Below, in pieces: positions 1-64,000 of a stretch of 64,000 bases of DNA (position 1 is its first letter; each line of letters starts with the position of its first letter). The DNA lies in assembly GCF_003268005.1 (NCBI RefSeq), contig NZ_CP014213.1, positions 868,001 to 932,000 of the forward strand. The letters are read 5' to 3'. The position numbers and the translations under genes were made by a program. Below the pieces are notes generated by a model. The model saw only the letters and a program-made list of their open reading frames with translations, was not told the origin of the DNA and did not search any database. The DNA is from Methanosphaera sp. BMS (GTDB lineage Archaea > Methanobacteriota > Methanobacteria > Methanobacteriales > Methanobacteriaceae).

Positions 1-591
1 CTGAATGTTGTTGGCATAGAAGTCATCATCCACATTCAAGTTGACTAAAACCTCCTTGATATCCGGATGCATGTTTAAGTAATATTCACACTCACTTTTA
101 ATGCCGAATGTATTGTTGCTGATTCTTTCCAACTCCATTGTATTCTGATTTGACACACCTAATGCATAATCCTTTGTTATGCTCTTATTTTTATAGCGGT
201 TATAGTTTTCCATATCCCTAACAAGATAATCAAACGCCTCCTTTTCACTGGTTAATCGTTTGATTTCCAAATTAACGTAATCCTTCAGTGTATCATTACC
301 TGATTTATCATCAAATGACTGCAGTATAAGTATTTCCTCATTGATATAATTTGTCTTGTTCTTAAATACATCTATACTCTCATCACTTGTTGTAATGCTC
401 TTGTTATAATACTTTGCAAATTCCATATCGCTGATGTTTTCTATTGAACTTGCCTGGCTGACAGTCCGGTTAAACTCACTTTGACTATTGTTGCTTGATA
501 TAAGCCCGATATTGATAAAGCCGAGGACAATTATCATCAAAAAGATAATCAGCAAGAGTATTATCTTCGTTTTATCGTTCATATCTATCAT
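1..591 (-). CDS. Partial membrane-anchored protein of unknown function (C-terminus outside window)
   Basis: An open frame runs from ATG at 591 to the left edge with no stop (197 codons visible). The first residues are MIDMNDKTK, then a strongly hydrophobic stretch at about residues 8-31 that would be one membrane anchor or an uncleaved signal. The rest is polar, Asn/Ser/Asp/Lys-rich and probably helical, as expected for an extracytoplasmic domain. The start ATG shares one base with the TGA of the upstream gene, which suggests translational coupling; a second ATG at 582 is also possible. I do not recognise a family. Real coding sequence is supported by the long open frame and by the coupling, not by homology. 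Confidence 0.7.
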   Translation of the reverse strand, partial: MIDMNDKTKIILLLIIFLMIIVLGFINIGLISSNNSQSEFNRTVSQASSIENISDMEFAKYYNKSITTSDESIDVFKNKTNYINEEILILQSFDDKSGNDTLKDYVNLEIKRLTSEKEAFDYLVRDMENYNRYKNKSITKDYALGVSNQNTMELERISNNTFGIKSECEYYLNMHPDIKEVLVNLNVDDDFYANNIQ

Positions 592-1031
592 CAATTCAAT
601 GAATCGATCATGTCAAAGAATTGGCTGTACTTATCAAGCATCTCAATTAATTCATCAGACGAAGTTGTTTGTATTTCTATCTGATTTAACTTATCTTCAA
701 TTCTGAGCTTTATTCTTTCATCATCCAATCCTTCAAAGTTTTGTTTAAATACGTTGACTACTTCCGCATATTTATCCTCCTTAAGGTTATATAATCTTTG
801 ATTTTTCAGTATGTCCATTGCATGATATATTCCCTTTTCTTCTATGTCACTGCAGAAGGTTAGTGCAAAATGAACATCCATGTAGTATGGCGTGTCAATC
901 CTATCACTTCTTGCTATGCTTGTTATCTTACACATTACATGATCATCATCAATATTTTCTGCTACAAATCTAAGAAATTTAAAATGTTTTAATGTTACGT
1001 TATTAAATAAGTCCATAAATTTTTGCCCCAT
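591..1031 (-). CDS. Conserved-looking hypothetical protein, 146 aa
   Basis: This is a soluble, acidic protein with no membrane segment or cysteine motif. The N-terminal 80 residues have mixed beta/alpha character, and the C-terminal 60 residues are charged and helical, with possible coiled-coil heptads around residues 100-140. It is the first gene of a two-gene unit whose second member is the membrane-anchored protein that begins inside its stop codon. An alternative start at 1016 (MDLFNN) has a GGGG stretch upstream and may be the real one. The function is unknown; the pair may form a cytoplasmic/membrane couple, which is inference from the overlap only. Confidence 0.65.
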   Translation of the reverse strand: MGQKFMDLFNNVTLKHFKFLRFVAENIDDDHVMCKITSIARSDRIDTPYYMDVHFALTFCSDIEEKGIYHAMDILKNQRLYNLKEDKYAEVVNVFKQNFEGLDDERIKLRIEDKLNQIEIQTTSSDELIEMLDKYSQFFDMIDSLN

Positions 1032-1234
1032 CTATTATAGTTAATTATATGTTATTACTCATTTAAATTTATTACAAAAAAATAAGCTATTAAAAACATT
1101 TAATACATTTTTTAAATCCATTATAATATTTTCATTATTATCTGTATAAACCTAGAAAAAATATGTTTGGTTTGCCTAAAAAAGATAATTCACATATATA
1201 TACAAATGATATACTAAGTATTAGGAGTGATAGA

Positions 1235-1789
1235 ATGAAAATTATAGGTATAAATACAAGCCCAAGAGAAAATGGAAATGCAAGAATTGCATTGGTTAAA
1301 GCATTGGAAGCTGCTGAAGCAAAAGGTGCTGAAACAGAAATATTTGATACAAATAAAATGAACATCGGTGCATGTCAGGCAGACAACTACTGTAAAGCAC
1401 ATGAAGGAAAATGTCCTGTTGACGATGATATGCAAAAAATTTACCGTGCAATTGAAGAAGCCGATGGTGTAATACTTGCAAGTCCAGTATACTTCTTTGA
1501 TGTATGTGCTCAGGCAAAACTTGTCATTGACAGAATGTATGCATACTTCCAGTCACCATTTGTTGAAACATACGGACAGAAAAAATTCTCCCTTATCGCT
1601 ACCCAGGGTACACCAGACGCTGATGCATTCAAAGACGTATTACAAGTTCAGGCCAATGCATTTGGATTCTTAGGATTTGAAGTATGTGATGTAGCAATAT
1701 TAACCGACAACAATGTTCCTGGAGCTATTGAATCCAAGGATGATCAAATAGATCTTGCCAAAAAAGTCGGTGAAAACATAGCAAATTAG
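1235..1789 (+). CDS. Flavodoxin-fold NAD(P)H/FMN-dependent oxidoreductase (iron-sulfur flavoprotein-like)
   Basis: The protein is 184 aa. It starts MKIIGINTSPRENGNA, the phosphate-binding loop of the NADPH-dependent FMN reductase/iron-sulfur flavoprotein family, and continues with the family signature ASPVYFFDV near residue 90. The usual cysteine cluster CxxCxxC...C is incomplete: CQADNYCKAHEGKC keeps three cysteines and has Asp where another cysteine is usual, so a 4Fe-4S cluster is uncertain. The start at 1235 is chosen because AGGAGTGA lies at 1222-1229. In methanogens such proteins are thought to shuttle electrons or reduce quinones and peroxides. It is a single gene followed by a T10 terminator. 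Confidence 0.85.
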   Translation: MKIIGINTSPRENGNARIALVKALEAAEAKGAETEIFDTNKMNIGACQADNYCKAHEGKCPVDDDMQKIYRAIEEADGVILASPVYFFDVCAQAKLVIDRMYAYFQSPFVETYGQKKFSLIATQGTPDADAFKDVLQVQANAFGFLGFEVCDVAILTDNNVPGAIESKDDQIDLAKKVGENIAN

Positions 1790-1807
1790 ATGCAATTTGC
1801 TATTTTA

Positions 1808-1817
1808 TTTTTTTTTT
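1808..1817 (+). terminator. Oligo-T terminator after the flavodoxin-like gene
   Basis: A run of ten T bases begins 19 bases after the stop codon. Archaeal RNA polymerase terminates on such T-rich tracts without needing a hairpin. Confidence 0.6.
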
Positions 1818-1924
1818 AATCCCCTGAAACTGCTATTTTTTAATTATATAATATTTAAAATCAATTTCTTAAAATAAGTGTAAATAAATAATCAATGGAT
1901 AAAAAAAGAAATGTATTTAAGTAA

Positions 1925-3295
1925 TTAATTGTAATTACTTATTAAACGTTTAATGTAGAATATGGCCCATGTGAAGCTCAATATTCCACCAAGGAATCCT
2001 CCCAGGACCACCCCATAATAAACTCCATATTCACCTAGATTGAAGACTATTCCAAATAGATATGAGAATACTACTTCAAGCAGTAATGCCCTGATAAATG
2101 TCAGCATAAGTGATGTGAATCCCTTACCTACTCCTTGGAACATCATGGCGGATATCATTCCAAGACATACCGCATATATGAATATTATCATTATCTGAAT
2201 CAATGTTGCTATTCTAGGAGCTAAGTCTGCACTTGAACCGTATGCAAATACGCTGCTTATCTGTGGTGCAAACAGGAAGAATATCACTGCCATCACAGTA
2301 CTTACCAGTAATCCCAGTTTTAACGTATATACGAATGCATTTCTAAGTTTTTGATAATCTTTTGCTCCATAGGATGCTCCGACTACCGTCAGCAGTGCCG
2401 TACCAAATCCTATAAGTGGAATCATGGACAATTGTATGAGTCTCATTCCCGCAGTATATGTTGCCACTGCTACCGTTCCGGCAACAATTACCAACAGATA
2501 GTTTTCAATTATACCCAATGCACTGAATATTAGGTTTTCAGCGGTTGACGGTATTGCCACATTCAATATACCCCTGATTATTGAAGAAGTATACTTGAAG
2601 TTTTTCAGTGATAAGTCAAGATATGTGTCCTTCTTGTAGTGCATCCAATACAGCAGCACCAATGCACTTAAAAATCCTGAGAATATTGTAGCCCATGCGG
2701 CTCCTATAATACCCATATTTAGTATGTAGATGAATATTGGATCCAGGATGATATTGAATATAGCCGTAACTGCCATTACGTACATTGCTCTTTGAACATC
2801 TCCCTCTGAACGAAGAATTGACGTTCCGACACCGTTGTATATGAATATGATCATGAATGCAAATACGATGTTTCCATATTCGAGGGCTGCAGCCTTAGCA
2901 GTACCCGCACCCATCACGTCAAGTAATGATGGAAGTACTATAAACATCACGACTGATCCTATGACACTGATTATTACGGTTAACAACAGACTGTGCAACG
3001 CGGTATTGTTTGCGTTTTCAGTATTTTTTGCACCGATAAACCTTGCAATCATACTGTTTGCACCTGCTCCTATACCGTTTCCAAGACCTACCAGTATCAT
3101 GAACAGTGGTGTGATGAATCCTATCGCTGCCAGTGCATCTGCTCCGAGTCCTGCTACCCATATACTGTCTGCCAGGTTATATGCCATGATTAAAAACATA
3201 CTGACCATCATAGGCCATGCCAGTTTTTTAATGGCAACCTTGTAGTCTCCACGTATTAATTCTATATTGCTGTTTTTTCCCTTATTTTCTGTCAT
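1925..3295 (-). CDS. MATE-family multidrug/cation antiporter
   Basis: The protein is 456 aa with about twelve hydrophobic segments in two similar halves. The N-terminal half has the MATE-type sequence around AWPMMVSMFLIMAYNLADSIWVAG, interrupted here for length. The C-terminal half repeats the pattern from about residue 235, with an ENLIFS segment. MATE exporters extrude organic cations or drugs using a Na+ or H+ gradient. The start at 3295 (MTENKGK) is preferred over a longer reading because it lies two bases after the stop of the MarR gene and follows a GTGAGGT site. The gene is co-transcribed with its likely regulator. The function class is well supported; the substrate is unknown. Confidence 0.9.
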   Translation of the reverse strand: MTENKGKNSNIELIRGDYKVAIKKLAWPMMVSMFLIMAYNLADSIWVAGLGADALAAIGFITPLFMILVGLGNGIGAGANSMIARFIGAKNTENANNTALHSLLLTVIISVIGSVVMFIVLPSLLDVMGAGTAKAAALEYGNIVFAFMIIFIYNGVGTSILRSEGDVQRAMYVMAVTAIFNIILDPIFIYILNMGIIGAAWATIFSGFLSALVLLYWMHYKKDTYLDLSLKNFKYTSSIIRGILNVAIPSTAENLIFSALGIIENYLLVIVAGTVAVATYTAGMRLIQLSMIPLIGFGTALLTVVGASYGAKDYQKLRNAFVYTLKLGLLVSTVMAVIFFLFAPQISSVFAYGSSADLAPRIATLIQIMIIFIYAVCLGMISAMMFQGVGKGFTSLMLTFIRALLLEVVFSYLFGIVFNLGEYGVYYGVVLGGFLGGILSFTWAIFYIKRLISNYN

Positions 3296-3296
3296 A

Positions 3297-3758
3297 TCAT
3301 ACCTCACATATTTTTTCTTTATTGTAATCGTCCGAGTTTTCAAGCAGTTCCATTAATAGATCCAATAAATCTTCCCTGGAATAACCTGAGTTTTTTATAA
3401 TTTGCTCGTCTCTTTTTATTCCTTCATCTCTTATTTGTTCGGCCAGTTCAATACCCTTTGGCGTTAAACTTATCTTGTTTTGTCTTCTGTTGTCATTATC
3501 TTCCTTTCTCATGATGTATCCATTATCTTCCAGTTTTCTCAGATTTCTGGTAAGTAATGCGTTGTCAATATGTAAATCCCTGCTTATATCCTTCTGGTAG
3601 ACATAGCCATGGTTCAATAGTTTTAATAGTATGGGATAGTGTTGAATTGTAACGTCAACATCCTTAAAATAATACTTGTAATATTGATTTTGGGATTTTA
3701 TGTACATCGTAAATAGGAATGCTAATGATAAGTTTTCTTTGTCTATTGGACAATTCAT
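3297..3758 (-). CDS. MarR-family transcriptional regulator
   Basis: This 153-aa protein has a winged-helix core: a helix-turn-helix at about residues 60-80 (DISRDLHIDNALLTRNLRKL) followed by a wing with DNGYIMRKEDNDNRR, typical of MarR regulators. It lies upstream of and nearly fused to the MATE gene in the same direction, the usual arrangement in which the regulator represses its own operon until a drug-like ligand binds. GGTTGAA lies before the ATG. Two 12-bp direct repeats about 100 bases upstream (3857-3868 and 3881-3892) are candidates for its operator, which is inference. Confidence 0.9.
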   Translation of the reverse strand: MNCPIDKENLSLAFLFTMYIKSQNQYYKYYFKDVDVTIQHYPILLKLLNHGYVYQKDISRDLHIDNALLTRNLRKLEDNGYIMRKEDNDNRRQNKISLTPKGIELAEQIRDEGIKRDEQIIKNSGYSREDLLDLLMELLENSDDYNKEKICEV

Positions 3759-4166
3759 GTTTCAACCTATGTTAATGTTAATATTATTATATTTAAATAT
3801 TTGACTATATATAATTATTGATTTTGTCAATAATTAAAAAAGTATCCAATTTCAATAATACTTATCAACACCCCCCACGGAATACTTATCAAGCCCTCGG
3901 ATTATATTTATATTAAATTAAAAACAACATAATAATATCGAAATATAAGAATGATGATTTAGGCTTATCCATCAAAGAAAGATCTAAACACATATCTTAT
4001 TCTAAAAAAAGTAATTTAAAGCCTTTTTAATTAAAAGCTTAAGATAATAATGGATTAACAATTCAAATATTGAAAGTGACTACTAAGTATATGATCAGAT
4101 TATGAAAAGCAATATCCACTTATTATAAAAACAGGAGATTAAGATTGAAAAAAAGTATAACCAGAA
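3759..4166. other. 408-bp intergenic region with a short direct repeat
   Basis: AT-rich spacer between the MarR start and the end of the CARF-HEPN gene. I see no open frame with a ribosome site. The only structure is a tandem pair of AATACTTATCAA at 3857-3868 and 3881-3892, exactly 24 bp apart and each followed by a C-rich stretch, which stands out in this AT-rich background. Confidence 0.6.
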
Positions 4167-5378
4167 TTACAGGAAATACTTTTTATCATCATCAATCTTG
4201 AATCTTGGAAATTTAACCTCAGCCATGTAACGATCTATAATCGGTGAAAACATACGAGCTACTTCTAGCGTAACCGTTTCATATTCATTATAGTCATCGG
4301 ATGTTAAAGAAGCCTTTCCATGATTTAATATGGATTTATTACGAATCCTATTTAAACGGGTGAACAATTCAATATTCTTATAATAATAACGACCTATTTT
4401 ATTATTCAATCTATACAATAAGAAATATCCTTCTGTTAAATTTATTTCTATTTCCTTACTTGTAGTTCTGGACCTATGCTGATTTTCTATTTTACTTATA
4501 TACCTACGTTTAATACCCAACTTCGTCAATAGATTAACATCTATGTTGGACTTATTTACCCCATATTTGGTTAATAGTTCCGCATGGGCGATTATGTCCA
4601 TGGTACGATACAATCTCATGACGGCATCATTGTATTTGCCTTCAACATATCTGCGTTTGGCATTGTTAAGCATATCAGCTATCTGATAAGGAAAATGTCG
4701 CTTATCGCTTGGATCGAGTATCTTTTGCAAAGCCCTTTGATTGTTTAGAAATTCCTCCGAGTATTCGGGAAAATCCAAGTTATAACGTCTATTGCTTATA
4801 GATTCATAGTTGAAATTATCCCAATTGGAATAATCAGAGGCCAACTGTCTATATAATTTAATATTGGAATTTTTCATCTTATACGTGTTGTCCAACAGTT
4901 CATTCATTAATTGAAATGAGTTATGATTGAAATAATGTTGAAGCTTTAATAAATCACAATTCTTTTGGCTGTTAGAACGTGACTTATTAATGTCTATTGG
5001 AAATATATTCTTCTGGATTACCTTATTATACCTGTCAGCCATTAGAATTGCCGCCAGATTCATAATGTCAGTTGAAAATGTACAGTCAATGACGACCTCA
5101 TCATTAATATACTCATCAATCTTATATGAAAATCTTCCAAGTACATATTCCAAATCATACAAATGTTCAATATTAATCAAATCGAAATCCAATTTAACAC
5201 CAAAAAAATCATAATACTTATTTTTAATACCTATAATAGTATTATAATGAATTTTATTTGTTAAAAAGACTATTTTATCAATATCCATCATATAGATATA
5301 TATTAACAAGTCGCTCTCAATTTTTTCCTTTTTGTTTGGATTTTCATAATGTAAGGGCAAGAATAGTATTTTTTTCAT
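4167..5378 (-). CDS. CARF-HEPN protein resembling the CRISPR-associated TIGR02710/Csm6-Csx1 group
   Basis: The protein is 403 aa. The N-terminal half looks like a Rossmann-type CARF sensor: a hydrophobic first strand (KKILFLPLHYENPN), a second strand IDKIVFLTN, and VVIDCTFSTDIMNLAA at about residues 95-110, where the family usually has D-x-TGGTK-x-M. The middle (KRRYVEGKYNDAVMRLYRTM, from about 241) matches the A-rich, grYddAvaRLYR region I recall for TIGR02710. The C-terminal HEPN signature is RNKSILNH at about residues 346-353 (R-x6-H), the catalytic motif of HEPN ribonucleases. Known relatives bind cyclic oligoadenylate made by type III CRISPR complexes and then cut RNA. No cas gene or CRISPR array lies in this window, so the protein is an orphan here. 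The TGGTK loop is degenerate, so the ligand may differ. Confidence 0.65.
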   Translation of the reverse strand: MKKILFLPLHYENPNKKEKIESDLLIYIYMMDIDKIVFLTNKIHYNTIIGIKNKYYDFFGVKLDFDLINIEHLYDLEYVLGRFSYKIDEYINDEVVIDCTFSTDIMNLAAILMADRYNKVIQKNIFPIDINKSRSNSQKNCDLLKLQHYFNHNSFQLMNELLDNTYKMKNSNIKLYRQLASDYSNWDNFNYESISNRRYNLDFPEYSEEFLNNQRALQKILDPSDKRHFPYQIADMLNNAKRRYVEGKYNDAVMRLYRTMDIIAHAELLTKYGVNKSNIDVNLLTKLGIKRRYISKIENQHRSRTTSKEIEINLTEGYFLLYRLNNKIGRYYYKNIELFTRLNRIRNKSILNHGKASLTSDDYNEYETVTLEVARMFSPIIDRYMAEVKFPRFKIDDDKKYFL

Positions 5379-5409
5379 AATTTGTACCTATCAACTATTT
5401 AAACTCGAC

Positions 5410-5483
5410 ATTCTCTAATTTTTACTAAGGTATACTTTGTTTTTTAATATATATAATATTATTATTTTATTTCATTAGAGAAT
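5410..5483. repeat. 10-bp perfect inverted repeat flanking a divergent promoter region
   Basis: ATTCTCTAAT at 5410-5419 and its exact reverse complement ATTAGAGAAT at 5474-5483 bracket a TATA-rich core (around 5440-5460) between the divergent CARF-HEPN and SWIM genes. The symmetric placement suggests a shared operator for both promoters; this is inference. Confidence 0.5.
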
Positions 5484-5598
5484 ATTTCATAGACATTCGT
5501 CCCAATTAGAATAATTAATATCAATGAACTATAAAGATAATATATGAAAAAGCAATTGAAAAACGACTTGGCAAATAACATGGAAACGGTGCTAATGT

Positions 5599-7254
5599 AT
5601 GAATTGGGAAAAATTATTTGATGAGGAACGCTTAATCAGAGGTTATGACTATTTTCTAAGGGATAAGGTATTTGATGTTATTATAACCGACAAATACATA
5701 TCATCAAAAGTCGAAGGAAAAAGAAATAACATCTATGAAGTTCAAGTAAACTTTGATAATGATGAAATAAACTCATTATACTGTACCTGTCCATATTCCT
5801 ATTCAAAAACATACTGTAAACATATGGTGGCAACATTATATAAACTGGACGAAATAAATCAGAACAAGAAGGACAACATAAACAAGTCAGATAGCATATT
5901 CCTTTTTAAGGATGTGTTGAAGGATTTGGATGAAAATAAGCTGAAAAAATATTTATATGACAACTACAAGGATAACGAAGAGTTCACGTCAAAATTCATC
6001 AATGAATTCTATTCCAACTTCACATATGAGGATTACCTTGACTATGAGAATATGCTTAACAACATATTTAAAATCGACCTTGTTGAGTTATATAATGAAA
6101 ATGGATTTTATCAGGAGTCCCCCTATCACAGATATTTAATTAACTTCATCAATACAAAGATTGATTCATTATATGACAATGAACATTACAATTATGTATT
6201 GCAGTTAATTTACGGCATTTATGAAAATATTGCGGAAAAAGAGAACATCAGTGAATATCTGAATGTGGATGACATATTAAGTTCCTGCAATTACTACTTG
6301 GAAAAGATTATTGACCTTGATGACATGACACTAAATGTTAGTATCTATGATTATATCCTGTCAAATCTAAAGTATAACTATGATTACAACATCACCCCTA
6401 ATCTAGTCGGGATAGCCGTTGACAAAAACAGCAGCACCAGTTATCTCAAGCAATTGGATGAAGCCATTTGCTCACTGATGAAGCAGGATATTCAAGTCAA
6501 CGAAGATTTATTGCTTTACAGATATAGAATCATGAATAAGCTATCATATCCTATAAATGATCTTAACAAGTTTTTATATGATAACAGACGTTACTACAAG
6601 ATAATGGATTTGCTGATAAATAAGCAAATAGCTAGCAACAATCTGGATACTGCCATATTATTGCTTAATGAAAATCGTGAAATACATGGAAAGCTATACT
6701 CTTTGGAGGATACCAGCACACTGATAGATTTGTACATATTCACCGATAACTACCCGAAAGCGGTAAGTGAAATAAAAAACATAATATTTGAATTTGATAT
6801 TCAGGATATCACCTACATCAACCTCTTAAAGCAGTACCAAAGCAGTGAAGAATGGAAATTATCAATGGAGGAAATAATCAGATACTACAGTGACAATAAT
6901 AATTATAATTTTTTAAACCAGATATATGTCAATGAAGGATTGTATGACAAGTTATATGTTAACATTAGGGACAACTGTTTATTGGATAGCTTTGATGAAT
7001 ACAAAAATTATCTCGATGAAATGTATCATGATGAAATATTATTATTGTATAAGAAAGAAATCTTAGAACAGGCCAAGACTGCTAAATATATAGGTGCCTA
7101 TAATGTAATTGTTAACTACTTGACTACGATGTTGGGCTATACCGGCAGTAAGGATGTCGTGGAGGATACAATAGGAATTCTCAAAAACAAATACAAAAAT
7201 AAGCAAATGCTTATGGAACTATTAAATGATTTTCAGATACAATTAAACAATTAG
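5599..7254 (+). CDS. SWIM zinc-finger protein with helical repeat C-terminal region
   Basis: The protein is 551 aa. Residues about 55-80 contain the SWIM signature CTCPYSYSKTYCKHM (CxC...CxH), a zinc-binding fold that mediates DNA or protein contacts. The following 450 residues are acidic, rich in Asp/Asn/Tyr and predicted helical, with TPR-like spacing (for example around LIDLYIFTDNYPKAVSEIKN), as in other SWIM proteins with long helical tails. The start has GGTGC upstream. It is divergently transcribed from the CARF-HEPN gene across a 220-bp region that carries an inverted repeat. The biological role is unknown; many prokaryotic SWIM proteins are encoded near helicases or defence genes, but no helicase lies here. 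Confidence 0.85.
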   Translation: MNWEKLFDEERLIRGYDYFLRDKVFDVIITDKYISSKVEGKRNNIYEVQVNFDNDEINSLYCTCPYSYSKTYCKHMVATLYKLDEINQNKKDNINKSDSIFLFKDVLKDLDENKLKKYLYDNYKDNEEFTSKFINEFYSNFTYEDYLDYENMLNNIFKIDLVELYNENGFYQESPYHRYLINFINTKIDSLYDNEHYNYVLQLIYGIYENIAEKENISEYLNVDDILSSCNYYLEKIIDLDDMTLNVSIYDYILSNLKYNYDYNITPNLVGIAVDKNSSTSYLKQLDEAICSLMKQDIQVNEDLLLYRYRIMNKLSYPINDLNKFLYDNRRYYKIMDLLINKQIASNNLDTAILLLNENREIHGKLYSLEDTSTLIDLYIFTDNYPKAVSEIKNIIFEFDIQDITYINLLKQYQSSEEWKLSMEEIIRYYSDNNNYNFLNQIYVNEGLYDKLYVNIRDNCLLDSFDEYKNYLDEMYHDEILLLYKKEILEQAKTAKYIGAYNVIVNYLTTMLGYTGSKDVVEDTIGILKNKYKNKQMLMELLNDFQIQLNN

Positions 7255-7377
7255 TATATATAAAACATTAGAAGATAATCATAGATAAATATAATTTAAT
7301 GAATACGATTATGATAAGTTAAAAAATAAGTACGTTAAATATACATCATAAATTATAAAAAATTAATGGATGATTAT

Positions 7378-8106
7378 ATGAATCAAAAAGAAAAAATTTT
7401 CGAAAAACTATACACCTCAATGTGTGATGATGACCCGGAGTATGCCCTGATAATAAAACAATTCATCAATAACCAACTGCTTACTCATATACACCTGACA
7501 GACAAGGAGATAATGCTTGCAGTAATATCAACTATGATAGCAAACCAGTCAACGAAACTCTACAAAGAAATGCTGTCCGATACCTTAAAAATCTTGACGC
7601 CTGTAGAGATTAAAGAGATAATATACCAGTCAACCATATACATAGGACTTGCAAAAAGCTATGAATTCATGGAAATAACAAACGACCACCTTAAAAAAGA
7701 GGGAATCGAGTTGCCACTGGAAAGCCAAAAAACTATAAAGGATGAAGACAGACTGCAGACAGGATATGACCTGCAGGTAAGAAACTTCAGCAAAGAGTTC
7801 ATCGATACAAGCATTGAAACTACCCCCGACAATCAAAAACATGTCTGGGATTTGATATCAAGTTTTGCATATGGAGACTTCTACACACGCGGCGGATTAA
7901 CCGATACCGAAAGGGAACTGATAACATTTGCATTTATACTATCATTAAGGGGATGTGAAAATCAATTGAAGATACATACCATAGGAAACATTAAAATGGG
8001 AAATGACAAAGAAAAGCTGATAGATACGATAACTATACTAATACCGTTTATCGGATTTCCAAGAATGCACAATGCATTAGCAATAATAAATCAGACAGAC
8101 AACTAG
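7378..8106 (+). CDS. Carboxymuconolactone decarboxylase/AhpD-like family protein
   Basis: The protein is 242 aa with two related CMD-type halves: one around residues 40-110 and the second from about 150 on (RGGLTDTERELITFAF, then GCENQLKIHTIGNIKMG and FIGFPRMHNALAI). The second half keeps the family pattern of a cysteine, a histidine a few residues later and the GFP-x2-hN motif. Members are decarboxylases or small alkylhydroperoxidase-like oxidoreductases; CxxC is absent here, so peroxidase activity is doubtful. The start at 7378 is favoured by GGATGAT just upstream, but 7366 is in frame. It is followed after 13 bases by a small gene and is probably co-transcribed with it. Confidence 0.8.
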   Translation: MNQKEKIFEKLYTSMCDDDPEYALIIKQFINNQLLTHIHLTDKEIMLAVISTMIANQSTKLYKEMLSDTLKILTPVEIKEIIYQSTIYIGLAKSYEFMEITNDHLKKEGIELPLESQKTIKDEDRLQTGYDLQVRNFSKEFIDTSIETTPDNQKHVWDLISSFAYGDFYTRGGLTDTERELITFAFILSLRGCENQLKIHTIGNIKMGNDKEKLIDTITILIPFIGFPRMHNALAIINQTDN

Positions 8107-8119
8107 GAAGGTGAAAAAG

Positions 8120-8317
8120 ATGTTATACAAGTACCATGTAGCAATAATTAAAGATGATATGGTAGTATGTGATAAATACTATCAGGAAAATGAAAAACCA
8201 ACCGATGAAACATATCAGAAGCTTAAAAATCAATATGAGGCAGATCAGATATTCCTAAATACAGTTGATGATGACGAACTGGAATCATTTATAAAAGAAG
8301 AAATAAAATTAGAGTAA
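8120..8317 (+). CDS. Small hypothetical protein, 65 aa
   Basis: A short acidic protein beginning MLYKYHVAIIKDDM, with a helical C-terminal half ending in KEEIKLE. The start at 8120 is chosen because AGGTGA lies seven to nine bases upstream. It lies 13 bases after the CMD-family gene and is likely translated from the same mRNA; a T9 tract follows at 8342-8350. No family is recognised. Confidence 0.65.
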   Translation: MLYKYHVAIIKDDMVVCDKYYQENEKPTDETYQKLKNQYEADQIFLNTVDDDELESFIKEEIKLE

Positions 8318-8341
8318 AAAAAAGACTTTTACAATAATCCA

Positions 8342-8350
8342 TTTTTTTTT
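8342..8350 (+). terminator. Oligo-T terminator
   Basis: T9 followed by AG and T8 lies 25 bases after the small gene, between two convergent genes. Confidence 0.5.
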
Positions 8351-8379
8351 AGTTTTTTTTGTATAATCCATGTTGAAGA

Positions 8380-8823
8380 TTAATCATCGGATTTAGAACA
8401 TAATTTAACGTATTCTTCAACATTGACCTCCAATTCATTGAGACTTGTTCTAAAGGCTTCAACAAGACTCTCTTCAACATTGAATTCAGAGTATTTTTCA
8501 AGCAAATCAACATATTGATGCAGTTCATTGAAATTAAAGTCAATTAACTTCCTGGAATTATCAATGTCAAACTTCAATGCATCATTTTCACTAAAGAATT
8601 CATTAATCTCCTCTTCAATACGTTCGATCTCATTTTCACAGAATTGCAGTTCAAATGATAAGTTCTTATTGTCAGGGTCATTGACAAGTTCTTGCCTTAG
8701 TACTACAACCCTCTTGTTTAATTGGGTAACCACATCCATCTTATCAAATATTTCCTTATGCTGCTCGATGTATGCCAATTTATCATACTTAATTACATCA
8801 ATAAGATGTCTTAACTCAAACAT
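8380..8823 (-). CDS. Coiled-coil hypothetical protein, 147 aa
   Basis: The product begins MFELRHLIDVIKYDK and consists of long charged helices with heptad patterns from about residue 30 to 130, including an ELQFCENEIERIEEEINEF segment. No membrane segment or signal peptide is seen. The start at 8823 is selected because GGGAGGTTG lies 6 bases upstream; a longer reading to 8838 would overlap that site. The gene is monocistronic and convergent with the CMD operon. Its role is unknown; a structural or scaffold protein is possible. Confidence 0.7.
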   Translation of the reverse strand: MFELRHLIDVIKYDKLAYIEQHKEIFDKMDVVTQLNKRVVVLRQELVNDPDNKNLSFELQFCENEIERIEEEINEFFSENDALKFDIDNSRKLIDFNFNELHQYVDLLEKYSEFNVEESLVEAFRTSLNELEVNVEEYVKLCSKSDD

Positions 8824-8983
8824 TATACAACCTCCCATAAATGTTTCTTGACTTAGTCATATATTTATCAGAAGACTATAAAAAATGTTACATCAAATAA
8901 AATGAAAAAATGGTGACTGTAATAAAAGCTTTTTTAAATGGATGAACTGAATAGCGAAAAAAAATAATTAAAGTTTATTAGTT

Positions 8984-9439
8984 ATGAACCAAATAATATT
9001 ATATATGTTTGAAATAATAATCACACCTGGTGTTCAAAATACGGATGGACTAGGACATATCAACAACGGCGTTTTATCAGAATGGTTCGAGACAGCACGT
9101 ACACCTATCTATAAGATATTCACACCAACACTAGAATTTTCACATGACAAATGGCGACTTATAATGGTACACTCCGAATATGATTATTATAACCAGATAT
9201 ATTTCAAAAGAGATGTGGTGGTAAGAACATTCATTAAAAAAATAGGCAAGACCTCATTTACCGTGTATCATGAACTATTTCAAGAAAATAAGAAATGTGC
9301 AAGTGGAAGTGTAGTGCTTGTTCACTATGATTTCGAAATGGAAGAAAATATAGATATCCCAGAAGATATTAGAAAAAAATTAAAAAAACACTTCTACCGA
9401 TACAAAACAACCAAATCAAATTATGAGAACTATTTATGA
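8984..9439 (+). CDS. Hotdog-fold acyl-CoA thioesterase (4HBT/YbgC-like)
   Basis: The protein is 151 aa. The sequence NTDGLGHINNGVLSEWFETAR matches the catalytic loop of 4-hydroxybenzoyl-CoA thioesterase-type hotdog proteins (D-x-x-GHxNN, then the long helix); it is split here only by residue count. The central strand FKRDVVVRTFIKKIGKTSF is also typical. It would hydrolyse acyl-CoA thioesters. An alternative start at 9005 (MFEIII) gives the more usual length before the motif. The gene stands alone between convergent genes, so the physiological substrate is unknown. Confidence 0.85.
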   Translation: MNQIILYMFEIIITPGVQNTDGLGHINNGVLSEWFETARTPIYKIFTPTLEFSHDKWRLIMVHSEYDYYNQIYFKRDVVVRTFIKKIGKTSFTVYHELFQENKKCASGSVVLVHYDFEMEENIDIPEDIRKKLKKHFYRYKTTKSNYENYL

Positions 9440-9589
9440 TTTAAGCCCCACTTTTTCTATTTTTTAAAATTAATTACCTTAAGAGAATCGAACTTGAATA
9501 TTGAATAAAAAATGCATATAAAAAGAGTTTGAACTTATTGTTAAATCCGAAATAAAATTATAAAGAAAGGATTGAAGGATTAAGAGTTA

Positions 9590-12500
9590 TTATACGCTAA
9601 CTCTTTTGAATCCCATTATTAATGCAGACATTAATATTAACATGAATGCGATTAAGTATTTGACTTCATCCATAGTCATCTTCTTAGAGACAATCTTTGG
9701 ACTAACCTCATATACCTTCGCATTGGATGAAGTTAATGTTTGTGTAACACCAACGGTTGATGGAGAACTTTCCTGTGTTGATTCACTTAGTATGTCCTCC
9801 ATTATTGATTCAAGCGTAACAGCTTGGCTTTGAGAAGCACTGGATGAATCAGGAGCAGACGTTGGATTTCCACTATCCGGCGTCAAGTCACCTGCACCGG
9901 TTGATTCATTGGTACGATTTTTAATAGTGGAGTTTTCAACCTCTATTTCCGCCTCGATTGTTGTGTTGGTAATTGTTGTATTATTTACCTCTTGATTATT
10001 GACAGGACTATTTGTGTCAATTTGGGTTTGATTTGTATTATTGAAATTCTGATGATTGTTTGGATCCTCTTCCAATACATCTGTAGTATTGTTTAGCTTA
10101 TCATTGGAGTTTATCGCATCCGTTTGTGTATTGTTTGTGGTTTGATTATCCATGACGCTTTCGTTTATTGTCTGATTTGTAACGATTATCTCTGTTGTCT
10201 GATTTTCTGCAATGCTATTGTTTTGCTGTGTGCTATCCTGGCTTGTATCATTTTTGTCATCGGTGTTATCTTCCTCTGTGCTATTTTCCTCAGAGGTATT
10301 ATTACTGTTATCGGTCGTGTTGGTCTGTGTTGTCGGTTCTTCTATTATAACTTGGGAAGTGTTTTCAGGTATTTGAGTACTGTTGTCGGTAGGAACTGTT
10401 GTATTGGTTTCTATTATGACATCAGTCTGTGATGAATTAGTATTGTCCTCTTGAGTATTGTTTTTTTCTGTTGTATCATTTTTGGAGGTATTGTCATCCG
10501 TAGTGGTGTTCTCGGTTGACTGATTCTGCGTATTGTTGTTTTCGGTCTTATTTGTATCGATTATTTCATCTATTTTATCGATGATAATATCGATTATGCT
10601 TTTATCATCCCCACTTTCCTGATTATCATCAGTGTTAGTACCCGTTGAATTGCTTGGGTTTGTGGTCTGATTATTTGTAGCATTTTGATTTATATTATCA
10701 TCAATTATTGTTTGATTTGTCATATTGGTATCTGTACTTGGATTGCTGTCTGATTGAGTATCAGTGCTTGTCTGATTATTATCTGCGGAGGTGTTGTTTC
10801 CATAATCCGTACTGTTTTCTTTTTGTCCACTTTCAGAATCATTTCTTGCTTGTGTTCCATTTGAATCCTGCTTATGTGTAGCCAGATAAGTATCCAGCTC
10901 ATCATTTGCCACTATCACTCCATCGACATAGGTATGTCCCTTCACGTAGACCAGTTCATTATTCAATGAACTGTATAATGGATTGCCCTCGATGACGTTA
11001 TCGGTAAATACGGATCCATTTACCTTTCTATCACCCATGACATATCGAACATTACCCAGAACATTCATGGTATTTTTTGTAATGAGATTTCTTCTTTCAT
11101 TACGTATGTTTATATTCGTACCGTTATGCGTTTCAAGATAATTGTTGGCGACGTAATTGTCACTACCATCCTTAAGGGATATTGCTGTTGTTTCCGGTTT
11201 TATGTAATCGGCTGAGACACCACTCACATTGGTTTTACCTATGGCTACAATATGATTGTTTGTTATATTTGCTCCTTTACCTATTAATCCGATACCCATT
11301 GGCGTATTACCTTCCACTATTATGGTGTTGTTTTCAATAGTGGTGTATGTACCACCAAATTGTTCTATTCCATATACGTGACTGGAATTACCTCGGATAT
11401 AATTGTTTCTTATTACGTTATATATTGTCACGGAATTTGGTATGTAATATGTATATCCATGATATTCATTCTCAGTGAGAATTATACCGTAGGATACATC
11501 TACCAGTTCCATATCATCTATGGTTTTGTTAGATGTTTGAAGGGAAATAACATTGTTTTCAACTAAATTATATGCATTTTGTCCTTCAAGGGTTATACCG
11601 TTAGCATATCTGATTGATACAACATCGATATTGTTGTAGGATATGTAATTGTAGCTTCCCCTACAGCTTATAGCATAACAGTATAATGTTCCCTGCAGGT
11701 ATAATGTATTGTTTGATACATTGTTGTTATTTCCATAAAGGGATATTCCCCTAATCATACCATATGGTGCTTCATAATAACCTGATTCAATAAGATTTAT
11801 GGAACAGTTGGTTACATTATTATTGTTTCCCATTAGTAAAACTACATTTTCCTTGTTTTCATCACCATAAAACCGCCAGTCCCTATGCTGACTTGGATAT
11901 CTGACATCAAAATTACAGTTAGTAATTGAAGTATTGTTACCTATAACATATATCTGCCTGTATTCCTCTTCGGTAGGTTGATATCTGGCATCTATAAATT
12001 CAACGTTTGAAACACTGTTGTTATTTCCTATAAATACTATCACACGTTCAAATTCACTTTCATCATCACTGACAAATGTCATATTTGAAATGTTGGCATA
12101 ACCTTCTTCATATGCGGTTATATGTGAGTTTTTTAGTGTTGGATTATTAATACCGGTTATAGTAACATTGTTGGCTTCAACAAATAAATCCAATCCTTCA
12201 ATATCTTCAGTTATGTAAACGATTGCATTTTCTTCAAATGAATAATCCATATACTCTTCATAATTGGAATTATCCAGGTAGTATTTGAGTATGTCCATAG
12301 TATTATCATTGGTTGAGTCTACATTCTGGTTATCCTCCGGATAATTACTTGGATTTTCATCATCACCCTGATTTTCATCATCATTTGATGGGTCTATATC
12401 ACTTTTTAAATTCCGATTATATGAGAAAGTATCCATATCTGCCTTGTTGAATGACTCCGATTCAACCTTTGTAGTTAAATCATCCTGATTATTAACCTGA

Positions 12501-12643
12501 TTTTTCAGGAAGTGATCATAATCAATGTCCTTACTAATCGTATCATTTGTTGAGTTTTCTTGAGCCGATACACTTGATAATGTGCTTATAAACAGAATAA
12601 TTAATATTGTTAATATTAACGCCCATTTATGAGCTTTAAACAT
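9590..12643 (-). CDS. Adhesin-like surface protein: beta-helix repeats, long Asn/Thr linker, C-terminal membrane anchor
   Basis: The protein is 1017 aa. Residues 1-27 form a signal peptide ending near SVSA. After an acidic region with NLKS, residues about 120-560 hold parallel beta-helix repeats (NNNSVSN, NNNNVTN, NNYISYNNI and similar) that resemble Methanobacteriaceae adhesin-like proteins. Residues about 590-930 are low complexity, dominated by Asn, Thr, Gln, Ser and Asp with many N-x-T/S sequons, probably a glycosylated stalk crossing the pseudomurein. The C-terminus has one hydrophobic helix (KYLIAFMLILMSALIMGF) followed by KRVSV, a membrane anchor. GGGAGGTG lies before the start. It is expected on the cell surface. 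Confidence 0.85.
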   Translation of the reverse strand: MFKAHKWALILTILIILFISTLSSVSAQENSTNDTISKDIDYDHFLKNQVNNQDDLTTKVESESFNKADMDTFSYNRNLKSDIDPSNDDENQGDDENPSNYPEDNQNVDSTNDNTMDILKYYLDNSNYEEYMDYSFEENAIVYITEDIEGLDLFVEANNVTITGINNPTLKNSHITAYEEGYANISNMTFVSDDESEFERVIVFIGNNNSVSNVEFIDARYQPTEEEYRQIYVIGNNTSITNCNFDVRYPSQHRDWRFYGDENKENVVLLMGNNNNVTNCSINLIESGYYEAPYGMIRGISLYGNNNNVSNNTLYLQGTLYCYAISCRGSYNYISYNNIDVVSIRYANGITLEGQNAYNLVENNVISLQTSNKTIDDMELVDVSYGIILTENEYHGYTYYIPNSVTIYNVIRNNYIRGNSSHVYGIEQFGGTYTTIENNTIIVEGNTPMGIGLIGKGANITNNHIVAIGKTNVSGVSADYIKPETTAISLKDGSDNYVANNYLETHNGTNINIRNERRNLITKNTMNVLGNVRYVMGDRKVNGSVFTDNVIEGNPLYSSLNNELVYVKGHTYVDGVIVANDELDTYLATHKQDSNGTQARNDSESGQKENSTDYGNNTSADNNQTSTDTQSDSNPSTDTNMTNQTIIDDNINQNATNNQTTNPSNSTGTNTDDNQESGDDKSIIDIIIDKIDEIIDTNKTENNNTQNQSTENTTTDDNTSKNDTTEKNNTQEDNTNSSQTDVIIETNTTVPTDNSTQIPENTSQVIIEEPTTQTNTTDNSNNTSEENSTEEDNTDDKNDTSQDSTQQNNSIAENQTTEIIVTNQTINESVMDNQTTNNTQTDAINSNDKLNNTTDVLEEDPNNHQNFNNTNQTQIDTNSPVNNQEVNNTTITNTTIEAEIEVENSTIKNRTNESTGAGDLTPDSGNPTSAPDSSSASQSQAVTLESIMEDILSESTQESSPSTVGVTQTLTSSNAKVYEVSPKIVSKKMTMDEVKYLIAFMLILMSALIMGFKRVSV

Positions 12644-13026
12644 GTCCTATTTTCACCTCCCTAATTCAAATAAAATAAATTCAACATTAATAAAATATAA
12701 TTCAAGTTAATATTCAATGAATAAACAATACTTTATTAATATGAATTATATATGTATCCGTAAATATATAAGTTTAGTTATAATTTTGAACAAAAAAAGC
12801 CTATTTAAGCTAATAAAAGAAAGTTTTGTTGATAAAAAAATTAAAAACAGTTTATTTTTAATAAAAATAAAGTTTAAAGAAGTTTAAGACAGTTCATAAC
12901 TCACCATATTTTTCATTTATTTAATTACCACTAATATCAAGTAAGAAAAAACAAACACGGAAGAGCCAGTGAAGGTTGCATACCGTTATAGATTGTCAAA
13001 AAAAGAATATAAAAAAAAGATTTGGT
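12644..13026. other. 383-bp intergenic region
   Basis: This holds the promoter and leader of the adhesin-like gene (GGGAGGTG at 12652-12659 on the minus strand). The remaining sequence is more than 75 percent A+T with no recognisable gene or repeat. Confidence 0.5.
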
Positions 13027-13224
13027 TTATTGAAGGCTGTTTTCGGCTTCAACAAAATATTTGTATAACTCCTCATCAGATAAGTCTTTTACTTCATCCA
13101 ATGTGTATTTATCTTTTAATGTTTTGACACATAAAGTTAAAGCATCAATATTATTAAATTCATATAATATTTTAATAAATTCTGATAAGGATAATTCTTT
13201 CTGCGTATTCAATTCACATACCAT
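13027..13224 (-). CDS. Small hypothetical protein, 65 aa
   Basis: This small acidic helical protein starts MVCELNTQKELSLSEF and ends with DEELYKYFVEAENSLQ. The site GTGAT lies 3 bases before the ATG, in the usual spacing for this genome. It is not linked to an operon. No family is recognised. Coding status is supported by the ribosome site and ordinary amino-acid composition. Confidence 0.6.
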   Translation of the reverse strand: MVCELNTQKELSLSEFIKILYEFNNIDALTLCVKTLKDKYTLDEVKDLSDEELYKYFVEAENSLQ

Positions 13225-13336
13225 ATTATCACTATTATATTATAGGACTTGAAACTTTATAATACTTTATATCCGAAAAAAATTAAAATATCAAAGATTA
13301 AAATAATATATAACAAATTAAAAAAGAGGTAATCAC

Positions 13337-14077
13337 ATGAGAGTTAACATATTAACCAAACAACAAGCAACCAAAAGATTAGAATATGTCCAATCATTAA
13401 ATTATACCGATAAGGAGTATATGAGAAATATGAGAAAGCATATGCTAAAATACAGACAAAATGCCAATGGGTTATTAAACCAAAGCTTTTCAGCCGAACG
13501 GGAACTTGAAATGTTTAAATCATATGGATTTAGAAATATGAAAGATTATACCATTGACATACTGGAACAAAATATCGAATACTGTAACGTACTCGAATGT
13601 GAAAGTCATGACGAACAGATAAATAAAACAATCGAATACCTAAACAATTGCAATAACCGTGATTACCTGATTAGATTAAAGCCATTCAGCAGAAAAAATG
13701 AAAAAACATGGTTTATCCCTGCAGATAGACTGGTAAATTGGATTGATTCTTTCATGATTCAAAGGGAAGTATTCTTCAACTATTCAACCAATGAAAAGGA
13801 ATACCTATCAGCCATAGGTTACTTTAAAAACAATGTTCTTATGATGACTGTTGAAACAGATAATGATGAGAAAAACTACGATACTGATATCAATCAGATA
13901 ATGAATGTTTTTGATGAGTTGGTAAATGGAATAATCGATATATTAAGAGACTTGCCTGAAGATAGAAATATTGAAAACCTATTTACAATCAGTGATGAGA
14001 AAATTAAAAGCAACATCGAAGAGGTACAAAAACTATCAATGGATTATATAGAATTCATTAAAAAAGAGTTAGATTAA
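13337..14077 (+). CDS. Hypothetical protein, 246 aa
   Basis: A soluble, charged protein without a signal or membrane segment. The N-terminal third is helical and basic (RNMRKHMLKYRQ), the middle has beta character (YLIRLKPFSRKNEKTWFIPAD), and the C-terminal part is acidic and helical. AGAGGTAATC precedes the ATG. Its 3' end overlaps by 9 bases the end of the convergent radical SAM gene. No family is recognised; cysteines are few and not arranged in a metal motif. Confidence 0.7.
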   Translation: MRVNILTKQQATKRLEYVQSLNYTDKEYMRNMRKHMLKYRQNANGLLNQSFSAERELEMFKSYGFRNMKDYTIDILEQNIEYCNVLECESHDEQINKTIEYLNNCNNRDYLIRLKPFSRKNEKTWFIPADRLVNWIDSFMIQREVFFNYSTNEKEYLSAIGYFKNNVLMMTVETDNDEKNYDTDINQIMNVFDELVNGIIDILRDLPEDRNIENLFTISDEKIKSNIEEVQKLSMDYIEFIKKELD

Positions 14078-14671
14078 ATTGGAATCATTGAATAATTCCA
14101 ATATTTTATCATTATCGGCCATACCATTAACGATTATCTTACCATCCTTATTTAACCTTATTTCTATCTTATTTTTTTTATTGTTTAAATCAAAATCCTT
14201 ATAGATATCGGATAAAAAGATTATTTCCTGATTGGATGAACCAACCCATAACCTATCAGTACATCTTTTTTCATAGATAAACTTACCGGATACTAGAATA
14301 TCACAAAGATTTAATAGGTTATTCCAGTCGGCACAATTGACCGATTTAATTAGATTATATTCATAACCCGTAAATATGACAATTGACAGTTTATCCTTAA
14401 GCATTTTGGCCAGTTGATACAATGCCCTTGATTGAAGAAGTGGTTCTCCACCGGAGAAGGTAACACCCTCTATATCAGGATTAGACAGGATGTCCTCTGC
14501 CAATTGTTTTACATCATATTCATTTCCAGAATCCAAGTCCCATGTCTGTGGAGAGTTACACTTGTAACAATGCTTAAGACATCCCTGTACAAAGATACAT
14601 GTCCGGTTTCCGGGTCCTTCAACTTTTGAATTGTCTATTATTTCATTAACATATAACTTCAATGCAATCAC
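14069..14671 (-). CDS. Small radical SAM protein, NrdG/activase-like
   Basis: The protein is 200 aa. Cysteines C31, C35 and C38 in CLKHCYKC form the CxxxCxxC motif that binds the 4Fe-4S cluster reducing S-adenosylmethionine. GNRTCIFVQGC just before and FSGGEPLLQS at about residue 75 are typical of small glycyl-radical activases such as NrdG. No ribonucleotide reductase or other glycyl-radical enzyme is nearby; the gene is the last of an operon with a Ycf46-like AAA ATPase, a Ycf35-like protein and DUF2997. It therefore probably serves that system, as activase or as a modifying enzyme. The start is GTG at 14671; a TTG at 14662 with GTGAT upstream is an alternative. Confidence 0.85.
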   Translation of the reverse strand: MIALKLYVNEIIDNSKVEGPGNRTCIFVQGCLKHCYKCNSPQTWDLDSGNEYDVKQLAEDILSNPDIEGVTFSGGEPLLQSRALYQLAKMLKDKLSIVIFTGYEYNLIKSVNCADWNNLLNLCDILVSGKFIYEKRCTDRLWVGSSNQEIIFLSDIYKDFDLNNKKNKIEIRLNKDGKIIVNGMADNDKILELFNDSNLI

Positions 14672-14688
14672 TAAAAAAGGGGGGATTT

Positions 14689-16368
14689 TTAGAAGTCCAG
14701 AGTTCTTCCACCTCTGGATTCATTAATGTCGGATGAATCAGGAATATTTGGAGGAGTATTATTATCCGGTTTATCAGGTTTTTGGTTGTCTTCTTCACTT
14801 TGTTTATATTCACGCCTATCCTCTTGTGCGGTAGCTGCCACTGCACGTACATCAGCCCATTTACGTATTGACATAATCTGTTCAGACATTGTAACGCTAA
14901 GTGGTACCGTGTTGCGGACGGCATTTTCAAAGTCTGCCATAGTTATGCTACGGTCTTCGGCAAATGCATCAAACAGTCCCATTATAACTATCTGTTCCAG
15001 TTCGGCTCCACCAAATCCTTCCGTTATACTGGCCAGGTGATTTAATGATTCGTCATTGATGGTAAAGTTTCCTATTACATCAGGCTGTTTGAGTCTTGAG
15101 GTTAAATGTACCTTGAAGATTTGCTTTCTTTCATTGAAGGTAGGCAGGTCTATGAAGAATATCTCATCAAACCTTCCCTTTCTCATCATCTCTGACGGTA
15201 GTGTTGAGATGTTGTTTGCCGTTGCAACTACAAATACGGGTTTTGTTTTTTCCTGCATCCAACTTAGGAATGTACCGAAGATACGGCTGCTTGTACCACT
15301 GTCGCCACTATTTCCCAGTCCGGAGAATCCCTTTTCAATCTCGTCAATCCATAGTATGCATGGACTTATGGCTTCGGCTGTCTTTATTGCCTCCCTCATG
15401 TTTGATTCACTGTTACCCACATACATGTTAAATACCTTGGATACGTCAAATCTTAGAAGTGGCAAATGCCACATTGAACTGATTGACTTTGCCACAAGAC
15501 TCTTACCACAGCCGGGTACTCCCGTTAAAAGCACCCCCTTAGGTGATGGGAGGCCATATCGTTTAGCCGAGTCTAGCCAGGACTTGTCCCTTTTGATTAG
15601 CCATTTCTTTAAATTTTCCAATCCTCCGACGTCATTGATGTTTACTTCGGAGTCTATGTATTCAAGCAGGTCATTCTTTTTGATTACCTGACTTTTTTCC
15701 TTTAGAACAAGATCCACGTCATTGACATCCAGCCTATTGTTATCAACCATTGCTCGTGCAAATGCATTTTCTGCTTCCTGTAATGTTAGACCTACCGCTG
15801 CTTTTACAAGTGATTCCTTTTCCTTATCATTCAATTCAACGACTAGATTGTTTCCACTGTTGGCGGATATCATTGCATCCAAGAGTTGGGATATTTCCTC
15901 CTGTGTCGGAAGTCCAAAGTCCATGACGGTTACGTCCTTTTTCAAATCATCAGGTATTGTAAACGTTGGGGATACGAATATTATGTTTTTTGGCTGCATA
16001 CTCTGTTTCAAATTTGGCATGATATCCTTCAATACCCTGACAACGTTATTGTCTATGACGCCGCTGGATTTTTCACAGAAGACGTGGAAGTCCAGCAGTA
16101 TGAATATTGCAGGCTGTTCATATTCACGGATGAAATTGAGAGCTGCCAGCTTTTCAAAGGTGTTTTCTTCAATTAGACCGTCCTGATTTCTAAAACCTTC
16201 CGATGATTTCCATATGAATACGTTTCTAACCGTGTGAATCAGTTCAGGGGTTGTTACTATTCTTTTTAATTCGTTAATTAAACGTTCTTCTTCATATGTT
16301 GTAATGTTTATGTATGGAAATCTTGCCCGTAATAAGTCGCATAATTCTTTTTCAAACTTTGTCATCAT
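14689..16368 (-). CDS. Ycf46-like AAA+ ATPase
   Basis: The protein is 559 aa. The N-terminal ~230 residues start with LRARFPYINITTYEEERL, a motif I associate with Ycf46, the plastid/cyanobacterial AAA protein. The AAA module begins at DVGGLENLKKWL and has Walker A GVPGCGKS at about 283-290, Walker B CILWIDEIEKGF at about 337-348, and a GNSESNMREA pore/second helix region. The spacing and the GLPSPKGVLLTG run fit Ycf46 closely. The tail after residue 510 is Pro/Asn/Asp-rich and probably disordered. The start is 16368 or 16365, preceded by GTGAT. It is the third gene of the operon, 17 bases before the radical SAM gene. The molecular role of Ycf46 is not established. Confidence 0.85.
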   Translation of the reverse strand: MMTKFEKELCDLLRARFPYINITTYEEERLINELKRIVTTPELIHTVRNVFIWKSSEGFRNQDGLIEENTFEKLAALNFIREYEQPAIFILLDFHVFCEKSSGVIDNNVVRVLKDIMPNLKQSMQPKNIIFVSPTFTIPDDLKKDVTVMDFGLPTQEEISQLLDAMISANSGNNLVVELNDKEKESLVKAAVGLTLQEAENAFARAMVDNNRLDVNDVDLVLKEKSQVIKKNDLLEYIDSEVNINDVGGLENLKKWLIKRDKSWLDSAKRYGLPSPKGVLLTGVPGCGKSLVAKSISSMWHLPLLRFDVSKVFNMYVGNSESNMREAIKTAEAISPCILWIDEIEKGFSGLGNSGDSGTSSRIFGTFLSWMQEKTKPVFVVATANNISTLPSEMMRKGRFDEIFFIDLPTFNERKQIFKVHLTSRLKQPDVIGNFTINDESLNHLASITEGFGGAELEQIVIMGLFDAFAEDRSITMADFENAVRNTVPLSVTMSEQIMSIRKWADVRAVAATAQEDRREYKQSEEDNQKPDKPDNNTPPNIPDSSDINESRGGRTLDF

Positions 16369-16581
16369 AATCACTTGTATATTAATATTTTAAATTATGT
16401 CATAAAAAGTATATAAATATAATAACAATTTACGAAAAAAAGAATATTTAATGCTTTATGATTCAACCAGACTACTTTTTAGGTTATATCTGATTTTTAA
16501 ATAATTATAATGGCCTTATCTATTAAAAATGTGTTTATGCTGAGTTATGTATATGTAAAAAGAGAAGGAGGGATTTGATAA

Positions 16582-17340
16582 TTAGTTCACGTTCAATGTC
16601 AGTACAATGGAGTCATTGGCATCTATCACTTCTGATTCAAGGCTGTAATTCTTTTGGTGGATTTTTTCCAATACCTTTTCATATGTTATTTCCTGGATTT
16701 TATTGGCATATTCATAGCTTAAGTTTTCAACGAATTCTTCTGCCTCGCTGTTTTCATAATCTCCAAGAAATACCACGTCATATGTATCATCATCCGCCTT
16801 GTTTAATACTATAAGTCCCCTATTCTTAAAGTCATCTATTTCTTTTTTGCTGTTGTATCCCAAATAGCTGGTATCCATTATTGATTCGATGACTGCCTTA
16901 TTTTTCATATTGGTTGATATCTTAAGTGTCTTTAGCTCTACCTTTTTTGCTACTTCCTCTTCGAAGCTTTCAACATCGTATGGTATTTGCTCATATAGAT
17001 ACATTTGATTTGTTTGTGTAAGATATTCCTTGGTGAGATTGTTTATGAACATTATGGTGTCATTTTTTGGATAGTTGCCAAAGAATACTATTGACAAGCC
17101 ATCAGTGTTGTTTTCGTAGTAAAAAATCATCTGTCCCTGATTTCTGAAGTTTATAAGATTTCTTTTGTTTTTAAATCCTAGGAGTTTGTCTTGAAGAATT
17201 GATTCAACCAGATTCATATCGGTCATTTGCGTATGTACCTTGAAGTCCACACCCCTGGAATCTCTTGAAAGGTCGTTTATGGATATCGCCTTGTCTATTC
17301 TATCCATATCCAGTGATACTGTTTTTAGATGTATACTCAT
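16582..17340 (-). CDS. Ycf35/DUF1257-like protein with internal duplication
   Basis: The protein is 252 aa and consists of two similar halves. Residues about 30-135 (VESILQDKLLGF, then FRNQGQMIFYY, VFFGNYPKND, NNLTKEYL) align by eye with residues about 137-250 (IESIMDTSYLGY, FKNRGLIVLNK, VFLGDYENSE, ENLSYEYA). The second half ends in a strand (NDSIVLTLNV) like the conserved end of DUF1257/Ycf35. Assignment rests on this weak pattern plus context: DUF2997 immediately upstream and a Ycf46-like ATPase downstream, the combination I recall from cyanobacteria and plastids. AGGTGA precedes the ATG. A 213-bp gap separates it from the ATPase gene. Confidence 0.6.
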   Translation of the reverse strand: MSIHLKTVSLDMDRIDKAISINDLSRDSRGVDFKVHTQMTDMNLVESILQDKLLGFKNKRNLINFRNQGQMIFYYENNTDGLSIVFFGNYPKNDTIMFINNLTKEYLTQTNQMYLYEQIPYDVESFEEEVAKKVELKTLKISTNMKNKAVIESIMDTSYLGYNSKKEIDDFKNRGLIVLNKADDDTYDVVFLGDYENSEAEEFVENLSYEYANKIQEITYEKVLEKIHQKNYSLESEVIDANDSIVLTLNVN

Positions 17341-17348
17341 ATTTTCAC

Positions 17349-17558
17349 CTAGTAGTTTTTCTGTTTTTTTGCCTGGGTTAGGACTTCTTCATCAGCTTGC
17401 TGATTGTATTCGGGAGTATATTCGATGTTTACGGCCTTGGAATTGGTTAGTTCCTCGATAATCTTGATGTAATCCTCACACTTTTTACCTTTTATTCCCT
17501 TTGTCTGAGCATCTATAGTACCGTCTTTTTTAATTGTTATGATTAGTTTCTTTGACAT
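17349..17558 (-). CDS. DUF2997 family small protein
   Basis: The protein is 69 aa. The sequence KKLIITIKKDGTIDAQTKG, then IKGKKCEDYIKIIEEL and a final EYN fits DUF2997: a beta-hairpin carrying DG, a G-x-x-G-x-x-C turn, then a helix. It is the first gene of the four-gene operon and ends 8 bases before the Ycf35-like gene. GTGAAA lies before the ATG. In cyanobacteria DUF2997 genes lie beside ycf35. The function is unknown. Confidence 0.75.
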   Translation of the reverse strand: MSKKLIITIKKDGTIDAQTKGIKGKKCEDYIKIIEELTNSKAVNIEYTPEYNQQADEEVLTQAKKQKNY

Positions 17559-17883
17559 AGCATTTCACTAATATTATCTATTATTCTCTTAATATAAAAA
17601 GTATATATCCAATTTAATTATTAGGACAGTATTGTTTGATAATATTTTCTTAGAATAAACTAATGGAGGAAGATGATTGTTTTTATTATTTGACATTACT
17701 ATGTGAATTAGTTATCGTGAAGGTTTAGTGGATTGGAATAGGTGTGCTGTTGGAACGGATAATTCTTTTACGTGAAAAAATAGACAAGATAAATTCAGAT
17801 TAAATTAATTGATTAATAAAAATAGCTTGAATGAGTAATGTGATAAATTTTTCATAAAAAAAGAGTAAATTAAGAGAAGATAT
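17559..17883. other. 325-bp intergenic region upstream of the Ycf46 operon
   Basis: This contains the promoter of the DUF2997-led operon and the 3' flank of the histone gene. I see no open frame, strong repeat or structured RNA. Confidence 0.4.
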
Positions 17884-18087
17884 CTAATCTCTTACAGCTA
17901 ATTCGATATCTTCAGCTTTGACGGTTTTTCTGCCTGCGTGTTTTGCTAATCTGTTAGCAGCTTCGGATATTTCTTCACCGTAGCTTTCTAATTCTTTAGC
18001 TAATGCAGCAGCTGCATCGTCACTTACTCTTTGAGCACCAGCGTCTTTTAAGATTCTTTTAATTGGTGCAATTGGTAATTCTGCCAT
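17884..18087 (-). CDS. Archaeal histone (HMf type)
   Basis: The protein is 67 aa, the standard length for an archaeal histone. It shows the whole histone fold: MAELPIAPIKRILKDAG (helix 1), RVSDDAAAALAKELESYGEEI (long helix 2, split here by count) and AGRKTVKAEDIELAVRD (loop 2 and helix 3). Key features are the IKRI, RVSDDA and GRKT-KAEDI motifs that contact DNA. It wraps DNA as dimers or longer hypernucleosomes. The gene is monocistronic with a clear TATA element and a short leader with GGAGAAAG. Confidence 0.97.
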   Translation of the reverse strand: MAELPIAPIKRILKDAGAQRVSDDAAAALAKELESYGEEISEAANRLAKHAGRKTVKAEDIELAVRD

Positions 18088-18132
18088 ATTTATCTTTCTC
18101 CTATGTTTTGATAATTATATATTTTTAACTCA

Positions 18133-18143
18133 TTATATATAAA
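18133..18143 (-). promoter_or_regulatory. TATA box of the histone gene
   Basis: On the minus strand the sequence TTTATATATAAT lies about 46-56 bases before the histone ATG, which would put the transcription start about 20 bases before the ATG. It matches the archaeal TATA consensus. Confidence 0.5.
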
Positions 18144-18532
18144 TTGTTTGGTTATAATTAAGTAAAATTTCCATCCACATAAGTATTATTTTTGAATTTA
18201 TGATTACACTATAACTGATAATGCATATGAAAAACAATAATTTATGTAAAATTGAAAGTTTGTTTATGCCAAGTATCATAGTACATATGAAAAATCATGA
18301 TATAAATTTTCCACAAATATCAATCAAAGTTATGACTACAAGATATAACCATCATGAAAAAAATATATAAATGTCTTAGTTGATAACATGAAAAATAGTT
18401 ATTCTAATGATAAACATATGCTTGACCGTCAATAATAACATCAAGTAAGATAGATTATTAAGAGATATGAGAATAGAAAAAAAATAAGTAAAAAAAGGCA
18501 TATCAACATAATTAATAACAAAGAAGAATCGA
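18144..18532. other. Intergenic region between histone promoter and ABC exporter
   Basis: AT-rich sequence with no supported gene. The motif CATATGAAAAA occurs twice (near 18225 and 18286), too short to interpret. A hydrophobic reading frame on the minus strand (18376-18558) overlaps the exporter gene and has no ribosome site. Confidence 0.4.
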
Positions 18533-20332
18533 CTATTTGACATAACCGATTGATTCAAACTGATTATACAATGACTTATAATAACCTTCAGCCTTAGTAA
18601 TCAGTTCATCGTGAGTACCCTCTTCAATTATTCTGCCTTCATCCATTACAAGTATTTTATCGGCATTTTTAATCGTGGATAATCTATGTGCAATAACAAA
18701 ACTTGTCCTGTTTTCCATCATTTTATCCATGGCATCCTGGATTAACTTTTCTGTACGTGTATCCACACTGCTTGTAGCCTCATCCAATATTAAAATCTTC
18801 TTGTCAGATAGGATTATACGGGCTATGGCTAAAAGCTGTTTCTGGCCAACAGATATGTTATCGCTGTCTTCATTCAATACCGTGTTATAATTATCCGGCA
18901 ACTGCATTATGAAGTTATCCGCATAAGCTATCCTTGAAGCATTGATAACCTCCTCATCACTAGCATCCAAGTTTCCATAACGGATATTTTCCATAATCGT
19001 GTCACTAAACAGCCACGTATCCTGAAGCAACATTGCAACCATGGATCTTAGGCTGTTCTTATCATATTCATTGATGTCAACGCCGTCAATTCTTATAACT
19101 CCGGAGTCAAGATCATAAAAATGCATCAGAAGCTTGACTATAGTGGACTTACCCGCCCCTGTATGTCCAACGATTGCTATCTTCTGACCCTTGTCTGCCC
19201 TGAAGGATAAGTCATTGATAACTTTCTTATCCGAATAGGAAAAGCTGACGTTTTCAAATGATATATCACTTTTGATATCCGTTATTTTCTTAGTGGAAGG
19301 ATTTTCTTCATTATCCAGCTTCAAAAATTCAAATATTCTCTCGCAGGCAGCCAGTGCCGTTTGAACTATGTTCATTACACGGGTAATCTGTTGAATAGGT
19401 TGGGTGAAGTTCTGGATATACTGGAAAAATGCCATTATGTCCCCGACTACTATAACTCCTTCCAGTACGAATATAGCACCTACTACAGCTATTGCAATAT
19501 AGGATAGGTTGGATATGAAGTTCATTATCGGACCCATCAGGCTTGAGAAAAACTGTGACTTCCACTCATAGACATACCACTTATCATTATCGTCCTTAAA
19601 ACTGTCAAAGGAACGTTTTTCATGGTTATATGCCCTTATTATATCCTGGCCTCCAAATGTTTCCTCGATGTGCGTATTGACATTTCCCTTATATTTCAAT
19701 TGTAGTTTGTAATAGTCCTGTGAACGTTTGACTACCTGTGTTATTATTATAAATGATATAGGTAGCAGTACCAGTGTTATCAAGGTCATCCATATATTGA
19801 TGCTTAGCATCATGATAAATACGCCGATTAATGTTATGATAGCGGTCATAAACTGCAGGAATGTTGACGTGATTCCCGTTTGAAGGGAGTCCACATCATT
19901 TGTAATTCTTGACAGGATATCACCCCTCTTATGAGCATCTATGCTATCCATGGACAGTTGATTTAACTTTTCAATCAAACGCTTTCTTAAGTTATAGCTG
20001 ATTTGTGTGGATATCTGTGTTAGGAAGTAACTTTGCAGATATGTAAACAGTGCACTTAATAGATAAAGTATGACTGCCAGCGTTAATAAAAAGTACAATG
20101 TGTTAACGTCAATTGTACCGGAACCGTTTGATAAGAGTACAATTCCATCATATATTATGGTTGTTGCCTTACCAATCAACAATGGACCGATGACAGTGAA
20201 GGATGTTCCCAATAGTGCACATATGAATGTCAATAATAATTTTAACTTGAAATCCATCATCAATGACAATAGTTGTTTTAATGACTTTTTGAAATCATTT
20301 GGTTTTGTAACGTCACGTCTATCACGTCTCAT
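18533..20332 (-). CDS. ABC exporter half-transporter, subunit with degenerate signature motif
   Basis: The protein is 599 aa with six membrane segments (about 25-330) fused to an ATPase domain. Walker A is GHTGAGKS, Walker B ILILDEATSSVD keeps the catalytic Glu, and the H-loop is AHRLSTI. The signature is ISVGQ rather than LSGGQ. It overlaps the upstream partner by 4 bases (ATGA), so the two form a heterodimeric exporter of the TM287/288 or BmrCD type, where one ATP site is non-catalytic. Likely cargo is a lipid or hydrophobic drug; the substrate is not visible from sequence. Confidence 0.92.
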   Translation of the reverse strand: MRRDRRDVTKPNDFKKSLKQLLSLMMDFKLKLLLTFICALLGTSFTVIGPLLIGKATTIIYDGIVLLSNGSGTIDVNTLYFLLTLAVILYLLSALFTYLQSYFLTQISTQISYNLRKRLIEKLNQLSMDSIDAHKRGDILSRITNDVDSLQTGITSTFLQFMTAIITLIGVFIMMLSINIWMTLITLVLLPISFIIITQVVKRSQDYYKLQLKYKGNVNTHIEETFGGQDIIRAYNHEKRSFDSFKDDNDKWYVYEWKSQFFSSLMGPIMNFISNLSYIAIAVVGAIFVLEGVIVVGDIMAFFQYIQNFTQPIQQITRVMNIVQTALAACERIFEFLKLDNEENPSTKKITDIKSDISFENVSFSYSDKKVINDLSFRADKGQKIAIVGHTGAGKSTIVKLLMHFYDLDSGVIRIDGVDINEYDKNSLRSMVAMLLQDTWLFSDTIMENIRYGNLDASDEEVINASRIAYADNFIMQLPDNYNTVLNEDSDNISVGQKQLLAIARIILSDKKILILDEATSSVDTRTEKLIQDAMDKMMENRTSFVIAHRLSTIKNADKILVMDEGRIIEEGTHDELITKAEGYYKSLYNQFESIGYVK

Positions 20333-22041
20333 AATGAATCACCAATATTATCTAATTGTGAGGATATTATTTCCTGATAAATTTCACATCTGTTTTTCAA
20401 TTCATCATGTTTTCCCTTATCGACTATCCGGCCATCATTCAATACGATAATTTCATCGGCATCTATTATGCTGCTGATTCTCTGTGATACAATAAGTACT
20501 GATGAGTCACCAGTAATCTTTTTTAGGTTATCGTATATTTTCTTTTCGGTTTTAACGTCCAATGCTGAAAAGCAATCGTCAAACAGATAAAAACTATGTT
20601 TATTTACTATGCTTCTTGCTATGGATAGCCTTTGCTTTTGTCCTCCTGAGAAATTTGATGCCTGCTGGGCTACGGTCATATCCAAACTGTCGATGAAGTC
20701 ATCCGCAGAGGATAATTCTATGGCCTTTAACATGTCCTCATCACTGGCATCATTATTTCCAACCATGAGGTTGCTTCTAACTGTACCTGAGAATAGGACG
20801 GCACTTTGAGGTGTTAATGCTATTTTTTTTCTAAGTGCGATTAAATCCCAATTCTTTATGTTGACATCATTCAATAGGATTTCTCCACCAGATACATCCT
20901 GAAGACGTGGAATAAGGTTTAGAATAGTGGATTTTCCACTTCCGGTACCACCGATGATGGCTGTAAGTTTGCCCGGATGTAACTTGAAGTTAATATCAGA
21001 CAGTGTCTCCTTTTGGGCATTAGGATAAGTGTAGGATACGTTTTTAAATTCCAAGATGTCTTTTGATTCTTCGGATATGTATTTTCCTGTGGTAATGGAT
21101 ACTTCTTCGACCAATACATCCTCTACCCGATTTGCTGATACCAGAAATCTTGGAAGCATTACGATAAATCCTCCAATCATTATAAATGAGGATATCATCT
21201 GTGTTGAATACTGGATGAATGCTATTATATCCCCTGTCAGTAGTGTTCCATTTAATGCCTCAAATGATCCGAAGTATAATATTATGACAATCATCAAATT
21301 AAGAATCAGATTCATTGATGGAATCAATATGAATATGCGTCTAAATACACGTAGATTGACATCCAAGTACTGCTGGTTATACTCATCAAATCGTTTATTT
21401 TCATAGTCCTGTCGTACAAATGCCTTGATTACCGGTATACCCCATAGTATTTCACGTGAAACTCTGTTTATTTGATCTACAATTTCCTGTGATTTTTTGA
21501 AGTATGGTGTTACATTTGTAATTACTATAATCAGCAGTGATGCTACGCTTATAAATGCAACCAGTATTATCCAGGATAAGTCTGATGCCAAACTAAACAC
21601 CCTGATAATACTACCTACTGCCAATATTGGTGCAAAGAGCAATGTTCTGAACATTATTCCAAGGACGTGCTGTATTTGGTTGATATCATTTGTTGAACGT
21701 GTGATAAGTGATGCCTTGGAAAAATCGTTCAATTCATGGTTGGAAAAGGACAGTATCTTTTCAAATATTTTTTCCCTTAAATCCCTGGCATATCCGGATG
21801 AGATTATGCTTGAAAGATAGGATACTATTATCGTTGCAATTACTGAAATTGTAAGCATAATCATCATATTAATTCCGGTGGCTGTAATGATATTAAAATC
21901 CGTATTTCTTATACCGATATTTACAATATCCGCCGTATAGGAAGGTAATGTCAAATCACAGTAAACCTCTATTATAAGAAAAATCATCATCAGTATAATC
22001 ATGTGAATCTTGTTTTTCATTACCCGAAATATGTTTTTCAT
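20329..22041 (-). CDS. ABC exporter half-transporter, subunit with degenerate Walker B
   Basis: The protein is 570 aa with an N-terminal six-helix membrane domain and a C-terminal ATPase domain. Walker A is GGTGSGKS, the signature NFSGGQKQRLSIAR is canonical, but Walker B reads FYLFDDCFSALD, with Asp where the catalytic Glu is expected. The switch region is SQRISSI, with Gln for the usual His. In the heterodimer its ATP-binding face would pair with the ISVGQ signature of the partner, giving one degenerate site, while the other pairing is fully canonical. First gene of a two-gene operon. Confidence 0.92.
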   Translation of the reverse strand: MKNIFRVMKNKIHMIILMMIFLIIEVYCDLTLPSYTADIVNIGIRNTDFNIITATGINMMIMLTISVIATIIVSYLSSIISSGYARDLREKIFEKILSFSNHELNDFSKASLITRSTNDINQIQHVLGIMFRTLLFAPILAVGSIIRVFSLASDLSWIILVAFISVASLLIIVITNVTPYFKKSQEIVDQINRVSREILWGIPVIKAFVRQDYENKRFDEYNQQYLDVNLRVFRRIFILIPSMNLILNLMIVIILYFGSFEALNGTLLTGDIIAFIQYSTQMISSFIMIGGFIVMLPRFLVSANRVEDVLVEEVSITTGKYISEESKDILEFKNVSYTYPNAQKETLSDINFKLHPGKLTAIIGGTGSGKSTILNLIPRLQDVSGGEILLNDVNIKNWDLIALRKKIALTPQSAVLFSGTVRSNLMVGNNDASDEDMLKAIELSSADDFIDSLDMTVAQQASNFSGGQKQRLSIARSIVNKHSFYLFDDCFSALDVKTEKKIYDNLKKITGDSSVLIVSQRISSIIDADEIIVLNDGRIVDKGKHDELKNRCEIYQEIISSQLDNIGDSL

Positions 22042-22165
22042 CTTATCACCAGGATTTTTTTTAACGATTATGTATTTTTAAAGACAAATGGTATACTGTC
22101 TTATTATGTTGTTGTTAATTAAAATTTTTGAAAAATGAATTATAAAAAAAACTTGTTAAAAAGGA

Positions 22166-22417
22166 TTATTCTAATAATTCTTTAAGATCATTTATATTAT
22201 CTTGAACATCTTTAAAATTAAAGTCATCCATGTTGTCGGTTAATAAATCTATCTTATCAATAATAATATTTTCAAAAGAATTGCCCTCAAAGACTGTTAA
22301 ATTAATCAATTCCTTAAAATATTCATATAGAATAGAATTATCAAAAAATGTATTTAATTCTTCATCCAAATCAGCTTCCAGCTGATTGATTAAAATTAAT
22401 AATTCTTCTTTATTCAT
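22166..22417 (-). CDS. Small acidic hypothetical protein, 83 aa
   Basis: A short helical protein, MNKEELLILINQLEADLDEEL onward (given in part), very rich in Asp, Glu, Leu and Asn and without cysteine or membrane segment. No convincing ribosome site precedes the ATG, so it may be leaderless. It lies upstream of the exporter operon in the same direction, but a 124-bp gap argues against one unit. The function is unknown. Confidence 0.5.
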   Translation of the reverse strand: MNKEELLILINQLEADLDEELNTFFDNSILYEYFKELINLTVFEGNSFENIIIDKIDLLTDNMDDFNFKDVQDNINDLKELLE

Positions 22418-22929
22418 GATTAAGTATATTTACTATGATATATATTAATCTTTGTCTTTTGATGATGATTTTTTTGAAAGGGATGCTTGAATCATTTTTA
22501 AAAATTACAATTTTTTTTCTCATAACGAGTATTTATGTAAAAAGTGTTTCAAGATGGAGATGATAATCAGAAATGTGATTTACTGATTCAAACATATTGT
22601 AAAATATAATTATTATCCGATTTATTGAAGCATTTTTATTTATGTGATTAATTCATTAATCAAGGATGCTATAAATTTTTATTCTATTATATAATACATG
22701 ACAATTAAAAATTCATTAGCCCGATGGAATTTTGGATGTTTAAACATCATTATGAAGTATAAAATATTAGGTATAATTATATATAATTAAAGTAAATTAT
22801 ATATTAATATAAGATTTTTTTAATTAAAATAGGGTAACATATATAATATTATAATTCTATAGAAATATATAGATAAACCAAAAAAATAATATATGTTGAA
22901 GAATTGTAGTATTCATTGGAGGTTGTATT
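22418..22929. other. 512-bp intergenic region
   Basis: A divergent promoter region that is more than 75 percent A+T. No open frame, tRNA, repeat array or riboswitch was recognised. A strong ribosome site (GGAGGTTG) near 22918 belongs to the next gene. Confidence 0.4.
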
Positions 22930-23238
22930 ATGAGTCCCGAACCATCATTTACCCAATTGCTTCGTGAAGAAGGATTTATAAAAGGCAGTAATGCAGTTAG
23001 TTCAGATAACCAAGAAGATATAGAAAAAGCAGTAGATAATAAAGTAGATGACGTTACTAAAGAGGTTGAAAATACCGTGAAAGAGGAAAAAGCAAAAGTA
23101 GAAAAAGAAACTAAAACCGAAGTTTCCAACTCCCTTAAAGCTACCCAACCACAAAGTTCAGGTTTTCCAATCATTCCCGTAATAGTAGTCATCCTTGTTA
23201 TTTTAATTATAATACTAATAGTAAGTGGTATGCATTAA
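22930..23238 (+). CDS. Small tail-anchored membrane protein, 102 aa
   Basis: GGAGGTTG precedes ATG 22930. The product has a polar N-terminus (MSPEPSFTQLLREEGFIKG), a charged coiled-coil-like middle rich in Lys, Glu and Val (about 30-70), a Pro/Gln linker, and a very hydrophobic C-terminal segment (about 78-99) ending in SGMH. It is therefore a C-tail-anchored cytoplasmic protein. No family is recognised; methanogens of this order have many small proteins with a zinc-ribbon or acidic head and such a tail. Confidence 0.7.
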   Translation: MSPEPSFTQLLREEGFIKGSNAVSSDNQEDIEKAVDNKVDDVTKEVENTVKEEKAKVEKETKTEVSNSLKATQPQSSGFPIIPVIVVILVILIIILIVSGMH

Positions 23239-23583
23239 ATTGATATTTTTATCAGTTTAATACATTTTTTTTAAAACAAACTTTTTTTTTAAATTATATT
23301 TTTTAGAACAATTAATTCTACCCCGTTTCAATACGATTTGTAATAATAACTATTTTTCAATTAAGACAATTCCAAAAGACCATGATTGTATAATATTTAA
23401 TCAAAACATAGTTGAGATAATTTTTATAATAATAAAAAATAAACGCCACATAATACAATAAATACTCTTTTTACAGAAATTTATACTTTATTTATTCAAA
23501 AAAAGGATATTTAATAATCAATAATAAAAAAAATTAATATAAACACTTAAATTAAAAAATACTTGATTAAAATGAGTTGAAAA
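23239..23583. other. 345-bp intergenic region before the tRNA
   Basis: AT-rich sequence with T-runs just after the membrane protein gene (23263-23270 and 23282-23290) that may terminate it. Otherwise nothing recognised. Confidence 0.4.
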
Positions 23584-23658
23584 TGCTCCGACCGGGATTC
23601 GAACCCGAGTCTTCGGCTCGAAAGGCCGAAATGATTGGCCGGACTACACTATCGGAGC
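23584..23658 (-). tRNA. tRNA-Glu (anticodon UUC)
   Basis: Read on the minus strand, GCTCCGA (23658-23652) pairs with TCGGAGC (23591-23585), followed by discriminator A at 23584. The anticodon arm TCGGC-CTTTCGA-GCCGA gives anticodon TTC for glutamate. The T arm contains GGTTCGAATCC. The gene does not encode the 3' CCA. No intron is seen. The sequence closely follows the usual methanobacterial tRNA-Glu. Confidence 0.96.
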
Positions 23659-23916
23659 AATAAAGATACTATATTTTCATAGTACATATTACAGTATGTA
23701 ACTAATATTATTTATAATTTATGATAAAAAGCCAATTTAAGCAGCCAACTATTAAAAATTAATTATCCAATTATAAAGTATGTTTTATTAGACATTTGAC
23801 AAAAAGGAATATTGAACTCCGACAATATAAAAATCATAAAATAACATAAAATACTATATAAATCAAAAAATATACCTATAATTATATAAAATCTTCTATA
23901 TAAACTGGTGATAATA

Positions 23917-24258
23917 ATGATATATGACATGAATGAATTAGACATAAGGGATAATTTGAACTTTATTATTAGATATTGTGATTTTTACATGGATTACTGT
24001 CACGATGAAAATCTATCAATAGACGGTGATCTTGCAGGTGAAATACTAGATTCAATATATATAATAGAACACTTATCACAGAAAGACGCTATTGACGAAG
24101 ACGAGATAAAAAGTCTTTATGAGTCAATAGATGAAATCTATGAAAATCTAATTTCAATAAATGACATAACATTATTTAACAATATCCACTTGGTATTTAC
24201 ACATATAATCAATAAAACAAAAGATAAACTAAAACAGAGATGTATGTCAATTGAATGA
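23917..24258 (+). CDS. Hypothetical acidic helical protein, 113 aa
   Basis: The start at 23917 is set by GGTGAT four bases upstream; a longer reading from GTG 23908 would begin inside that site. The product is entirely helical and acidic in its first 85 residues (MIYDMNELDIRDNL and on), with a basic end (KDKLKQR). There is no membrane segment. It lies between tRNA-Glu and the FMN riboswitch and is not obviously linked to either. No family is recognised. Confidence 0.65.
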   Translation: MIYDMNELDIRDNLNFIIRYCDFYMDYCHDENLSIDGDLAGEILDSIYIIEHLSQKDAIDEDEIKSLYESIDEIYENLISINDITLFNNIHLVFTHIINKTKDKLKQRCMSIE

Positions 24259-24310
24259 AAACATATGTAAATGTTTAATAGTCAAAACATACAAACATTA
24301 TTAATAGTAA

Positions 24311-24427
24311 TGTTCTCAGGGCGAGGTGCAATTCCTCACCGGTGGTGAAAAAAAGTCCACGAACATGATGAATGTAGATTTGGTGAAAATCCAAAACCGA
24401 CGGTTAAAGTCCGGATGGAAGAGAATA
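24311..24427 (+). promoter_or_regulatory. FMN riboswitch (RFN element)
   Basis: The leader of ribB carries the conserved RFN blocks in order: CAGGGCGAGGTGCAATTCC, TCACCGGTGG, GTCCACGA, GATTTGGTGAAAATCCAAAA, CCGACGGTTAAAGTC and CCGGATGGAAGAG. The closing helix P1 is TGTTCTC (24311-24317) with GAGAATA (24421-24427). These match the bacterial FMN aptamer base for base at most invariant positions. A T6 tract at 24439-24444 lies just after P1 and could serve as an archaeal termination site in the expression platform. FMN would then reduce ribB expression; the mechanism is inferred. Confidence 0.95.
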
Positions 24428-24487
24428 TTGATTAAATCTTTTTTATGCCCTGGTTCATATATATTAAACTATAGGTTGGATACTATA

Positions 24488-25126
24488 ATGAATCATGAAG
24501 AAATGTTAAACGGAACTTACAAAGAAAGAGTAGAAACGGCCATCGAAGCTTTACAGAACAATAACGGTGTGATTGTAACGGATGACGAGTCACGTGAAAA
24601 TGAAGGAGACATATTCTTCTCAGCACAAACCGTTACAGAAGAACAAATGGCAATACTTATAAGAGAATGCAGCGGTATAGTATGTCTTTGCATGAAAGAA
24701 GAAAAGGCAGATGAACTGGAACTACCTTTAATGGTCGAAGACAATACGAGTACATATGGTACGGCTTTTACAATTACAATTGAGGCAGCAGAAGGAGTAA
24801 CTACAGGTGTATCAGCAGCAGATAGAGTTACAACAGTCAGAGCGGCATCACGTGATGGTGCTAAAGCCGAAGATTTGAATCATCCTGGTCATGTATTCCC
24901 TCTACGTGCCAAAAATGGCGGAGTACTTGAAAGAGATGGACATACGGAAGCAAATGTTGACCTTATGCAAATGGCGGGCCTTAAACCAATGGGAGTATTA
25001 TGTGAAATTACCAATCCTGATGGTACAATGGCCAGAATGCCGGAGATTATAGAGTTTTCCAAAAGATATAACATGCCGATTGTTACAATTAACGATATAA
25101 TCAAGTATAAACAGGAAGATATTTAA
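24488..25126 (+). CDS. ribB: 3,4-dihydroxy-2-butanone 4-phosphate synthase
   Basis: The protein is 212 aa, the usual size for the monofunctional enzyme that makes the four-carbon unit of riboflavin from ribulose 5-phosphate. Motifs are [13 protein letters not shown] (acidic metal site, about 31-43), the [11 protein letters not shown] region, [20 protein letters not shown] and [16 protein letters not shown]. Translation begins at 24488, after the riboswitch; the longer open frame upstream is the aptamer read as codons and is not protein. Regulation by FMN is expected. No other riboflavin gene lies nearby. Confidence 0.96.
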
Positions 25127-25158
25127 TCACCCCCACACTTTTTTAATTATCTTTTTTC

Positions 25159-25563
25159 ATGAGTGTTTTTATGATTGACTGGAATTATGATCTTATACGT
25201 ACTATCAATAATCATTACAATAGAATTCTAAATCCTAGTGTTGATTTGTTTTATTTTATCAGAAACTTTGAAGAAATCTATCGTATGAGCATATCCGATG
25301 AGGTACTGCTACCCGATATTTTTCATGACGTGATGCTGTATACGTTAAATAACGTCAATGCAAGAAATAAGATAATAATATCCGAAGAGGAACAGTTCAT
25401 ACTGGACAATATATTAGAACAGAAACGTGTCATTCAACAGGAAAAAAGACAAAAGGCCTATGAAGAAGGACTGGATGCCTATTATAAATTCATTGTTGAT
25501 GAAGTCATTGAATTTGTTGAATTATATCCGTTTTGGAGTCAGCTGATTATAAGAAAACAATAA
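25159..25563 (+). CDS. Hypothetical protein, 134 aa
   Basis: A soluble protein that starts MSVFMIDWNYDLIRTI; the second ATG at 25171 is an alternative. It is helical throughout, with a basic coiled-coil patch QKRVIQQEKRQKAYEEG near residue 90. It lies 32 bases after ribB on the same strand and could be read through, but it has no visible connection to flavin synthesis. No family is recognised. Confidence 0.6.
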   Translation: MSVFMIDWNYDLIRTINNHYNRILNPSVDLFYFIRNFEEIYRMSISDEVLLPDIFHDVMLYTLNNVNARNKIIISEEEQFILDNILEQKRVIQQEKRQKAYEEGLDAYYKFIVDEVIEFVELYPFWSQLIIRKQ

Positions 25564-25626
25564 GCATATCAAACAGTTAAATCAATTGATATATAGAATA
25601 CTTATTATAAAACCGAAGTGTTAGTT

Positions 25627-26550
25627 ATGAACGAAAAAATAAAATGCACCAAATGTGAATATGAAAATCCAATAAACTTCACATCATGTATCAAATGCAA
25701 CTACAGATTAAAAAATGCACAATACTACACTGAAAACTATAAGGACTTCTATGAACTCTTCAGTCCCCAAAATCAGGAAATACTCAAAAATACTCCACTT
25801 ACCGATACAGCTTACGATACTATAATATACAGCATAATAAATATAGGAGAAGATTATATCCAATTGCTACCCGAGGAAGCATCAATATCCAACCTCTTCA
25901 ACATTACAAAGCCATACGTAAAGATACAATATGACAACTCAAAAAACTTCCCTGCATACCTAAGCTATTATTCATACAACAACATACTAATCAAAAAATC
26001 AACACACGCCTCACTGATTCCAACGGCCATCCTGCATGAATTCACACACCACCTCTTCAACGAGATAATAAAGCAAAGCCTGATGCACATGTTAAATCAT
26101 GAAAAAAACCTATTAATTGAATCATTTGCATGGTACCTGACACTTGAGAACAGATACATTGAACTGGCCGGTGAATTCATGGCACATAAAGTCCAGGAGT
26201 ACTTCCTGCCCGATGACTTTGAAGGATTCACATCCGTAATAAAACTGCTTGAAGACAATCCCAACCTTGATGAAGAAAGAGTCAAGCAAGCGTTATACTT
26301 TGGAAATGCCATAAGCAAGGACATAATATACATACTTAAAAACTTCATAACACCAAAGGCATCAATGTATGGACACGTATATGAAAACCAGGGAATTGAA
26401 TATACGATAGTGGAACTGAGCGTTGAAGAAAAGATAGATAAGATTTATAGATTAATAACCGATGCATTTGCAAAGATAATGGAGGATAAGGTGGAAATGC
26501 AGGCAGTACTTAGCCAAATGAATAAAAACTACATCTACCTGAACTGCTAA
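25627..26550 (+). CDS. Zinc-ribbon protein with a HExxH metalloprotease-like motif
   Basis: The protein is 307 aa. The N-terminus MNEKIKCTKCEYENPINF-x-SCIKCNYRL has two CxxC pairs, a zinc ribbon. After a helical linker, residues 137-141 read HEFTH inside AILHEFTHHLF, the zincin signature with two His ligands and the catalytic Glu. ESFAWYL about 30 residues later offers a third ligand Glu, as in gluzincins. No signal peptide or membrane helix is present, so it would act in the cytoplasm. The start at 25627 is preferred to an upstream TTG. I do not know a named family; proteolytic activity is inferred from the motif. Confidence 0.75.
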   Translation: MNEKIKCTKCEYENPINFTSCIKCNYRLKNAQYYTENYKDFYELFSPQNQEILKNTPLTDTAYDTIIYSIINIGEDYIQLLPEEASISNLFNITKPYVKIQYDNSKNFPAYLSYYSYNNILIKKSTHASLIPTAILHEFTHHLFNEIIKQSLMHMLNHEKNLLIESFAWYLTLENRYIELAGEFMAHKVQEYFLPDDFEGFTSVIKLLEDNPNLDEERVKQALYFGNAISKDIIYILKNFITPKASMYGHVYENQGIEYTIVELSVEEKIDKIYRLITDAFAKIMEDKVEMQAVLSQMNKNYIYLNC

Positions 26551-26630
26551 AATACATCAAAAATAAATTTTCATTAAAAAAAGAGTCCACATAAATTCAA
26601 ATCAGAAAAAATAGGAAATTTAGGGAGAAT

Positions 26631-28973
26631 TTACTCCTTTTCTATAAATCCTTCCCATGTATTAGCAAAATAACGGTAATTTTCACCGGCAACTATTTTT
26701 AACTTATAATGACCAGTCTTAAATGATGTCTTTATGGTAGTGTTAATGATACCGTTAACAGCGGCAACAACAGCAAAAGTCTGTCCATTAACCTTAATAG
26801 CCACCTGTGTTGTACCCCTGATAGCCTTACCATTGATTTCGACAATCTTAGCACTTATTCTTGTGACGTTTGTCTTTGTTTTAATGCTGCTTGCTATGAT
26901 TTGAGGTCTTGACTTGTCGATAAATACTGCACACGTACCTTCCGCCCTGTTATATACACTGTTTGAATAAACGGCGGTAATTGTACAGTTTTTGGATGAC
27001 AATCCATTATCAAATGTATAGCTTGTAGTAGCATAACCATTTTTCACATCCAATATGATAACTTTACCGTTCTTATCCTTAATGGTCTGACCATTCAATT
27101 TGAATATAATCTGGCCACCATTAACGGACTTGGATGCATCCATAACAATTGCCGTCAATGATACTGTATCTCCACCCTGAACAACATTTTTACCACAGAT
27201 CATGCTAACGGTAGCGTCCCTTTTAGATACGTTTATCTTCATGGCATCACTTTTGGAACTTAGAATATTTCCACTACCGCTGTATACTGCAACGATTGAT
27301 ATGTTATCCTTATTCCATGACTTGTCAACGGTATATTTTATATTGGCCTGTGAATTCTTCACGTATGCCTTGACTAGAGTATTGTTTTTATCCTTGAGTG
27401 ATTGATTGTTTACCTTGAATATTACATAACCGTTATTTATCTTACTTCCGTCAGTGGAAGTAACCTTAGCCGTTAATGTGATATTGTCATATATACGGGC
27501 TTTGATTGCATTTGTTGTAGTCCTGGTTTCAATGATTCTTGATGCGGAGTTGTTTTTAACAATGTTTTTCTTATTGGTATAGCTGACTGAGCCGTCACCC
27601 TTTGTTTTACTGTTCAATATGTTATCGGTAACGTTGACATTTCTTGAATCGGATAATTCAACACTGTAGTCACAGTTACTTTGAACTTCATTGTCTGTTA
27701 TTGATGCTTTGTTTGATGACTTGTATGATATTGGTGTAGAATTGCTGCTGGTTGCATTTAATTTGACGTAATTGTTTCTGATAGTGGTATTTTCACCGGT
27801 AGCTACTATTCCACCGGCAATATTGGATATTGATGAGATGGTATTGTTTTCTATGAGGGTATTTGTAGCCCTGTATATTTCTATCAAGTTGGTTACGTTT
27901 CCTGTTATGTTAATTCTGTTATTGGTTATGTTGTTGTTTTCAGTTTTTCCCTGCATATTGTCCTTGGATATTACTATTCCATCGGCCAGGTTATATGAAA
28001 GTCCAACTATTGTATTGTTGTTGATGGTGGTGTTGCTTACCGTGGAGAATATTTGAAGACAATCCCCGAAGTATCCACCCTGTACTTGTATGTTATTGTT
28101 TTCTATTATTGTATTGTCAACTGTGTTTCCCAGGTTAAGACCATATACATATGAATCTCCATTGGCAATTATTCTATTGTTACTGAAGGTATTGTTTACT
28201 GATGTTCTTCCCTGGAAGTCTCCCTGTAAGGATACGGCTTCTATGGTACCGGGATTTGCCTTTTCCACAGACGAATATACGCTTATAGTGTTATTTGTAA
28301 TGGTGTTGTTATTACTTAACACTACAAGGGATAATGTTTTAGCAACATCCGTTTCCCAGTTGATTTCATCTGACGGACCAACAACACTTATCACATTATT
28401 TGTGATTTTTGTATTGTTTCCATAGACAAAGATTCCATATGCATCATTTGTCGAGTTGACAATAACCTTACAGTTATCTATAACGGCCTTGTTTGCATCG
28501 ACGAATATGGCTTTTTCTATTTCATCATTAGTATTGTTAATGGTGATATTGCTGATTTTAACTGAAGTTGTCTCGATTAATAGTGATGAGTTATACAATA
28601 CTGTTTTATCCTTAACACCAGATAATGTGACTGAGATATCACCAAGATAGAATGTCTTATCCTTAAATGTATCGTTTAATATTATTGTGGATTGATTGGC
28701 AACTTTCTTAGTGTTAATTACCCCATCATCATCAAAGTAATTGTTAAAATTCTTATTGTTTACATAATATGTTTGTTTTGATGCTGATTTTAGGTTTTTA
28801 TCATCATTTGAATATGTATCCACATCATATTCATCAAGAGCTGTTTCTGATTTAATCTCACAACCAGTATCATCCGTACTGTTATCTTCATAGGCTGATA
28901 CGGCTGATATCAATATCATCAAGCTTATTAATAATAAGAGGAAATATTTCTTATTAAAAATAGATTTAATCAT
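26631..28973 (-). CDS. Adhesin-like surface protein: beta-helix domain plus Ig-like repeats
   Basis: The protein is 780 aa. A signal peptide (about 1-25, ending SAVSA) is followed by an acidic region with DKNLKSASKQTYYVNN. Residues about 90-470 are beta-helix repeats of the NNTI-x-NN type. Then come three Ig-like modules of about 95 residues (for example GYVIFKVNNQSL, GGQIIFKLNGQTIKDKNGK). No C-terminal anchor is present: the protein ends in an Ig-like domain with WEGFIEKE, so it is held by interaction or released. The start at 28973 follows GGAG; upstream codons are spurious. It is the same module type as the next adhesin. Confidence 0.85.
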   Translation of the reverse strand: MIKSIFNKKYFLLLLISLMILISAVSAYEDNSTDDTGCEIKSETALDEYDVDTYSNDDKNLKSASKQTYYVNNKNFNNYFDDDGVINTKKVANQSTIILNDTFKDKTFYLGDISVTLSGVKDKTVLYNSSLLIETTSVKISNITINNTNDEIEKAIFVDANKAVIDNCKVIVNSTNDAYGIFVYGNNTKITNNVISVVGPSDEINWETDVAKTLSLVVLSNNNTITNNTISVYSSVEKANPGTIEAVSLQGDFQGRTSVNNTFSNNRIIANGDSYVYGLNLGNTVDNTIIENNNIQVQGGYFGDCLQIFSTVSNTTINNNTIVGLSYNLADGIVISKDNMQGKTENNNITNNRINITGNVTNLIEIYRATNTLIENNTISSISNIAGGIVATGENTTIRNNYVKLNATSSNSTPISYKSSNKASITDNEVQSNCDYSVELSDSRNVNVTDNILNSKTKGDGSVSYTNKKNIVKNNSASRIIETRTTTNAIKARIYDNITLTAKVTSTDGSKINNGYVIFKVNNQSLKDKNNTLVKAYVKNSQANIKYTVDKSWNKDNISIVAVYSGSGNILSSKSDAMKINVSKRDATVSMICGKNVVQGGDTVSLTAIVMDASKSVNGGQIIFKLNGQTIKDKNGKVIILDVKNGYATTSYTFDNGLSSKNCTITAVYSNSVYNRAEGTCAVFIDKSRPQIIASSIKTKTNVTRISAKIVEINGKAIRGTTQVAIKVNGQTFAVVAAVNGIINTTIKTSFKTGHYKLKIVAGENYRYFANTWEGFIEKE

Positions 28974-29153
28974 ATCGTTACTCCTTTCAATTTTATTTTG
29001 TATATGATAATATTTAATTAACAAAATATTTATATTTAAATAAATTAAAAAATTGTGAAGATATGAAATCATAATATAATTTTAATTAGTGAGAGATTAA
29101 TAACTCAAAGCTTATCAAAAAAAAGTAGCGAAGGAAGGAAAATACCCGATATT

Positions 29154-29459
29154 TCAATCCAGTAATTCGTTGACCGTGTCGATTTTTGCCTGTAAGGTTC
29201 TTCCATCCTTGTCACGACGGTCATCTATTTTTATAACCGTATATACACGACCCAATCCCATGTCAAACAATGCCTCTTGGGCCTTGGCTATTGCTTGGTA
29301 TAGGCTTTCATAATCGTCGGCTTCTATCTGTGTTCCCATGGCTGTCAACTGGTAGTTTAGACCAGAATCCTTAATTACCTGTACTGCTTTGGTAACATAT
29401 TCCTTTAGTTCCGTTGAGTTAATTCCTACCGGCAGTATTGCAAAGTCCGCTGTTATCAT
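29154..29459 (-). CDS. MTH1187-family thiamine-binding protein
   Basis: The protein is 101 aa, a ferredoxin-like fold protein of the MTH1187/YkoF-related family. It begins MITADFAILPVGINSTELKE, has YQLTAMGTQIEADDYESLY and ends with RTLQAKIDTVNELL; these match the family. Some members bind thiamine or HMP. It starts 5 bases after the end of thiM, in one operon, which supports a role in thiamine salvage or sensing. Confidence 0.9.
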   Translation of the reverse strand: MITADFAILPVGINSTELKEYVTKAVQVIKDSGLNYQLTAMGTQIEADDYESLYQAIAKAQEALFDMGLGRVYTVIKIDDRRDKDGRTLQAKIDTVNELLD

Positions 29460-29464
29460 ATCAA

Positions 29465-30328
29465 TTACACCCCATATAGTTTTGAGTATTTCAATAGTTT
29501 TTCATCATTCATGTTATATAGTTCATCGATTAAGTATGTTCTAAATGATCCAGAACCTTCCCTGTTGTATACTGTTTTATTGTATGCCAATTGACCGCTT
29601 ATTGCCATTGCCAAACTACCTGTTATGGCAGCATCCAATGGGTTTGTAACACTGCAGAATGCACCCAGTATTGATGTGAGCATACATCCGCTGCCTGTTA
29701 TTCTACTCATTATGGCCTCACCGTTATCGATTATGTAGTTATTGGTGGAATCGGATATTATGTCTATTGGACCTGATACGTTGATTACCGTGTTCAGTTT
29801 TTTAGCCAATTGACTTACCAGTTCAACGTTGTCCTCAAGATTATTTTGGGAAATGATATCCTCGTCGGATACATCCACTCCTTTTGCCTTTGATTTTGTA
29901 TCGTATACATCATATAAATTGGCTAATGCCTTTATTTCGGACATGTTACCCCTGATAATTGATGGATTTGATAGCTTTATCAACTTCATCGTCGTATCGT
30001 TTCTTAGTTTTGATACTCCAAGAGCTATTGGATCTATTACCAGAGGAGTGTTTGTTTCTTTTGTGTGTATGGCTACCTCTTTCATGGCTTCAATCTGATT
30101 ATCCAGGAGTGTTCCCATATTTATTACACATGCTCCAGCCAATTCTACAAATTCCCTGATTTCGGGTGCTTCGTTAGCCATGGCAGGGGAAGCTCCTATG
30201 GCAAGTACTGCATTGGCACAATCATTAATGGTAACATAATTAGTAATACAATGAATTAGGGGAGAGGATTTTCGTAACAATTCGATATTATTACTTATAT
30301 CATTTAATCTTTTATCGTCAAATATCAT
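29465..30328 (-). CDS. thiM: Hydroxyethylthiazole kinase
   Basis: The protein is 287 aa, slightly longer than bacterial ThiM. It phosphorylates hydroxyethylthiazole in thiamine salvage. Motifs: SPLIHCITNYVTINDCANAVLA-x-GASPAM (substrate-binding N-terminus), VIDPIALG, and ISRITGSGCMLTSILGAF with the anion-hole GSGC and catalytic Cys typical of ThiM. It is followed by the thiamine-binding protein gene. No TPP riboswitch is visible in the leader. Confidence 0.95.
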   Translation of the reverse strand: MIFDDKRLNDISNNIELLRKSSPLIHCITNYVTINDCANAVLAIGASPAMANEAPEIREFVELAGACVINMGTLLDNQIEAMKEVAIHTKETNTPLVIDPIALGVSKLRNDTTMKLIKLSNPSIIRGNMSEIKALANLYDVYDTKSKAKGVDVSDEDIISQNNLEDNVELVSQLAKKLNTVINVSGPIDIISDSTNNYIIDNGEAIMSRITGSGCMLTSILGAFCSVTNPLDAAITGSLAMAISGQLAYNKTVYNREGSGSFRTYLIDELYNMNDEKLLKYSKLYGV

Positions 30329-30393
30329 ATAATCACTTTAAATCTTATGATTTAATATAATAGTGACCATATTAAAATAGTTTGTCCCAAAGG

Positions 30394-30729
30394 TTATTCT
30401 ATGATAAATTCAGTTCCTATTATATCCATATTTATGTTTCTAGTAATGGTGTACTTCTCCGGTTTTTCAAGTTTCAGTTGGGTGGATAATTCCAGTTGTA
30501 TCAAATCCGGTTCGGTTGTAATCACGCATCTTATCTTATAGAGACACATTTCTTCCTTGGATTTTTTCAGTATCCTTGAGGCACTATGTATTATTACACC
30601 AATTACCATACTCGAATCGTTCAATTCTACTTTTATGTATGGATTTATATTTAAAGCAAATTTTTTGTGATATATGTCTTTTTTAAATGTCATTATGTCT
30701 TCTTCTTTATTATAATCATATAAATCCAT
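30394..30729 (-). CDS. Hypothetical protein, 111 aa
   Basis: The start MDLYDYNKEED is preceded by GGAGATG. The protein is mainly beta in character: strands such as FALNINPYIKVEL, MVIGVIIHSASRIL and IRCVITTEPDLIQLEL alternate with charged turns. There is no membrane segment. It lies 65 bases upstream of thiM in the same direction and may be in the same transcript. No family is recognised. Confidence 0.6.
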   Translation of the reverse strand: MDLYDYNKEEDIMTFKKDIYHKKFALNINPYIKVELNDSSMVIGVIIHSASRILKKSKEEMCLYKIRCVITTEPDLIQLELSTQLKLEKPEKYTITRNINMDIIGTEFIIE

Positions 30730-31022
30730 TAATACATCTCCTTATATTATTAATAATAGTTATATAATTATTAGTATAAATAATTATTATTAAAAAAAGA
30801 TTTATAAAGTAATAACGGATTATTTATATTTTTAAATATAATGACTTCTATGACGCCCTATTATTAAAATAAATTTTTTCAATAATCATACATATAAATA
30901 CCATATTTACTTTAACCATAGATTAAATTAAAGGCATATAATTAATTATTTGAAAATTAAATATATTTCAGAAAAATGAATTACGAAAAATATAATAATA
31001 CATGAAATTAATAATTTAAAAT

Positions 31023-31289
31023 ATGAAAATGAAAATATGTCCCAGATGTGGTTCATCCAATATAAAATGGATTATTCCACAAAACTGGTCCATGTGGTCA
31101 TGCAATGACTGTTCATTCACCGGTCCTGCCGTGGAAGCAGACAAACAGACACAAAAACAACTACAGAAAAACTGGGCTAAAAACAAGAAGCAAATACTTT
31201 CCAAAACAAACAATGATGAAACAGAGGAAAATATTAGTGATGAAGAATTAGATGAAAAGTTGGATAAGTTATTTGAAGAAAACAAATAA
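31023..31289 (+). CDS. Zinc-ribbon small protein, 88 aa
   Basis: It starts MKMKICPRCGSSNIKW and has a second pair in WSCNDCSFTG, giving CxxC-x18-CxxC, a zinc ribbon of the transcription-factor type. The remainder is charged and helical (KQTQKQLQKNWAKNKKQ, then an acidic tail). Such archaeal ribbon proteins are common and unassigned. It is convergent with the next gene and followed by a T8 tract. Confidence 0.75.
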   Translation: MKMKICPRCGSSNIKWIIPQNWSMWSCNDCSFTGPAVEADKQTQKQLQKNWAKNKKQILSKTNNDETEENISDEELDEKLDKLFEENK

Positions 31290-31312
31290 TCCAACCGTCT
31301 ATAAAAACCCCC

Positions 31313-31320
31313 TTTTTTTT
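31313..31320 (+). terminator. Oligo-T terminator after the zinc-ribbon gene
   Basis: T8 preceded by C5, 24 bases after the stop codon; it overlaps the last codon of the convergent gene. Confidence 0.5.
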
Positions 31321-32674
31321 AATTTTTTCTAATCAACTTATGCAAATCCATATAATATTTACGTGAACTGCTGTATTTTTCCTTTTTCAGTATGGCTTGA
31401 ATTCTATAAAACTTTTTAGGATCTATTGATTCACCGATGGGCCTGATAACCCCCGTTGTAAGATCATAATACTTATTGACCTTTAAAAACTTGAGCAATA
31501 TCCTCCCATACAATACCCTGTAAGCCAGGTTACAATAGTACAACTCCTGCTTATCAGTTACAAGCTGACCATGGGTAATGTTGTTACGCATTGTCCTTAA
31601 ATCATCTTCAATTGTACCTAACGTTATGATGCCATCTTCCTTAGTTCCAATACCGCAATCATATATGAATGTATATATCTTCTTCTTGGCCAGTCCCTCA
31701 AATCCCATGGTCTGTGCAAAGGACTCCAATGCAGCATCAAGCATTATAATCTCTATATTGGGATTGCTTATAAGCGACTGGGTGTATAGGTTTAATGAAT
31801 GGCTCAAATCAACGTCAAGATTAAGGTATGTGTTTATGATATAGTTTAACTTCTTGATTATTACATCGGGCTTGTTTACCTCCAGTATTATGGGCAATAT
31901 GATTGATTTTTCAGGCATGTGACAAATGTATTTGACGTCAAAGCCCTCTTCGGGTGGAACCGATACTTCACTGATGGCCTTGCCGTTTATGTCAAGATTT
32001 GTAGTACCTATTTTAATAAGGTAACATCCAAAGATAAAGTTAAGTATCAAATGGATTTTGTCTGCTTCCTCGGCTGTTGGCATGGCGGCATATTCTACTG
32101 CTATGGCATCAGACCAGAATGGCTGATACTTCTTGTTTATCAGACGGATTGTTATTTTCCTAAACTTAGTCTTTGGACATGCCACGGTTATTTTATTTAA
32201 GGGCTCTTTGGAGTTGATATCATCTTTAGAGTTTTGACTTGAATAGGAGGGGATGTTGTTATGTTGGGAGTGCTGACAGAACAATCTTCTATTGGATTGA
32301 TATTTGATTGAATTTAAAAACCAATCAATCTTTTTAGCCGGCGAATAGGTTGTCTTCTTACGCTCGACTCTATATACGTTATATATCAGAATGCGTTTAT
32401 TCGGATAAGATTTGCCAAAATCCTGTGTTGTCTTGAAACTGCATTCGATTCTGTGCAGTACAAACTTATCCTTAAATATGAATGTTGACAGCTTCCTTAG
32501 TTTTTTCATATCCTTTTTTGTAAGATTTTCTACTGTCAACTGCATTACTATCTTATACTGATTTTCCCTCTGAATCAGGATATTTTCTATATCCACATTT
32601 ACATTGGTACTTCTGACATTGCTGAATTCCTTCGGATTTTGCAGATATTCCCATTCACTTTCAATGTACTCCAT
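31319..32674 (-). CDS. Hypothetical protein with a HEPN-like C-terminal motif
   Basis: The protein is 451 aa, cytoplasmic, with no signal peptide. The N-terminal two thirds is beta-rich and contains a polar, Ser/Asn-rich loop at about 130-155. From about residue 300 the sequence is helical, with DDLRTMRNNITHGQ (RNNITH, R-x4-H, about 364-369), the pattern of HEPN RNase domains, followed by a Tyr-rich helix. This architecture, a large N-terminal beta region followed by HEPN, resembles ApeA-type defence proteins, but I cannot prove membership. The gene is monocistronic. Function could be RNA cleavage in stress or phage defence; this is inference. Confidence 0.55.
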   Translation of the reverse strand: MEYIESEWEYLQNPKEFSNVRSTNVNVDIENILIQRENQYKIVMQLTVENLTKKDMKKLRKLSTFIFKDKFVLHRIECSFKTTQDFGKSYPNKRILIYNVYRVERKKTTYSPAKKIDWFLNSIKYQSNRRLFCQHSQHNNIPSYSSQNSKDDINSKEPLNKITVACPKTKFRKITIRLINKKYQPFWSDAIAVEYAAMPTAEEADKIHLILNFIFGCYLIKIGTTNLDINGKAISEVSVPPEEGFDVKYICHMPEKSIILPIILEVNKPDVIIKKLNYIINTYLNLDVDLSHSLNLYTQSLISNPNIEIIMLDAALESFAQTMGFEGLAKKKIYTFIYDCGIGTKEDGIITLGTIEDDLRTMRNNITHGQLVTDKQELYYCNLAYRVLYGRILLKFLKVNKYYDLTTGVIRPIGESIDPKKFYRIQAILKKEKYSSSRKYYMDLHKLIRKN

Positions 32675-32830
32675 ATAATCATTATCCTATACTCGTTAAT
32701 TAAATGTATATCATTTATCTTTTTTAAAAATTCCCTTTAATTGGACTGATTTCTACTCAACTTCTTAAAATATAATAAACAGTAACTACATAGATACATT
32801 CACATATAAATTCATTACTTAAATGAATAA

Positions 32831-35800
32831 ATGGAAAGAATATTTATGAAAAAATATAGAAAGTATTGTTTTTTACTGATAATAATGGCAATTATATTAT
32901 TATTCGCAACAAGCATTGTTAGTGCCACAGCCAATAGCACCGACAATAATGAAGTAAAAAGCGTACATTCAATCGAAAAGGACATTACAAAGGGTTATTC
33001 ACAGATTAAAGCAGATACAATTGTTGAAGATGATGAAGTCATATCCTGTGATGAGACCGATAAGTCAGTTGACAAGAACCTGAAAAGTGCAGGCAAACAA
33101 TCAGTAATATATGTAAGCTCCAATGCCAGGGCCGCCGATAGCGGAGAGAGCATGGACAAGCCTGCCACGATAACAAATGCAATCAACAACATTGCAGACG
33201 GCGGCAGCATATATCTGATTACTAACTCCACATCGGATAAATATCAGCTGAATTCATCATTGTACTTGAGTTACAAATCATTCAGCATCGTTGGTGAAAG
33301 TTCCAAGAACATTACAATAGAATCCACGAAAAGTGAACTGATGCATCTTTATCAAAGCACAATTAATGTGACAAATATTAATTTCATAAACAAGGATTCT
33401 CATAGCAGTGCGATATACATGCAGTATTCCAATATGAAAATTGATAATTGTAGCTTTATAGGAAATATACGTAATAATTATTCATCATGTATATATGCAG
33501 CATCATCAAATGTGACGATTATAGGTACAAACTTCTTTAACAACAGCGGTATCTACGGTAACATATACTCAAGTTCAAATACGAACATGACCATCAGCTA
33601 TTGTCTGTTTGAAAATAACACCGCCGATATCGGAGGAGCAATCTATTCCAAAAACTCATACTACAAGATAAGAAAGAGCAAATTCAGATACAACAATGCC
33701 AGTCATGCCGGATGTTTATACATGTACAATTCAAAGCTTGAATCAACCGACAACATATTTGAAAAGAACACTGCCGATTATTATGGTGGAGCAATTGTAT
33801 CACTGGATAATCAAACGGTTACGGTTAAAACGACAAACTTCACTAATAACAATGCATCAATTGCAGGTGCAATATACTCCATGTATACTCCACTTAGCAT
33901 AACAGACAGCATATTCGAATCAAATAACGCATATACAGCAGGTGCCGTGTATTCATTCAACAACACGTTAAGCATTCAAAAATCTGCACTCGTAAACAAT
34001 AACATGGGAGATTCCATAGTAGTAGCTCTGACAACAAAAAAATGTGACCTCAACAATAATTGGTGGGGCCTGAACAATCCGGACTTCAACCAGATTACAG
34101 ACGGCAAGATACCGGATACATGGCTACTTATGAGACTATACAAAAACACCAACAGTAGCGTGAATGTTACATTGAATCAACTATCCAACGGATCAACCAT
34201 TAACACGTCAATCAAAAGACTGGCCAAATTCATGTCAAAAGACACCAACACTACCCTATCATCATTCAATATCATAAATAGCATTAATAAACAATACACG
34301 TGCAATGAATCACAGCTATTGGTATGTATAGACAATGAAGTTATGGATTTATACTCAAAGATTACACCATTGCTTTTAAGCAGCAACATTACGGCCAAAA
34401 AGAATGCAAACATCAGCATCCAAGTAAGATCAAACAAGGATATAAGCGGCAATATAACAATATATGTCAACAAAAAGAAGATTGCCACAATCAAGACACA
34501 GGAAGTAATGAAGTATTCATATTCCCTTCCGGCTACACTTGAATCAGGAGTCTATGACATAAATATCACATATACCGGTAATTCCAAGTACAACAAGACC
34601 AGTACAGTCTATAATCTGATAATAGCATCAACGACTATTGACAAGACAAACAACATAACGCCGACAAGAAGCTATAAAAATACCACCGTCAAGCTTCCTA
34701 GCTACTATAACCTGGCAGACCTGAACCAGACAACACCCGTCAAAAGACAGGGTTCAAGTGGTAGCTGCATAACATTTGCATCAATGGCAGCACTCGAATC
34801 ATCAATTAAGAAAGTCACGGGCATGGAATATGACCTGTCGGAAAATAATCTGAAGAACATACTTAAGAGATTTTCCGTTATCGGCTATTCTAACTTACTG
34901 CCTAATGATGGAGGATATGACTTTGAACCTGTAGGATACTTTGCAAGTGGACTTGGACCTGTACTTGAATCAATGGATGGATACGATACGGAATCCGTAT
35001 TGTCACCTCAGTTTTCATCAGAAATACAGGTGCAGAACATTTACTTTGTCCCACACAGACAGAATTACACAGACAATAATCTTATAAAGGAGGCCATAAT
35101 GAAGTATGGTGGAGTGTTTACAAGTATTCAGTCAAGCAGTAACCTTAACATCTACTCACAGTCAACAACATCCAATCACGTGGTATGTATCGTCGGATGG
35201 AATGACTCCTACAGCAAGAGCAACTTCTCACCTAACCCTCCGGGCAATGGTGCGTTCATCATAAAAAACAGCTGGGGAACAGGTATAGGTATGCAAGGTT
35301 ATCAATACGTATCATACTATGACCATGTAATTGGGGATTTGATATATAATAATACCTATAATGACATAAACTTTGCCGTTGACTATAACAATCTGTATAA
35401 CTACTCAAGCATCTATCAATATGACTCAATCGTATACGTCTATAAGATTAGTGACAACAGCGGATCATATTCATTGAAGAATGTCTACACGGCCAATCAA
35501 TCACAGGTATTGTCTGCGGTGGGTACGTACTTTGTAAACACTTCCAACTACACAATTAAGGTGTATATAAACGGTAACCTTGCAGCTAACATGAATGGAT
35601 GTATCGATTATCCGGGTTACAGAACTATATACCTTGATAAATTCTATAGGATAAACCCTTATGATGAGATAGTGGTGACCGTTGATATCCAGCAAAATAT
35701 GGATGCCAATTACATCTATGTACCATTGCAGGACAGCGATTATCCGACATATTCAAGGGCTAACATCTCATTTATCAGCTATGATAAACAGAAGACGTGG

Positions 35801-37717
35801 GAGGATTTATATACCAGCAACACTGATTATTTCACTGCACCGATAAAGGTATACATGATGAATCTTCCAAAGTTAAACAGTGTCGTTAAATACGCTGATG
35901 ACCTGCTTAACATATCCTCACAGATAGTAGATTTAAATGGCAGTGCTAAGCTGTACTACAGATTAAATGATGATTACCTGTATAATGGAAACAATAAGAT
36001 TATCTCCAACAGCATCAGCAAATCACAGAATGTGACCGTTTCAAACAGTACCAAGGGATTGTCAAACGGCAAGTATACATTGGAAACTATTCTTGTCTAT
36101 GATGGAATAAACATTACACAGAAAAATTATTTCACTGTAAACAAAAACAGCATCACCTTGAATGTCACCGACATAACCGGCTACATCAACCAGACAAGGA
36201 CTTTGGATGTGGAGCTAATAGACAGCAAAAACAAGACCAAGAAAATAAGCGAGGGCATTATAACCGTCAGCTATGCAAATAAGACTGTAATAGCATCGGC
36301 CAAGGTATCGAATAATCATGCGAAAATCAGCCTTACAAATACCAAGGCAGGAAACTATACATTATCGGTTACATACTCCAATAGCACACACTACAATGAC
36401 ACGTATAAGAAGATTACATATACCGTTAATAAAATGCCTACAACACTTACTGTGACGACAACGAATACCTACGTGTTAAATACCAGCATCATTAGCGGAA
36501 AACTTGTGGATAAAAACAACAAACCATTATCCGGTGCAACAATCAACATCGTGATAAACAGCAACACATATAAGGCAAAGACAAACGACAGTGGAGAATA
36601 CTCATACAACTATAAAAATACCATAGTGGCTAAAAATAATGTGACTGCAAGATATGATGGAAGCGGCATATATAACTCCACTTCAAAAACGATTACATAT
36701 ACCACTTCAATTCTTCCCACTACCATTAGCCTTACAAGAATTAATGGTACTATCGGTGAGAAGATAACATTGAAGGCAACAGTCAAGGACAAGTTCAATA
36801 ATCCCGTAAATAGCGGTTATGTGATTTTCAAGATTAACTCGGTAACCGTTAAGGATAACGGTCAGCTAAACGGCAGCAGTAACGCTTTAAAGGTTTATGT
36901 GAAAAACGGCATAGCCTCAACCGATATAATAGCATATCTGAACGTGCGTTATGGTCAGAACCTTACAGCGGTATACTCCGGTACTTCCAGTTATGAATCT
37001 GTAAGATCAGGAATCGCCAAGATTGACATAGCCCTTAGAAAGGCACAGATTGTGGTTAAGTGCAATGCCACCATGGCAAAACAGGATACATACATCAAGT
37101 TTACGGCTACAATCTATGATGTGACAAGCGGTAAAAGATCCGGCGTTATACATAACCTATCTGAGCAGTACGTGTACTTTAAGGTTAACGGCATAACCAT
37201 GAAAAACGCTGACGGCACTGTCTATCAGGCAAAGATTGTTAATGGTGTAGCTACATACATCTATAAGATTCCTAAGGGATTTATGGGAATTACCGACGCG
37301 AAAACATTTAACGTCAAGAACCATACTGTAACCGCGGGTTTATACAATAAGAATTATTGTCCTGACGTGGTTAATTATACCTACTTCCAGGTTGAAAGAA
37401 GCAGTGTGACAATTAGCGTGACAAATGCCGTCATCAACAGCAAGACCCATAAACTGTATCTGAATGCAACCATGAAGGACTACAAAAACAACTACCTTGT
37501 CGGTCCAAGCAAGATTATTATCAAGGTCAATGGTGTTACCCTAACTGATTCCAAGGGCAAGGCAATTTATTTCATGATTAATGAAGGTAGGATTCAGTTG
37601 AAGGACGTCAATGTTCCTGTTGCCTCAAAGTATACATCACTTACAATCGTTACACAGGACAGGCTTGGTTATAAAAGTGGCAGAGTAACATCCACTAAGA
37701 TAACTGTTAAAGCTTAG
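32831..37717 (+). CDS. Giant adhesin-like protein with embedded papain-type (C1A) cysteine protease
   Basis: The protein is 1628 aa. It has a signal peptide (ends near SIVSA), the DKNLKSAGKQ motif, a beta-helix domain (about 95-400) with NNTADIGGAIY-type repeats, an Ig-like domain (about 500-595), and then a C1A protease: Q640 and C646 in VKRQGSSGSCITFASM, H783 in SNHVVCIVGW, and N813 in IIKNSWGTGIG-x-QGY. The active-site triad and oxyanion Gln are all present. The C-terminal 600 residues are Ig-like repeats. No membrane anchor is seen at the C-terminus. Surface location is expected; the target (host, bacterial or self protein) is unknown. ATG 32846 is an alternative start. Confidence 0.9.
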   Translation: MERIFMKKYRKYCFLLIIMAIILLFATSIVSATANSTDNNEVKSVHSIEKDITKGYSQIKADTIVEDDEVISCDETDKSVDKNLKSAGKQSVIYVSSNARAADSGESMDKPATITNAINNIADGGSIYLITNSTSDKYQLNSSLYLSYKSFSIVGESSKNITIESTKSELMHLYQSTINVTNINFINKDSHSSAIYMQYSNMKIDNCSFIGNIRNNYSSCIYAASSNVTIIGTNFFNNSGIYGNIYSSSNTNMTISYCLFENNTADIGGAIYSKNSYYKIRKSKFRYNNASHAGCLYMYNSKLESTDNIFEKNTADYYGGAIVSLDNQTVTVKTTNFTNNNASIAGAIYSMYTPLSITDSIFESNNAYTAGAVYSFNNTLSIQKSALVNNNMGDSIVVALTTKKCDLNNNWWGLNNPDFNQITDGKIPDTWLLMRLYKNTNSSVNVTLNQLSNGSTINTSIKRLAKFMSKDTNTTLSSFNIINSINKQYTCNESQLLVCIDNEVMDLYSKITPLLLSSNITAKKNANISIQVRSNKDISGNITIYVNKKKIATIKTQEVMKYSYSLPATLESGVYDINITYTGNSKYNKTSTVYNLIIASTTIDKTNNITPTRSYKNTTVKLPSYYNLADLNQTTPVKRQGSSGSCITFASMAALESSIKKVTGMEYDLSENNLKNILKRFSVIGYSNLLPNDGGYDFEPVGYFASGLGPVLESMDGYDTESVLSPQFSSEIQVQNIYFVPHRQNYTDNNLIKEAIMKYGGVFTSIQSSSNLNIYSQSTTSNHVVCIVGWNDSYSKSNFSPNPPGNGAFIIKNSWGTGIGMQGYQYVSYYDHVIGDLIYNNTYNDINFAVDYNNLYNYSSIYQYDSIVYVYKISDNSGSYSLKNVYTANQSQVLSAVGTYFVNTSNYTIKVYINGNLAANMNGCIDYPGYRTIYLDKFYRINPYDEIVVTVDIQQNMDANYIYVPLQDSDYPTYSRANISFISYDKQKTWEDLYTSNTDYFTAPIKVYMMNLPKLNSVVKYADDLLNISSQIVDLNGSAKLYYRLNDDYLYNGNNKIISNSISKSQNVTVSNSTKGLSNGKYTLETILVYDGINITQKNYFTVNKNSITLNVTDITGYINQTRTLDVELIDSKNKTKKISEGIITVSYANKTVIASAKVSNNHAKISLTNTKAGNYTLSVTYSNSTHYNDTYKKITYTVNKMPTTLTVTTTNTYVLNTSIISGKLVDKNNKPLSGATINIVINSNTYKAKTNDSGEYSYNYKNTIVAKNNVTARYDGSGIYNSTSKTITYTTSILPTTISLTRINGTIGEKITLKATVKDKFNNPVNSGYVIFKINSVTVKDNGQLNGSSNALKVYVKNGIASTDIIAYLNVRYGQNLTAVYSGTSSYESVRSGIAKIDIALRKAQIVVKCNATMAKQDTYIKFTATIYDVTSGKRSGVIHNLSEQYVYFKVNGITMKNADGTVYQAKIVNGVATYIYKIPKGFMGITDAKTFNVKNHTVTAGLYNKNYCPDVVNYTYFQVERSSVTISVTNAVINSKTHKLYLNATMKDYKNNYLVGPSKIIIKVNGVTLTDSKGKAIYFMINEGRIQLKDVNVPVASKYTSLTIVTQDRLGYKSGRVTSTKITVKA

Positions 37718-38042
37718 AAGTCTTAAACTTCAATAACCCCCTTTCCCCCCTTTTTTTATATGTGATTGTCGGCAAAATTATATCCTTATCCATTACTTAT
37801 AATGCATTTATTTAATTTATCTCATTTTTATCAAATTCATTGAATAGAATGATATCTTTATAACTGATAAATAATTGCTTTCATAGACTTTTTATAATGA
37901 GAGAACAACAACTAAAAACATATAAATAACAGTTTATAAAGTTATATATCAACTTTTAAACTATTTAATTAATAACCTATTAAATACGATAAAAGTTTTC
38001 AAAAAAATCTGCCAATAATTAAAAAAAAATAGAAGTGAAACC
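37718..38042. other. 325-bp intergenic region with a terminator
   Basis: A C-rich stretch followed by T7 at 37751-37757 probably ends the giant adhesin transcript. The rest is an AT-rich leader for the next adhesin, with no gene. Confidence 0.45.
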
Positions 38043-39873
38043 ATGAACAGGAATATGATTAAAATTTTCCTACTGGTTACTCTAGCAGTACTGCTTGTAG
38101 GTATAGCCAGTGCAGGTGACCCATCAACGGATACTACGAGCACACATGCAACGGATGTATCCACAGATACCACATGTACTGACACTACAGACATATTAGT
38201 GGAGGATACCACATCCACAAGCACAAATGCTATAACAGAGAGCGTGCCAGACAAACAACCAGGAAGTAAAATAATAACAAAAGAAGAAAAAAAATATAAA
38301 AACTGCAAATGAAGCAATAAATGTAGGCAATTATGACCAACTATGCGATGCATATTCAAGTAGTGATGCAACGGTGACAATCAACATTACCAAGAACATT
38401 ACACTCCAAGCAAATCCAACTTTAGGAAGTAACATAAAGAATTTAAGAATTGAAGGTAACGGATTTACAATAAACGGGGCCAATCAATACCAATTCCTTC
38501 GTATACCATCAGCAACCAAGGTGACTATAAATAATATCAGCATAATAAACTGTTATAATAGTGAGGGCAGTGTAATATATAACAATGGTACTGTTATCAT
38601 AAGAAACTCCAACCTCACTAACAACACGGCAAGATGGGATGGAAGTGTAATATACAACAATGCAGGAATTGCAAATATTAGCGGTTCCAACATCAACTAC
38701 AACAACGCAGAATTTGGAGGAGCAATATACAACAATGAAGGAAACCTTATAATAATAGGCTCCAACCTCAACTACAACACCGCAAGAAATAATGGAGGTG
38801 CAATATACAAGATAAATGGTAATCTTACTATAGTAGCTTCCTATTTCAACAACAACAATGCAACAGGAGATTATGGGGTTGGAGGTGCAATCTATAATGA
38901 TGGAGGTAACCTATCCGTAACAGGTTGCGACTTCAACAACAACAATGCAAATTACCGTGGTGGTGCAATATATAACACAGGTAGTGATACCAGTTCAAAT
39001 ATTGTCCTTTCAACCTTTAACAATAATTACCCACCAAACTTTAGAATTAACAATGAAAATGAACAATTTTCCATTGAATTGAATTTAAATGACGGATTTA
39101 TAGATGTGGATACTGTTGCTGTTTACCTTGACAATCAAGCAGAATGCGTATATACAGGACCATTGGATGGTTATGCTGTACCCTTAGGTTATATTATACG
39201 TTTAGTAGTAAATGGTAGTGATATCAATAGTTTCCATAACAACACATTTATCATAAGACCGGCATCCAACGTGGAGGTTAATAATTATTCTGAACTTGTC
39301 ACTGCAGTTAATAATGCTAAAAGTTTAGATTATAATGAATATTACATATCATTATCACAGGGCGATTACAATGCAACCACCGGAATGACTTGGGGTGATG
39401 CAAGCGGTAAAGTAATATACGTTAAAGTAGTAAACGGTACTGCAACAATAGAAAACTATGTAGTACCAACGGAATGGACCAGGAATGATACAACAATACA
39501 AGCAATATACACAGGATCTGCCCAATGTAGTAAGCTAACAAGCGAAAAAACACAACCAGTCATATCACCGATGGCACCAAGCATCACGACAAACGATATC
39601 ACGGCAACTGCAGGAGAACAGATTACATTCACAGCCAATATCAACGATGGTGATAAACAAATCAACACGGGTAAGGTACTCTTTAAAATAAACGGTAAAA
39701 CAATTAAAGACGCAAGCGGCAAGGTACTCTATGTAAAGGTTGTAAATGGAATTGCAAGTCTAAACTATACAATACATAGTGATATGAATGCTAAGAATTA
39801 TAACATCACGGCAATCTTCACTTCACCTAACTATGAAAAACTTGAAGATACCAAAACCCTTACTGTCAACTAG
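38043..39873 (+). pseudogene. Adhesin-like protein gene interrupted by a +1 frameshift in an A8 run
   Basis: The first frame (38043-38312) encodes a signal peptide (MNRNMIKIFLLVTLAVLLVG, then IASA) and a Thr-rich segment, then stops. The second frame is open through 38281-39873 without its own good start and encodes beta-helix repeats (NNGGAIY, NNNNANYRGGAIYN) and an Ig-like module (GKVLFKINGKTIKDASGK). The two frames overlap at A8 (38287-38294); removing one A joins them as KEEKNIKTANEAINVGNYDQL, giving one adhesin of about 609 aa. The break could be a phase-variable tract, a true loss, or a sequencing error. No anchor is seen at the C-terminus. Confidence 0.8.
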
Positions 39874-40402
39874 AAGGTAAGAATATGAGGGGGCTTTGTT
39901 CAAATCCTCCTTTTCTTATTCTTTTTATTAAGCTCCACCCTAACCTAAAGGCTCTTTTTATCATGAAAGATAAATGTTAGAATAAATACAAAATATGGTA
40001 AAATGATATTAAACATACTCATTATCAACCACCACCATTCCAGATAAACTGTAAAAATGCCTTTATCTAAACGATAGAATTCGAAGAATCATCAACATGT
40101 GGAATCTGAAAAAATAATCAGGGATTTTTAATAATCACACAAGCTTATACTGCATCTACTATTTTGTAAGTATTATATAAAAACACGTTATCTTTTTTTG
40201 ACTTTTTCATGACAATATTATTTTTCATAAATAGTAAATATTATTAGATAGATATATTACATTATTATTAAGATTTTTTAATATTTTTGATAAAGTATTT
40301 ATTATATAATGTACATAATTTAACATACATCTTATTACAATGTATATTATTATAAAATGATTAATAAAATATTTTAAATTTTCAAGGAAAGAGTTGATAA
40401 AT
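39874..40402. other. 529-bp intergenic region before pyrG
   Basis: After the adhesin a weak GAGG...CCTC hairpin and T-rich sequence (39885-39930) may terminate transcription. The rest is an AT-rich leader of pyrG without any recognised gene. Confidence 0.4.
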
Positions 40403-42004
40403 TTGTCAAAATATATTGTAGTAACTGGTGGTGTTGTAAGTTCCATTGGAAAAGGAATTACATCAGCATCTATTGGTAGAATTTTAAGATCATATGGAGT
40501 AAATGTAACCGCTATTAAAATAGACCCATATCTTAACTGGGATTCAGGTACATTAAATCCATATCAGCACGGCGAAGTATATGTAACTGATGATGGAATG
40601 GAATGTGACCTTGACCTCGGTCACTATGAAAGATTCCTGGATGTAGGCCTATCAGGTAAGGCAAACATTACCACAGGTAAAGTATATTCATCAGTAATAG
40701 AAAAAGAACGAAAAGGGGAATATTTAGGTTCTTGTGTTCAGATTATTCCACACATCACAGATGAAATCAAGCTGATGATACGTGACATAGCAAAACAAAC
40801 CAAAGCAGAAGTTGTAATGGTTGAAGTTGGTGGAACGGTAGGGGACATTGAAAGTCAACCGTTTATTGAAGCATTAAGACAGTTCAGCCATGAGGAAGGT
40901 CATGACAACTGTATGTTTGTACATGTAACGTATGTGCCATACCTAAAGGCTGCCAAGGAGTTTAAAACCAAGCCAACACAACACAGTACCAAGGAGTTAA
41001 GGGGACTGGGTATTAATCCTGATATGATTGTATGCAGGTCAGAACTACTTCTTGACTCAAAATTGAAGGAAAAAATAGCACACTTCTGTGACGTGTCAAT
41101 AGACGCTGTAATCAACACGCCAGATGCCCATTCAATATATGAAGTACCTTTAACCATGTACTCAGAAAACGTTGGAGACTACATCATAAACAGACTGAAA
41201 ATAGATGCTCCTGACAAGGCTGACCTATATGATTGGAGTCAGATAGTTGAAGACTTGAAAATCGAGGCTCCTAAAGTTAAAATCGGTGTCGTCGGTAAGT
41301 ACATTGAATTGGAGGATGCATATATCAGTATAAGGGAAGCACTTAAACATGCAGGTGCAGACAATAAGGTCAAGGTTGACATTGACTGGATTAAGGCGGA
41401 CAATGACTATAACCTTGACCTGTTAAGCCAATATGATGGACTGTTAATACCTGGCGGTTTCGGTGAAAGGGGTATTGGCGGTAAGATAGAAGCCGTCAAG
41501 TACGCCATCAAAAACAAGATACCGATCTTTGGTATTTGTCTGGGACTTCATGCCATGGCCATAGCTATAGCCCAGCTTAACGGTGAAAGTGAAGCAAACA
41601 GTACAGAATTTGATAAGGACACCCCATGTCCTGTAATTGACATGATGGAAGAACAGAAGAAAATCAACAATATGGGTGGTACAATGAGATTAGGTGCTTA
41701 TCCATGTAAGATTGCCGAAGGTACAATAGCATATGAGGCATATAAGGAAACAGAAGTGTCCGAAAGACACAGACATAGGTATGAAGTAAACAATGAATAC
41801 AAGGATTTCCTTATTGATTCCGGCGTTGTGATATCCGGTACTTCACCTGATGACTTCCTGGTTGAAATGATTGAACTTAAAGATCATCCATGGTTTTTGG
41901 GTTGTCAGTTCCATCCTGAGTTCAAGTCCCGTCCAAATGATACCCATCCAATATTCAAGTCATTTATCAAGGCCGCTAAGGACCATAAGGAACATAAATT
42001 CTAA
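40403..42004 (+). CDS. pyrG: CTP synthase
   Basis: The protein is 533 aa, full length. It aminates UTP to CTP using glutamine and ATP. The N-terminal synthetase domain starts SKYIVVTGGVVSSIGKGI (P-loop-like), with DPYLNWDSGTLNPYQHGEVYVTDDG (given in two family blocks) and VEVGGTVGDIES. The C-terminal class I glutamine amidotransferase has GICLGLHAM (nucleophile Cys) and HRHRYEVN and HPEF (His/Glu). The start is TTG at 40403 with GTTGAT upstream, giving the typical MSKYIVV; TTG 40394 is an alternative. A T-rich terminator follows. Confidence 0.97.
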   Translation: MSKYIVVTGGVVSSIGKGITSASIGRILRSYGVNVTAIKIDPYLNWDSGTLNPYQHGEVYVTDDGMECDLDLGHYERFLDVGLSGKANITTGKVYSSVIEKERKGEYLGSCVQIIPHITDEIKLMIRDIAKQTKAEVVMVEVGGTVGDIESQPFIEALRQFSHEEGHDNCMFVHVTYVPYLKAAKEFKTKPTQHSTKELRGLGINPDMIVCRSELLLDSKLKEKIAHFCDVSIDAVINTPDAHSIYEVPLTMYSENVGDYIINRLKIDAPDKADLYDWSQIVEDLKIEAPKVKIGVVGKYIELEDAYISIREALKHAGADNKVKVDIDWIKADNDYNLDLLSQYDGLLIPGGFGERGIGGKIEAVKYAIKNKIPIFGICLGLHAMAIAIAQLNGESEANSTEFDKDTPCPVIDMMEEQKKINNMGGTMRLGAYPCKIAEGTIAYEAYKETEVSERHRHRYEVNNEYKDFLIDSGVVISGTSPDDFLVEMIELKDHPWFLGCQFHPEFKSRPNDTHPIFKSFIKAAKDHKEHKF

Positions 42005-42013
42005 CCTCTTTCC

Positions 42014-42021
42014 TTTTTTTT
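42014..42021 (+). terminator. Oligo-T terminator after pyrG
   Basis: T8 preceded by CC, ten bases after the pyrG stop codon. Confidence 0.5.
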
Positions 42022-42046
42022 ATTTGTAATAGTTTTAAAAATTATT

Positions 42047-43168
42047 ATGACTTTAACCATTAAAATTATCGCTTTAATCATTCTATTTTCAGGAGTAGTT
42101 ATAGCATCGATTAGCGATTATAAGACTCTTACCATCAGCAACAAATTGACATTTTCCATGTTTATTGTTGGCTTAACACTGGGAACTATCTTTTATTTGA
42201 ATAATGACATCCTCGACCTATTGTATTATTATTTATCCATTTTATTAGTGTTTGTATTTGTCTACATATTATGGAAAATCGGATTATGGGCAGGTGGTGA
42301 TGTAAAGCTGCTTACCGGAATGTCCACACTCTTGTGTGTCGACTATCTGGATATTCTTCCCAAGTTTAGCCTATGGGGATATTCATTTCCATTTTATGGA
42401 AGCATGCTTTTTATTCCCACAATGTCTGTGATTGTCAACAGTGTACTATCAATAGTGCCGATTATAATGTGCATCATCATATATGAAATAATTAAAAACA
42501 AGCCTTATTTAATGAAAGATATTATAAGTACAGGTGATTTAATTAATCTGGTAACTACTTTAAACATATTTGGAATATACTTTTTAATAAATAACATAGT
42601 CAATATAGATAACATCATAGCAAATATTATAATTCTATTATTTCTTTCATTTGCAGTAAACAAATTATCAAAAAGAGTCCGGAATATCATTATTCCCATG
42701 ACAATCATCTTATTAATCATGAATGTAATCCATGAAAACATACAGCTATATCTTATAGAGACGATAATCATATTATGTATAGTTTTGATTAAAAACGTTA
42801 TGAAAAATGACCTCATCAAGCAGGTACTCAGCCGTGAAGTTACCTTAGATAACTTATCGGAGTCCATGATACTTTCATACAGCCTCATCAGATATGACGA
42901 CAAATACTTCTTTGATAAAAGAGGCCTGAAGGAAAAAATTTTACAAAAAGAGGATTATGAGTACATCATTACACAGAAGGCACACGGCTTGACGATAGAG
43001 GACATATCCCTACTAAAACATTTACATAAAAAGGGAGTTATAGGCAATAAAGTTCTGATTAAGCGTTCCGTAGCATTTGCTCCGTTCATATTGAGTGGCT
43101 TGATTGTTACGTTGACGATAGGAAACACTTATCTTCTGATTAAAGATTTATTGGGAGTGATTATATGA
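42047..43168 (+). CDS. Archaeal prepilin peptidase (A24 family, EppA/FlaK-like)
   Basis: The protein is 373 aa with many membrane segments. The two catalytic aspartates are D24 in SDYKTLTISNK and D85 in GGDVK (the GxGD motif). The family cleaves class III signal peptides of archaeal pilins on the cytoplasmic side of the membrane. The C-terminal 150 residues contain a cytoplasmic part (KQVLSREVTLDNL and on) and a final membrane helix, as in the longer EppA-type enzymes. It overlaps the next gene by 4 bases; that gene encodes a QxSxEY protein, its likely substrate. Confidence 0.9.
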   Translation: MTLTIKIIALIILFSGVVIASISDYKTLTISNKLTFSMFIVGLTLGTIFYLNNDILDLLYYYLSILLVFVFVYILWKIGLWAGGDVKLLTGMSTLLCVDYLDILPKFSLWGYSFPFYGSMLFIPTMSVIVNSVLSIVPIIMCIIIYEIIKNKPYLMKDIISTGDLINLVTTLNIFGIYFLINNIVNIDNIIANIIILLFLSFAVNKLSKRVRNIIIPMTIILLIMNVIHENIQLYLIETIIILCIVLIKNVMKNDLIKQVLSREVTLDNLSESMILSYSLIRYDDKYFFDKRGLKEKILQKEDYEYIITQKAHGLTIEDISLLKHLHKKGVIGNKVLIKRSVAFAPFILSGLIVTLTIGNTYLLIKDLLGVII

Positions 43169-43626
43169 ATGATATCGGCCAGTTGAGCCTGGAATACTTA
43201 TTTATATTCATGATTCTTTTAATCATATTCTCTTTGATAAGCATACCTCTGTTGACGGAGTCAATTGAAAACACCGAGGATGTATCGGATGTGGTTAAAA
43301 CGGAAAATATGTTAAATCAGTTAAGCAGTCATATTAAATATGTTTATTATTCTGATGAAGGTACAAGGATTGTTAAAAGCATACATGTTCCAAGGGATAT
43401 GAGAATTGAATATAAATCATCGTCAGGAAGGCATTATCTGTCAACGAAGGTTAATTTGAATGATAATACCACCAGGAATGTCATGGTCGAGGTTCCATGT
43501 AAGGTTACATTTAAGAACAATCCCAATTACTATTACACCAACGTATATAACAGGTGGTATTACAATACGGAGTTTAAATGGATAAACAATAATAAAACAA
43601 GTAATGTGGACATAAACTTTAAATAA
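43165..43626 (+). CDS. Pilin-like protein with class III signal peptide
   Basis: The protein is 153 aa. It begins MNDIGQLSLEYLFIFM; QLSLEY at residues 6-11 is the QxSxEY motif processed by EppA, followed by a hydrophobic stretch to about residue 32. The mature part is beta-rich, with a Tyr/Asn-rich end (YYYTNVYNRWYY). Its ATG lies in the stop region of the peptidase gene (ATGA overlap). It may be a minor pilin or a QxSxEY surface protein; pili themselves are not proven here. Confidence 0.85.
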   Translation: MNDIGQLSLEYLFIFMILLIIFSLISIPLLTESIENTEDVSDVVKTENMLNQLSSHIKYVYYSDEGTRIVKSIHVPRDMRIEYKSSSGRHYLSTKVNLNDNTTRNVMVEVPCKVTFKNNPNYYYTNVYNRWYYNTEFKWINNNKTSNVDINFK

Positions 43627-43657
43627 AAGAAAAGAGGGTTTTTAGTGAATTATTTTT

Positions 43658-44380
43658 TTATTCACTTTTATCTTCTTTGGTATCTGTGCCGTTTGCAAGT
43701 TCTTTTAATTCATTATACATTATTTTTCTATCTTCTTCATTTCTGTTTTCATGATATACTATTCGTTCTAATTCTTCCTGTCTCTGGATGAGCGTGTTTA
43801 GTATATCCGTTATAGGGTCAGGTATTTTACCGTGTTCCAAGTCGTGTACATGCTTGTTTTCTTCCTTGATGGATTGTAGTGTTTTTCCGGGTATGCCTAC
43901 AATTGTTGAATTTGGTGGTGCGGGCTTTGTCACTACGGAACCTGCTCCTATCTTACAGTTTTTCCCTATTGTTATGTCTCCCAGCACTATTGCATTTGTA
44001 CCTACGACTACATTATCTCCTATTGTAGGGTGTCTTTTTTTGGCTTCCAGGCTTGTACCACCCAGCACTACACCCTTATATAACAGTACGTCATCGCCTA
44101 CTATTGTTGTTTCCCCGATAACTACACCCATTCCATGGTCTATGAAGAATCTTCTGCCGATTTGTGCACCTGGATGTATTTCTATACCTGTAAAAAATCT
44201 GTTTAAGTGGGATATAAATCTACCTATTAGTTTATGATTTCTTACCCAGAACCAATGGGCTATTTTATGAAACCATAATGCATGTAATCCCGGATAGCAT
44301 AGCACGACTTCTATTGTGCTTTTTGCTGCAGGATCATTTGAAAATACGGTTTCTATATCCTCTTTAATTCTTTCAAACAT
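43658..44380 (-). CDS. cysE: Serine O-acetyltransferase
   Basis: The protein is 240 aa. The N-terminal helical domain [19 protein letters not shown] is typical. The C-terminal left-handed beta-helix of hexapeptide repeats includes [18 protein letters not shown] (catalytic His) and [19 protein letters not shown]. The enzyme transfers acetyl from acetyl-CoA to serine, first step of bacterial-type cysteine synthesis. The tail is longer and charged (KEDKSE). The start 44380 (MFERI) is chosen because a GAGGGATTAGTG site lies upstream; a longer reading to 44416 is unlikely. It is divergent from cysK. Confidence 0.95.
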
Positions 44381-44458
44381 TTTCACTAATCCCTCAACGT
44401 GTATTTGAACTCGCATATATAATACTATTTTTGTTTATTAAAGTTTATTAAGACTTTG

Positions 44459-44484
44459 ATTAAATAGTTGTTTGTCTATTTAAT
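44459..44484. promoter_or_regulatory. 9-bp inverted repeat between cysE and cysK (proximal to cysE)
   Basis: ATTAAATAG (44459-44467) and CTATTTAAT (44476-44484) are perfect complements around an 8-base spacer. A candidate operator or a hairpin in the cysE leader; AT-rich sequence raises the chance level. Confidence 0.4.
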
Positions 44485-44562
44485 TTTTGATAATTTTTGT
44501 TAAATGAAAGTTGTCATTGGCTTTTATTCATGACATTTTTTTGTAATTATTCTACAATATAA

Positions 44563-44584
44563 AAATATAACAATCGTTATATTT
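44563..44584. promoter_or_regulatory. 9-bp inverted repeat between cysE and cysK (proximal to cysK)
   Basis: AAATATAAC (44563-44571), spacer AATC, GTTATATTT (44576-44584). The dyad sits in the divergent region about 95 bases before cysK and overlaps TATA-like sequence, as a repressor site would. Confidence 0.45.
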
Positions 44585-44676
44585 ATATATATCCATAATC
44601 AAATAATTAATTGTGAAGAAAAAACATAAAATAAAATAGAAAATATCAATACAAATAACTGGAAGGTGATTATTGA

Positions 44677-45639
44677 ATGAGTATAGAGAACATAAGAATT
44701 CTTAAAAAGCCAATAGCAAATGACATTACCGAAACAATAGGAAACACACCGTTGGTAAGATTAAACAAACTGGCAAAAGATATCGACGCAGATGTACTGG
44801 TAAAAATAGAAGCATTCAACCCAGTAAGCAGCGTTAAAGATAGAGTAGCCGTAAATCTAATTGAAAGTGCCGAAAAATCAGGAAAAATAAACAAGGACAC
44901 CGTACTTATAGAACCAACAAGTGGAAACACCGGAATAGGACTGGCATTTGCAGCAGCAGCAAAAGGCTACAAACTAAAAATATTACTGCCTGAAAACTTC
45001 TCCGAAGAAAGAAAGAAACTGATAAAAATTTTCGGAGCCGAACTGATAGAAACACCTGCATCCAAAGGAATACCAGGAGCAATAGAAGAGGCAAATAGAA
45101 TACATGAAGAAATAGAAAATTCATACATTCTACAGCAATTCGAAAACCCTGCAAACCCAGAGATACACAGATTACTAACAGGACCTGAAATATATGAAGA
45201 TACAGATGGAAATGTGGATATAGTGGTATCAGCGGCAGGAACAGGTGGAACTGCAACAGGAATAGCCCAGGCAATCAAAGAACTGAAAGATGACTTCCAA
45301 GTTGTAGCAGTTGAAGCGGCATCAAGTCCTGTCTTGAGTGGAGGACAAAAAGGTCCACACAAAATACAGGGAATAAGTCCCGGATTCGTACCTGAAAACA
45401 CCGATTTGGACATTATCGATGAAGTATTCACGGTAGAGGATGAAGATGCGGGAAAAACAACCATAAGACTAGCACAGGAAGAGGGAATACTTGTAGGAAT
45501 ATCCTCAGGAAGTGCAGTATATGCAGCACTGGAAATAGCAAAAAGACCTGAAAACAAGGGTAAAACAATAGTAGCAATACTTGCTGATACAGGAGAAAGA
45601 TATTTGAGCGTAGACTGGTTATCAGATTTATATAATTAA
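44677..45639 (+). CDS. cysK: Cysteine synthase (O-acetylserine sulfhydrylase)
   Basis: The protein is 320 aa. K54 in FNPVSSVKDR forms the pyridoxal phosphate Schiff base; PTSGNTGIGLAFAAAAKG is the substrate loop, GTGGTATGIAQA holds the phosphate. ISSGSAVYAAL near the end is also typical. It makes cysteine from O-acetylserine and sulfide. GGTGAT precedes the ATG. The gene is divergent from cysE, so the pair forms the whole bacterial-type pathway in one locus, which in methanogens is often seen as horizontally acquired. Confidence 0.96.
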   Translation: MSIENIRILKKPIANDITETIGNTPLVRLNKLAKDIDADVLVKIEAFNPVSSVKDRVAVNLIESAEKSGKINKDTVLIEPTSGNTGIGLAFAAAAKGYKLKILLPENFSEERKKLIKIFGAELIETPASKGIPGAIEEANRIHEEIENSYILQQFENPANPEIHRLLTGPEIYEDTDGNVDIVVSAAGTGGTATGIAQAIKELKDDFQVVAVEAASSPVLSGGQKGPHKIQGISPGFVPENTDLDIIDEVFTVEDEDAGKTTIRLAQEEGILVGISSGSAVYAALEIAKRPENKGKTIVAILADTGERYLSVDWLSDLYN

Positions 45640-46053
45640 ATTAATTCACCTAATAAAAAAGATCTGTCAAATAAATATTTAAGCTTAAAAAAAATCCTAT
45701 AAAAAAAAAATTTAATCAAAAAACAATAGTTTTATAAAAAATAATATCACCAAAACCCTATAACAACAAAACTCTAATCAATAGAATAAATCACTTTAAA
45801 AAGAAAAAATACACTTAAAAAAAAATAAAACTCCTATTATAAAAGATTATTATACTAATCAATAATAAAAAATCTAATCAATAAAAACTCCAAAAAATAA
45901 AATACACAATATAAAACAAGAAAAACTCCTATTATAAACACCAAAAAAATAGAGGGCTAGATAATAAATAAACTCCCTACATTATCTAGCAATCAAATTT
46001 TCCTTTTTTTAAATAATCATACATTGACCTGGCAAATCCAATCATAGGCAATG
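45640..46053. other. 414-bp A-rich convergent spacer with direct repeats and a hairpin
   Basis: The sequence is strongly A-rich on the plus strand. AAAACTCCTATTATAAA occurs exactly at 45827-45843 and 45922-45938, and CTAATCAATA three times (45774, 45855, 45874). GCTAGATAAT at 45956-45965 is inverted as ATTATCTAGC at 45981-45990, followed by a T7 run, which looks like a terminator between convergent genes. No open frame is seen. Confidence 0.6.
45956..45990 (+). terminator. 10-bp perfect hairpin followed by T-rich sequence
   Basis: GCTAGATAAT pairs perfectly with ATTATCTAGC across a 15-base loop, and AATTTTCCTTTTTTT follows. This has the form of a bacterial intrinsic terminator, unusual for an archaeon, but it could also be a structured RNA end. 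Confidence 0.45.
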
Positions 46054-47493
46054 TTATTTCTTAAATGATGACAGCAAGTCCAATACTATCTGACGATCCT
46101 CGTTACTGATTGCCTTGGTTATAAACAATGCAATCACATATACCACCACAGCAATAGGCACCGATACGATAAATGACTGATTTAAGTAAATCAAGACAAC
46201 CGCCATTATTATATTGGATATTATAATCTGAATAATCGGAACAACAGATTCCGCGAGGTTTAATTTAAACTCGGTCTTGTATAATACCAACAGCATCAAT
46301 GACAGAATGCTAAACTCGGTGATAACCGTGGAATAACTTGCACCATAATAGGAGAAATTGCTAATCATCAGATAATTTAACACGACACTGACAAATGCAC
46401 CTATACCGGCAATCTTTGTAACCGTAAACTGTTTATTGATGGCACCAAGTAATGTGGAACATACGCTTGTAAGAAACATGAATACGCCGGCCCATATGAG
46501 TATGGTCAATGACGTTGAAGCTTCAATATACTCGACACCATAAACCAGTGTGATGATATCCTCAGAGAAGATACAGCATCCTACGGCAACCGCCATACCA
46601 AGCATCAGCATATACTTCATAATCTTATGATACAAGTCGATAAGCTTATCCCTATCTGTGGTATACAAGTCACTCATTATCGGAAATACCGCATTGTTAA
46701 ACAGCGTGAATATCGATGACAATACCAAAAGCAGCTTTTGAGCCGAACTGAATAGTCCCACTGCTATACTGCCGGACATGAACGTCAATATTATAAGGGA
46801 TATCCAGAAGTATATCGACGTAAATACCGCCGTGATACCAAATGGAATACCCTTCACGAAGAGATTCTTTACAAACAACCTGTCGAATGACAACTTAAAC
46901 TTAGGATAATAGCGTAATGCTATATATGTGGAATACAAACATGACAAGAACATTGCAATAGGATAACCTGCAGCAACGATTGTCACATTACTTCCCTGAT
47001 ATATGATAACCAGTATAATCAAAAGTACGGACGTACTGTATATCACGTTACCTATGGTCTGATACTTCATCTTCTCATTACTCTGGAATAATGAGTAATA
47101 AAATGTTGCAAAAGAATTGAAGACCATGTATAAACCAAACAATAGCATTACAATGGTTCCGTCACCACTAAAGTTACTGTTTGATACGAATACGACATAT
47201 ATTACAAATGTAATTAATGTAAATATTACCCTAAACAGCAATGTCGTACCAAAATAAACACCGGTTAACTCCTTGTTTCTGGATACTTCACGTATGGCAT
47301 AGGTGGATAATCCCAAATCACAGAATATACCGAATACACCCACCAATGAAGTAGCAGAGGAGATTAATCCAAAATCATGAGTACCCAGGTATCTGGCAGT
47401 AAATAATGTTAGAATAAATGTCATGACATTATTTATCAGACTGGCCATCATCAATAAACTTGAATTCTTTATAACTCTTGCTGTAACACTCAT
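46054..47493 (-). CDS. Polysaccharide/oligosaccharide flippase (Wzx-like, MOP superfamily)
   Basis: The protein is 479 aa with about 12-14 hydrophobic helices. The N-terminus VIKNSSLLMMASLINNVMTF and TARYLGTHDFGLISSATSLV (given in parts) is the usual Wzx/RfbX start, with FARYLG-type signature. Such proteins flip lipid-linked saccharides across the membrane for surface polysaccharide or glycoprotein assembly. It stands alone, without glycosyltransferases in the window. It is divergent from an acyl-CoA synthetase-like gene. Confidence 0.88.
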   Translation of the reverse strand: MSVTARVIKNSSLLMMASLINNVMTFILTLFTARYLGTHDFGLISSATSLVGVFGIFCDLGLSTYAIREVSRNKELTGVYFGTTLLFRVIFTLITFVIYVVFVSNSNFSGDGTIVMLLFGLYMVFNSFATFYYSLFQSNEKMKYQTIGNVIYSTSVLLIILVIIYQGSNVTIVAAGYPIAMFLSCLYSTYIALRYYPKFKLSFDRLFVKNLFVKGIPFGITAVFTSIYFWISLIILTFMSGSIAVGLFSSAQKLLLVLSSIFTLFNNAVFPIMSDLYTTDRDKLIDLYHKIMKYMLMLGMAVAVGCCIFSEDIITLVYGVEYIEASTSLTILIWAGVFMFLTSVCSTLLGAINKQFTVTKIAGIGAFVSVVLNYLMISNFSYYGASYSTVITEFSILSLMLLVLYKTEFKLNLAESVVPIIQIIISNIIMAVVLIYLNQSFIVSVPIAVVVYVIALFITKAISNEDRQIVLDLLSSFKK

Positions 47494-47629
47494 GATATCA
47501 TTTTTCTACTAAAGTTATTTAAAAAATTTATTATATACTTATATATCTATTCCAATTAGATAATAAATTTTAATATCATTATCCCATATAAATATTAATA
47601 TATTAAATCAATAAATGGTGGTTAGATAC

Positions 47630-49108
47630 ATGATTAATATCACTACATTCCTAGATGCGAATAGTTGTAGATTGGATAAACCCGTATATTACAATATAGA
47701 TAGGAATAAACAATACAATTCAAAGGATATTCTGTCAATTGTTTCAGAGATTTCAAGAAGATTGATTGACAAAAATATTAAAAAGGGTGACCGAGTACTG
47801 ATTTATCTGGAAAACAGTCCGGAATACCTATTCTCCTTTTTGGCATTGTGGCGTATCGGTGCCGTGGCAGTTCCGACAAACAGGATATACACGATTAGTG
47901 AACTGCAATACTTCATAGATGACTGCGGTGCCAAACTTATCATATGTGATGAAGAAATAGACGAACTTGACATTGACTGCTATGTCATGGAAAATATGGA
48001 TGAATACACTGATAGCGAGATAATAGATGCCTGCAATACATCATGGGATGACCTTTGCCAGATACAGTATACAAGCGGTACGACAGGCAAACCTAAGGGT
48101 GCCATGCTGACACATGGAAACTGGTTTAGTGCAATACAGAATGAATGTGACGTGCTTAACATGGACCACAACAGCGTAATGTTCTGTATCTACCCAATGG
48201 CCCATGTAGGTATATCCTGGGCTATTGCAACTCTAAGAAAGGCGGCGTTGTGTATAACGAAAAACAGGTACACATTTGACGAATACCTTGATATCATCTT
48301 TGAAAACAGGGTAACGCATGCGACTGGTATGCCACCGGTAATTCACTCAATAGTCACCAACCCGGATAAGGTACAGAATAAACTGTACACCGTTAAAAGC
48401 ATGGTATCCGGTGGTGGACCATTGCATAAGGATATCTGGAAGAAATTCTATAAGAAATATGGAATAGCAGTACTTAACGCTTATGGTTCATCAGAGACCA
48501 TTGTAATCGGTACGGGTACCGTAATCAGACCGGAAGACTATGCATTTGCAGATAAATTTGAAAGTGTAGGCCATCCGGTGTGCTTCAGTGAAGTAAAGAT
48601 TGTGGATACCGATGATGCAAGCATTCAAATGGACGTCAACTGTCAGGGAGAAATAGCACTGAGAGGCCCGTCAATTGCAAAGGGTTACTGGAATAAACCG
48701 GAGGCAAACGAGAAGACGTTCCTGGAGGATGGCTGGTTCTTGACTGGTGATATAGGATATATTGATGAGGACAATCGATTATTCATCACCGACCGCAAGA
48801 AGGACATGATTATCATGTCAGGATGGAAGATATATCCAACGGAAGTGGAGGAAGTGTTAATAGAACATCCATCCGTAAATGAAATAGCGGTCTTCAGCCT
48901 TCCTCATGAACACAGGGGCGAAATACCAGTTGCCGCAATCATATGGAACGACAAGGAAGATAGTGATTCACTCCTGGAATATGCATCAAATAACCTGGCA
49001 AGATACAAGATACCTCGAAGATTATTTACCACCGATAGTCTTCCGAGAGTAAATGGTTGGAAACTCCTCAGACGTCAATTAAAAGAGATTTATATAAATT
49101 ACGAATAG
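47630..49108 (+). CDS. AMP-forming acyl-CoA synthetase/ligase
   Basis: The protein is 492 aa, a member of the class I adenylate-forming superfamily. The P-loop YTSGTTGKPKGAMLTHGNW is near residue 148, AYGSSET near 284, the TGDIG and DRKKDMIIMSGWKIYP motifs (A8 hinge) near 378-400. The C-terminal domain is present though the usual catalytic lysine region reads NGWKLLRRQL. It activates a carboxylic acid with ATP and probably transfers it to CoA; fatty or branched acids are possible. The start at 47630 follows GGTGGTTAG. Confidence 0.92.
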   Translation: MINITTFLDANSCRLDKPVYYNIDRNKQYNSKDILSIVSEISRRLIDKNIKKGDRVLIYLENSPEYLFSFLALWRIGAVAVPTNRIYTISELQYFIDDCGAKLIICDEEIDELDIDCYVMENMDEYTDSEIIDACNTSWDDLCQIQYTSGTTGKPKGAMLTHGNWFSAIQNECDVLNMDHNSVMFCIYPMAHVGISWAIATLRKAALCITKNRYTFDEYLDIIFENRVTHATGMPPVIHSIVTNPDKVQNKLYTVKSMVSGGGPLHKDIWKKFYKKYGIAVLNAYGSSETIVIGTGTVIRPEDYAFADKFESVGHPVCFSEVKIVDTDDASIQMDVNCQGEIALRGPSIAKGYWNKPEANEKTFLEDGWFLTGDIGYIDEDNRLFITDRKKDMIIMSGWKIYPTEVEEVLIEHPSVNEIAVFSLPHEHRGEIPVAAIIWNDKEDSDSLLEYASNNLARYKIPRRLFTTDSLPRVNGWKLLRRQLKEIYINYE

Positions 49109-49233
49109 TTTCCAATTCATTTATGACTAAAAAAAATAATGGAAAATATTTATAAGAAGTGCTAAATAACTTAATAATATATAAAGACTATAATTATACT
49201 TTCATCAATACATATATTTTAAGGGGATTAACT

Positions 49234-49950
49234 ATGCATGGAAAAGAAATTAGTGAAAATGTAGAGGAATACTTGGAAACCATATATAAAAAAAGCTTAT
49301 CCGATTCTATGGCCAAAACTACTGAAATATCCAAGGATTTGGGAATAGCACCAGGTAGTGTTACCCAAATGCTAAAAAAGTTGGAACAGGACGGATACGT
49401 GGTATACTACCAGTACAAGGGTGTTACACTAACAGATAAGGGTTATAAAATTGCAAGAAGCATCGTTAGAAAACATCGTATACTTGAAACATTCCTGTAT
49501 GAAATATTAAACATCAATATAGAGGATTTACACGAACAGGCATGTGCCATGGAACACTCACTGTCTGATGAAGCCGAAAGAAAGCTATGTCAATTATTGG
49601 ATTATCCAAATCAATGTCCTGATGATCATAACATCATACCAGTATGTGACTTGAACATATCCACCTGCTATGAATGTTCCAAGGTAGCCAACATCAACGA
49701 AATACCTCGCAGGATTGAAAATCTTGTATCCATCAGTGACATGAGACCACAGCAAAGGGGAAAAATCAAGTTTATCAGGGGTTCCAACGAGACACTTCAA
49801 GAACTGCTTGACTTGAATATTACATTAGAGTCAGAGATTACCATGATAAATTCAACTCCGCTTAACGGTCCTGTTAAAATCCTTGTTGATGGAAAAGATG
49901 TAATGCTTGATAAAGAATTATCATTTAATGCATTTGTTGAATTAGAATAA
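49234..49950 (+). CDS. DtxR/MntR-type metal-dependent transcriptional regulator
   Basis: The protein is 238 aa. It starts MHGKEISENVEEYLETIYKK, with helix-turn-helix AKTTEISKDLGIAPGSVTQM and the dimerisation region RKHRILETFLYEILN with metal-site residues (His, Glu and Cys in EQACAMEHSLSDEAE). A cysteine-bearing insert CDLNISTCYEC and a C-terminal FeoA-like domain (RGSNETLQELLDLNI) follow. It likely senses Fe2+ or Mn2+. GGGGATTAAC lies before the chosen ATG; upstream codons are leader. The next gene downstream is rubredoxin, then oxygen-defence genes. Confidence 0.92.
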   Translation: MHGKEISENVEEYLETIYKKSLSDSMAKTTEISKDLGIAPGSVTQMLKKLEQDGYVVYYQYKGVTLTDKGYKIARSIVRKHRILETFLYEILNINIEDLHEQACAMEHSLSDEAERKLCQLLDYPNQCPDDHNIIPVCDLNISTCYECSKVANINEIPRRIENLVSISDMRPQQRGKIKFIRGSNETLQELLDLNITLESEITMINSTPLNGPVKILVDGKDVMLDKELSFNAFVELE

Positions 49951-50141
49951 TTCTATTTCACTATTTCTTTTCTATTACGTTTTCTTTTTTTATTAAAAGC
50001 TTCCTTTATTAATCATCCCAATAGAGTTTTCCAGTAATATTGATTAATATAATCTTAGCATAATATACATAATGCCAAATTCTAAAGATATATTAATCTT
50101 TAAATCTAAAGTATAATATAATAAAATATGGAGTGATATTT

Positions 50142-50300
50142 ATGAAATACAAATGTATGTTATGTGGATGGACATATGACCCAGAAAAAGGAGATCCATC
50201 AAAAGGTATTGAACCAGGAACCGCATGGGAAGACCTTCCAGATGACTGGAAATGTCCATTATGTGGTGCTGGAAAAGACATGTTTGAAGCAGTAGGATAA
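50142..50300 (+). CDS. Rubredoxin
   Basis: The protein is 52 aa. It has two CxxCG knuckles: [17 protein letters not shown] near the start and [12 protein letters not shown] near the end, giving the Fe(SCys)4 site. It is an electron carrier, probably to F420H2 oxidase, superoxide reductase or rubrerythrin encoded downstream. GAGTGAT precedes the ATG. Its size fell below the usual gene-finding cut-off, but every family residue is present. Confidence 0.97.
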
Positions 50301-50659
50301 ATGGGACATATTTAAGAGTCTTCATTTATTCCAATCCTTTAACTTTTTTTAATAATTTTTTAATACAAATTTATATCATCATTATAGAAATTTCAATATA
50401 ATAATCTCTTTTTAAGTATCCACATTAAAATACATAAAATATACTATTTAATTAAGGACATTCATCCTACAGGTAACCCCCCAATCAATACACTTCCATA
50501 ACAAAATATCATTAAATTAAACATTTCATAAGTGAAAATATCAAGTATTACATAGCATATTCAAAAAAACTTATTTAAAAAATATAAATATATAAATTAT
50601 AATAAAAACAATATAATAATATAATATAAATTATTAAACCAGTTAAAGGTGGTGATGTA
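50301..50659. other. 359-bp intergenic region before the 2-phosphoglycerate kinase gene
   Basis: AT-rich, with a T-run after rubredoxin (about 50344-50352) and a TATA-like stretch near 50580-50600. No gene recognised. Confidence 0.4.
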
Positions 50660-51556
50660 ATGTTACTAGTTGAAGGAGAAGTAGGCGGAAAAAAATATCA
50701 AGAACCGTTTTCAAAAGGAATACTATCAAAATCCCTGATAAGGGCGGAACTAGAACCAGCAAGAGCATATGCCATAGCAGCCGAAATAGAGGAAAAGATA
50801 AAAAGTGAAGATAAAGAAACTATAGCAATAACAGAACTTATAAAAATAGTTAAGGAAAAACTTGAACAAGAAGATCCTGATCTTGCAAAGAAATACATCA
50901 TATGGAAGGAAATAAAAAGATCAGAAGACCCGTTAATCATATTAATCGGAGGAGCAAGTGGTATAGGTACATCATCCATTTCATTTGAACTAGCAAATAA
51001 ACTTGGAATCAAAAACATGTTAAGTACCGATATGATACGTGAAGTAATGAGAAAAATTGTGTCAAAAGAATTATGTCCAACATTGTTCGAGTCAAGCTAT
51101 ACCGCGGCGGAATCCCTGAGAACACCAGCACCTCCAGAATTTGACAAAGTCCTTCTCGGATTTAAGGACCACGTTGAAACCGTTAGTGTAGGAGTAAACG
51201 GTGTAGTCGAACGTGCAATAAAAGAGGGTATAAGCATAGTAATAGAAGGAGTACATATAGTTCCGGGTTTTATAAGTGAAGAATTACTGGATACGCCTAA
51301 TGTACACATGTTCATACTTACATTATCCGATGAGGAGATACATAAAAGCAGGTTCTACTCCAGATGTAGACAGCTATGGGCAAGAAGACCACTTAAAAGA
51401 TACCTGAAACACTTTACACCTATCCGTAAGACACATGACTACATAGCCAGTGAAGCTAGAATCCATCACATCCCCGTCATAGAAAATATTGATGTAACCA
51501 CTACCATTGACAGTATGATTGAACACATACTGGCTGAAAAACAAAACAGAGAATAA
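50660..51556 (+). CDS. pgk2: 2-phosphoglycerate kinase
   Basis: The protein is 298 aa. The N-terminal ~75 residues form an ATP-cone-like domain ([18 protein letters not shown]). The kinase domain starts with [18 protein letters not shown], a modified P-loop, then [12 protein letters not shown] and the phosphate-contacting YIASEAR-x-HHIPV. It makes 2,3-bisphosphoglycerate, precursor of cyclic 2,3-diphosphoglycerate, a solute of Methanobacteriales. GGTGGTGAT precedes the ATG. The cyclase gene is not in the window. Confidence 0.93.
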
Positions 51557-51722
51557 ATTTAACCCCCTCAAATTTAAACCTTTTTTTGAATCTGAGCCAT
51601 TAAATTATATCAACTACTTACTCGAGAATTTATTCAAGAATAAATTATGAAATATCATGAAGATAATGGATTTACTGTAAAAAAATCAACATATAAAAAA
51701 ATTGAGGGTGTTTAGGGGATGA

Positions 51723-52949
51723 TTATTCATCATTTATCTTACTAGCTATTTTTACACCTAATTCAAAGCATCTTTCCAAATCCTCTTCAGTTGGAACATA
51801 CTTTATTTCAAGGTTGTCCATCATTTCAAAACCGGCTTCTGCAAGTTTTTCATTCAACCAGTCAGGTCCGTTTCCACCCCAACCGTAAGAACCAAATGTT
51901 GCAGCATACCTTTTGATGCCAGTTCTTGCAAAATCCAACTCAACAGTGTAAAGGAGTATGTCCCCAATACTAGGATATACCTTATTGAATAATGTCGGCA
52001 CACCCATCAGTACCGCCTTGCTTTCAAGCATGTCCTTTACGATTTCACTTCGTTCATCCTCTTTTAAGTAATGCATCTTGACATTTACCCCCTCACTCAT
52101 CAAACCTTCAGCTATTGCATGTGCCATCGTTTGTGTAGAATAATGCATGGTATCATATATTAGGGTAGCCTGTGGTCTTTGACATACACCTGTAGCCCAA
52201 TTCTGATATGCTTCCACTATTTTTGCTGGTTCTGTCCAGATTTGACCGTGTGATGGTGCAATCATCCTGATTTTTTCAATCAAACCGGCTTCAACCACTT
52301 CATTTAATTTCATGGTTAAAAGTGGTGTCAGTGGCGTTAATAAATTTGCATAGAATTTCTGTGCAGCATCAATTAACTCCGATTCGGGTATTTCATAGTC
52401 ATATCGCTCCATCTTACAGAGGTGCTGACCAAACGCGTCATTGGAAAACAGTATTCCATCCTCTTCAAGAAATGTAAACATACTATCAGGCCAGTGAAGC
52501 ATCTTGGCATCTATAAATGAAAAGGTCTTACTTCCCAAAGATAATTTATCTCCACTTTCAACAGTTACAAATTCTGCATTTGCCAATTCAGGATAATGAT
52601 TTATCAGTGCAGGCTTTGCTATGGGCGTACAGTATATCGGTGCCTTAGGGAATTTTTTATGAATTTCCACCAATGCTCCACTATGATCCTTTTCAATATG
52701 GTTTTGTATTATGTAATCTATTTTCATATCTTTTTGTTTACATTCAAATGCATCCTTTATCCTTCCCCACATCTGTGCCGAATATCCGGGATATACATTG
52801 TCTATCAATACCGTTTTATCTCCACAGAATACTAGAAATGCATTATATGTTGTACCGGGTAGGGTATATCCATGATATTCCCGTCTATCCCAGTCAAGCG
52901 TTCCTACAAAATAAACGTCATCCATAATTTTATGTGCTTTTGCTTTCAT
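51723..52949 (-). CDS. fprA: F420H2 oxidase (flavodiiron protein FprA)
   Basis: The protein is 408 aa with a metallo-beta-lactamase-type diiron domain followed by a flavodoxin domain. Metal ligands appear in QNHIEKDHSGALVEIH (H-x-E-x-D-H) and the later His residues HWPDSMF and APSHGQIW. The flavodoxin part has TLIYDTMHYSTQTMAHAI (FMN loop) and GSYGWGGNGPDW. It reduces O2 to water with F420H2. The start at 52949 (MKAKAHK) follows GATGATT. It is followed on the chromosome by superoxide reductase and rubrerythrin genes. Confidence 0.95.
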   Translation of the reverse strand: MKAKAHKIMDDVYFVGTLDWDRREYHGYTLPGTTYNAFLVFCGDKTVLIDNVYPGYSAQMWGRIKDAFECKQKDMKIDYIIQNHIEKDHSGALVEIHKKFPKAPIYCTPIAKPALINHYPELANAEFVTVESGDKLSLGSKTFSFIDAKMLHWPDSMFTFLEEDGILFSNDAFGQHLCKMERYDYEIPESELIDAAQKFYANLLTPLTPLLTMKLNEVVEAGLIEKIRMIAPSHGQIWTEPAKIVEAYQNWATGVCQRPQATLIYDTMHYSTQTMAHAIAEGLMSEGVNVKMHYLKEDERSEIVKDMLESKAVLMGVPTLFNKVYPSIGDILLYTVELDFARTGIKRYAATFGSYGWGGNGPDWLNEKLAEAGFEMMDNLEIKYVPTEEDLERCFELGVKIASKINDE

Positions 52950-53349
52950 AATCATCATATCATTTTTTTTCTTTCGTACAAAATGTGTTCTAATGTTTAT
53001 ATATTTAATTAAAAGTTATTATACTTAAGGCATGAAAAAATAAATTTAAGAAAATACACTGTTTAGATAGAAAAAAGAGTTAAATAGAAAAAATACCATC
53101 AATTATGTAAGTTAAAGGACACTAGACGATTATTATGTCCCGATAATTGGTTATATTTTCAAGATATATATTAAACAAATTATCAATATTGATTTAAGAA
53201 TTCTTGAACTATTACAGCGTAATATGTTGATAATTGTATTATATGTTATCAGCTGAGGGGGTACTTAAAAATAGGTGACTTGAAGATTGAAGAAGATTGT
53301 ATTATTGGGGAGACAATTGATATTGCATACAAACTTTAATCGGATACTG

Positions 53350-53423
53350 ATTCTTGTGGGAACAATCCACATCTGTAGACCCAAAAAATAGAACTACATC
53401 ATTTATTCTTGTGGGAACAATCC
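53350..53423. repeat. Two exact 19-bp direct repeats, 55 bp apart
   Basis: ATTCTTGTGGGAACAATCC at 53350-53368 and 53405-53423 with a 36-base spacer. This spacing is like a CRISPR unit or a pair of regulator sites, but only two clear copies exist and flanks differ, so an array is not shown. Confidence 0.6.
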
Positions 53424-53670
53424 CCTTGGGTGTACACATCATTTTAAACGTGTTTTCGGTAATGCTTTTATATGACCCAATTGTTCCATTTATATAACAT
53501 GAGCATTTATTACAACAGAAACCCTATAATAATAGTGACTTCACGATTCTACAACGGGATAGTAAAAATATATAATCATGGAAACTAAAGGAACAAAACA
53601 AAATTAAAATATTAATAGATCCAACTTAAAAAAATAGAACAAATATTAAAATATAAAGATAGCGTCAAAG

Positions 53671-53699
53671 AACAATTAGATTATATACTCCTAATTGTT
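53671..53699. repeat. 9-bp hairpin downstream of the superoxide reductase gene
   Basis: AACAATTAG (53671-53679) and CTAATTGTT (53691-53699) are exact complements with an 11-base loop, 45 bases beyond the 3' end of the superoxide reductase gene. It could protect or end the rubrerythrin/superoxide reductase mRNA. Confidence 0.4.
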
Positions 53700-53743
53700 G
53701 CACACACTAAAAATAGGAAAAAAATTAAATTATGGGGGGTTAT

Positions 53744-54115
53744 TTAGGATTGCCAGAGGCCGTGTATTGTACAGAATTCCCTTGCTGTTACATCATCTGC
53801 TTCAGGAATTTTAAAGGTAGCTTCCGGTTTGTCTCCAGGTTGTAGGTATTGTTTATGTACTTGTCCGTCTGCTATTAATTCGATGAGTGCTATGTAATGG
53901 TTTTCATCCATTGGGTGTTCTACTTCTCCAACTTTTACGTGGTAAGCATCATCTACTCTTGTAATTACAGGTTTGTGTTTTACATCCCCTTCTCCCTCGG
54001 TTTTAGCTTCGATAACATCTAAACATGCTACATCCACATCTTGACCTGGGTAGATTAGTTCAATTATATTTCCACTGTTTTTACATTTTATTATGCTGGT
54101 AAAATCAAAATCCAT
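53744..54115 (-). CDS. Superoxide reductase (desulfoferrodoxin/neelaredoxin family)
   Basis: The protein is 123 aa. The catalytic iron site is formed by KHKPVITRVDD (His), GEVEHPMDENHYI (His residues) and REFCTIHGLW (Cys and His), exactly as in SOR. Only one cysteine (IIKCKNSG) remains in the N-terminal region where desulforedoxin-type centres have four, so the first iron site is absent, though a vestigial N-terminal segment is kept. It reduces superoxide to peroxide. It lies 50 bases downstream of the rubrerythrin gene in the same direction. Confidence 0.95.
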   Translation of the reverse strand: MDFDFTSIIKCKNSGNIIELIYPGQDVDVACLDVIEAKTEGEGDVKHKPVITRVDDAYHVKVGEVEHPMDENHYIALIELIADGQVHKQYLQPGDKPEATFKIPEADDVTAREFCTIHGLWQS

Positions 54116-54165
54116 AGTTATCTCTCCATTAAATTATAAAAAAGGGGGGTTAGGGTTTAGGCTGA

Positions 54166-54738
54166 TTAGAATTCATCAACTAATAATTCGAAGTAGCTTG
54201 ATGGGTGTTCACATATTGGACATACTTCAGGTGGTTTTTCTCCTTTGTATACGAATCCACATTTTCTACATACCCATGTGACTTCTTCGTCTCTGTTGAA
54301 GAATGTTTCACCTTCAACCATAGCCAGTAATTGTCTGTATCTTGCTTCGTGGTGTGATTCTACTTTTCCTATATTTCTTAATCTGCAGGCTATTACATCA
54401 AAGCCTTCTTCTTCTGCTACATCAGCAAATTCAGGGTACATGGATGTTGCTTCTTCGTTTTCACCTTCAGCTGCAGCTAATAGGTTTTCAGCTGTAGTTC
54501 CATAGGTAAATCCTACGCTTGTTGGAATGTCAATGCAATCTACATCTTCTTTTAGTTCCTGTATCATTTTGAATAATACTTTTGCGTGTTGGAATTCATT
54601 GTCTGCAGTTACTAGGAATATTTCTGCAATTTTTTCATATCCTTCTTTTTTAGCTATTTTTGAATACATTGTGTATCTGTTTCTTGCCTGACTTTCTCCG
54701 ACAAAAGCTTTTGATAAATTTTCTAATGTTTTTACCAT
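54166..54738 (-). CDS. Rubrerythrin
   Basis: The protein is 190 aa. The N-terminal four-helix diiron domain has KAFVGESQARNRYTMYSKIA (Glu and ExxH ligands), FQHAKVLFKM and KVESHHEARYRQLL. The C-terminal rubredoxin-like domain has VCRKCGFVYKG and VCPICEHPSSYF, the Fe(SCys)4 site. It reduces hydrogen peroxide. AGGTGATATA lies before the ATG. With superoxide reductase it forms an operon that converts superoxide to water. Confidence 0.97.
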   Translation of the reverse strand: MVKTLENLSKAFVGESQARNRYTMYSKIAKKEGYEKIAEIFLVTADNEFQHAKVLFKMIQELKEDVDCIDIPTSVGFTYGTTAENLLAAAEGENEEATSMYPEFADVAEEEGFDVIACRLRNIGKVESHHEARYRQLLAMVEGETFFNRDEEVTWVCRKCGFVYKGEKPPEVCPICEHPSSYFELLVDEF

Positions 54739-54966
54739 TATATCACCTATTATATGTATAAATATATTATTATGAAAAATTTCTAATATATTATTTTGTT
54801 AATTCTATTATATTTTTATTAGAATATATAATTATAGTATTTTAGTTTCGACAAAAAATAATCATAGGATATACTTATCAATTTCAGTATTAAGCAAAGA
54901 ATAAAGAATAAAATTAAATTAAAGAACAATACTTTATTAAAAAAAAAATTAAATGGGGATTAAATT

Positions 54967-56778
54967 CTAGAATACCCAGAATACAGTTATTATAGCCGCG
55001 ATGATAAATACCAATGGTGCCAATATCTTACTTACGGATAGTATGGATGAAATTGTATTTACAAGTTCTATTGACTTGTTTGGACCGAATGTTTTGATGT
55101 TTAATCTTTGTGTAGCTGATGCAACACTGACATCCTCCATGTCATCAAGTGCCTGTGGAATCAATTCCAGTATCGTGTCAATTAAAAGCTCTTTGTGTTT
55201 TGTACCGACTGTTAATCCTCCACCGGATATTGTGTTTACAAGGTGTGTGTCGGTAGTCATAACCTCTATCATGTCTATATCGGGATATTTGTCCTGAACG
55301 GCTTCTATGATTTCTTCACGTACTCCCTGTTTCATATTGTTTCCGTCAAAGACCACATAGAGCATCTTCTGGTCATCAACTTCGGTTATCATTATCTTGA
55401 CACCGCAGTCTCCTATACCATCCTTGACGTCTATTTCATCAAGCAGGTCATATGCATATCCCATCCTTATAGGATACATGTCCTGTTTTTCAAGTTTCTT
55501 TATGGCCTCCTCGATTTGAACTACCCTGTAGTGACCCGGCATTAATCGATCGACGTTTCCTTCCAGACAGTTATGGCAGTCGACGACCACTACATTTTCT
55601 ATACCGGTTACCTGTTTTGCCTGGTATTGCATTGCCAGACCTACTCCATAGTCTATATCATCCCCTGGTACCGGTGCAAATGTACTTAGGAGTACTACTC
55701 CATCATTGAAGAATTGTGCTCCTATCTTTGCATCCTCATATTGTACCCTCTGGAATTTACTTGCCTTATCGGAGTACTCCAAGTTTTCTAAGGCCAAGTT
55801 TACGGCATCGGTTATTTTATTTATCTCCTTGGCCGCAACTGGGTTGAAGTCATGTGTTGCCGCTCCATGCACCACTATTGAGAAGTCATCCAATTGCTGA
55901 GTGAGTATGCTTGGAAGGTTTCCTCCACCAAGTGAACCGACAGGCCCGGGGTGTACGTGTGGTGAGATGTAGTTTAACTTAACATTCCCATCCCTGTTTT
56001 TAAAGCTTATTAAGCTAACGGTTGTATCTATTGATTCACCCATGTTACTGAATACTTCTTCCATGGAGTTTGATCCTTCGGTTATGTGACCGATAAAGAG
56101 GCTTAATAGTTCAAGTCCATTTACTCCCAGGTTATTTCTCATAGGACTTTCAAGTATTGATACGAATGAGAAGATTGCAATTGCAAGTACTATTGCCCCT
56201 ATTATAGCCTTAAGGTATAGACTTACTACAGAGTTCAGACTGGTTATCGCCATTGTTATGTAACTGATAAGTACAAACATACTTAAAATCAGTATCGGAT
56301 GTATTAATCCTATTATAAGTCCCTGTATGAATTTTATATTGGATGTACTCCAGATGATAAGTGTCTCTATTGCAAATCCAAAGAGTATGCCTAATAACAA
56401 TGAATTTACAAATATGTCCGTGTTGAATAGGAATCCGATTACGTCTCCTCCTACCAGTACAAGACATGTGATAAACATGCTTACAAAGGATAGGAAGAGT
56501 GCCTGTTTCTGCTTCATGTGTCTTTTCTTAAGAAGATTTACTGCAGAATGCACCAATCCTCCGGAAGCCATGGTGGTTAAACCTAATAGGAAGAATATCG
56601 TTGCTCCTCCACTTAAAAATGAATACACCACTTCCTCCATGTTTAATCCAATATCCAAACATCCCATTATTCCCCCGGCAAGGAAACTGAAGGTGAATAT
56701 AAGAAATATTGAAATTTTAGATTCAGGTAGAGTAATCATGTATTTACTTAATTTCATCACTCTTTGTGTTACCGTCAT
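54967..56778 (-). CDS. DUF2070 family archaeal membrane protein
   Basis: The protein is 603 aa. Seven to eight hydrophobic segments occupy the first ~215 residues, followed by a soluble domain of ~350 residues with NYISPHVHPGPVGSLGGGNLPS (given in part), VVHGAATHDFNPV, VVVVDCHNCLEG and MTTDTHLVNTISGGG, and a last membrane helix at the C-terminus (LAPLVFIIAAIITVFWVF). The His/Asp/Cys-rich motifs look catalytic or metal-binding and are typical of DUF2070, an archaea-wide family of unknown role. The gene is monocistronic. Confidence 0.85.
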   Translation of the reverse strand: MTVTQRVMKLSKYMITLPESKISIFLIFTFSFLAGGIMGCLDIGLNMEEVVYSFLSGGATIFFLLGLTTMASGGLVHSAVNLLKKRHMKQKQALFLSFVSMFITCLVLVGGDVIGFLFNTDIFVNSLLLGILFGFAIETLIIWSTSNIKFIQGLIIGLIHPILILSMFVLISYITMAITSLNSVVSLYLKAIIGAIVLAIAIFSFVSILESPMRNNLGVNGLELLSLFIGHITEGSNSMEEVFSNMGESIDTTVSLISFKNRDGNVKLNYISPHVHPGPVGSLGGGNLPSILTQQLDDFSIVVHGAATHDFNPVAAKEINKITDAVNLALENLEYSDKASKFQRVQYEDAKIGAQFFNDGVVLLSTFAPVPGDDIDYGVGLAMQYQAKQVTGIENVVVVDCHNCLEGNVDRLMPGHYRVVQIEEAIKKLEKQDMYPIRMGYAYDLLDEIDVKDGIGDCGVKIMITEVDDQKMLYVVFDGNNMKQGVREEIIEAVQDKYPDIDMIEVMTTDTHLVNTISGGGLTVGTKHKELLIDTILELIPQALDDMEDVSVASATQRLNIKTFGPNKSIELVNTISSILSVSKILAPLVFIIAAIITVFWVF

Positions 56779-57233
56779 AGTCTCATAGTTCCTATAAATT
56801 TTTTTAGATTATACAATTCATAAAATCTACATATAATATTATGTTTTACATTTGTTGATATTAATTATTATGGTGAGTGAAATTGTATGGGTCATCTGTA
56901 AAAATTAATTGTTTAGGGGCTATCCACAAAGCCCATATTTTTTAACATCTTTTTATTTAAAGGAGGGGTGAGGAAGGATTCTTTAATAATCTGTTATAAT
57001 TGAAAGGGGATAAATATAATATTCCCCTTAAATGCAAGTTTAAATCGTATTTCATTAAAATTGTGATAATCTGATTAACAAGAATAAAGTGGGGTTTTTT
57101 ATTATGAAAATTTGTGGCATCATTTTATGCCGATTAGTAGTGCATGTAATGGATAAAATACTATAATATGGTTATACATAAATAATTAATATATATTATA
57201 TTTTTGTTTAAAAAAAATAAATGGGGAATTAAT
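56779..57233. other. 455-bp intergenic region with two small hairpins
   Basis: GGGCT...AGCCC at 56917-56934 is followed by TATTTTTT, a terminator-like shape. AAGGGGA (57004-57010) and TCCCCTT (57023-57029) form a second 7-bp dyad about 200 bases before the fumarase gene. No gene is seen. Confidence 0.45.
57004..57029. repeat. 7-bp G/C-rich inverted repeat upstream of fumarase beta gene
   Basis: AAGGGGA and TCCCCTT flank a 12-base AT-rich loop. G4/C4 blocks are rare in this AT-rich sequence. It may be a regulator site or an RNA hairpin. Confidence 0.4.
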
Positions 57234-57776
57234 TTGGAATATGAATTAAATACACCATTAGATGATAGTGATATTAATAAATTAAAAGCTGGTGACACTG
57301 TATATCTGACAGGTAAGATATTTACTGCTCGTGATAGTGCTCACAAGAGAATTATAGAATCAAATGCTCCTATAGACTTAGAAGGTGTTGTTTTATTCCA
57401 TGCCGGACCTATCATCAGGGAAAATGATGATGAATATGAAATTGTTGCCGTAGGTCCTACAACCAGTATGAGAATGAATCCATATGAAGCGGACGTACTT
57501 GATATGGGAGTCAAGGCCATAATAGGTAAGGGTGGAATGGATGAAAAAACCCATGAAGCTTTGGTACGTAACAATGCAGTATTCTTAACTGCCGTTGGTG
57601 GATGTGCAGCTTTATATGTAAGTAGCATTAACAAGGTTGACTGCGTATACTGGCTGGACTTGGGAATGCCGGAGGCCATATGGCAATTGGATGTGGAACG
57701 ATTTGGTCCTTTAATAGTTACTATGGATTCCAATAACGTTAATTTATATAAAAAAGATAAAGAGGATTCAAAATGA
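57234..57776 (+). CDS. fumB: Class I fumarate hydratase, beta (C-terminal) subunit
   Basis: The protein is 180 aa. The sequence [24 protein letters not shown], then [29 protein letters not shown] (shown in parts), [21 protein letters not shown] and [11 protein letters not shown] is the fumarase/tartrate dehydratase beta subunit. It completes the alpha subunit, which carries the 4Fe-4S cluster and lies elsewhere. The best start is TTG 57234 with GGGGAATTAA upstream; no ATG is in frame. The stop overlaps the next ATG by 4 bases. Confidence 0.93.
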
Positions 57777-58414
57777 ATAGCAAAATACTTTCAATACTGT
57801 TAATTATATGTTCAGCGGCATTGATTGCTGGATTTTTCATTTTTACACCTACATATATTCAATCAAACGGTGATGTTAAACATTTTAGTGATAATGATAT
57901 GTCCTTTGACATACCTAATACATGGACTGTATATGAATATGATGATCCTACCAAAACGCCGTTTTTATCAAGTAGACCATCATCACTCATAGTTGAACCG
58001 GCAAGTAAGTCAACCTACTCATATTATGACGGAAACATATCTGAGCTGGAACAAGATGGAGTCTTGAATACAAGTGCTACCAGTGCTACCGACGTTGCAA
58101 TCGTTACATGTGAAATTACCAAAATGGATTCACTTCCAGAGGGCGTTACATTGGATAACGCTTATCAGTCTGACAGCATCTACGGCATTATGGAGTCATC
58201 AGGCAAGTTCAATCTGGACTCAGCTACTGTCATCCAGGTAGACGGTAAGGATGCACGTCAATTTGTATATACCGTTAGTTATACCAAGTATAAGGACACA
58301 TGGATAAACGCCGACGGACATTACTATAGAATACTATGTCAAGCACCTACTACTTTCTTTGATGATGCCGGAAGTGTATTTGATAATATCATTAATACAA
58401 TGAAGTTGAAATAA
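57773..58414 (+). CDS. Exported PsbP-like protein
   Basis: The protein is 213 aa. One hydrophobic N-terminal helix (about 5-27) acts as signal or anchor. The rest has [19 protein letters not shown] and repeated beta strands ending in [10 protein letters not shown], the shape of PsbP-like/Mog1-type domains found in many methanogen lipoproteins or membrane-anchored proteins. It overlaps the fumarase beta gene (ATGA), so it is translated together with it, although the link in function is unclear. No lipobox cysteine stands at the signal end. Confidence 0.7.
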
Positions 58415-58566
58415 ATCAACTTCCACTTTTTAATATTTTTTATTGATAAACTCTTTTTTAATTAAATATTATTTTTATATTTAAAATTATTACATTGCTT
58501 CTTTTTAACAAATATTATATAATACTGATTTTAATATATTATATAGAAATCGATTTTAGTGATAAC

Positions 58567-58848
58567 ATGTCAGATAGATTAGAGAATATTTTTATTAATT
58601 TTGCAAATTCACAGGAAGAATTGCTCAGTCAGATGAATTTAAGTAAGGAAGAATTCGTTGAGAACGCCAAGAAATGGTCGCAGACAGAGGATGGGAAACT
58701 TGAAATTCAGAAGTTTATATTGAATCAGGAAATTGATGATTTGAAAAGTGAAATTGCCGAGATTGAAAAGAATATTGCTAAAAAGGAAGAGTCTATCAAA
58801 GAAATTGATGCTGAATTAGCCAAGTTAAGTGGTGATAATAATGGTTGA
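58567..58848 (+). CDS. Coiled-coil small protein, 93 aa
   Basis: The product starts MSDRLENIFINFANSQEE, with GTGATAAC before the ATG; longer upstream reading is leader. The C-terminal half (KFILNQEIDDLKSEIAEIEK and on) is a strong coiled coil. Its last codons overlap the next gene by 8 bases. No family is recognised. Confidence 0.7.
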   Translation: MSDRLENIFINFANSQEELLSQMNLSKEEFVENAKKWSQTEDGKLEIQKFILNQEIDDLKSEIAEIEKNIAKKEESIKEIDAELAKLSGDNNG

Positions 58849-59035
58849 AATGTCATTTAAAATGAAAGTTAAGCGTGAAGATCATGATGAAGAAAAACCT
58901 ATGTATGTTGAAATTCCGGATTTAATTGTTGATGCATATTATCTTCGAGATGGTGATGAGGTAGAGTGGACTTACTTTGTTAACTGTAAGAATCAGAAGG
59001 AAGTTAAACTTAAAAGGGAATATACCGGTTTATAA
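58841..59035 (+). CDS. Small beta-rich protein, possibly AbrB-like, 64 aa
   Basis: GGTGATAATA precedes ATG 58841, inside the end of the coiled-coil gene. The product (MVEMSFKMKVKRED onward) has EIPDLIVDAYYLRDGDEVEW, reminiscent of the swapped-hairpin AbrB/SpoVT fold, but the match is short. It is translated with the coiled-coil protein, so the two may work together. Function unknown. Confidence 0.6.
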   Translation: MVEMSFKMKVKREDHDEEKPMYVEIPDLIVDAYYLRDGDEVEWTYFVNCKNQKEVKLKREYTGL

Positions 59036-59801
59036 CCTTCTTTTTTCTCATTTTTTTGAATGTGTTGAAATTTTTTGTTTTGTGTTTTTTTAACTTTCTG
59101 ATGTTGTGCCTTAATTATGTATTCTTGTTCACATTTTAGGAATAAGTACCCCTAACTGTTCACATATAGTGAACGAATTTTGCTATTTTTATTCATGTTT
59201 TAGGAACAAAAAGTCATTTAAAGACACTTTTTTGGAACATTTTTAAGTCTTTAAATTAGATAAAATACTTTAAAAAATTTTATTTTCAATAAAAACCATT
59301 TTTACTTTGTTATTTCTATTTTAAGTATTTTTCAATCACTTAATATTTATTTATCAAAAATGGATATTAAAGCATATTTATGGATTTTAAGTTATATTAA
59401 TATGTCAATTTTCCACAAAAAACATGAACAATCATTTTTTACACATCACATCATTGATAAATCATATTACTTGAAATAATCAAGTATCTTCGGATAATTT
59501 TTTCAAAGATATTTTTCCAAATAAATTTTTTATTATTATTTTTGAAAATTTTTAGAAATATTCCAATAAATAATTAGTATATACCAAAAAAATTATAAAT
59601 AATATAAAAATATAAATAAAATATAAACAATGTTTAAATTTACCGTGAAAAATAATGATTTAACATTTTTATATTAGAAATGATTATATAATATTAATTA
59701 AATTTTTAACATTTCAACATTGATGCAGTCATATGATTTTTATGGAAAGAATTGGTTATTAATTATTTATAAAATTGTATTACTGTATTGGAGATGCAAT
59801 A
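59036..59801. other. 766-bp intergenic region with a short palindrome and near-repeats
   Basis: It begins with T-rich terminator-like sequence. GTTCAC at 59158-59163 and GTGAAC at 59169-59174 form a dyad. TTCACATTTTAGGAATAA (59129-59146) and TTCATGTTTTAGGAACAA (59192-59209) are near repeats on either side of the dyad. No open frame is supported. The remainder is AT-rich leader of the next gene. Confidence 0.5.
59158..59174. promoter_or_regulatory. 17-bp dyad GTTCAC-N5-GTGAAC, candidate operator
   Basis: Perfect 6-bp arms with a 5-base AT spacer form a classic dimeric regulator half-site arrangement, bracketed by two TTAGGAAyAA copies. It is about 630 bases before the DUF3100-like gene, so the target is not certain. 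Confidence 0.4.
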
Positions 59802-60662
59802 ATGGATATCAAAAACAAATATACTTCAGATACTGAAGATTTGATAAAATCCGTAAAGGATTACAAGTTACACTTAACTGTTTTGATAGCTGTAGTAATC
59901 TCAGAATACATCGGAATTATAACACTGGATTTGATGGGCATATCAATAATATTGATGCCACTGTTGTATTCATTAATACTTGCCGTGGCATTCTACCTGG
60001 CAAAGCCCGTTACATGGATAAAGGGAAAGCAATCCGAAAGATCCAGTGCCATAATGATGTTGCTGATAGGTCCACTTCTAGCAAAACTGGCAATAGCCAG
60101 TGGTCAAAACATTGGTATAATATTTAATGCAGGCCCGGCAATTCTTTTACAGGAAGTTGGAAACCTAGGTACTATCTTCGCAGCATTGCCTATTGCATTA
60201 TTATTAGGATTTAAACGTGAATCAATTGGAATGACAAGTTCAATATGCCGTGAACCACAAATGGCAGTGGTAATAGACAAGTATGGTTTTACCTCTCCTG
60301 AAACAAGGGGATTTTTCACAGTATTCTTAATAGGTACTGTACTTGGAACACCATTTATCAGCCTATTAGTAAGCATACTTGCATATGTACTACCGTTACA
60401 TCCGTTTGCCTTTGGAATGGCATGCGGTATAGGAAGTGCAAGTATGAATGCGGCGGCAGTGGCATCACTGTCAACCATATTCCCACAATATGCCACTCAA
60501 ATGGAGGCATTCAGTGGAATGGCCAACCTGATTGCAATGGTTACAGGTATGTACGTATACATATTCGTTGCAATGCCACTCACGGAAGGATTATATAAAA
60601 GACTTGAACCACCAATAAATTCAATGTTAGAACGTAGAAAGGCCAAGAAGGAGAGTTGTTAG
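59802..60662 (+). CDS. DUF3100-like membrane protein, copy A
   Basis: The protein is 286 aa with about eight hydrophobic helices. Motifs SSICREPQMAVVIDKYGF and FGMACGIGSASMNAAAVASL are shared with the third gene of this group; I recall DUF3100 for this family. The location is the cytoplasmic membrane; a transporter role is possible. The start 59802 (MDIKNKY) follows GGAGATG. It is followed 3 bases later by a small membrane protein gene. Confidence 0.75.
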   Translation: MDIKNKYTSDTEDLIKSVKDYKLHLTVLIAVVISEYIGIITLDLMGISIILMPLLYSLILAVAFYLAKPVTWIKGKQSERSSAIMMLLIGPLLAKLAIASGQNIGIIFNAGPAILLQEVGNLGTIFAALPIALLLGFKRESIGMTSSICREPQMAVVIDKYGFTSPETRGFFTVFLIGTVLGTPFISLLVSILAYVLPLHPFAFGMACGIGSASMNAAAVASLSTIFPQYATQMEAFSGMANLIAMVTGMYVYIFVAMPLTEGLYKRLEPPINSMLERRKAKKESC

Positions 60663-60665
60663 ATA

Positions 60666-61133
60666 TTGAATGACAAGATAACAATTAAAATACTAATCGA
60701 ATGGATAGGTATACTGGTAATATTTTCCATCATATCCGCAATAGGTAATGTAATCGGATATCATTATCCCTTCATAGAATCCCTTATAGGAATGCTCATG
60801 CTATGCGGAATATCACTTGCCGGGCTTATCATCGAAAGATACGTGCCATGGGACATACCTTCAATCCTATACATCAGCCTTATAGGTTTAATACTGGCTT
60901 TACCGATATCACCAGTTTCCGGTACATTAATCTATTATACATCTCGTGTTGAATTGATATCATTGACAACCGTACTGCTTGCATATGCGGGTATTTCAAT
61001 GGGTAAAGACCTGGGTGACTTCAAAAAGGTAGGAGTTAAGGGTGTTGTCGTAACATTCTTCGTAATATTCGGTACCTACGTAGGATCTGCATTGATTGCA
61101 CAGGTTGTGTTAATGTTTACAGGAATGATTTAG
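60666..61133 (+). CDS. Small integral membrane protein, 155 aa
   Basis: It starts at TTG 60666, with AAGGAGAG inside the end of the previous gene; the ATG at 60670 is out of frame. About five hydrophobic helices are seen (WIGILVIFSIISAIGNVIGY first). The sequence ends with a helix containing VVVTFFVIFGTYVGSALIAQ. It resembles DUF340/LysO-type small exporters in general layout, but I cannot assign it. It sits between two paralogous membrane proteins and is probably part of one transport unit with copy A. Confidence 0.75.
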   Translation: MNDKITIKILIEWIGILVIFSIISAIGNVIGYHYPFIESLIGMLMLCGISLAGLIIERYVPWDIPSILYISLIGLILALPISPVSGTLIYYTSRVELISLTTVLLAYAGISMGKDLGDFKKVGVKGVVVTFFVIFGTYVGSALIAQVVLMFTGMI

Positions 61134-61250
61134 ATTTCGATTTAAATCATGCAAAACCTTTTTTTGTAATTCTAATTTTTTTTTGACTATAAATTATATT
61201 TGAGGAATAATTCCATATTAATAATATAACAATTAGATTGGCGTATTCAT

Positions 61251-62054
61251 ATGAATGATAAGATAACCAACATGAATATCAAGGATATTTTTAATTATAA
61301 ACTACACATAACAGTCCTGATAATATTCCTGATATCTACATATATAGGAGTTATTAAATTTTCAATATTTAATACAATTACAATAATCATCCTACCACTC
61401 GTATTTTCACTTGCATTATCAATCATTGCATACACGTCAAAAGCCATAAAATGGATAGGCAAAAAAGAATCACAGACTGCCACCGCCATATTTATCATCA
61501 TATTATGCCCACTAGTAGCAAAACTTGCCATTATAAGCGGGGCAAACATACATCTTCTATACCAGACAGGTCCGCTTATCATACTGGAGCAACTGGGAGA
61601 TATAATGTGCGTTTTAATAGCACTACCCGTAGCAATACTATTGGGCTTTAAAAGAAAATCAATAGGCATGGCAAGCTCAATATGCAGAGAACCACAGATG
61701 GCGGTTATGGCAAACAAGTATAGTCTGGATTCCGAGGAAATGAAGGGTTTCATGATTGTATATCTATTTGGAATAGTGCTTGGAACTGTATTCATGAGCC
61801 TGATAGTCAACATATTATCATACATCATGCCATTACATCCATATGCATATGCAATTGGCTGTGGAATAGGAAGTACAAGCATGAACGTAGCCGGCCTATC
61901 GGCATTATGCGTAATGTATCCCGGTATCAGCAATCAACTGATAGCATTCAGTGCCATAGCAAATCTAATATCCGCACTTCTAAGCGTTTACATGTTCATG
62001 TTCATACTGCTGCCACTGGCAGAAAAACTTTATTCCATATTTGAAAAAAAATGA
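61251..62054 (+). CDS. DUF3100-like membrane protein, copy B
   Basis: The protein is 267 aa, a paralogue of the gene at 59802: it shares YKLHITVLI, KLAIISGANI, LLGFKRKSIGMASSICREPQMAV and LHPYAYAIGCGIGSTSMNV (family blocks only). It has about eight membrane helices. A 117-bp gap with two T-rich tracts separates it from the small membrane protein gene, so it may be transcribed on its own. Its substrate is unknown. Confidence 0.75.
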   Translation: MNDKITNMNIKDIFNYKLHITVLIIFLISTYIGVIKFSIFNTITIIILPLVFSLALSIIAYTSKAIKWIGKKESQTATAIFIIILCPLVAKLAIISGANIHLLYQTGPLIILEQLGDIMCVLIALPVAILLGFKRKSIGMASSICREPQMAVMANKYSLDSEEMKGFMIVYLFGIVLGTVFMSLIVNILSYIMPLHPYAYAIGCGIGSTSMNVAGLSALCVMYPGISNQLIAFSAIANLISALLSVYMFMFILLPLAEKLYSIFEKK

Positions 62055-62204
62055 TAATATACTCACTTCCTTTTAAAGTTCTTTTTTATAATAATATTTT
62101 GTTAGTGCAATGTTCAAAATAATGAAAAAATATTTAAAAAACTCAAAATATAAATATAGTATATATCCCAATACATTTTATTATATAAATGGGGAAATGA
62201 TATC

Positions 62205-64000
62205 ATGACTAAGACTAAAAAAACTTTAAAAGAGAATAAAAAAAGTCCCGAAGGTGAATCTAATAAACCTTCAAGTAATAAAGCATTAACAGCCGAAGAG
62301 GTATCTGAAAAATACACAGTCAAAGAATTAAAAGAGATTTTAAGAGAAAACAATTTAAAGGTTTCAGGTAAAAAACAAGAACTTGTTGAAAGAGTTTTAC
62401 CTATCCTAAATGATGATTCAAACGATACAACCGATGAAGATGTCTCCAATAATCAAGAATTAACAGAAGAAGAAGATAACAAAAGCAAAGAAGTTAACGA
62501 TGAGGCATTAAGTTCTTCACTTAATACATTTGGAATAAACTATGATAATTTAACCATTAAACATGACATCGTTAAGGTAGAAACCACCAACATAGATATT
62601 CAAGGAACTACCCAAAATGGATTATGCATGTCCGATTCTGAAATGTCAATAATAACCGATTCAGAGTCTTCCAATGTAAACTTGAAAATGAATCTTCCAG
62701 AAGTTTCTTACAGTAACTTCGAAAATACAACATTTACACTTAACAATCTGAATTTATCCATCTTACCTAGTTCAAATCCAAAAAGTCTTGAATTTTCAGC
62801 ACTTGTAGATAATTTAGAGGTAATAACCGACAAACATTATGTGAATTTAGATAATCTTAATCTGTTTTCAAAAGCGTTCCCTGATAAAAATGCCATGCTT
62901 TTAGATGTTGACATAAGTAAATTCATATATCCAAACTTTAATGGTACAAGCTTTAACTTTGAAAATCTTGATTTCAATTTGGCAATAGGATTGGACGGAG
63001 AAAACCTTAACATATCAGTTAAACTACCTAAATTAAATCTTATAAGCAAAAATTACAAGGTTGACCTATCCGATTTAAATCTGAATATTGTAGTGCCTGA
63101 TTTGGAATTATCAAATCTTGGTTTATCCATACTCATGTCAGATTTCCGTTACACAAACTATGATGATGTTAATATTGACATGGAGAATGTGGATGTATCA
63201 CTTGAACCTATTTTAAATTCAAATCAGTTTGACGTACTTATTGATATGGATAACATTAATGCAACCGGGGTAACCTTCGAGGAAATGTTCCCAATGTTAA
63301 ATATTGAGGATACAGACTTTGAAAATATTACTTCCGACTCAAAAACACCGGTTAACCTGATTGGTTGTATATCCCCTCTAGATATTTATAGAATGGACCT
63401 ATCACGCATTGCCTCACTCTTGAATTCCGGATTTGACATTGACAGTTACACCCGTAGCTTGCCTGATTATGAAAGTACCATAAACGTTAGTTCTGAGGAT
63501 GCAATAGATCTGGATGATTCAAGCTTTGATATAGCAGGTATATTTGAAAACTTCGATTATTCAAGTCTAAACTCAATTGTACTTAATCTATCCGGACTGA
63601 TTGATGCAATAGGTATTGATTTAGGCGAACTGGGTATTGACCTGTCAGATTATGACTTATCCGCTATCAGCATATCCGATATTATTGATATAATGAATAA
63701 CTCCGATTTCGACATGAGTCCTATCAATTCCATGTTAAAATTATTCTCCCTTGATGAGGATAATCTTGAAATGTCCGAAGTAATTTCCAGTTTCGACTCC
63801 GAAAAATTCGACATATCCACACTACTATCAAGCCTTAACATATCCGTCGATGATATCTCCAGTATCATAAACGCATTCAACAATTCAGACCTTGATTTAG
63901 CTAAAATATTTGAAAACTTCGACTACTCAAGTTTAGATGCAATTGTACTGGACTTAACAGGAGTAATTGATTCAGCAGGTATTGATTTAACACAGATAGG
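62205..64000 (+). CDS. Partial long repeat protein with N-terminal SAP domain (continues past window)
   Basis: An open frame from ATG 62205 runs to the right edge with no stop (598 codons). GGGGAAATGA precedes the start. Residues about 34-68 (LTAEEVSEKYTVKELKEILR, then LKVSGKKQELVERVL) are a SAP motif, which binds DNA in most proteins that have it. After an acidic linker come repeats rich in Asn, Leu, Asp, Ser and Ile. A 122-residue unit recurs: IFENFDYSSLNSIVLNLSG at residue 446 onward and IFENFDYSSLDAIVLDLTG at about 568. The composition suggests a beta-solenoid. No signal peptide is seen, so it is probably intracellular. Function unknown. Confidence 0.8.
   Translation, partial: MTKTKKTLKENKKSPEGESNKPSSNKALTAEEVSEKYTVKELKEILRENNLKVSGKKQELVERVLPILNDDSNDTTDEDVSNNQELTEEEDNKSKEVNDEALSSSLNTFGINYDNLTIKHDIVKVETTNIDIQGTTQNGLCMSDSEMSIITDSESSNVNLKMNLPEVSYSNFENTTFTLNNLNLSILPSSNPKSLEFSALVDNLEVITDKHYVNLDNLNLFSKAFPDKNAMLLDVDISKFIYPNFNGTSFNFENLDFNLAIGLDGENLNISVKLPKLNLISKNYKVDLSDLNLNIVVPDLELSNLGLSILMSDFRYTNYDDVNIDMENVDVSLEPILNSNQFDVLIDMDNINATGVTFEEMFPMLNIEDTDFENITSDSKTPVNLIGCISPLDIYRMDLSRIASLLNSGFDIDSYTRSLPDYESTINVSSEDAIDLDDSSFDIAGIFENFDYSSLNSIVLNLSGLIDAIGIDLGELGIDLSDYDLSAISISDIIDIMNNSDFDMSPINSMLKLFSLDEDNLEMSEVISSFDSEKFDISTLLSSLNISVDDISSIINAFNNSDLDLAKIFENFDYSSLDAIVLDLTGVIDSAGIDLTQI

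Follow-up and report, generated by a model that had tools for sequence, protein, structure and literature searches.

The ATPase of a four-gene cluster from Methanosphaera sp. BMS ends in a short C-terminal peptide that recurs at the ends of its mostly membrane-anchored helix-hairpin-helix (HHH) partners, which suggests an undescribed tag-and-machine system. The cluster lies in the 64,000-nt stretch that was analysed (the window), part of a single-contig genome of 2.87 Mb (G000). A preliminary description of the window reported the four genes but overlooked the main feature, the C-terminal tag, and with it the HHH partners encoded elsewhere. Judged from sequence, the ATPase comprises a degenerate and an active AAA domain, a floating linker and then the peptide, and its partners end alike. 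We lean towards a p97/Cdc48-like ATPase machine that acts on or with these partners through the peptide R-x-[LIV]-D-[FLIVY]-COOH. Such a shared tag gives direct access to the question of which proteins cooperate, and it points to a machine that is independent of photosynthesis and operates in gut archaea and bacteria, on plasmids and in viruses. To our knowledge, there is no agreed function for Ycf46, Ycf35/DUF1257 and DUF2997, which are conserved genes, the former two also in plastids.

All four minus-strand genes that had been claimed at 14069-17558 are present as open reading frames (ORFs) with these coordinates. The features of the cluster, its surroundings and the two unlinked genes are as follows (window coordinates unless G000 is given).
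17349..17558, minus strand: DUF2997 protein, 69 aa (Pfam PF11211, 2.1e-14; Cys27 in G21-x-x-G24-x-x-C27)
16582..17340, minus strand: duplicated protein of the DUF1257/Ycf35 superfamily, 252 aa (hhalign, AlphaFold2 repeats, cluster of viral relatives)
14689..16374, minus strand: Ycf46-type AAA ATPase, 561 aa (Pfam AAA 4.7e-33, conserved catalytic residues, model alignment)
14716..14814, minus strand: variable, disordered linker of the ATPase, residues 521-553 (low pLDDT, 34% mean identity)
14692..14715, minus strand: C-terminal tag RGGRTLDF of the ATPase (stop codon 14689-14691 directly after)
14069..14671, minus strand: NrdG-like radical SAM (rSAM) enzyme, 200 aa, CX3CX2C at residues 31-38 (Fer4_12, TIGR02491)
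13337..14077, plus strand: 246-aa protein of no known family (no match in Pfam, NCBIfam or PHROG)
13027..13224, minus strand: 65-aa protein (similar small ORFs, MVCEINYE..., adjoin the ATPase in other Methanosphaera)
G000:178947-179774: HHH membrane protein ending in ...TQRRIDL, tagged, unlinked
G000:645903-646991: HHH membrane protein ending in ...SGRRLDL, tagged, unlinked

Both the rSAM and the ATPase ORF start with GTG as listed; for the ATPase, an alternative ATG 2-3 codons inside is possible. From DUF2997 to rSAM, the intergenic gaps are 8, 207 and 17 nt, and archaeal TATA-like boxes were spotted by eye near 17601-17608 and 16409-16417. Given these gap sizes and boxes, the arrangement suggests two transcription units (DUF2997 with the 252-aa gene, ATPase with rSAM) rather than one operon. 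Genes like that of the 246-aa protein follow the ATPase in G118, G119, G120, G130 and at the third ATPase copy of G121, judged by position and visible similarity. The 246-aa gene is thus probably outside the system and indicates where the ATPase gene was located ancestrally; the 65-aa gene belongs to the same synteny block and is probably outside the system as well. Farther along, window positions 9590-12643 encode a surface-type protein of 1017 aa that is rich in Asn and Thr over long stretches; the equivalent place in locus L019 holds a close relative.

The assignment of the ATPase as Ycf46-like was correct, i.e., Pfam AAA matches with 4.7e-33, the WIDEIEKG Walker B and the active-site residues are present and similarity extends over the full length. 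Cyanobacterial AAA proteins are 43-45% identical to it over about residues 7-516. The first AAA domain (about residues 1-235) is degenerate and without Walker A, while the second (about residues 243-515) is active; Walker A/B and the sensor and arginine residues (N387, R398/R401) are invariant or nearly so among 54 ATPase relatives. Structural alignment of the AlphaFold2 monomer model with p97/Rix7/Drg1 extends along both AAA domains. Based on the conserved residues and these model alignments, the protein is predicted to be a double-AAA protein with a degenerate first domain, i.e., a putative p97/Cdc48-like machine whose two AAA domains are modelled ones. From residue 521 on, block-mean pLDDT values drop to 35-55. 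No docking of the tag was seen in the monomer model, where the tail is disordered, so the model does not indicate a receptor.

The tag itself is a five-residue tail, R-x-[LIV]-D-[hydrophobic]-COOH, following the variable disordered linker (RGGRTLDF in the window). Over 112 proteins, its consensus reads [GE]-R-x-[LIV]-[D, rarely E]-[FLIVYW]-COOH. We counted it on 45/53 AAA proteins of the system and on 60/62 HHH proteins in system loci, most of which are membrane-anchored, versus 6/448 other proteins of the same loci and 0/832 proteins of comparison loci. Since the last eight residues had been left out in training the HHH model, the HHH count is not circular; only matches covering the HHH end were counted, as the membrane region alone hits many unrelated membrane proteins. 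Among the six other tagged proteins, four are membrane-protein-like (one with an Mrr nuclease domain) and two have zinc-ribbon-like N-termini; they look like additional partners. Many viral and cyanobacterial AAA proteins are without the exact tag, which is therefore not essential to the AAA family.

A scan of the window genome for R-x-Phi-D-[FL] gave 25 matches compared with 32 in a reversed control. Nineteen of the 25 are stop-ended, from which ORF reading left three credible genes, two short ORFs being spurious. These three are the window ATPase and two unlinked membrane-anchored HHH proteins; near the window cluster itself, there is no HHH partner. Thus, partners predicted by homology to other loci do carry the tag. 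The scan together with the locus counts rules out a chance origin of the tag. Genome-wide tag searches used a DNA pattern that covers some codon and residue variants only; in 14 bacterial genomes, all in-frame tags among the pattern matches read were located on an AAA, HHH or membrane partner.

The neighbourhood survey bears out recurrent linkage with this rSAM family. All four genes co-occur in 44/54 related loci from archaea, bacteria and viral contigs, in 43 of the 44 on one strand, with shuffled order and within about 3-5 kb, and 40/44 also contain a tagged partner. Linkage of this extent is far beyond chance. Related loci were taken from one scan of a viral (33 loci) and one of a genome collection (80 loci); they are the best-scoring relatives from part of the public collections rather than a random sample, and E-values of our home-made searches refer to small sets. 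Four-gene loci are found in Firmicutes, Gastranaerophilales, Actinobacteria, Armatimonadota, Bacteroidota, a Sebaldella bin and one viral contig (L021; 51% identity). Plasmids carry relatives as well (71 records, of which 26 are conjugative); the annotated order there is AAA, hypothetical, DUF2997, helix-hairpin-helix, 4Fe-4S single cluster.

Individual loci show further variation. In L076 (305-5347), seven consecutive tagged HHH proteins are followed by the rSAM gene, i.e., an expanded partner array. Spirochaete loci (L102:1775-8416, L113:567-7730 and L289, the Treponema succinifaciens plasmid pTRESU01) hold a related AAA and rSAM inside a contractile injection system cluster with sheath, gp19-like tube, CIS_tube and base V components; L102 and L113 include DUF2997, and the AAA has a similar acidic-hydrophobic tail. 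On the AAA-encoding viral contigs L022, L024 and L049, inspection by eye showed a gene resembling ParB upstream, one for a RecA/KaiC-like ATPase downstream and a third, of 90-100 aa, between DUF2997 and rSAM.

Within the Methanobacteriaceae, the system separates into two layers. The ATPase is encoded in 12/20 Methanosphaera genomes and in G047 of another genus, i.e., in 13/130 genomes of the family. DUF2997, the duplicated DUF1257 protein and rSAM share an identical genome set (6/20 Methanosphaera plus G047). Six genomes (G118, G119, G120, G125, G128, G130) encode the tagged ATPase without these three genes. For five of the six a tagged HHH protein was found, G119 being the exception, and overall 12/13 ATPase-positive genomes have one. 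Few HHH matches were obtained in ATPase-negative genomes, and the one that was read (G112) is an untagged, different protein. In the G124 locus, no tagged ORF was seen. In one Methanosphaera genome, three ATPase copies were observed, each tagged (G121, L015 and L016; L272); two of the G121 copies are about 15 kb apart with HHH genes alongside.

We compared the seven ATPase loci that are without the three genes, namely those of the six genomes and the third copy of G121, which has the three genes elsewhere. Here, identity is 84% for the core and 34% for the linker, while it reaches 96% for the tag, such that the tag is kept without rSAM. Since the ATPase persists without the three genes, rSAM goes with DUF1257/DUF2997 and the ATPase is independent of rSAM. 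The ATPase-driven modification step proposed in the preliminary description is a conjecture. DUF1257, DUF2997 and rSAM form a co-inherited module beside the ATPase, which in the best reading is a dispensable one of a radical or redox kind.

Concerning the small proteins of this module, the 69-aa protein is a DUF2997 member as described (PF11211, 53.5 bits vs. a gathering score of 24.1, E 2.1e-14) and carries one Cys in G-x-x-G-x-x-C that is invariant in 64/64 aligned relatives. Its PDB match to Crov588 spans just 31 residues; a similarity to the selenoprotein TsoC was discarded as too weak (13.2 bits vs. a cut-off of 45). The 252-aa protein has no match to Pfam DUF1257 (PF06868) above the gathering score. 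When its family (49 sequences) is aligned profile-to-profile with hhalign, a DUF1257 profile built solely from cyanobacterial, planctomycete and viral proteins plus L116 is matched with a probability of 97.7 (E 1.4e-12), and with 69.7% for the seven methanogen sequences alone. Among viral relatives, a Pfam-positive DUF1257 falls into the same cluster as the 252-aa protein. Its AlphaFold2 model (mean pLDDT 86.7) shows two repeats of beta-alpha-alpha-beta-beta-alpha order. The description as a duplicated DUF1257/Ycf35-like protein thus holds at the superfamily level only, via the profile-profile match and the two modelled repeats. A fold search with the model in PDB and BFVD returned no match at E <= 0.001, KH tandems being top but weak, and no DUF1257 chain was found in PDB by sequence.

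How might such a machine work? The peptide would serve as a docking signal through which partners and ATPase assemble on one and the same receptor, either the ATPase ring or another protein, and the ring would then remodel these partners at the membrane. We give less weight to the idea that DUF1257 and DUF2997 act as an adaptor whose invariant Cys is served by an iron-sulphur protein, i.e., the NrdG-like rSAM here and the ferredoxin Fed7 in cyanobacteria. The place of rSAM beside DUF1257/DUF2997, which is that of Fed7 in cyanobacteria, speaks for a putative iron-sulphur partner of the DUF2997 Cys. By a radical or redox reaction, rSAM may tune the machine, whose core role would not need it. HHH domains are usually DNA-binding, and the partners may therefore act on DNA rather than as clients.

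The role of rSAM is where readings differ most. Its description as a small NrdG-like enzyme is supported by Fer4_12 (4.6e-34) and by TIGR02491 as best NCBIfam match, and its relatives (58 aligned) retain GGEP and the three cysteines of CX3CX2C, the cluster motif of the radical SAM superfamily, in 100% of cases. It could thus be a plain NrdD activase whose position next to the ATPase is incidental, and one relative (L066) does pass the NrdG cut-off (130.8 vs. 126.1). The window enzyme, in contrast, scores 115.1 bits and thus below it, the genome encodes a separate NrdG2 (TIGR02495, 168.7 vs. 131.15), NrdD is found in 19/20 Methanosphaera genomes compared with 6/20 for rSAM, i.e., also in rSAM-less ones, and the linkage recurs across phyla. 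We therefore reject this assignment as highly improbable. Four ATPase-negative Methanosphaera genomes (G112, G113, G114, G115) encode an additional NrdD-like protein that is shorter (about 600 aa) and absent from the other genomes of the genus. A different proposal takes the tag as the substrate, such that rSAM abstracts hydrogen from the tag Asp and leaves a permanent modification on ATPase and partners. Activases of the NrdG/PflA type act on a Gly that lies close to the C-terminus in a loop of the form R-x-x-G-[YF], which R-x-Phi-D-[FLY] resembles with Asp for Gly; the NrdD of the window genome has RITGY near its C-terminus, the closest relatives of rSAM are NrdG and pyruvate formate-lyase activase, and most bacterial loci contain both tag and rSAM. 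The likeness covers five residues, however, and the six rSAM-less ATPase-positive Methanosphaera keep the ATPase tag intact (at the identities given above) as well as the HHH tags. This weakens the tag as an obligate rSAM substrate and makes its modification unlikely. A wider version, in which the peptide marks membrane and HHH partners of the p97-like ATPase and rSAM with DUF1257/DUF2997 modifies either the tag or the DUF2997 Cys and thereby controls the machine in archaea, bacteria and viruses, is a tentative possibility to which we give somewhat less than even credence. Should rSAM modify a protein here, this would add a new class to the known radical modifications of proteins.

The genes could also constitute a system against mobile elements or for other biological conflicts, in which the ATPase gates tagged effectors at the membrane, namely DNA-binding proteins and nucleases. 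The patchy distribution within the family fits this idea, as do the relatives on plasmids and viral contigs. Furthermore, two tagged proteins are encoded beside the system in a Gastranaerophilales locus (L071), one of them a membrane protein that has an Mrr restriction endonuclease domain (7809-8549; 3.4e-21) and the other a TPR-like protein of 926 aa (5015-7795). Yet the PADLOC system sets gave no defence-system match, only generic AAA (IetA) and rSAM (pVip) similarity; there is a single nuclease among the tagged partners, and adaptors would equally show variable partners. Overall, we consider a conflict role rather doubtful. Far less credible still is a function in photosynthesis or CO2 use. 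It draws on the lower EcaB activity after inactivation of Ycf46 (slr0374) in Synechocystis, as cited in PMC7496141. The hosts are methanogens, Gastranaerophilales, Firmicutes and other non-phototrophs, and the phenotype in cyanobacteria more likely reflects one use to which an older machine has been put.

The favoured p97-like machine shares parts with several known systems. No literature report on the gene combination was found in a search that hardly covered preprints and subscription papers. Compared to p97/Cdc48, Drg1 and Rix7, i.e., double-AAA unfoldases, the modelled window ATPase aligns along both AAA domains with intact catalytic residues; it differs by the missing Walker A in its first domain and by its C-terminal tail, and Npl4/Ufd1-type cofactors as known for p97/Cdc48 were not seen for the window system. 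With NrdG and pyruvate formate-lyase activase, the window rSAM has CX3CX2C, GGEP and a GSSNQ near the end in common (42-44 bits against PFL-AE structures), but its partners are DUF1257/DUF2997 instead of a glycyl radical enzyme and it remains below the NrdG cut-off. The tagged HHH proteins are built like ComEA-type proteins with N-terminal membrane segments, a linker and a C-terminal HHH_3 domain; in contrast to ComEA, they have several membrane segments and the tag, and score 27.5 bits against the comEA model vs. a cut-off of 152.

The closest counterpart is found in cyanobacteria and plastids, whose Ycf46 belongs to the same AAA family (about 44% identity) and where the DUF1257 and DUF2997 families are shared. 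The preliminary description had taken the first three genes for the cyanobacterial set. A ycf46 gene beside a DUF1257 gene was indeed observed, while DUF2997 was not found in the cyanobacterial loci fetched; rather, duf2997-ycf35-fed7 forms a cluster separate from ycf46, in which Fed7, a 4Fe-4S ferredoxin neighbouring DUF1257 and DUF2997, takes the place of rSAM (PMC4284462). Cyanobacterial ycf46 loci (L110:5587-5934 and relatives) have a small gene upstream in common, the product of which (MQ.KQKVTLYLP...) contains a CPxC motif. Neither the ycf46 nor the duf2997-ycf35-fed7 loci show rSAM or tagged HHH partners. Cyanobacterial Ycf46 also has an acidic-hydrophobic end (QRMEF, QRLEF), which, unlike that of the window ATPase, has no long disordered linker ahead of it.
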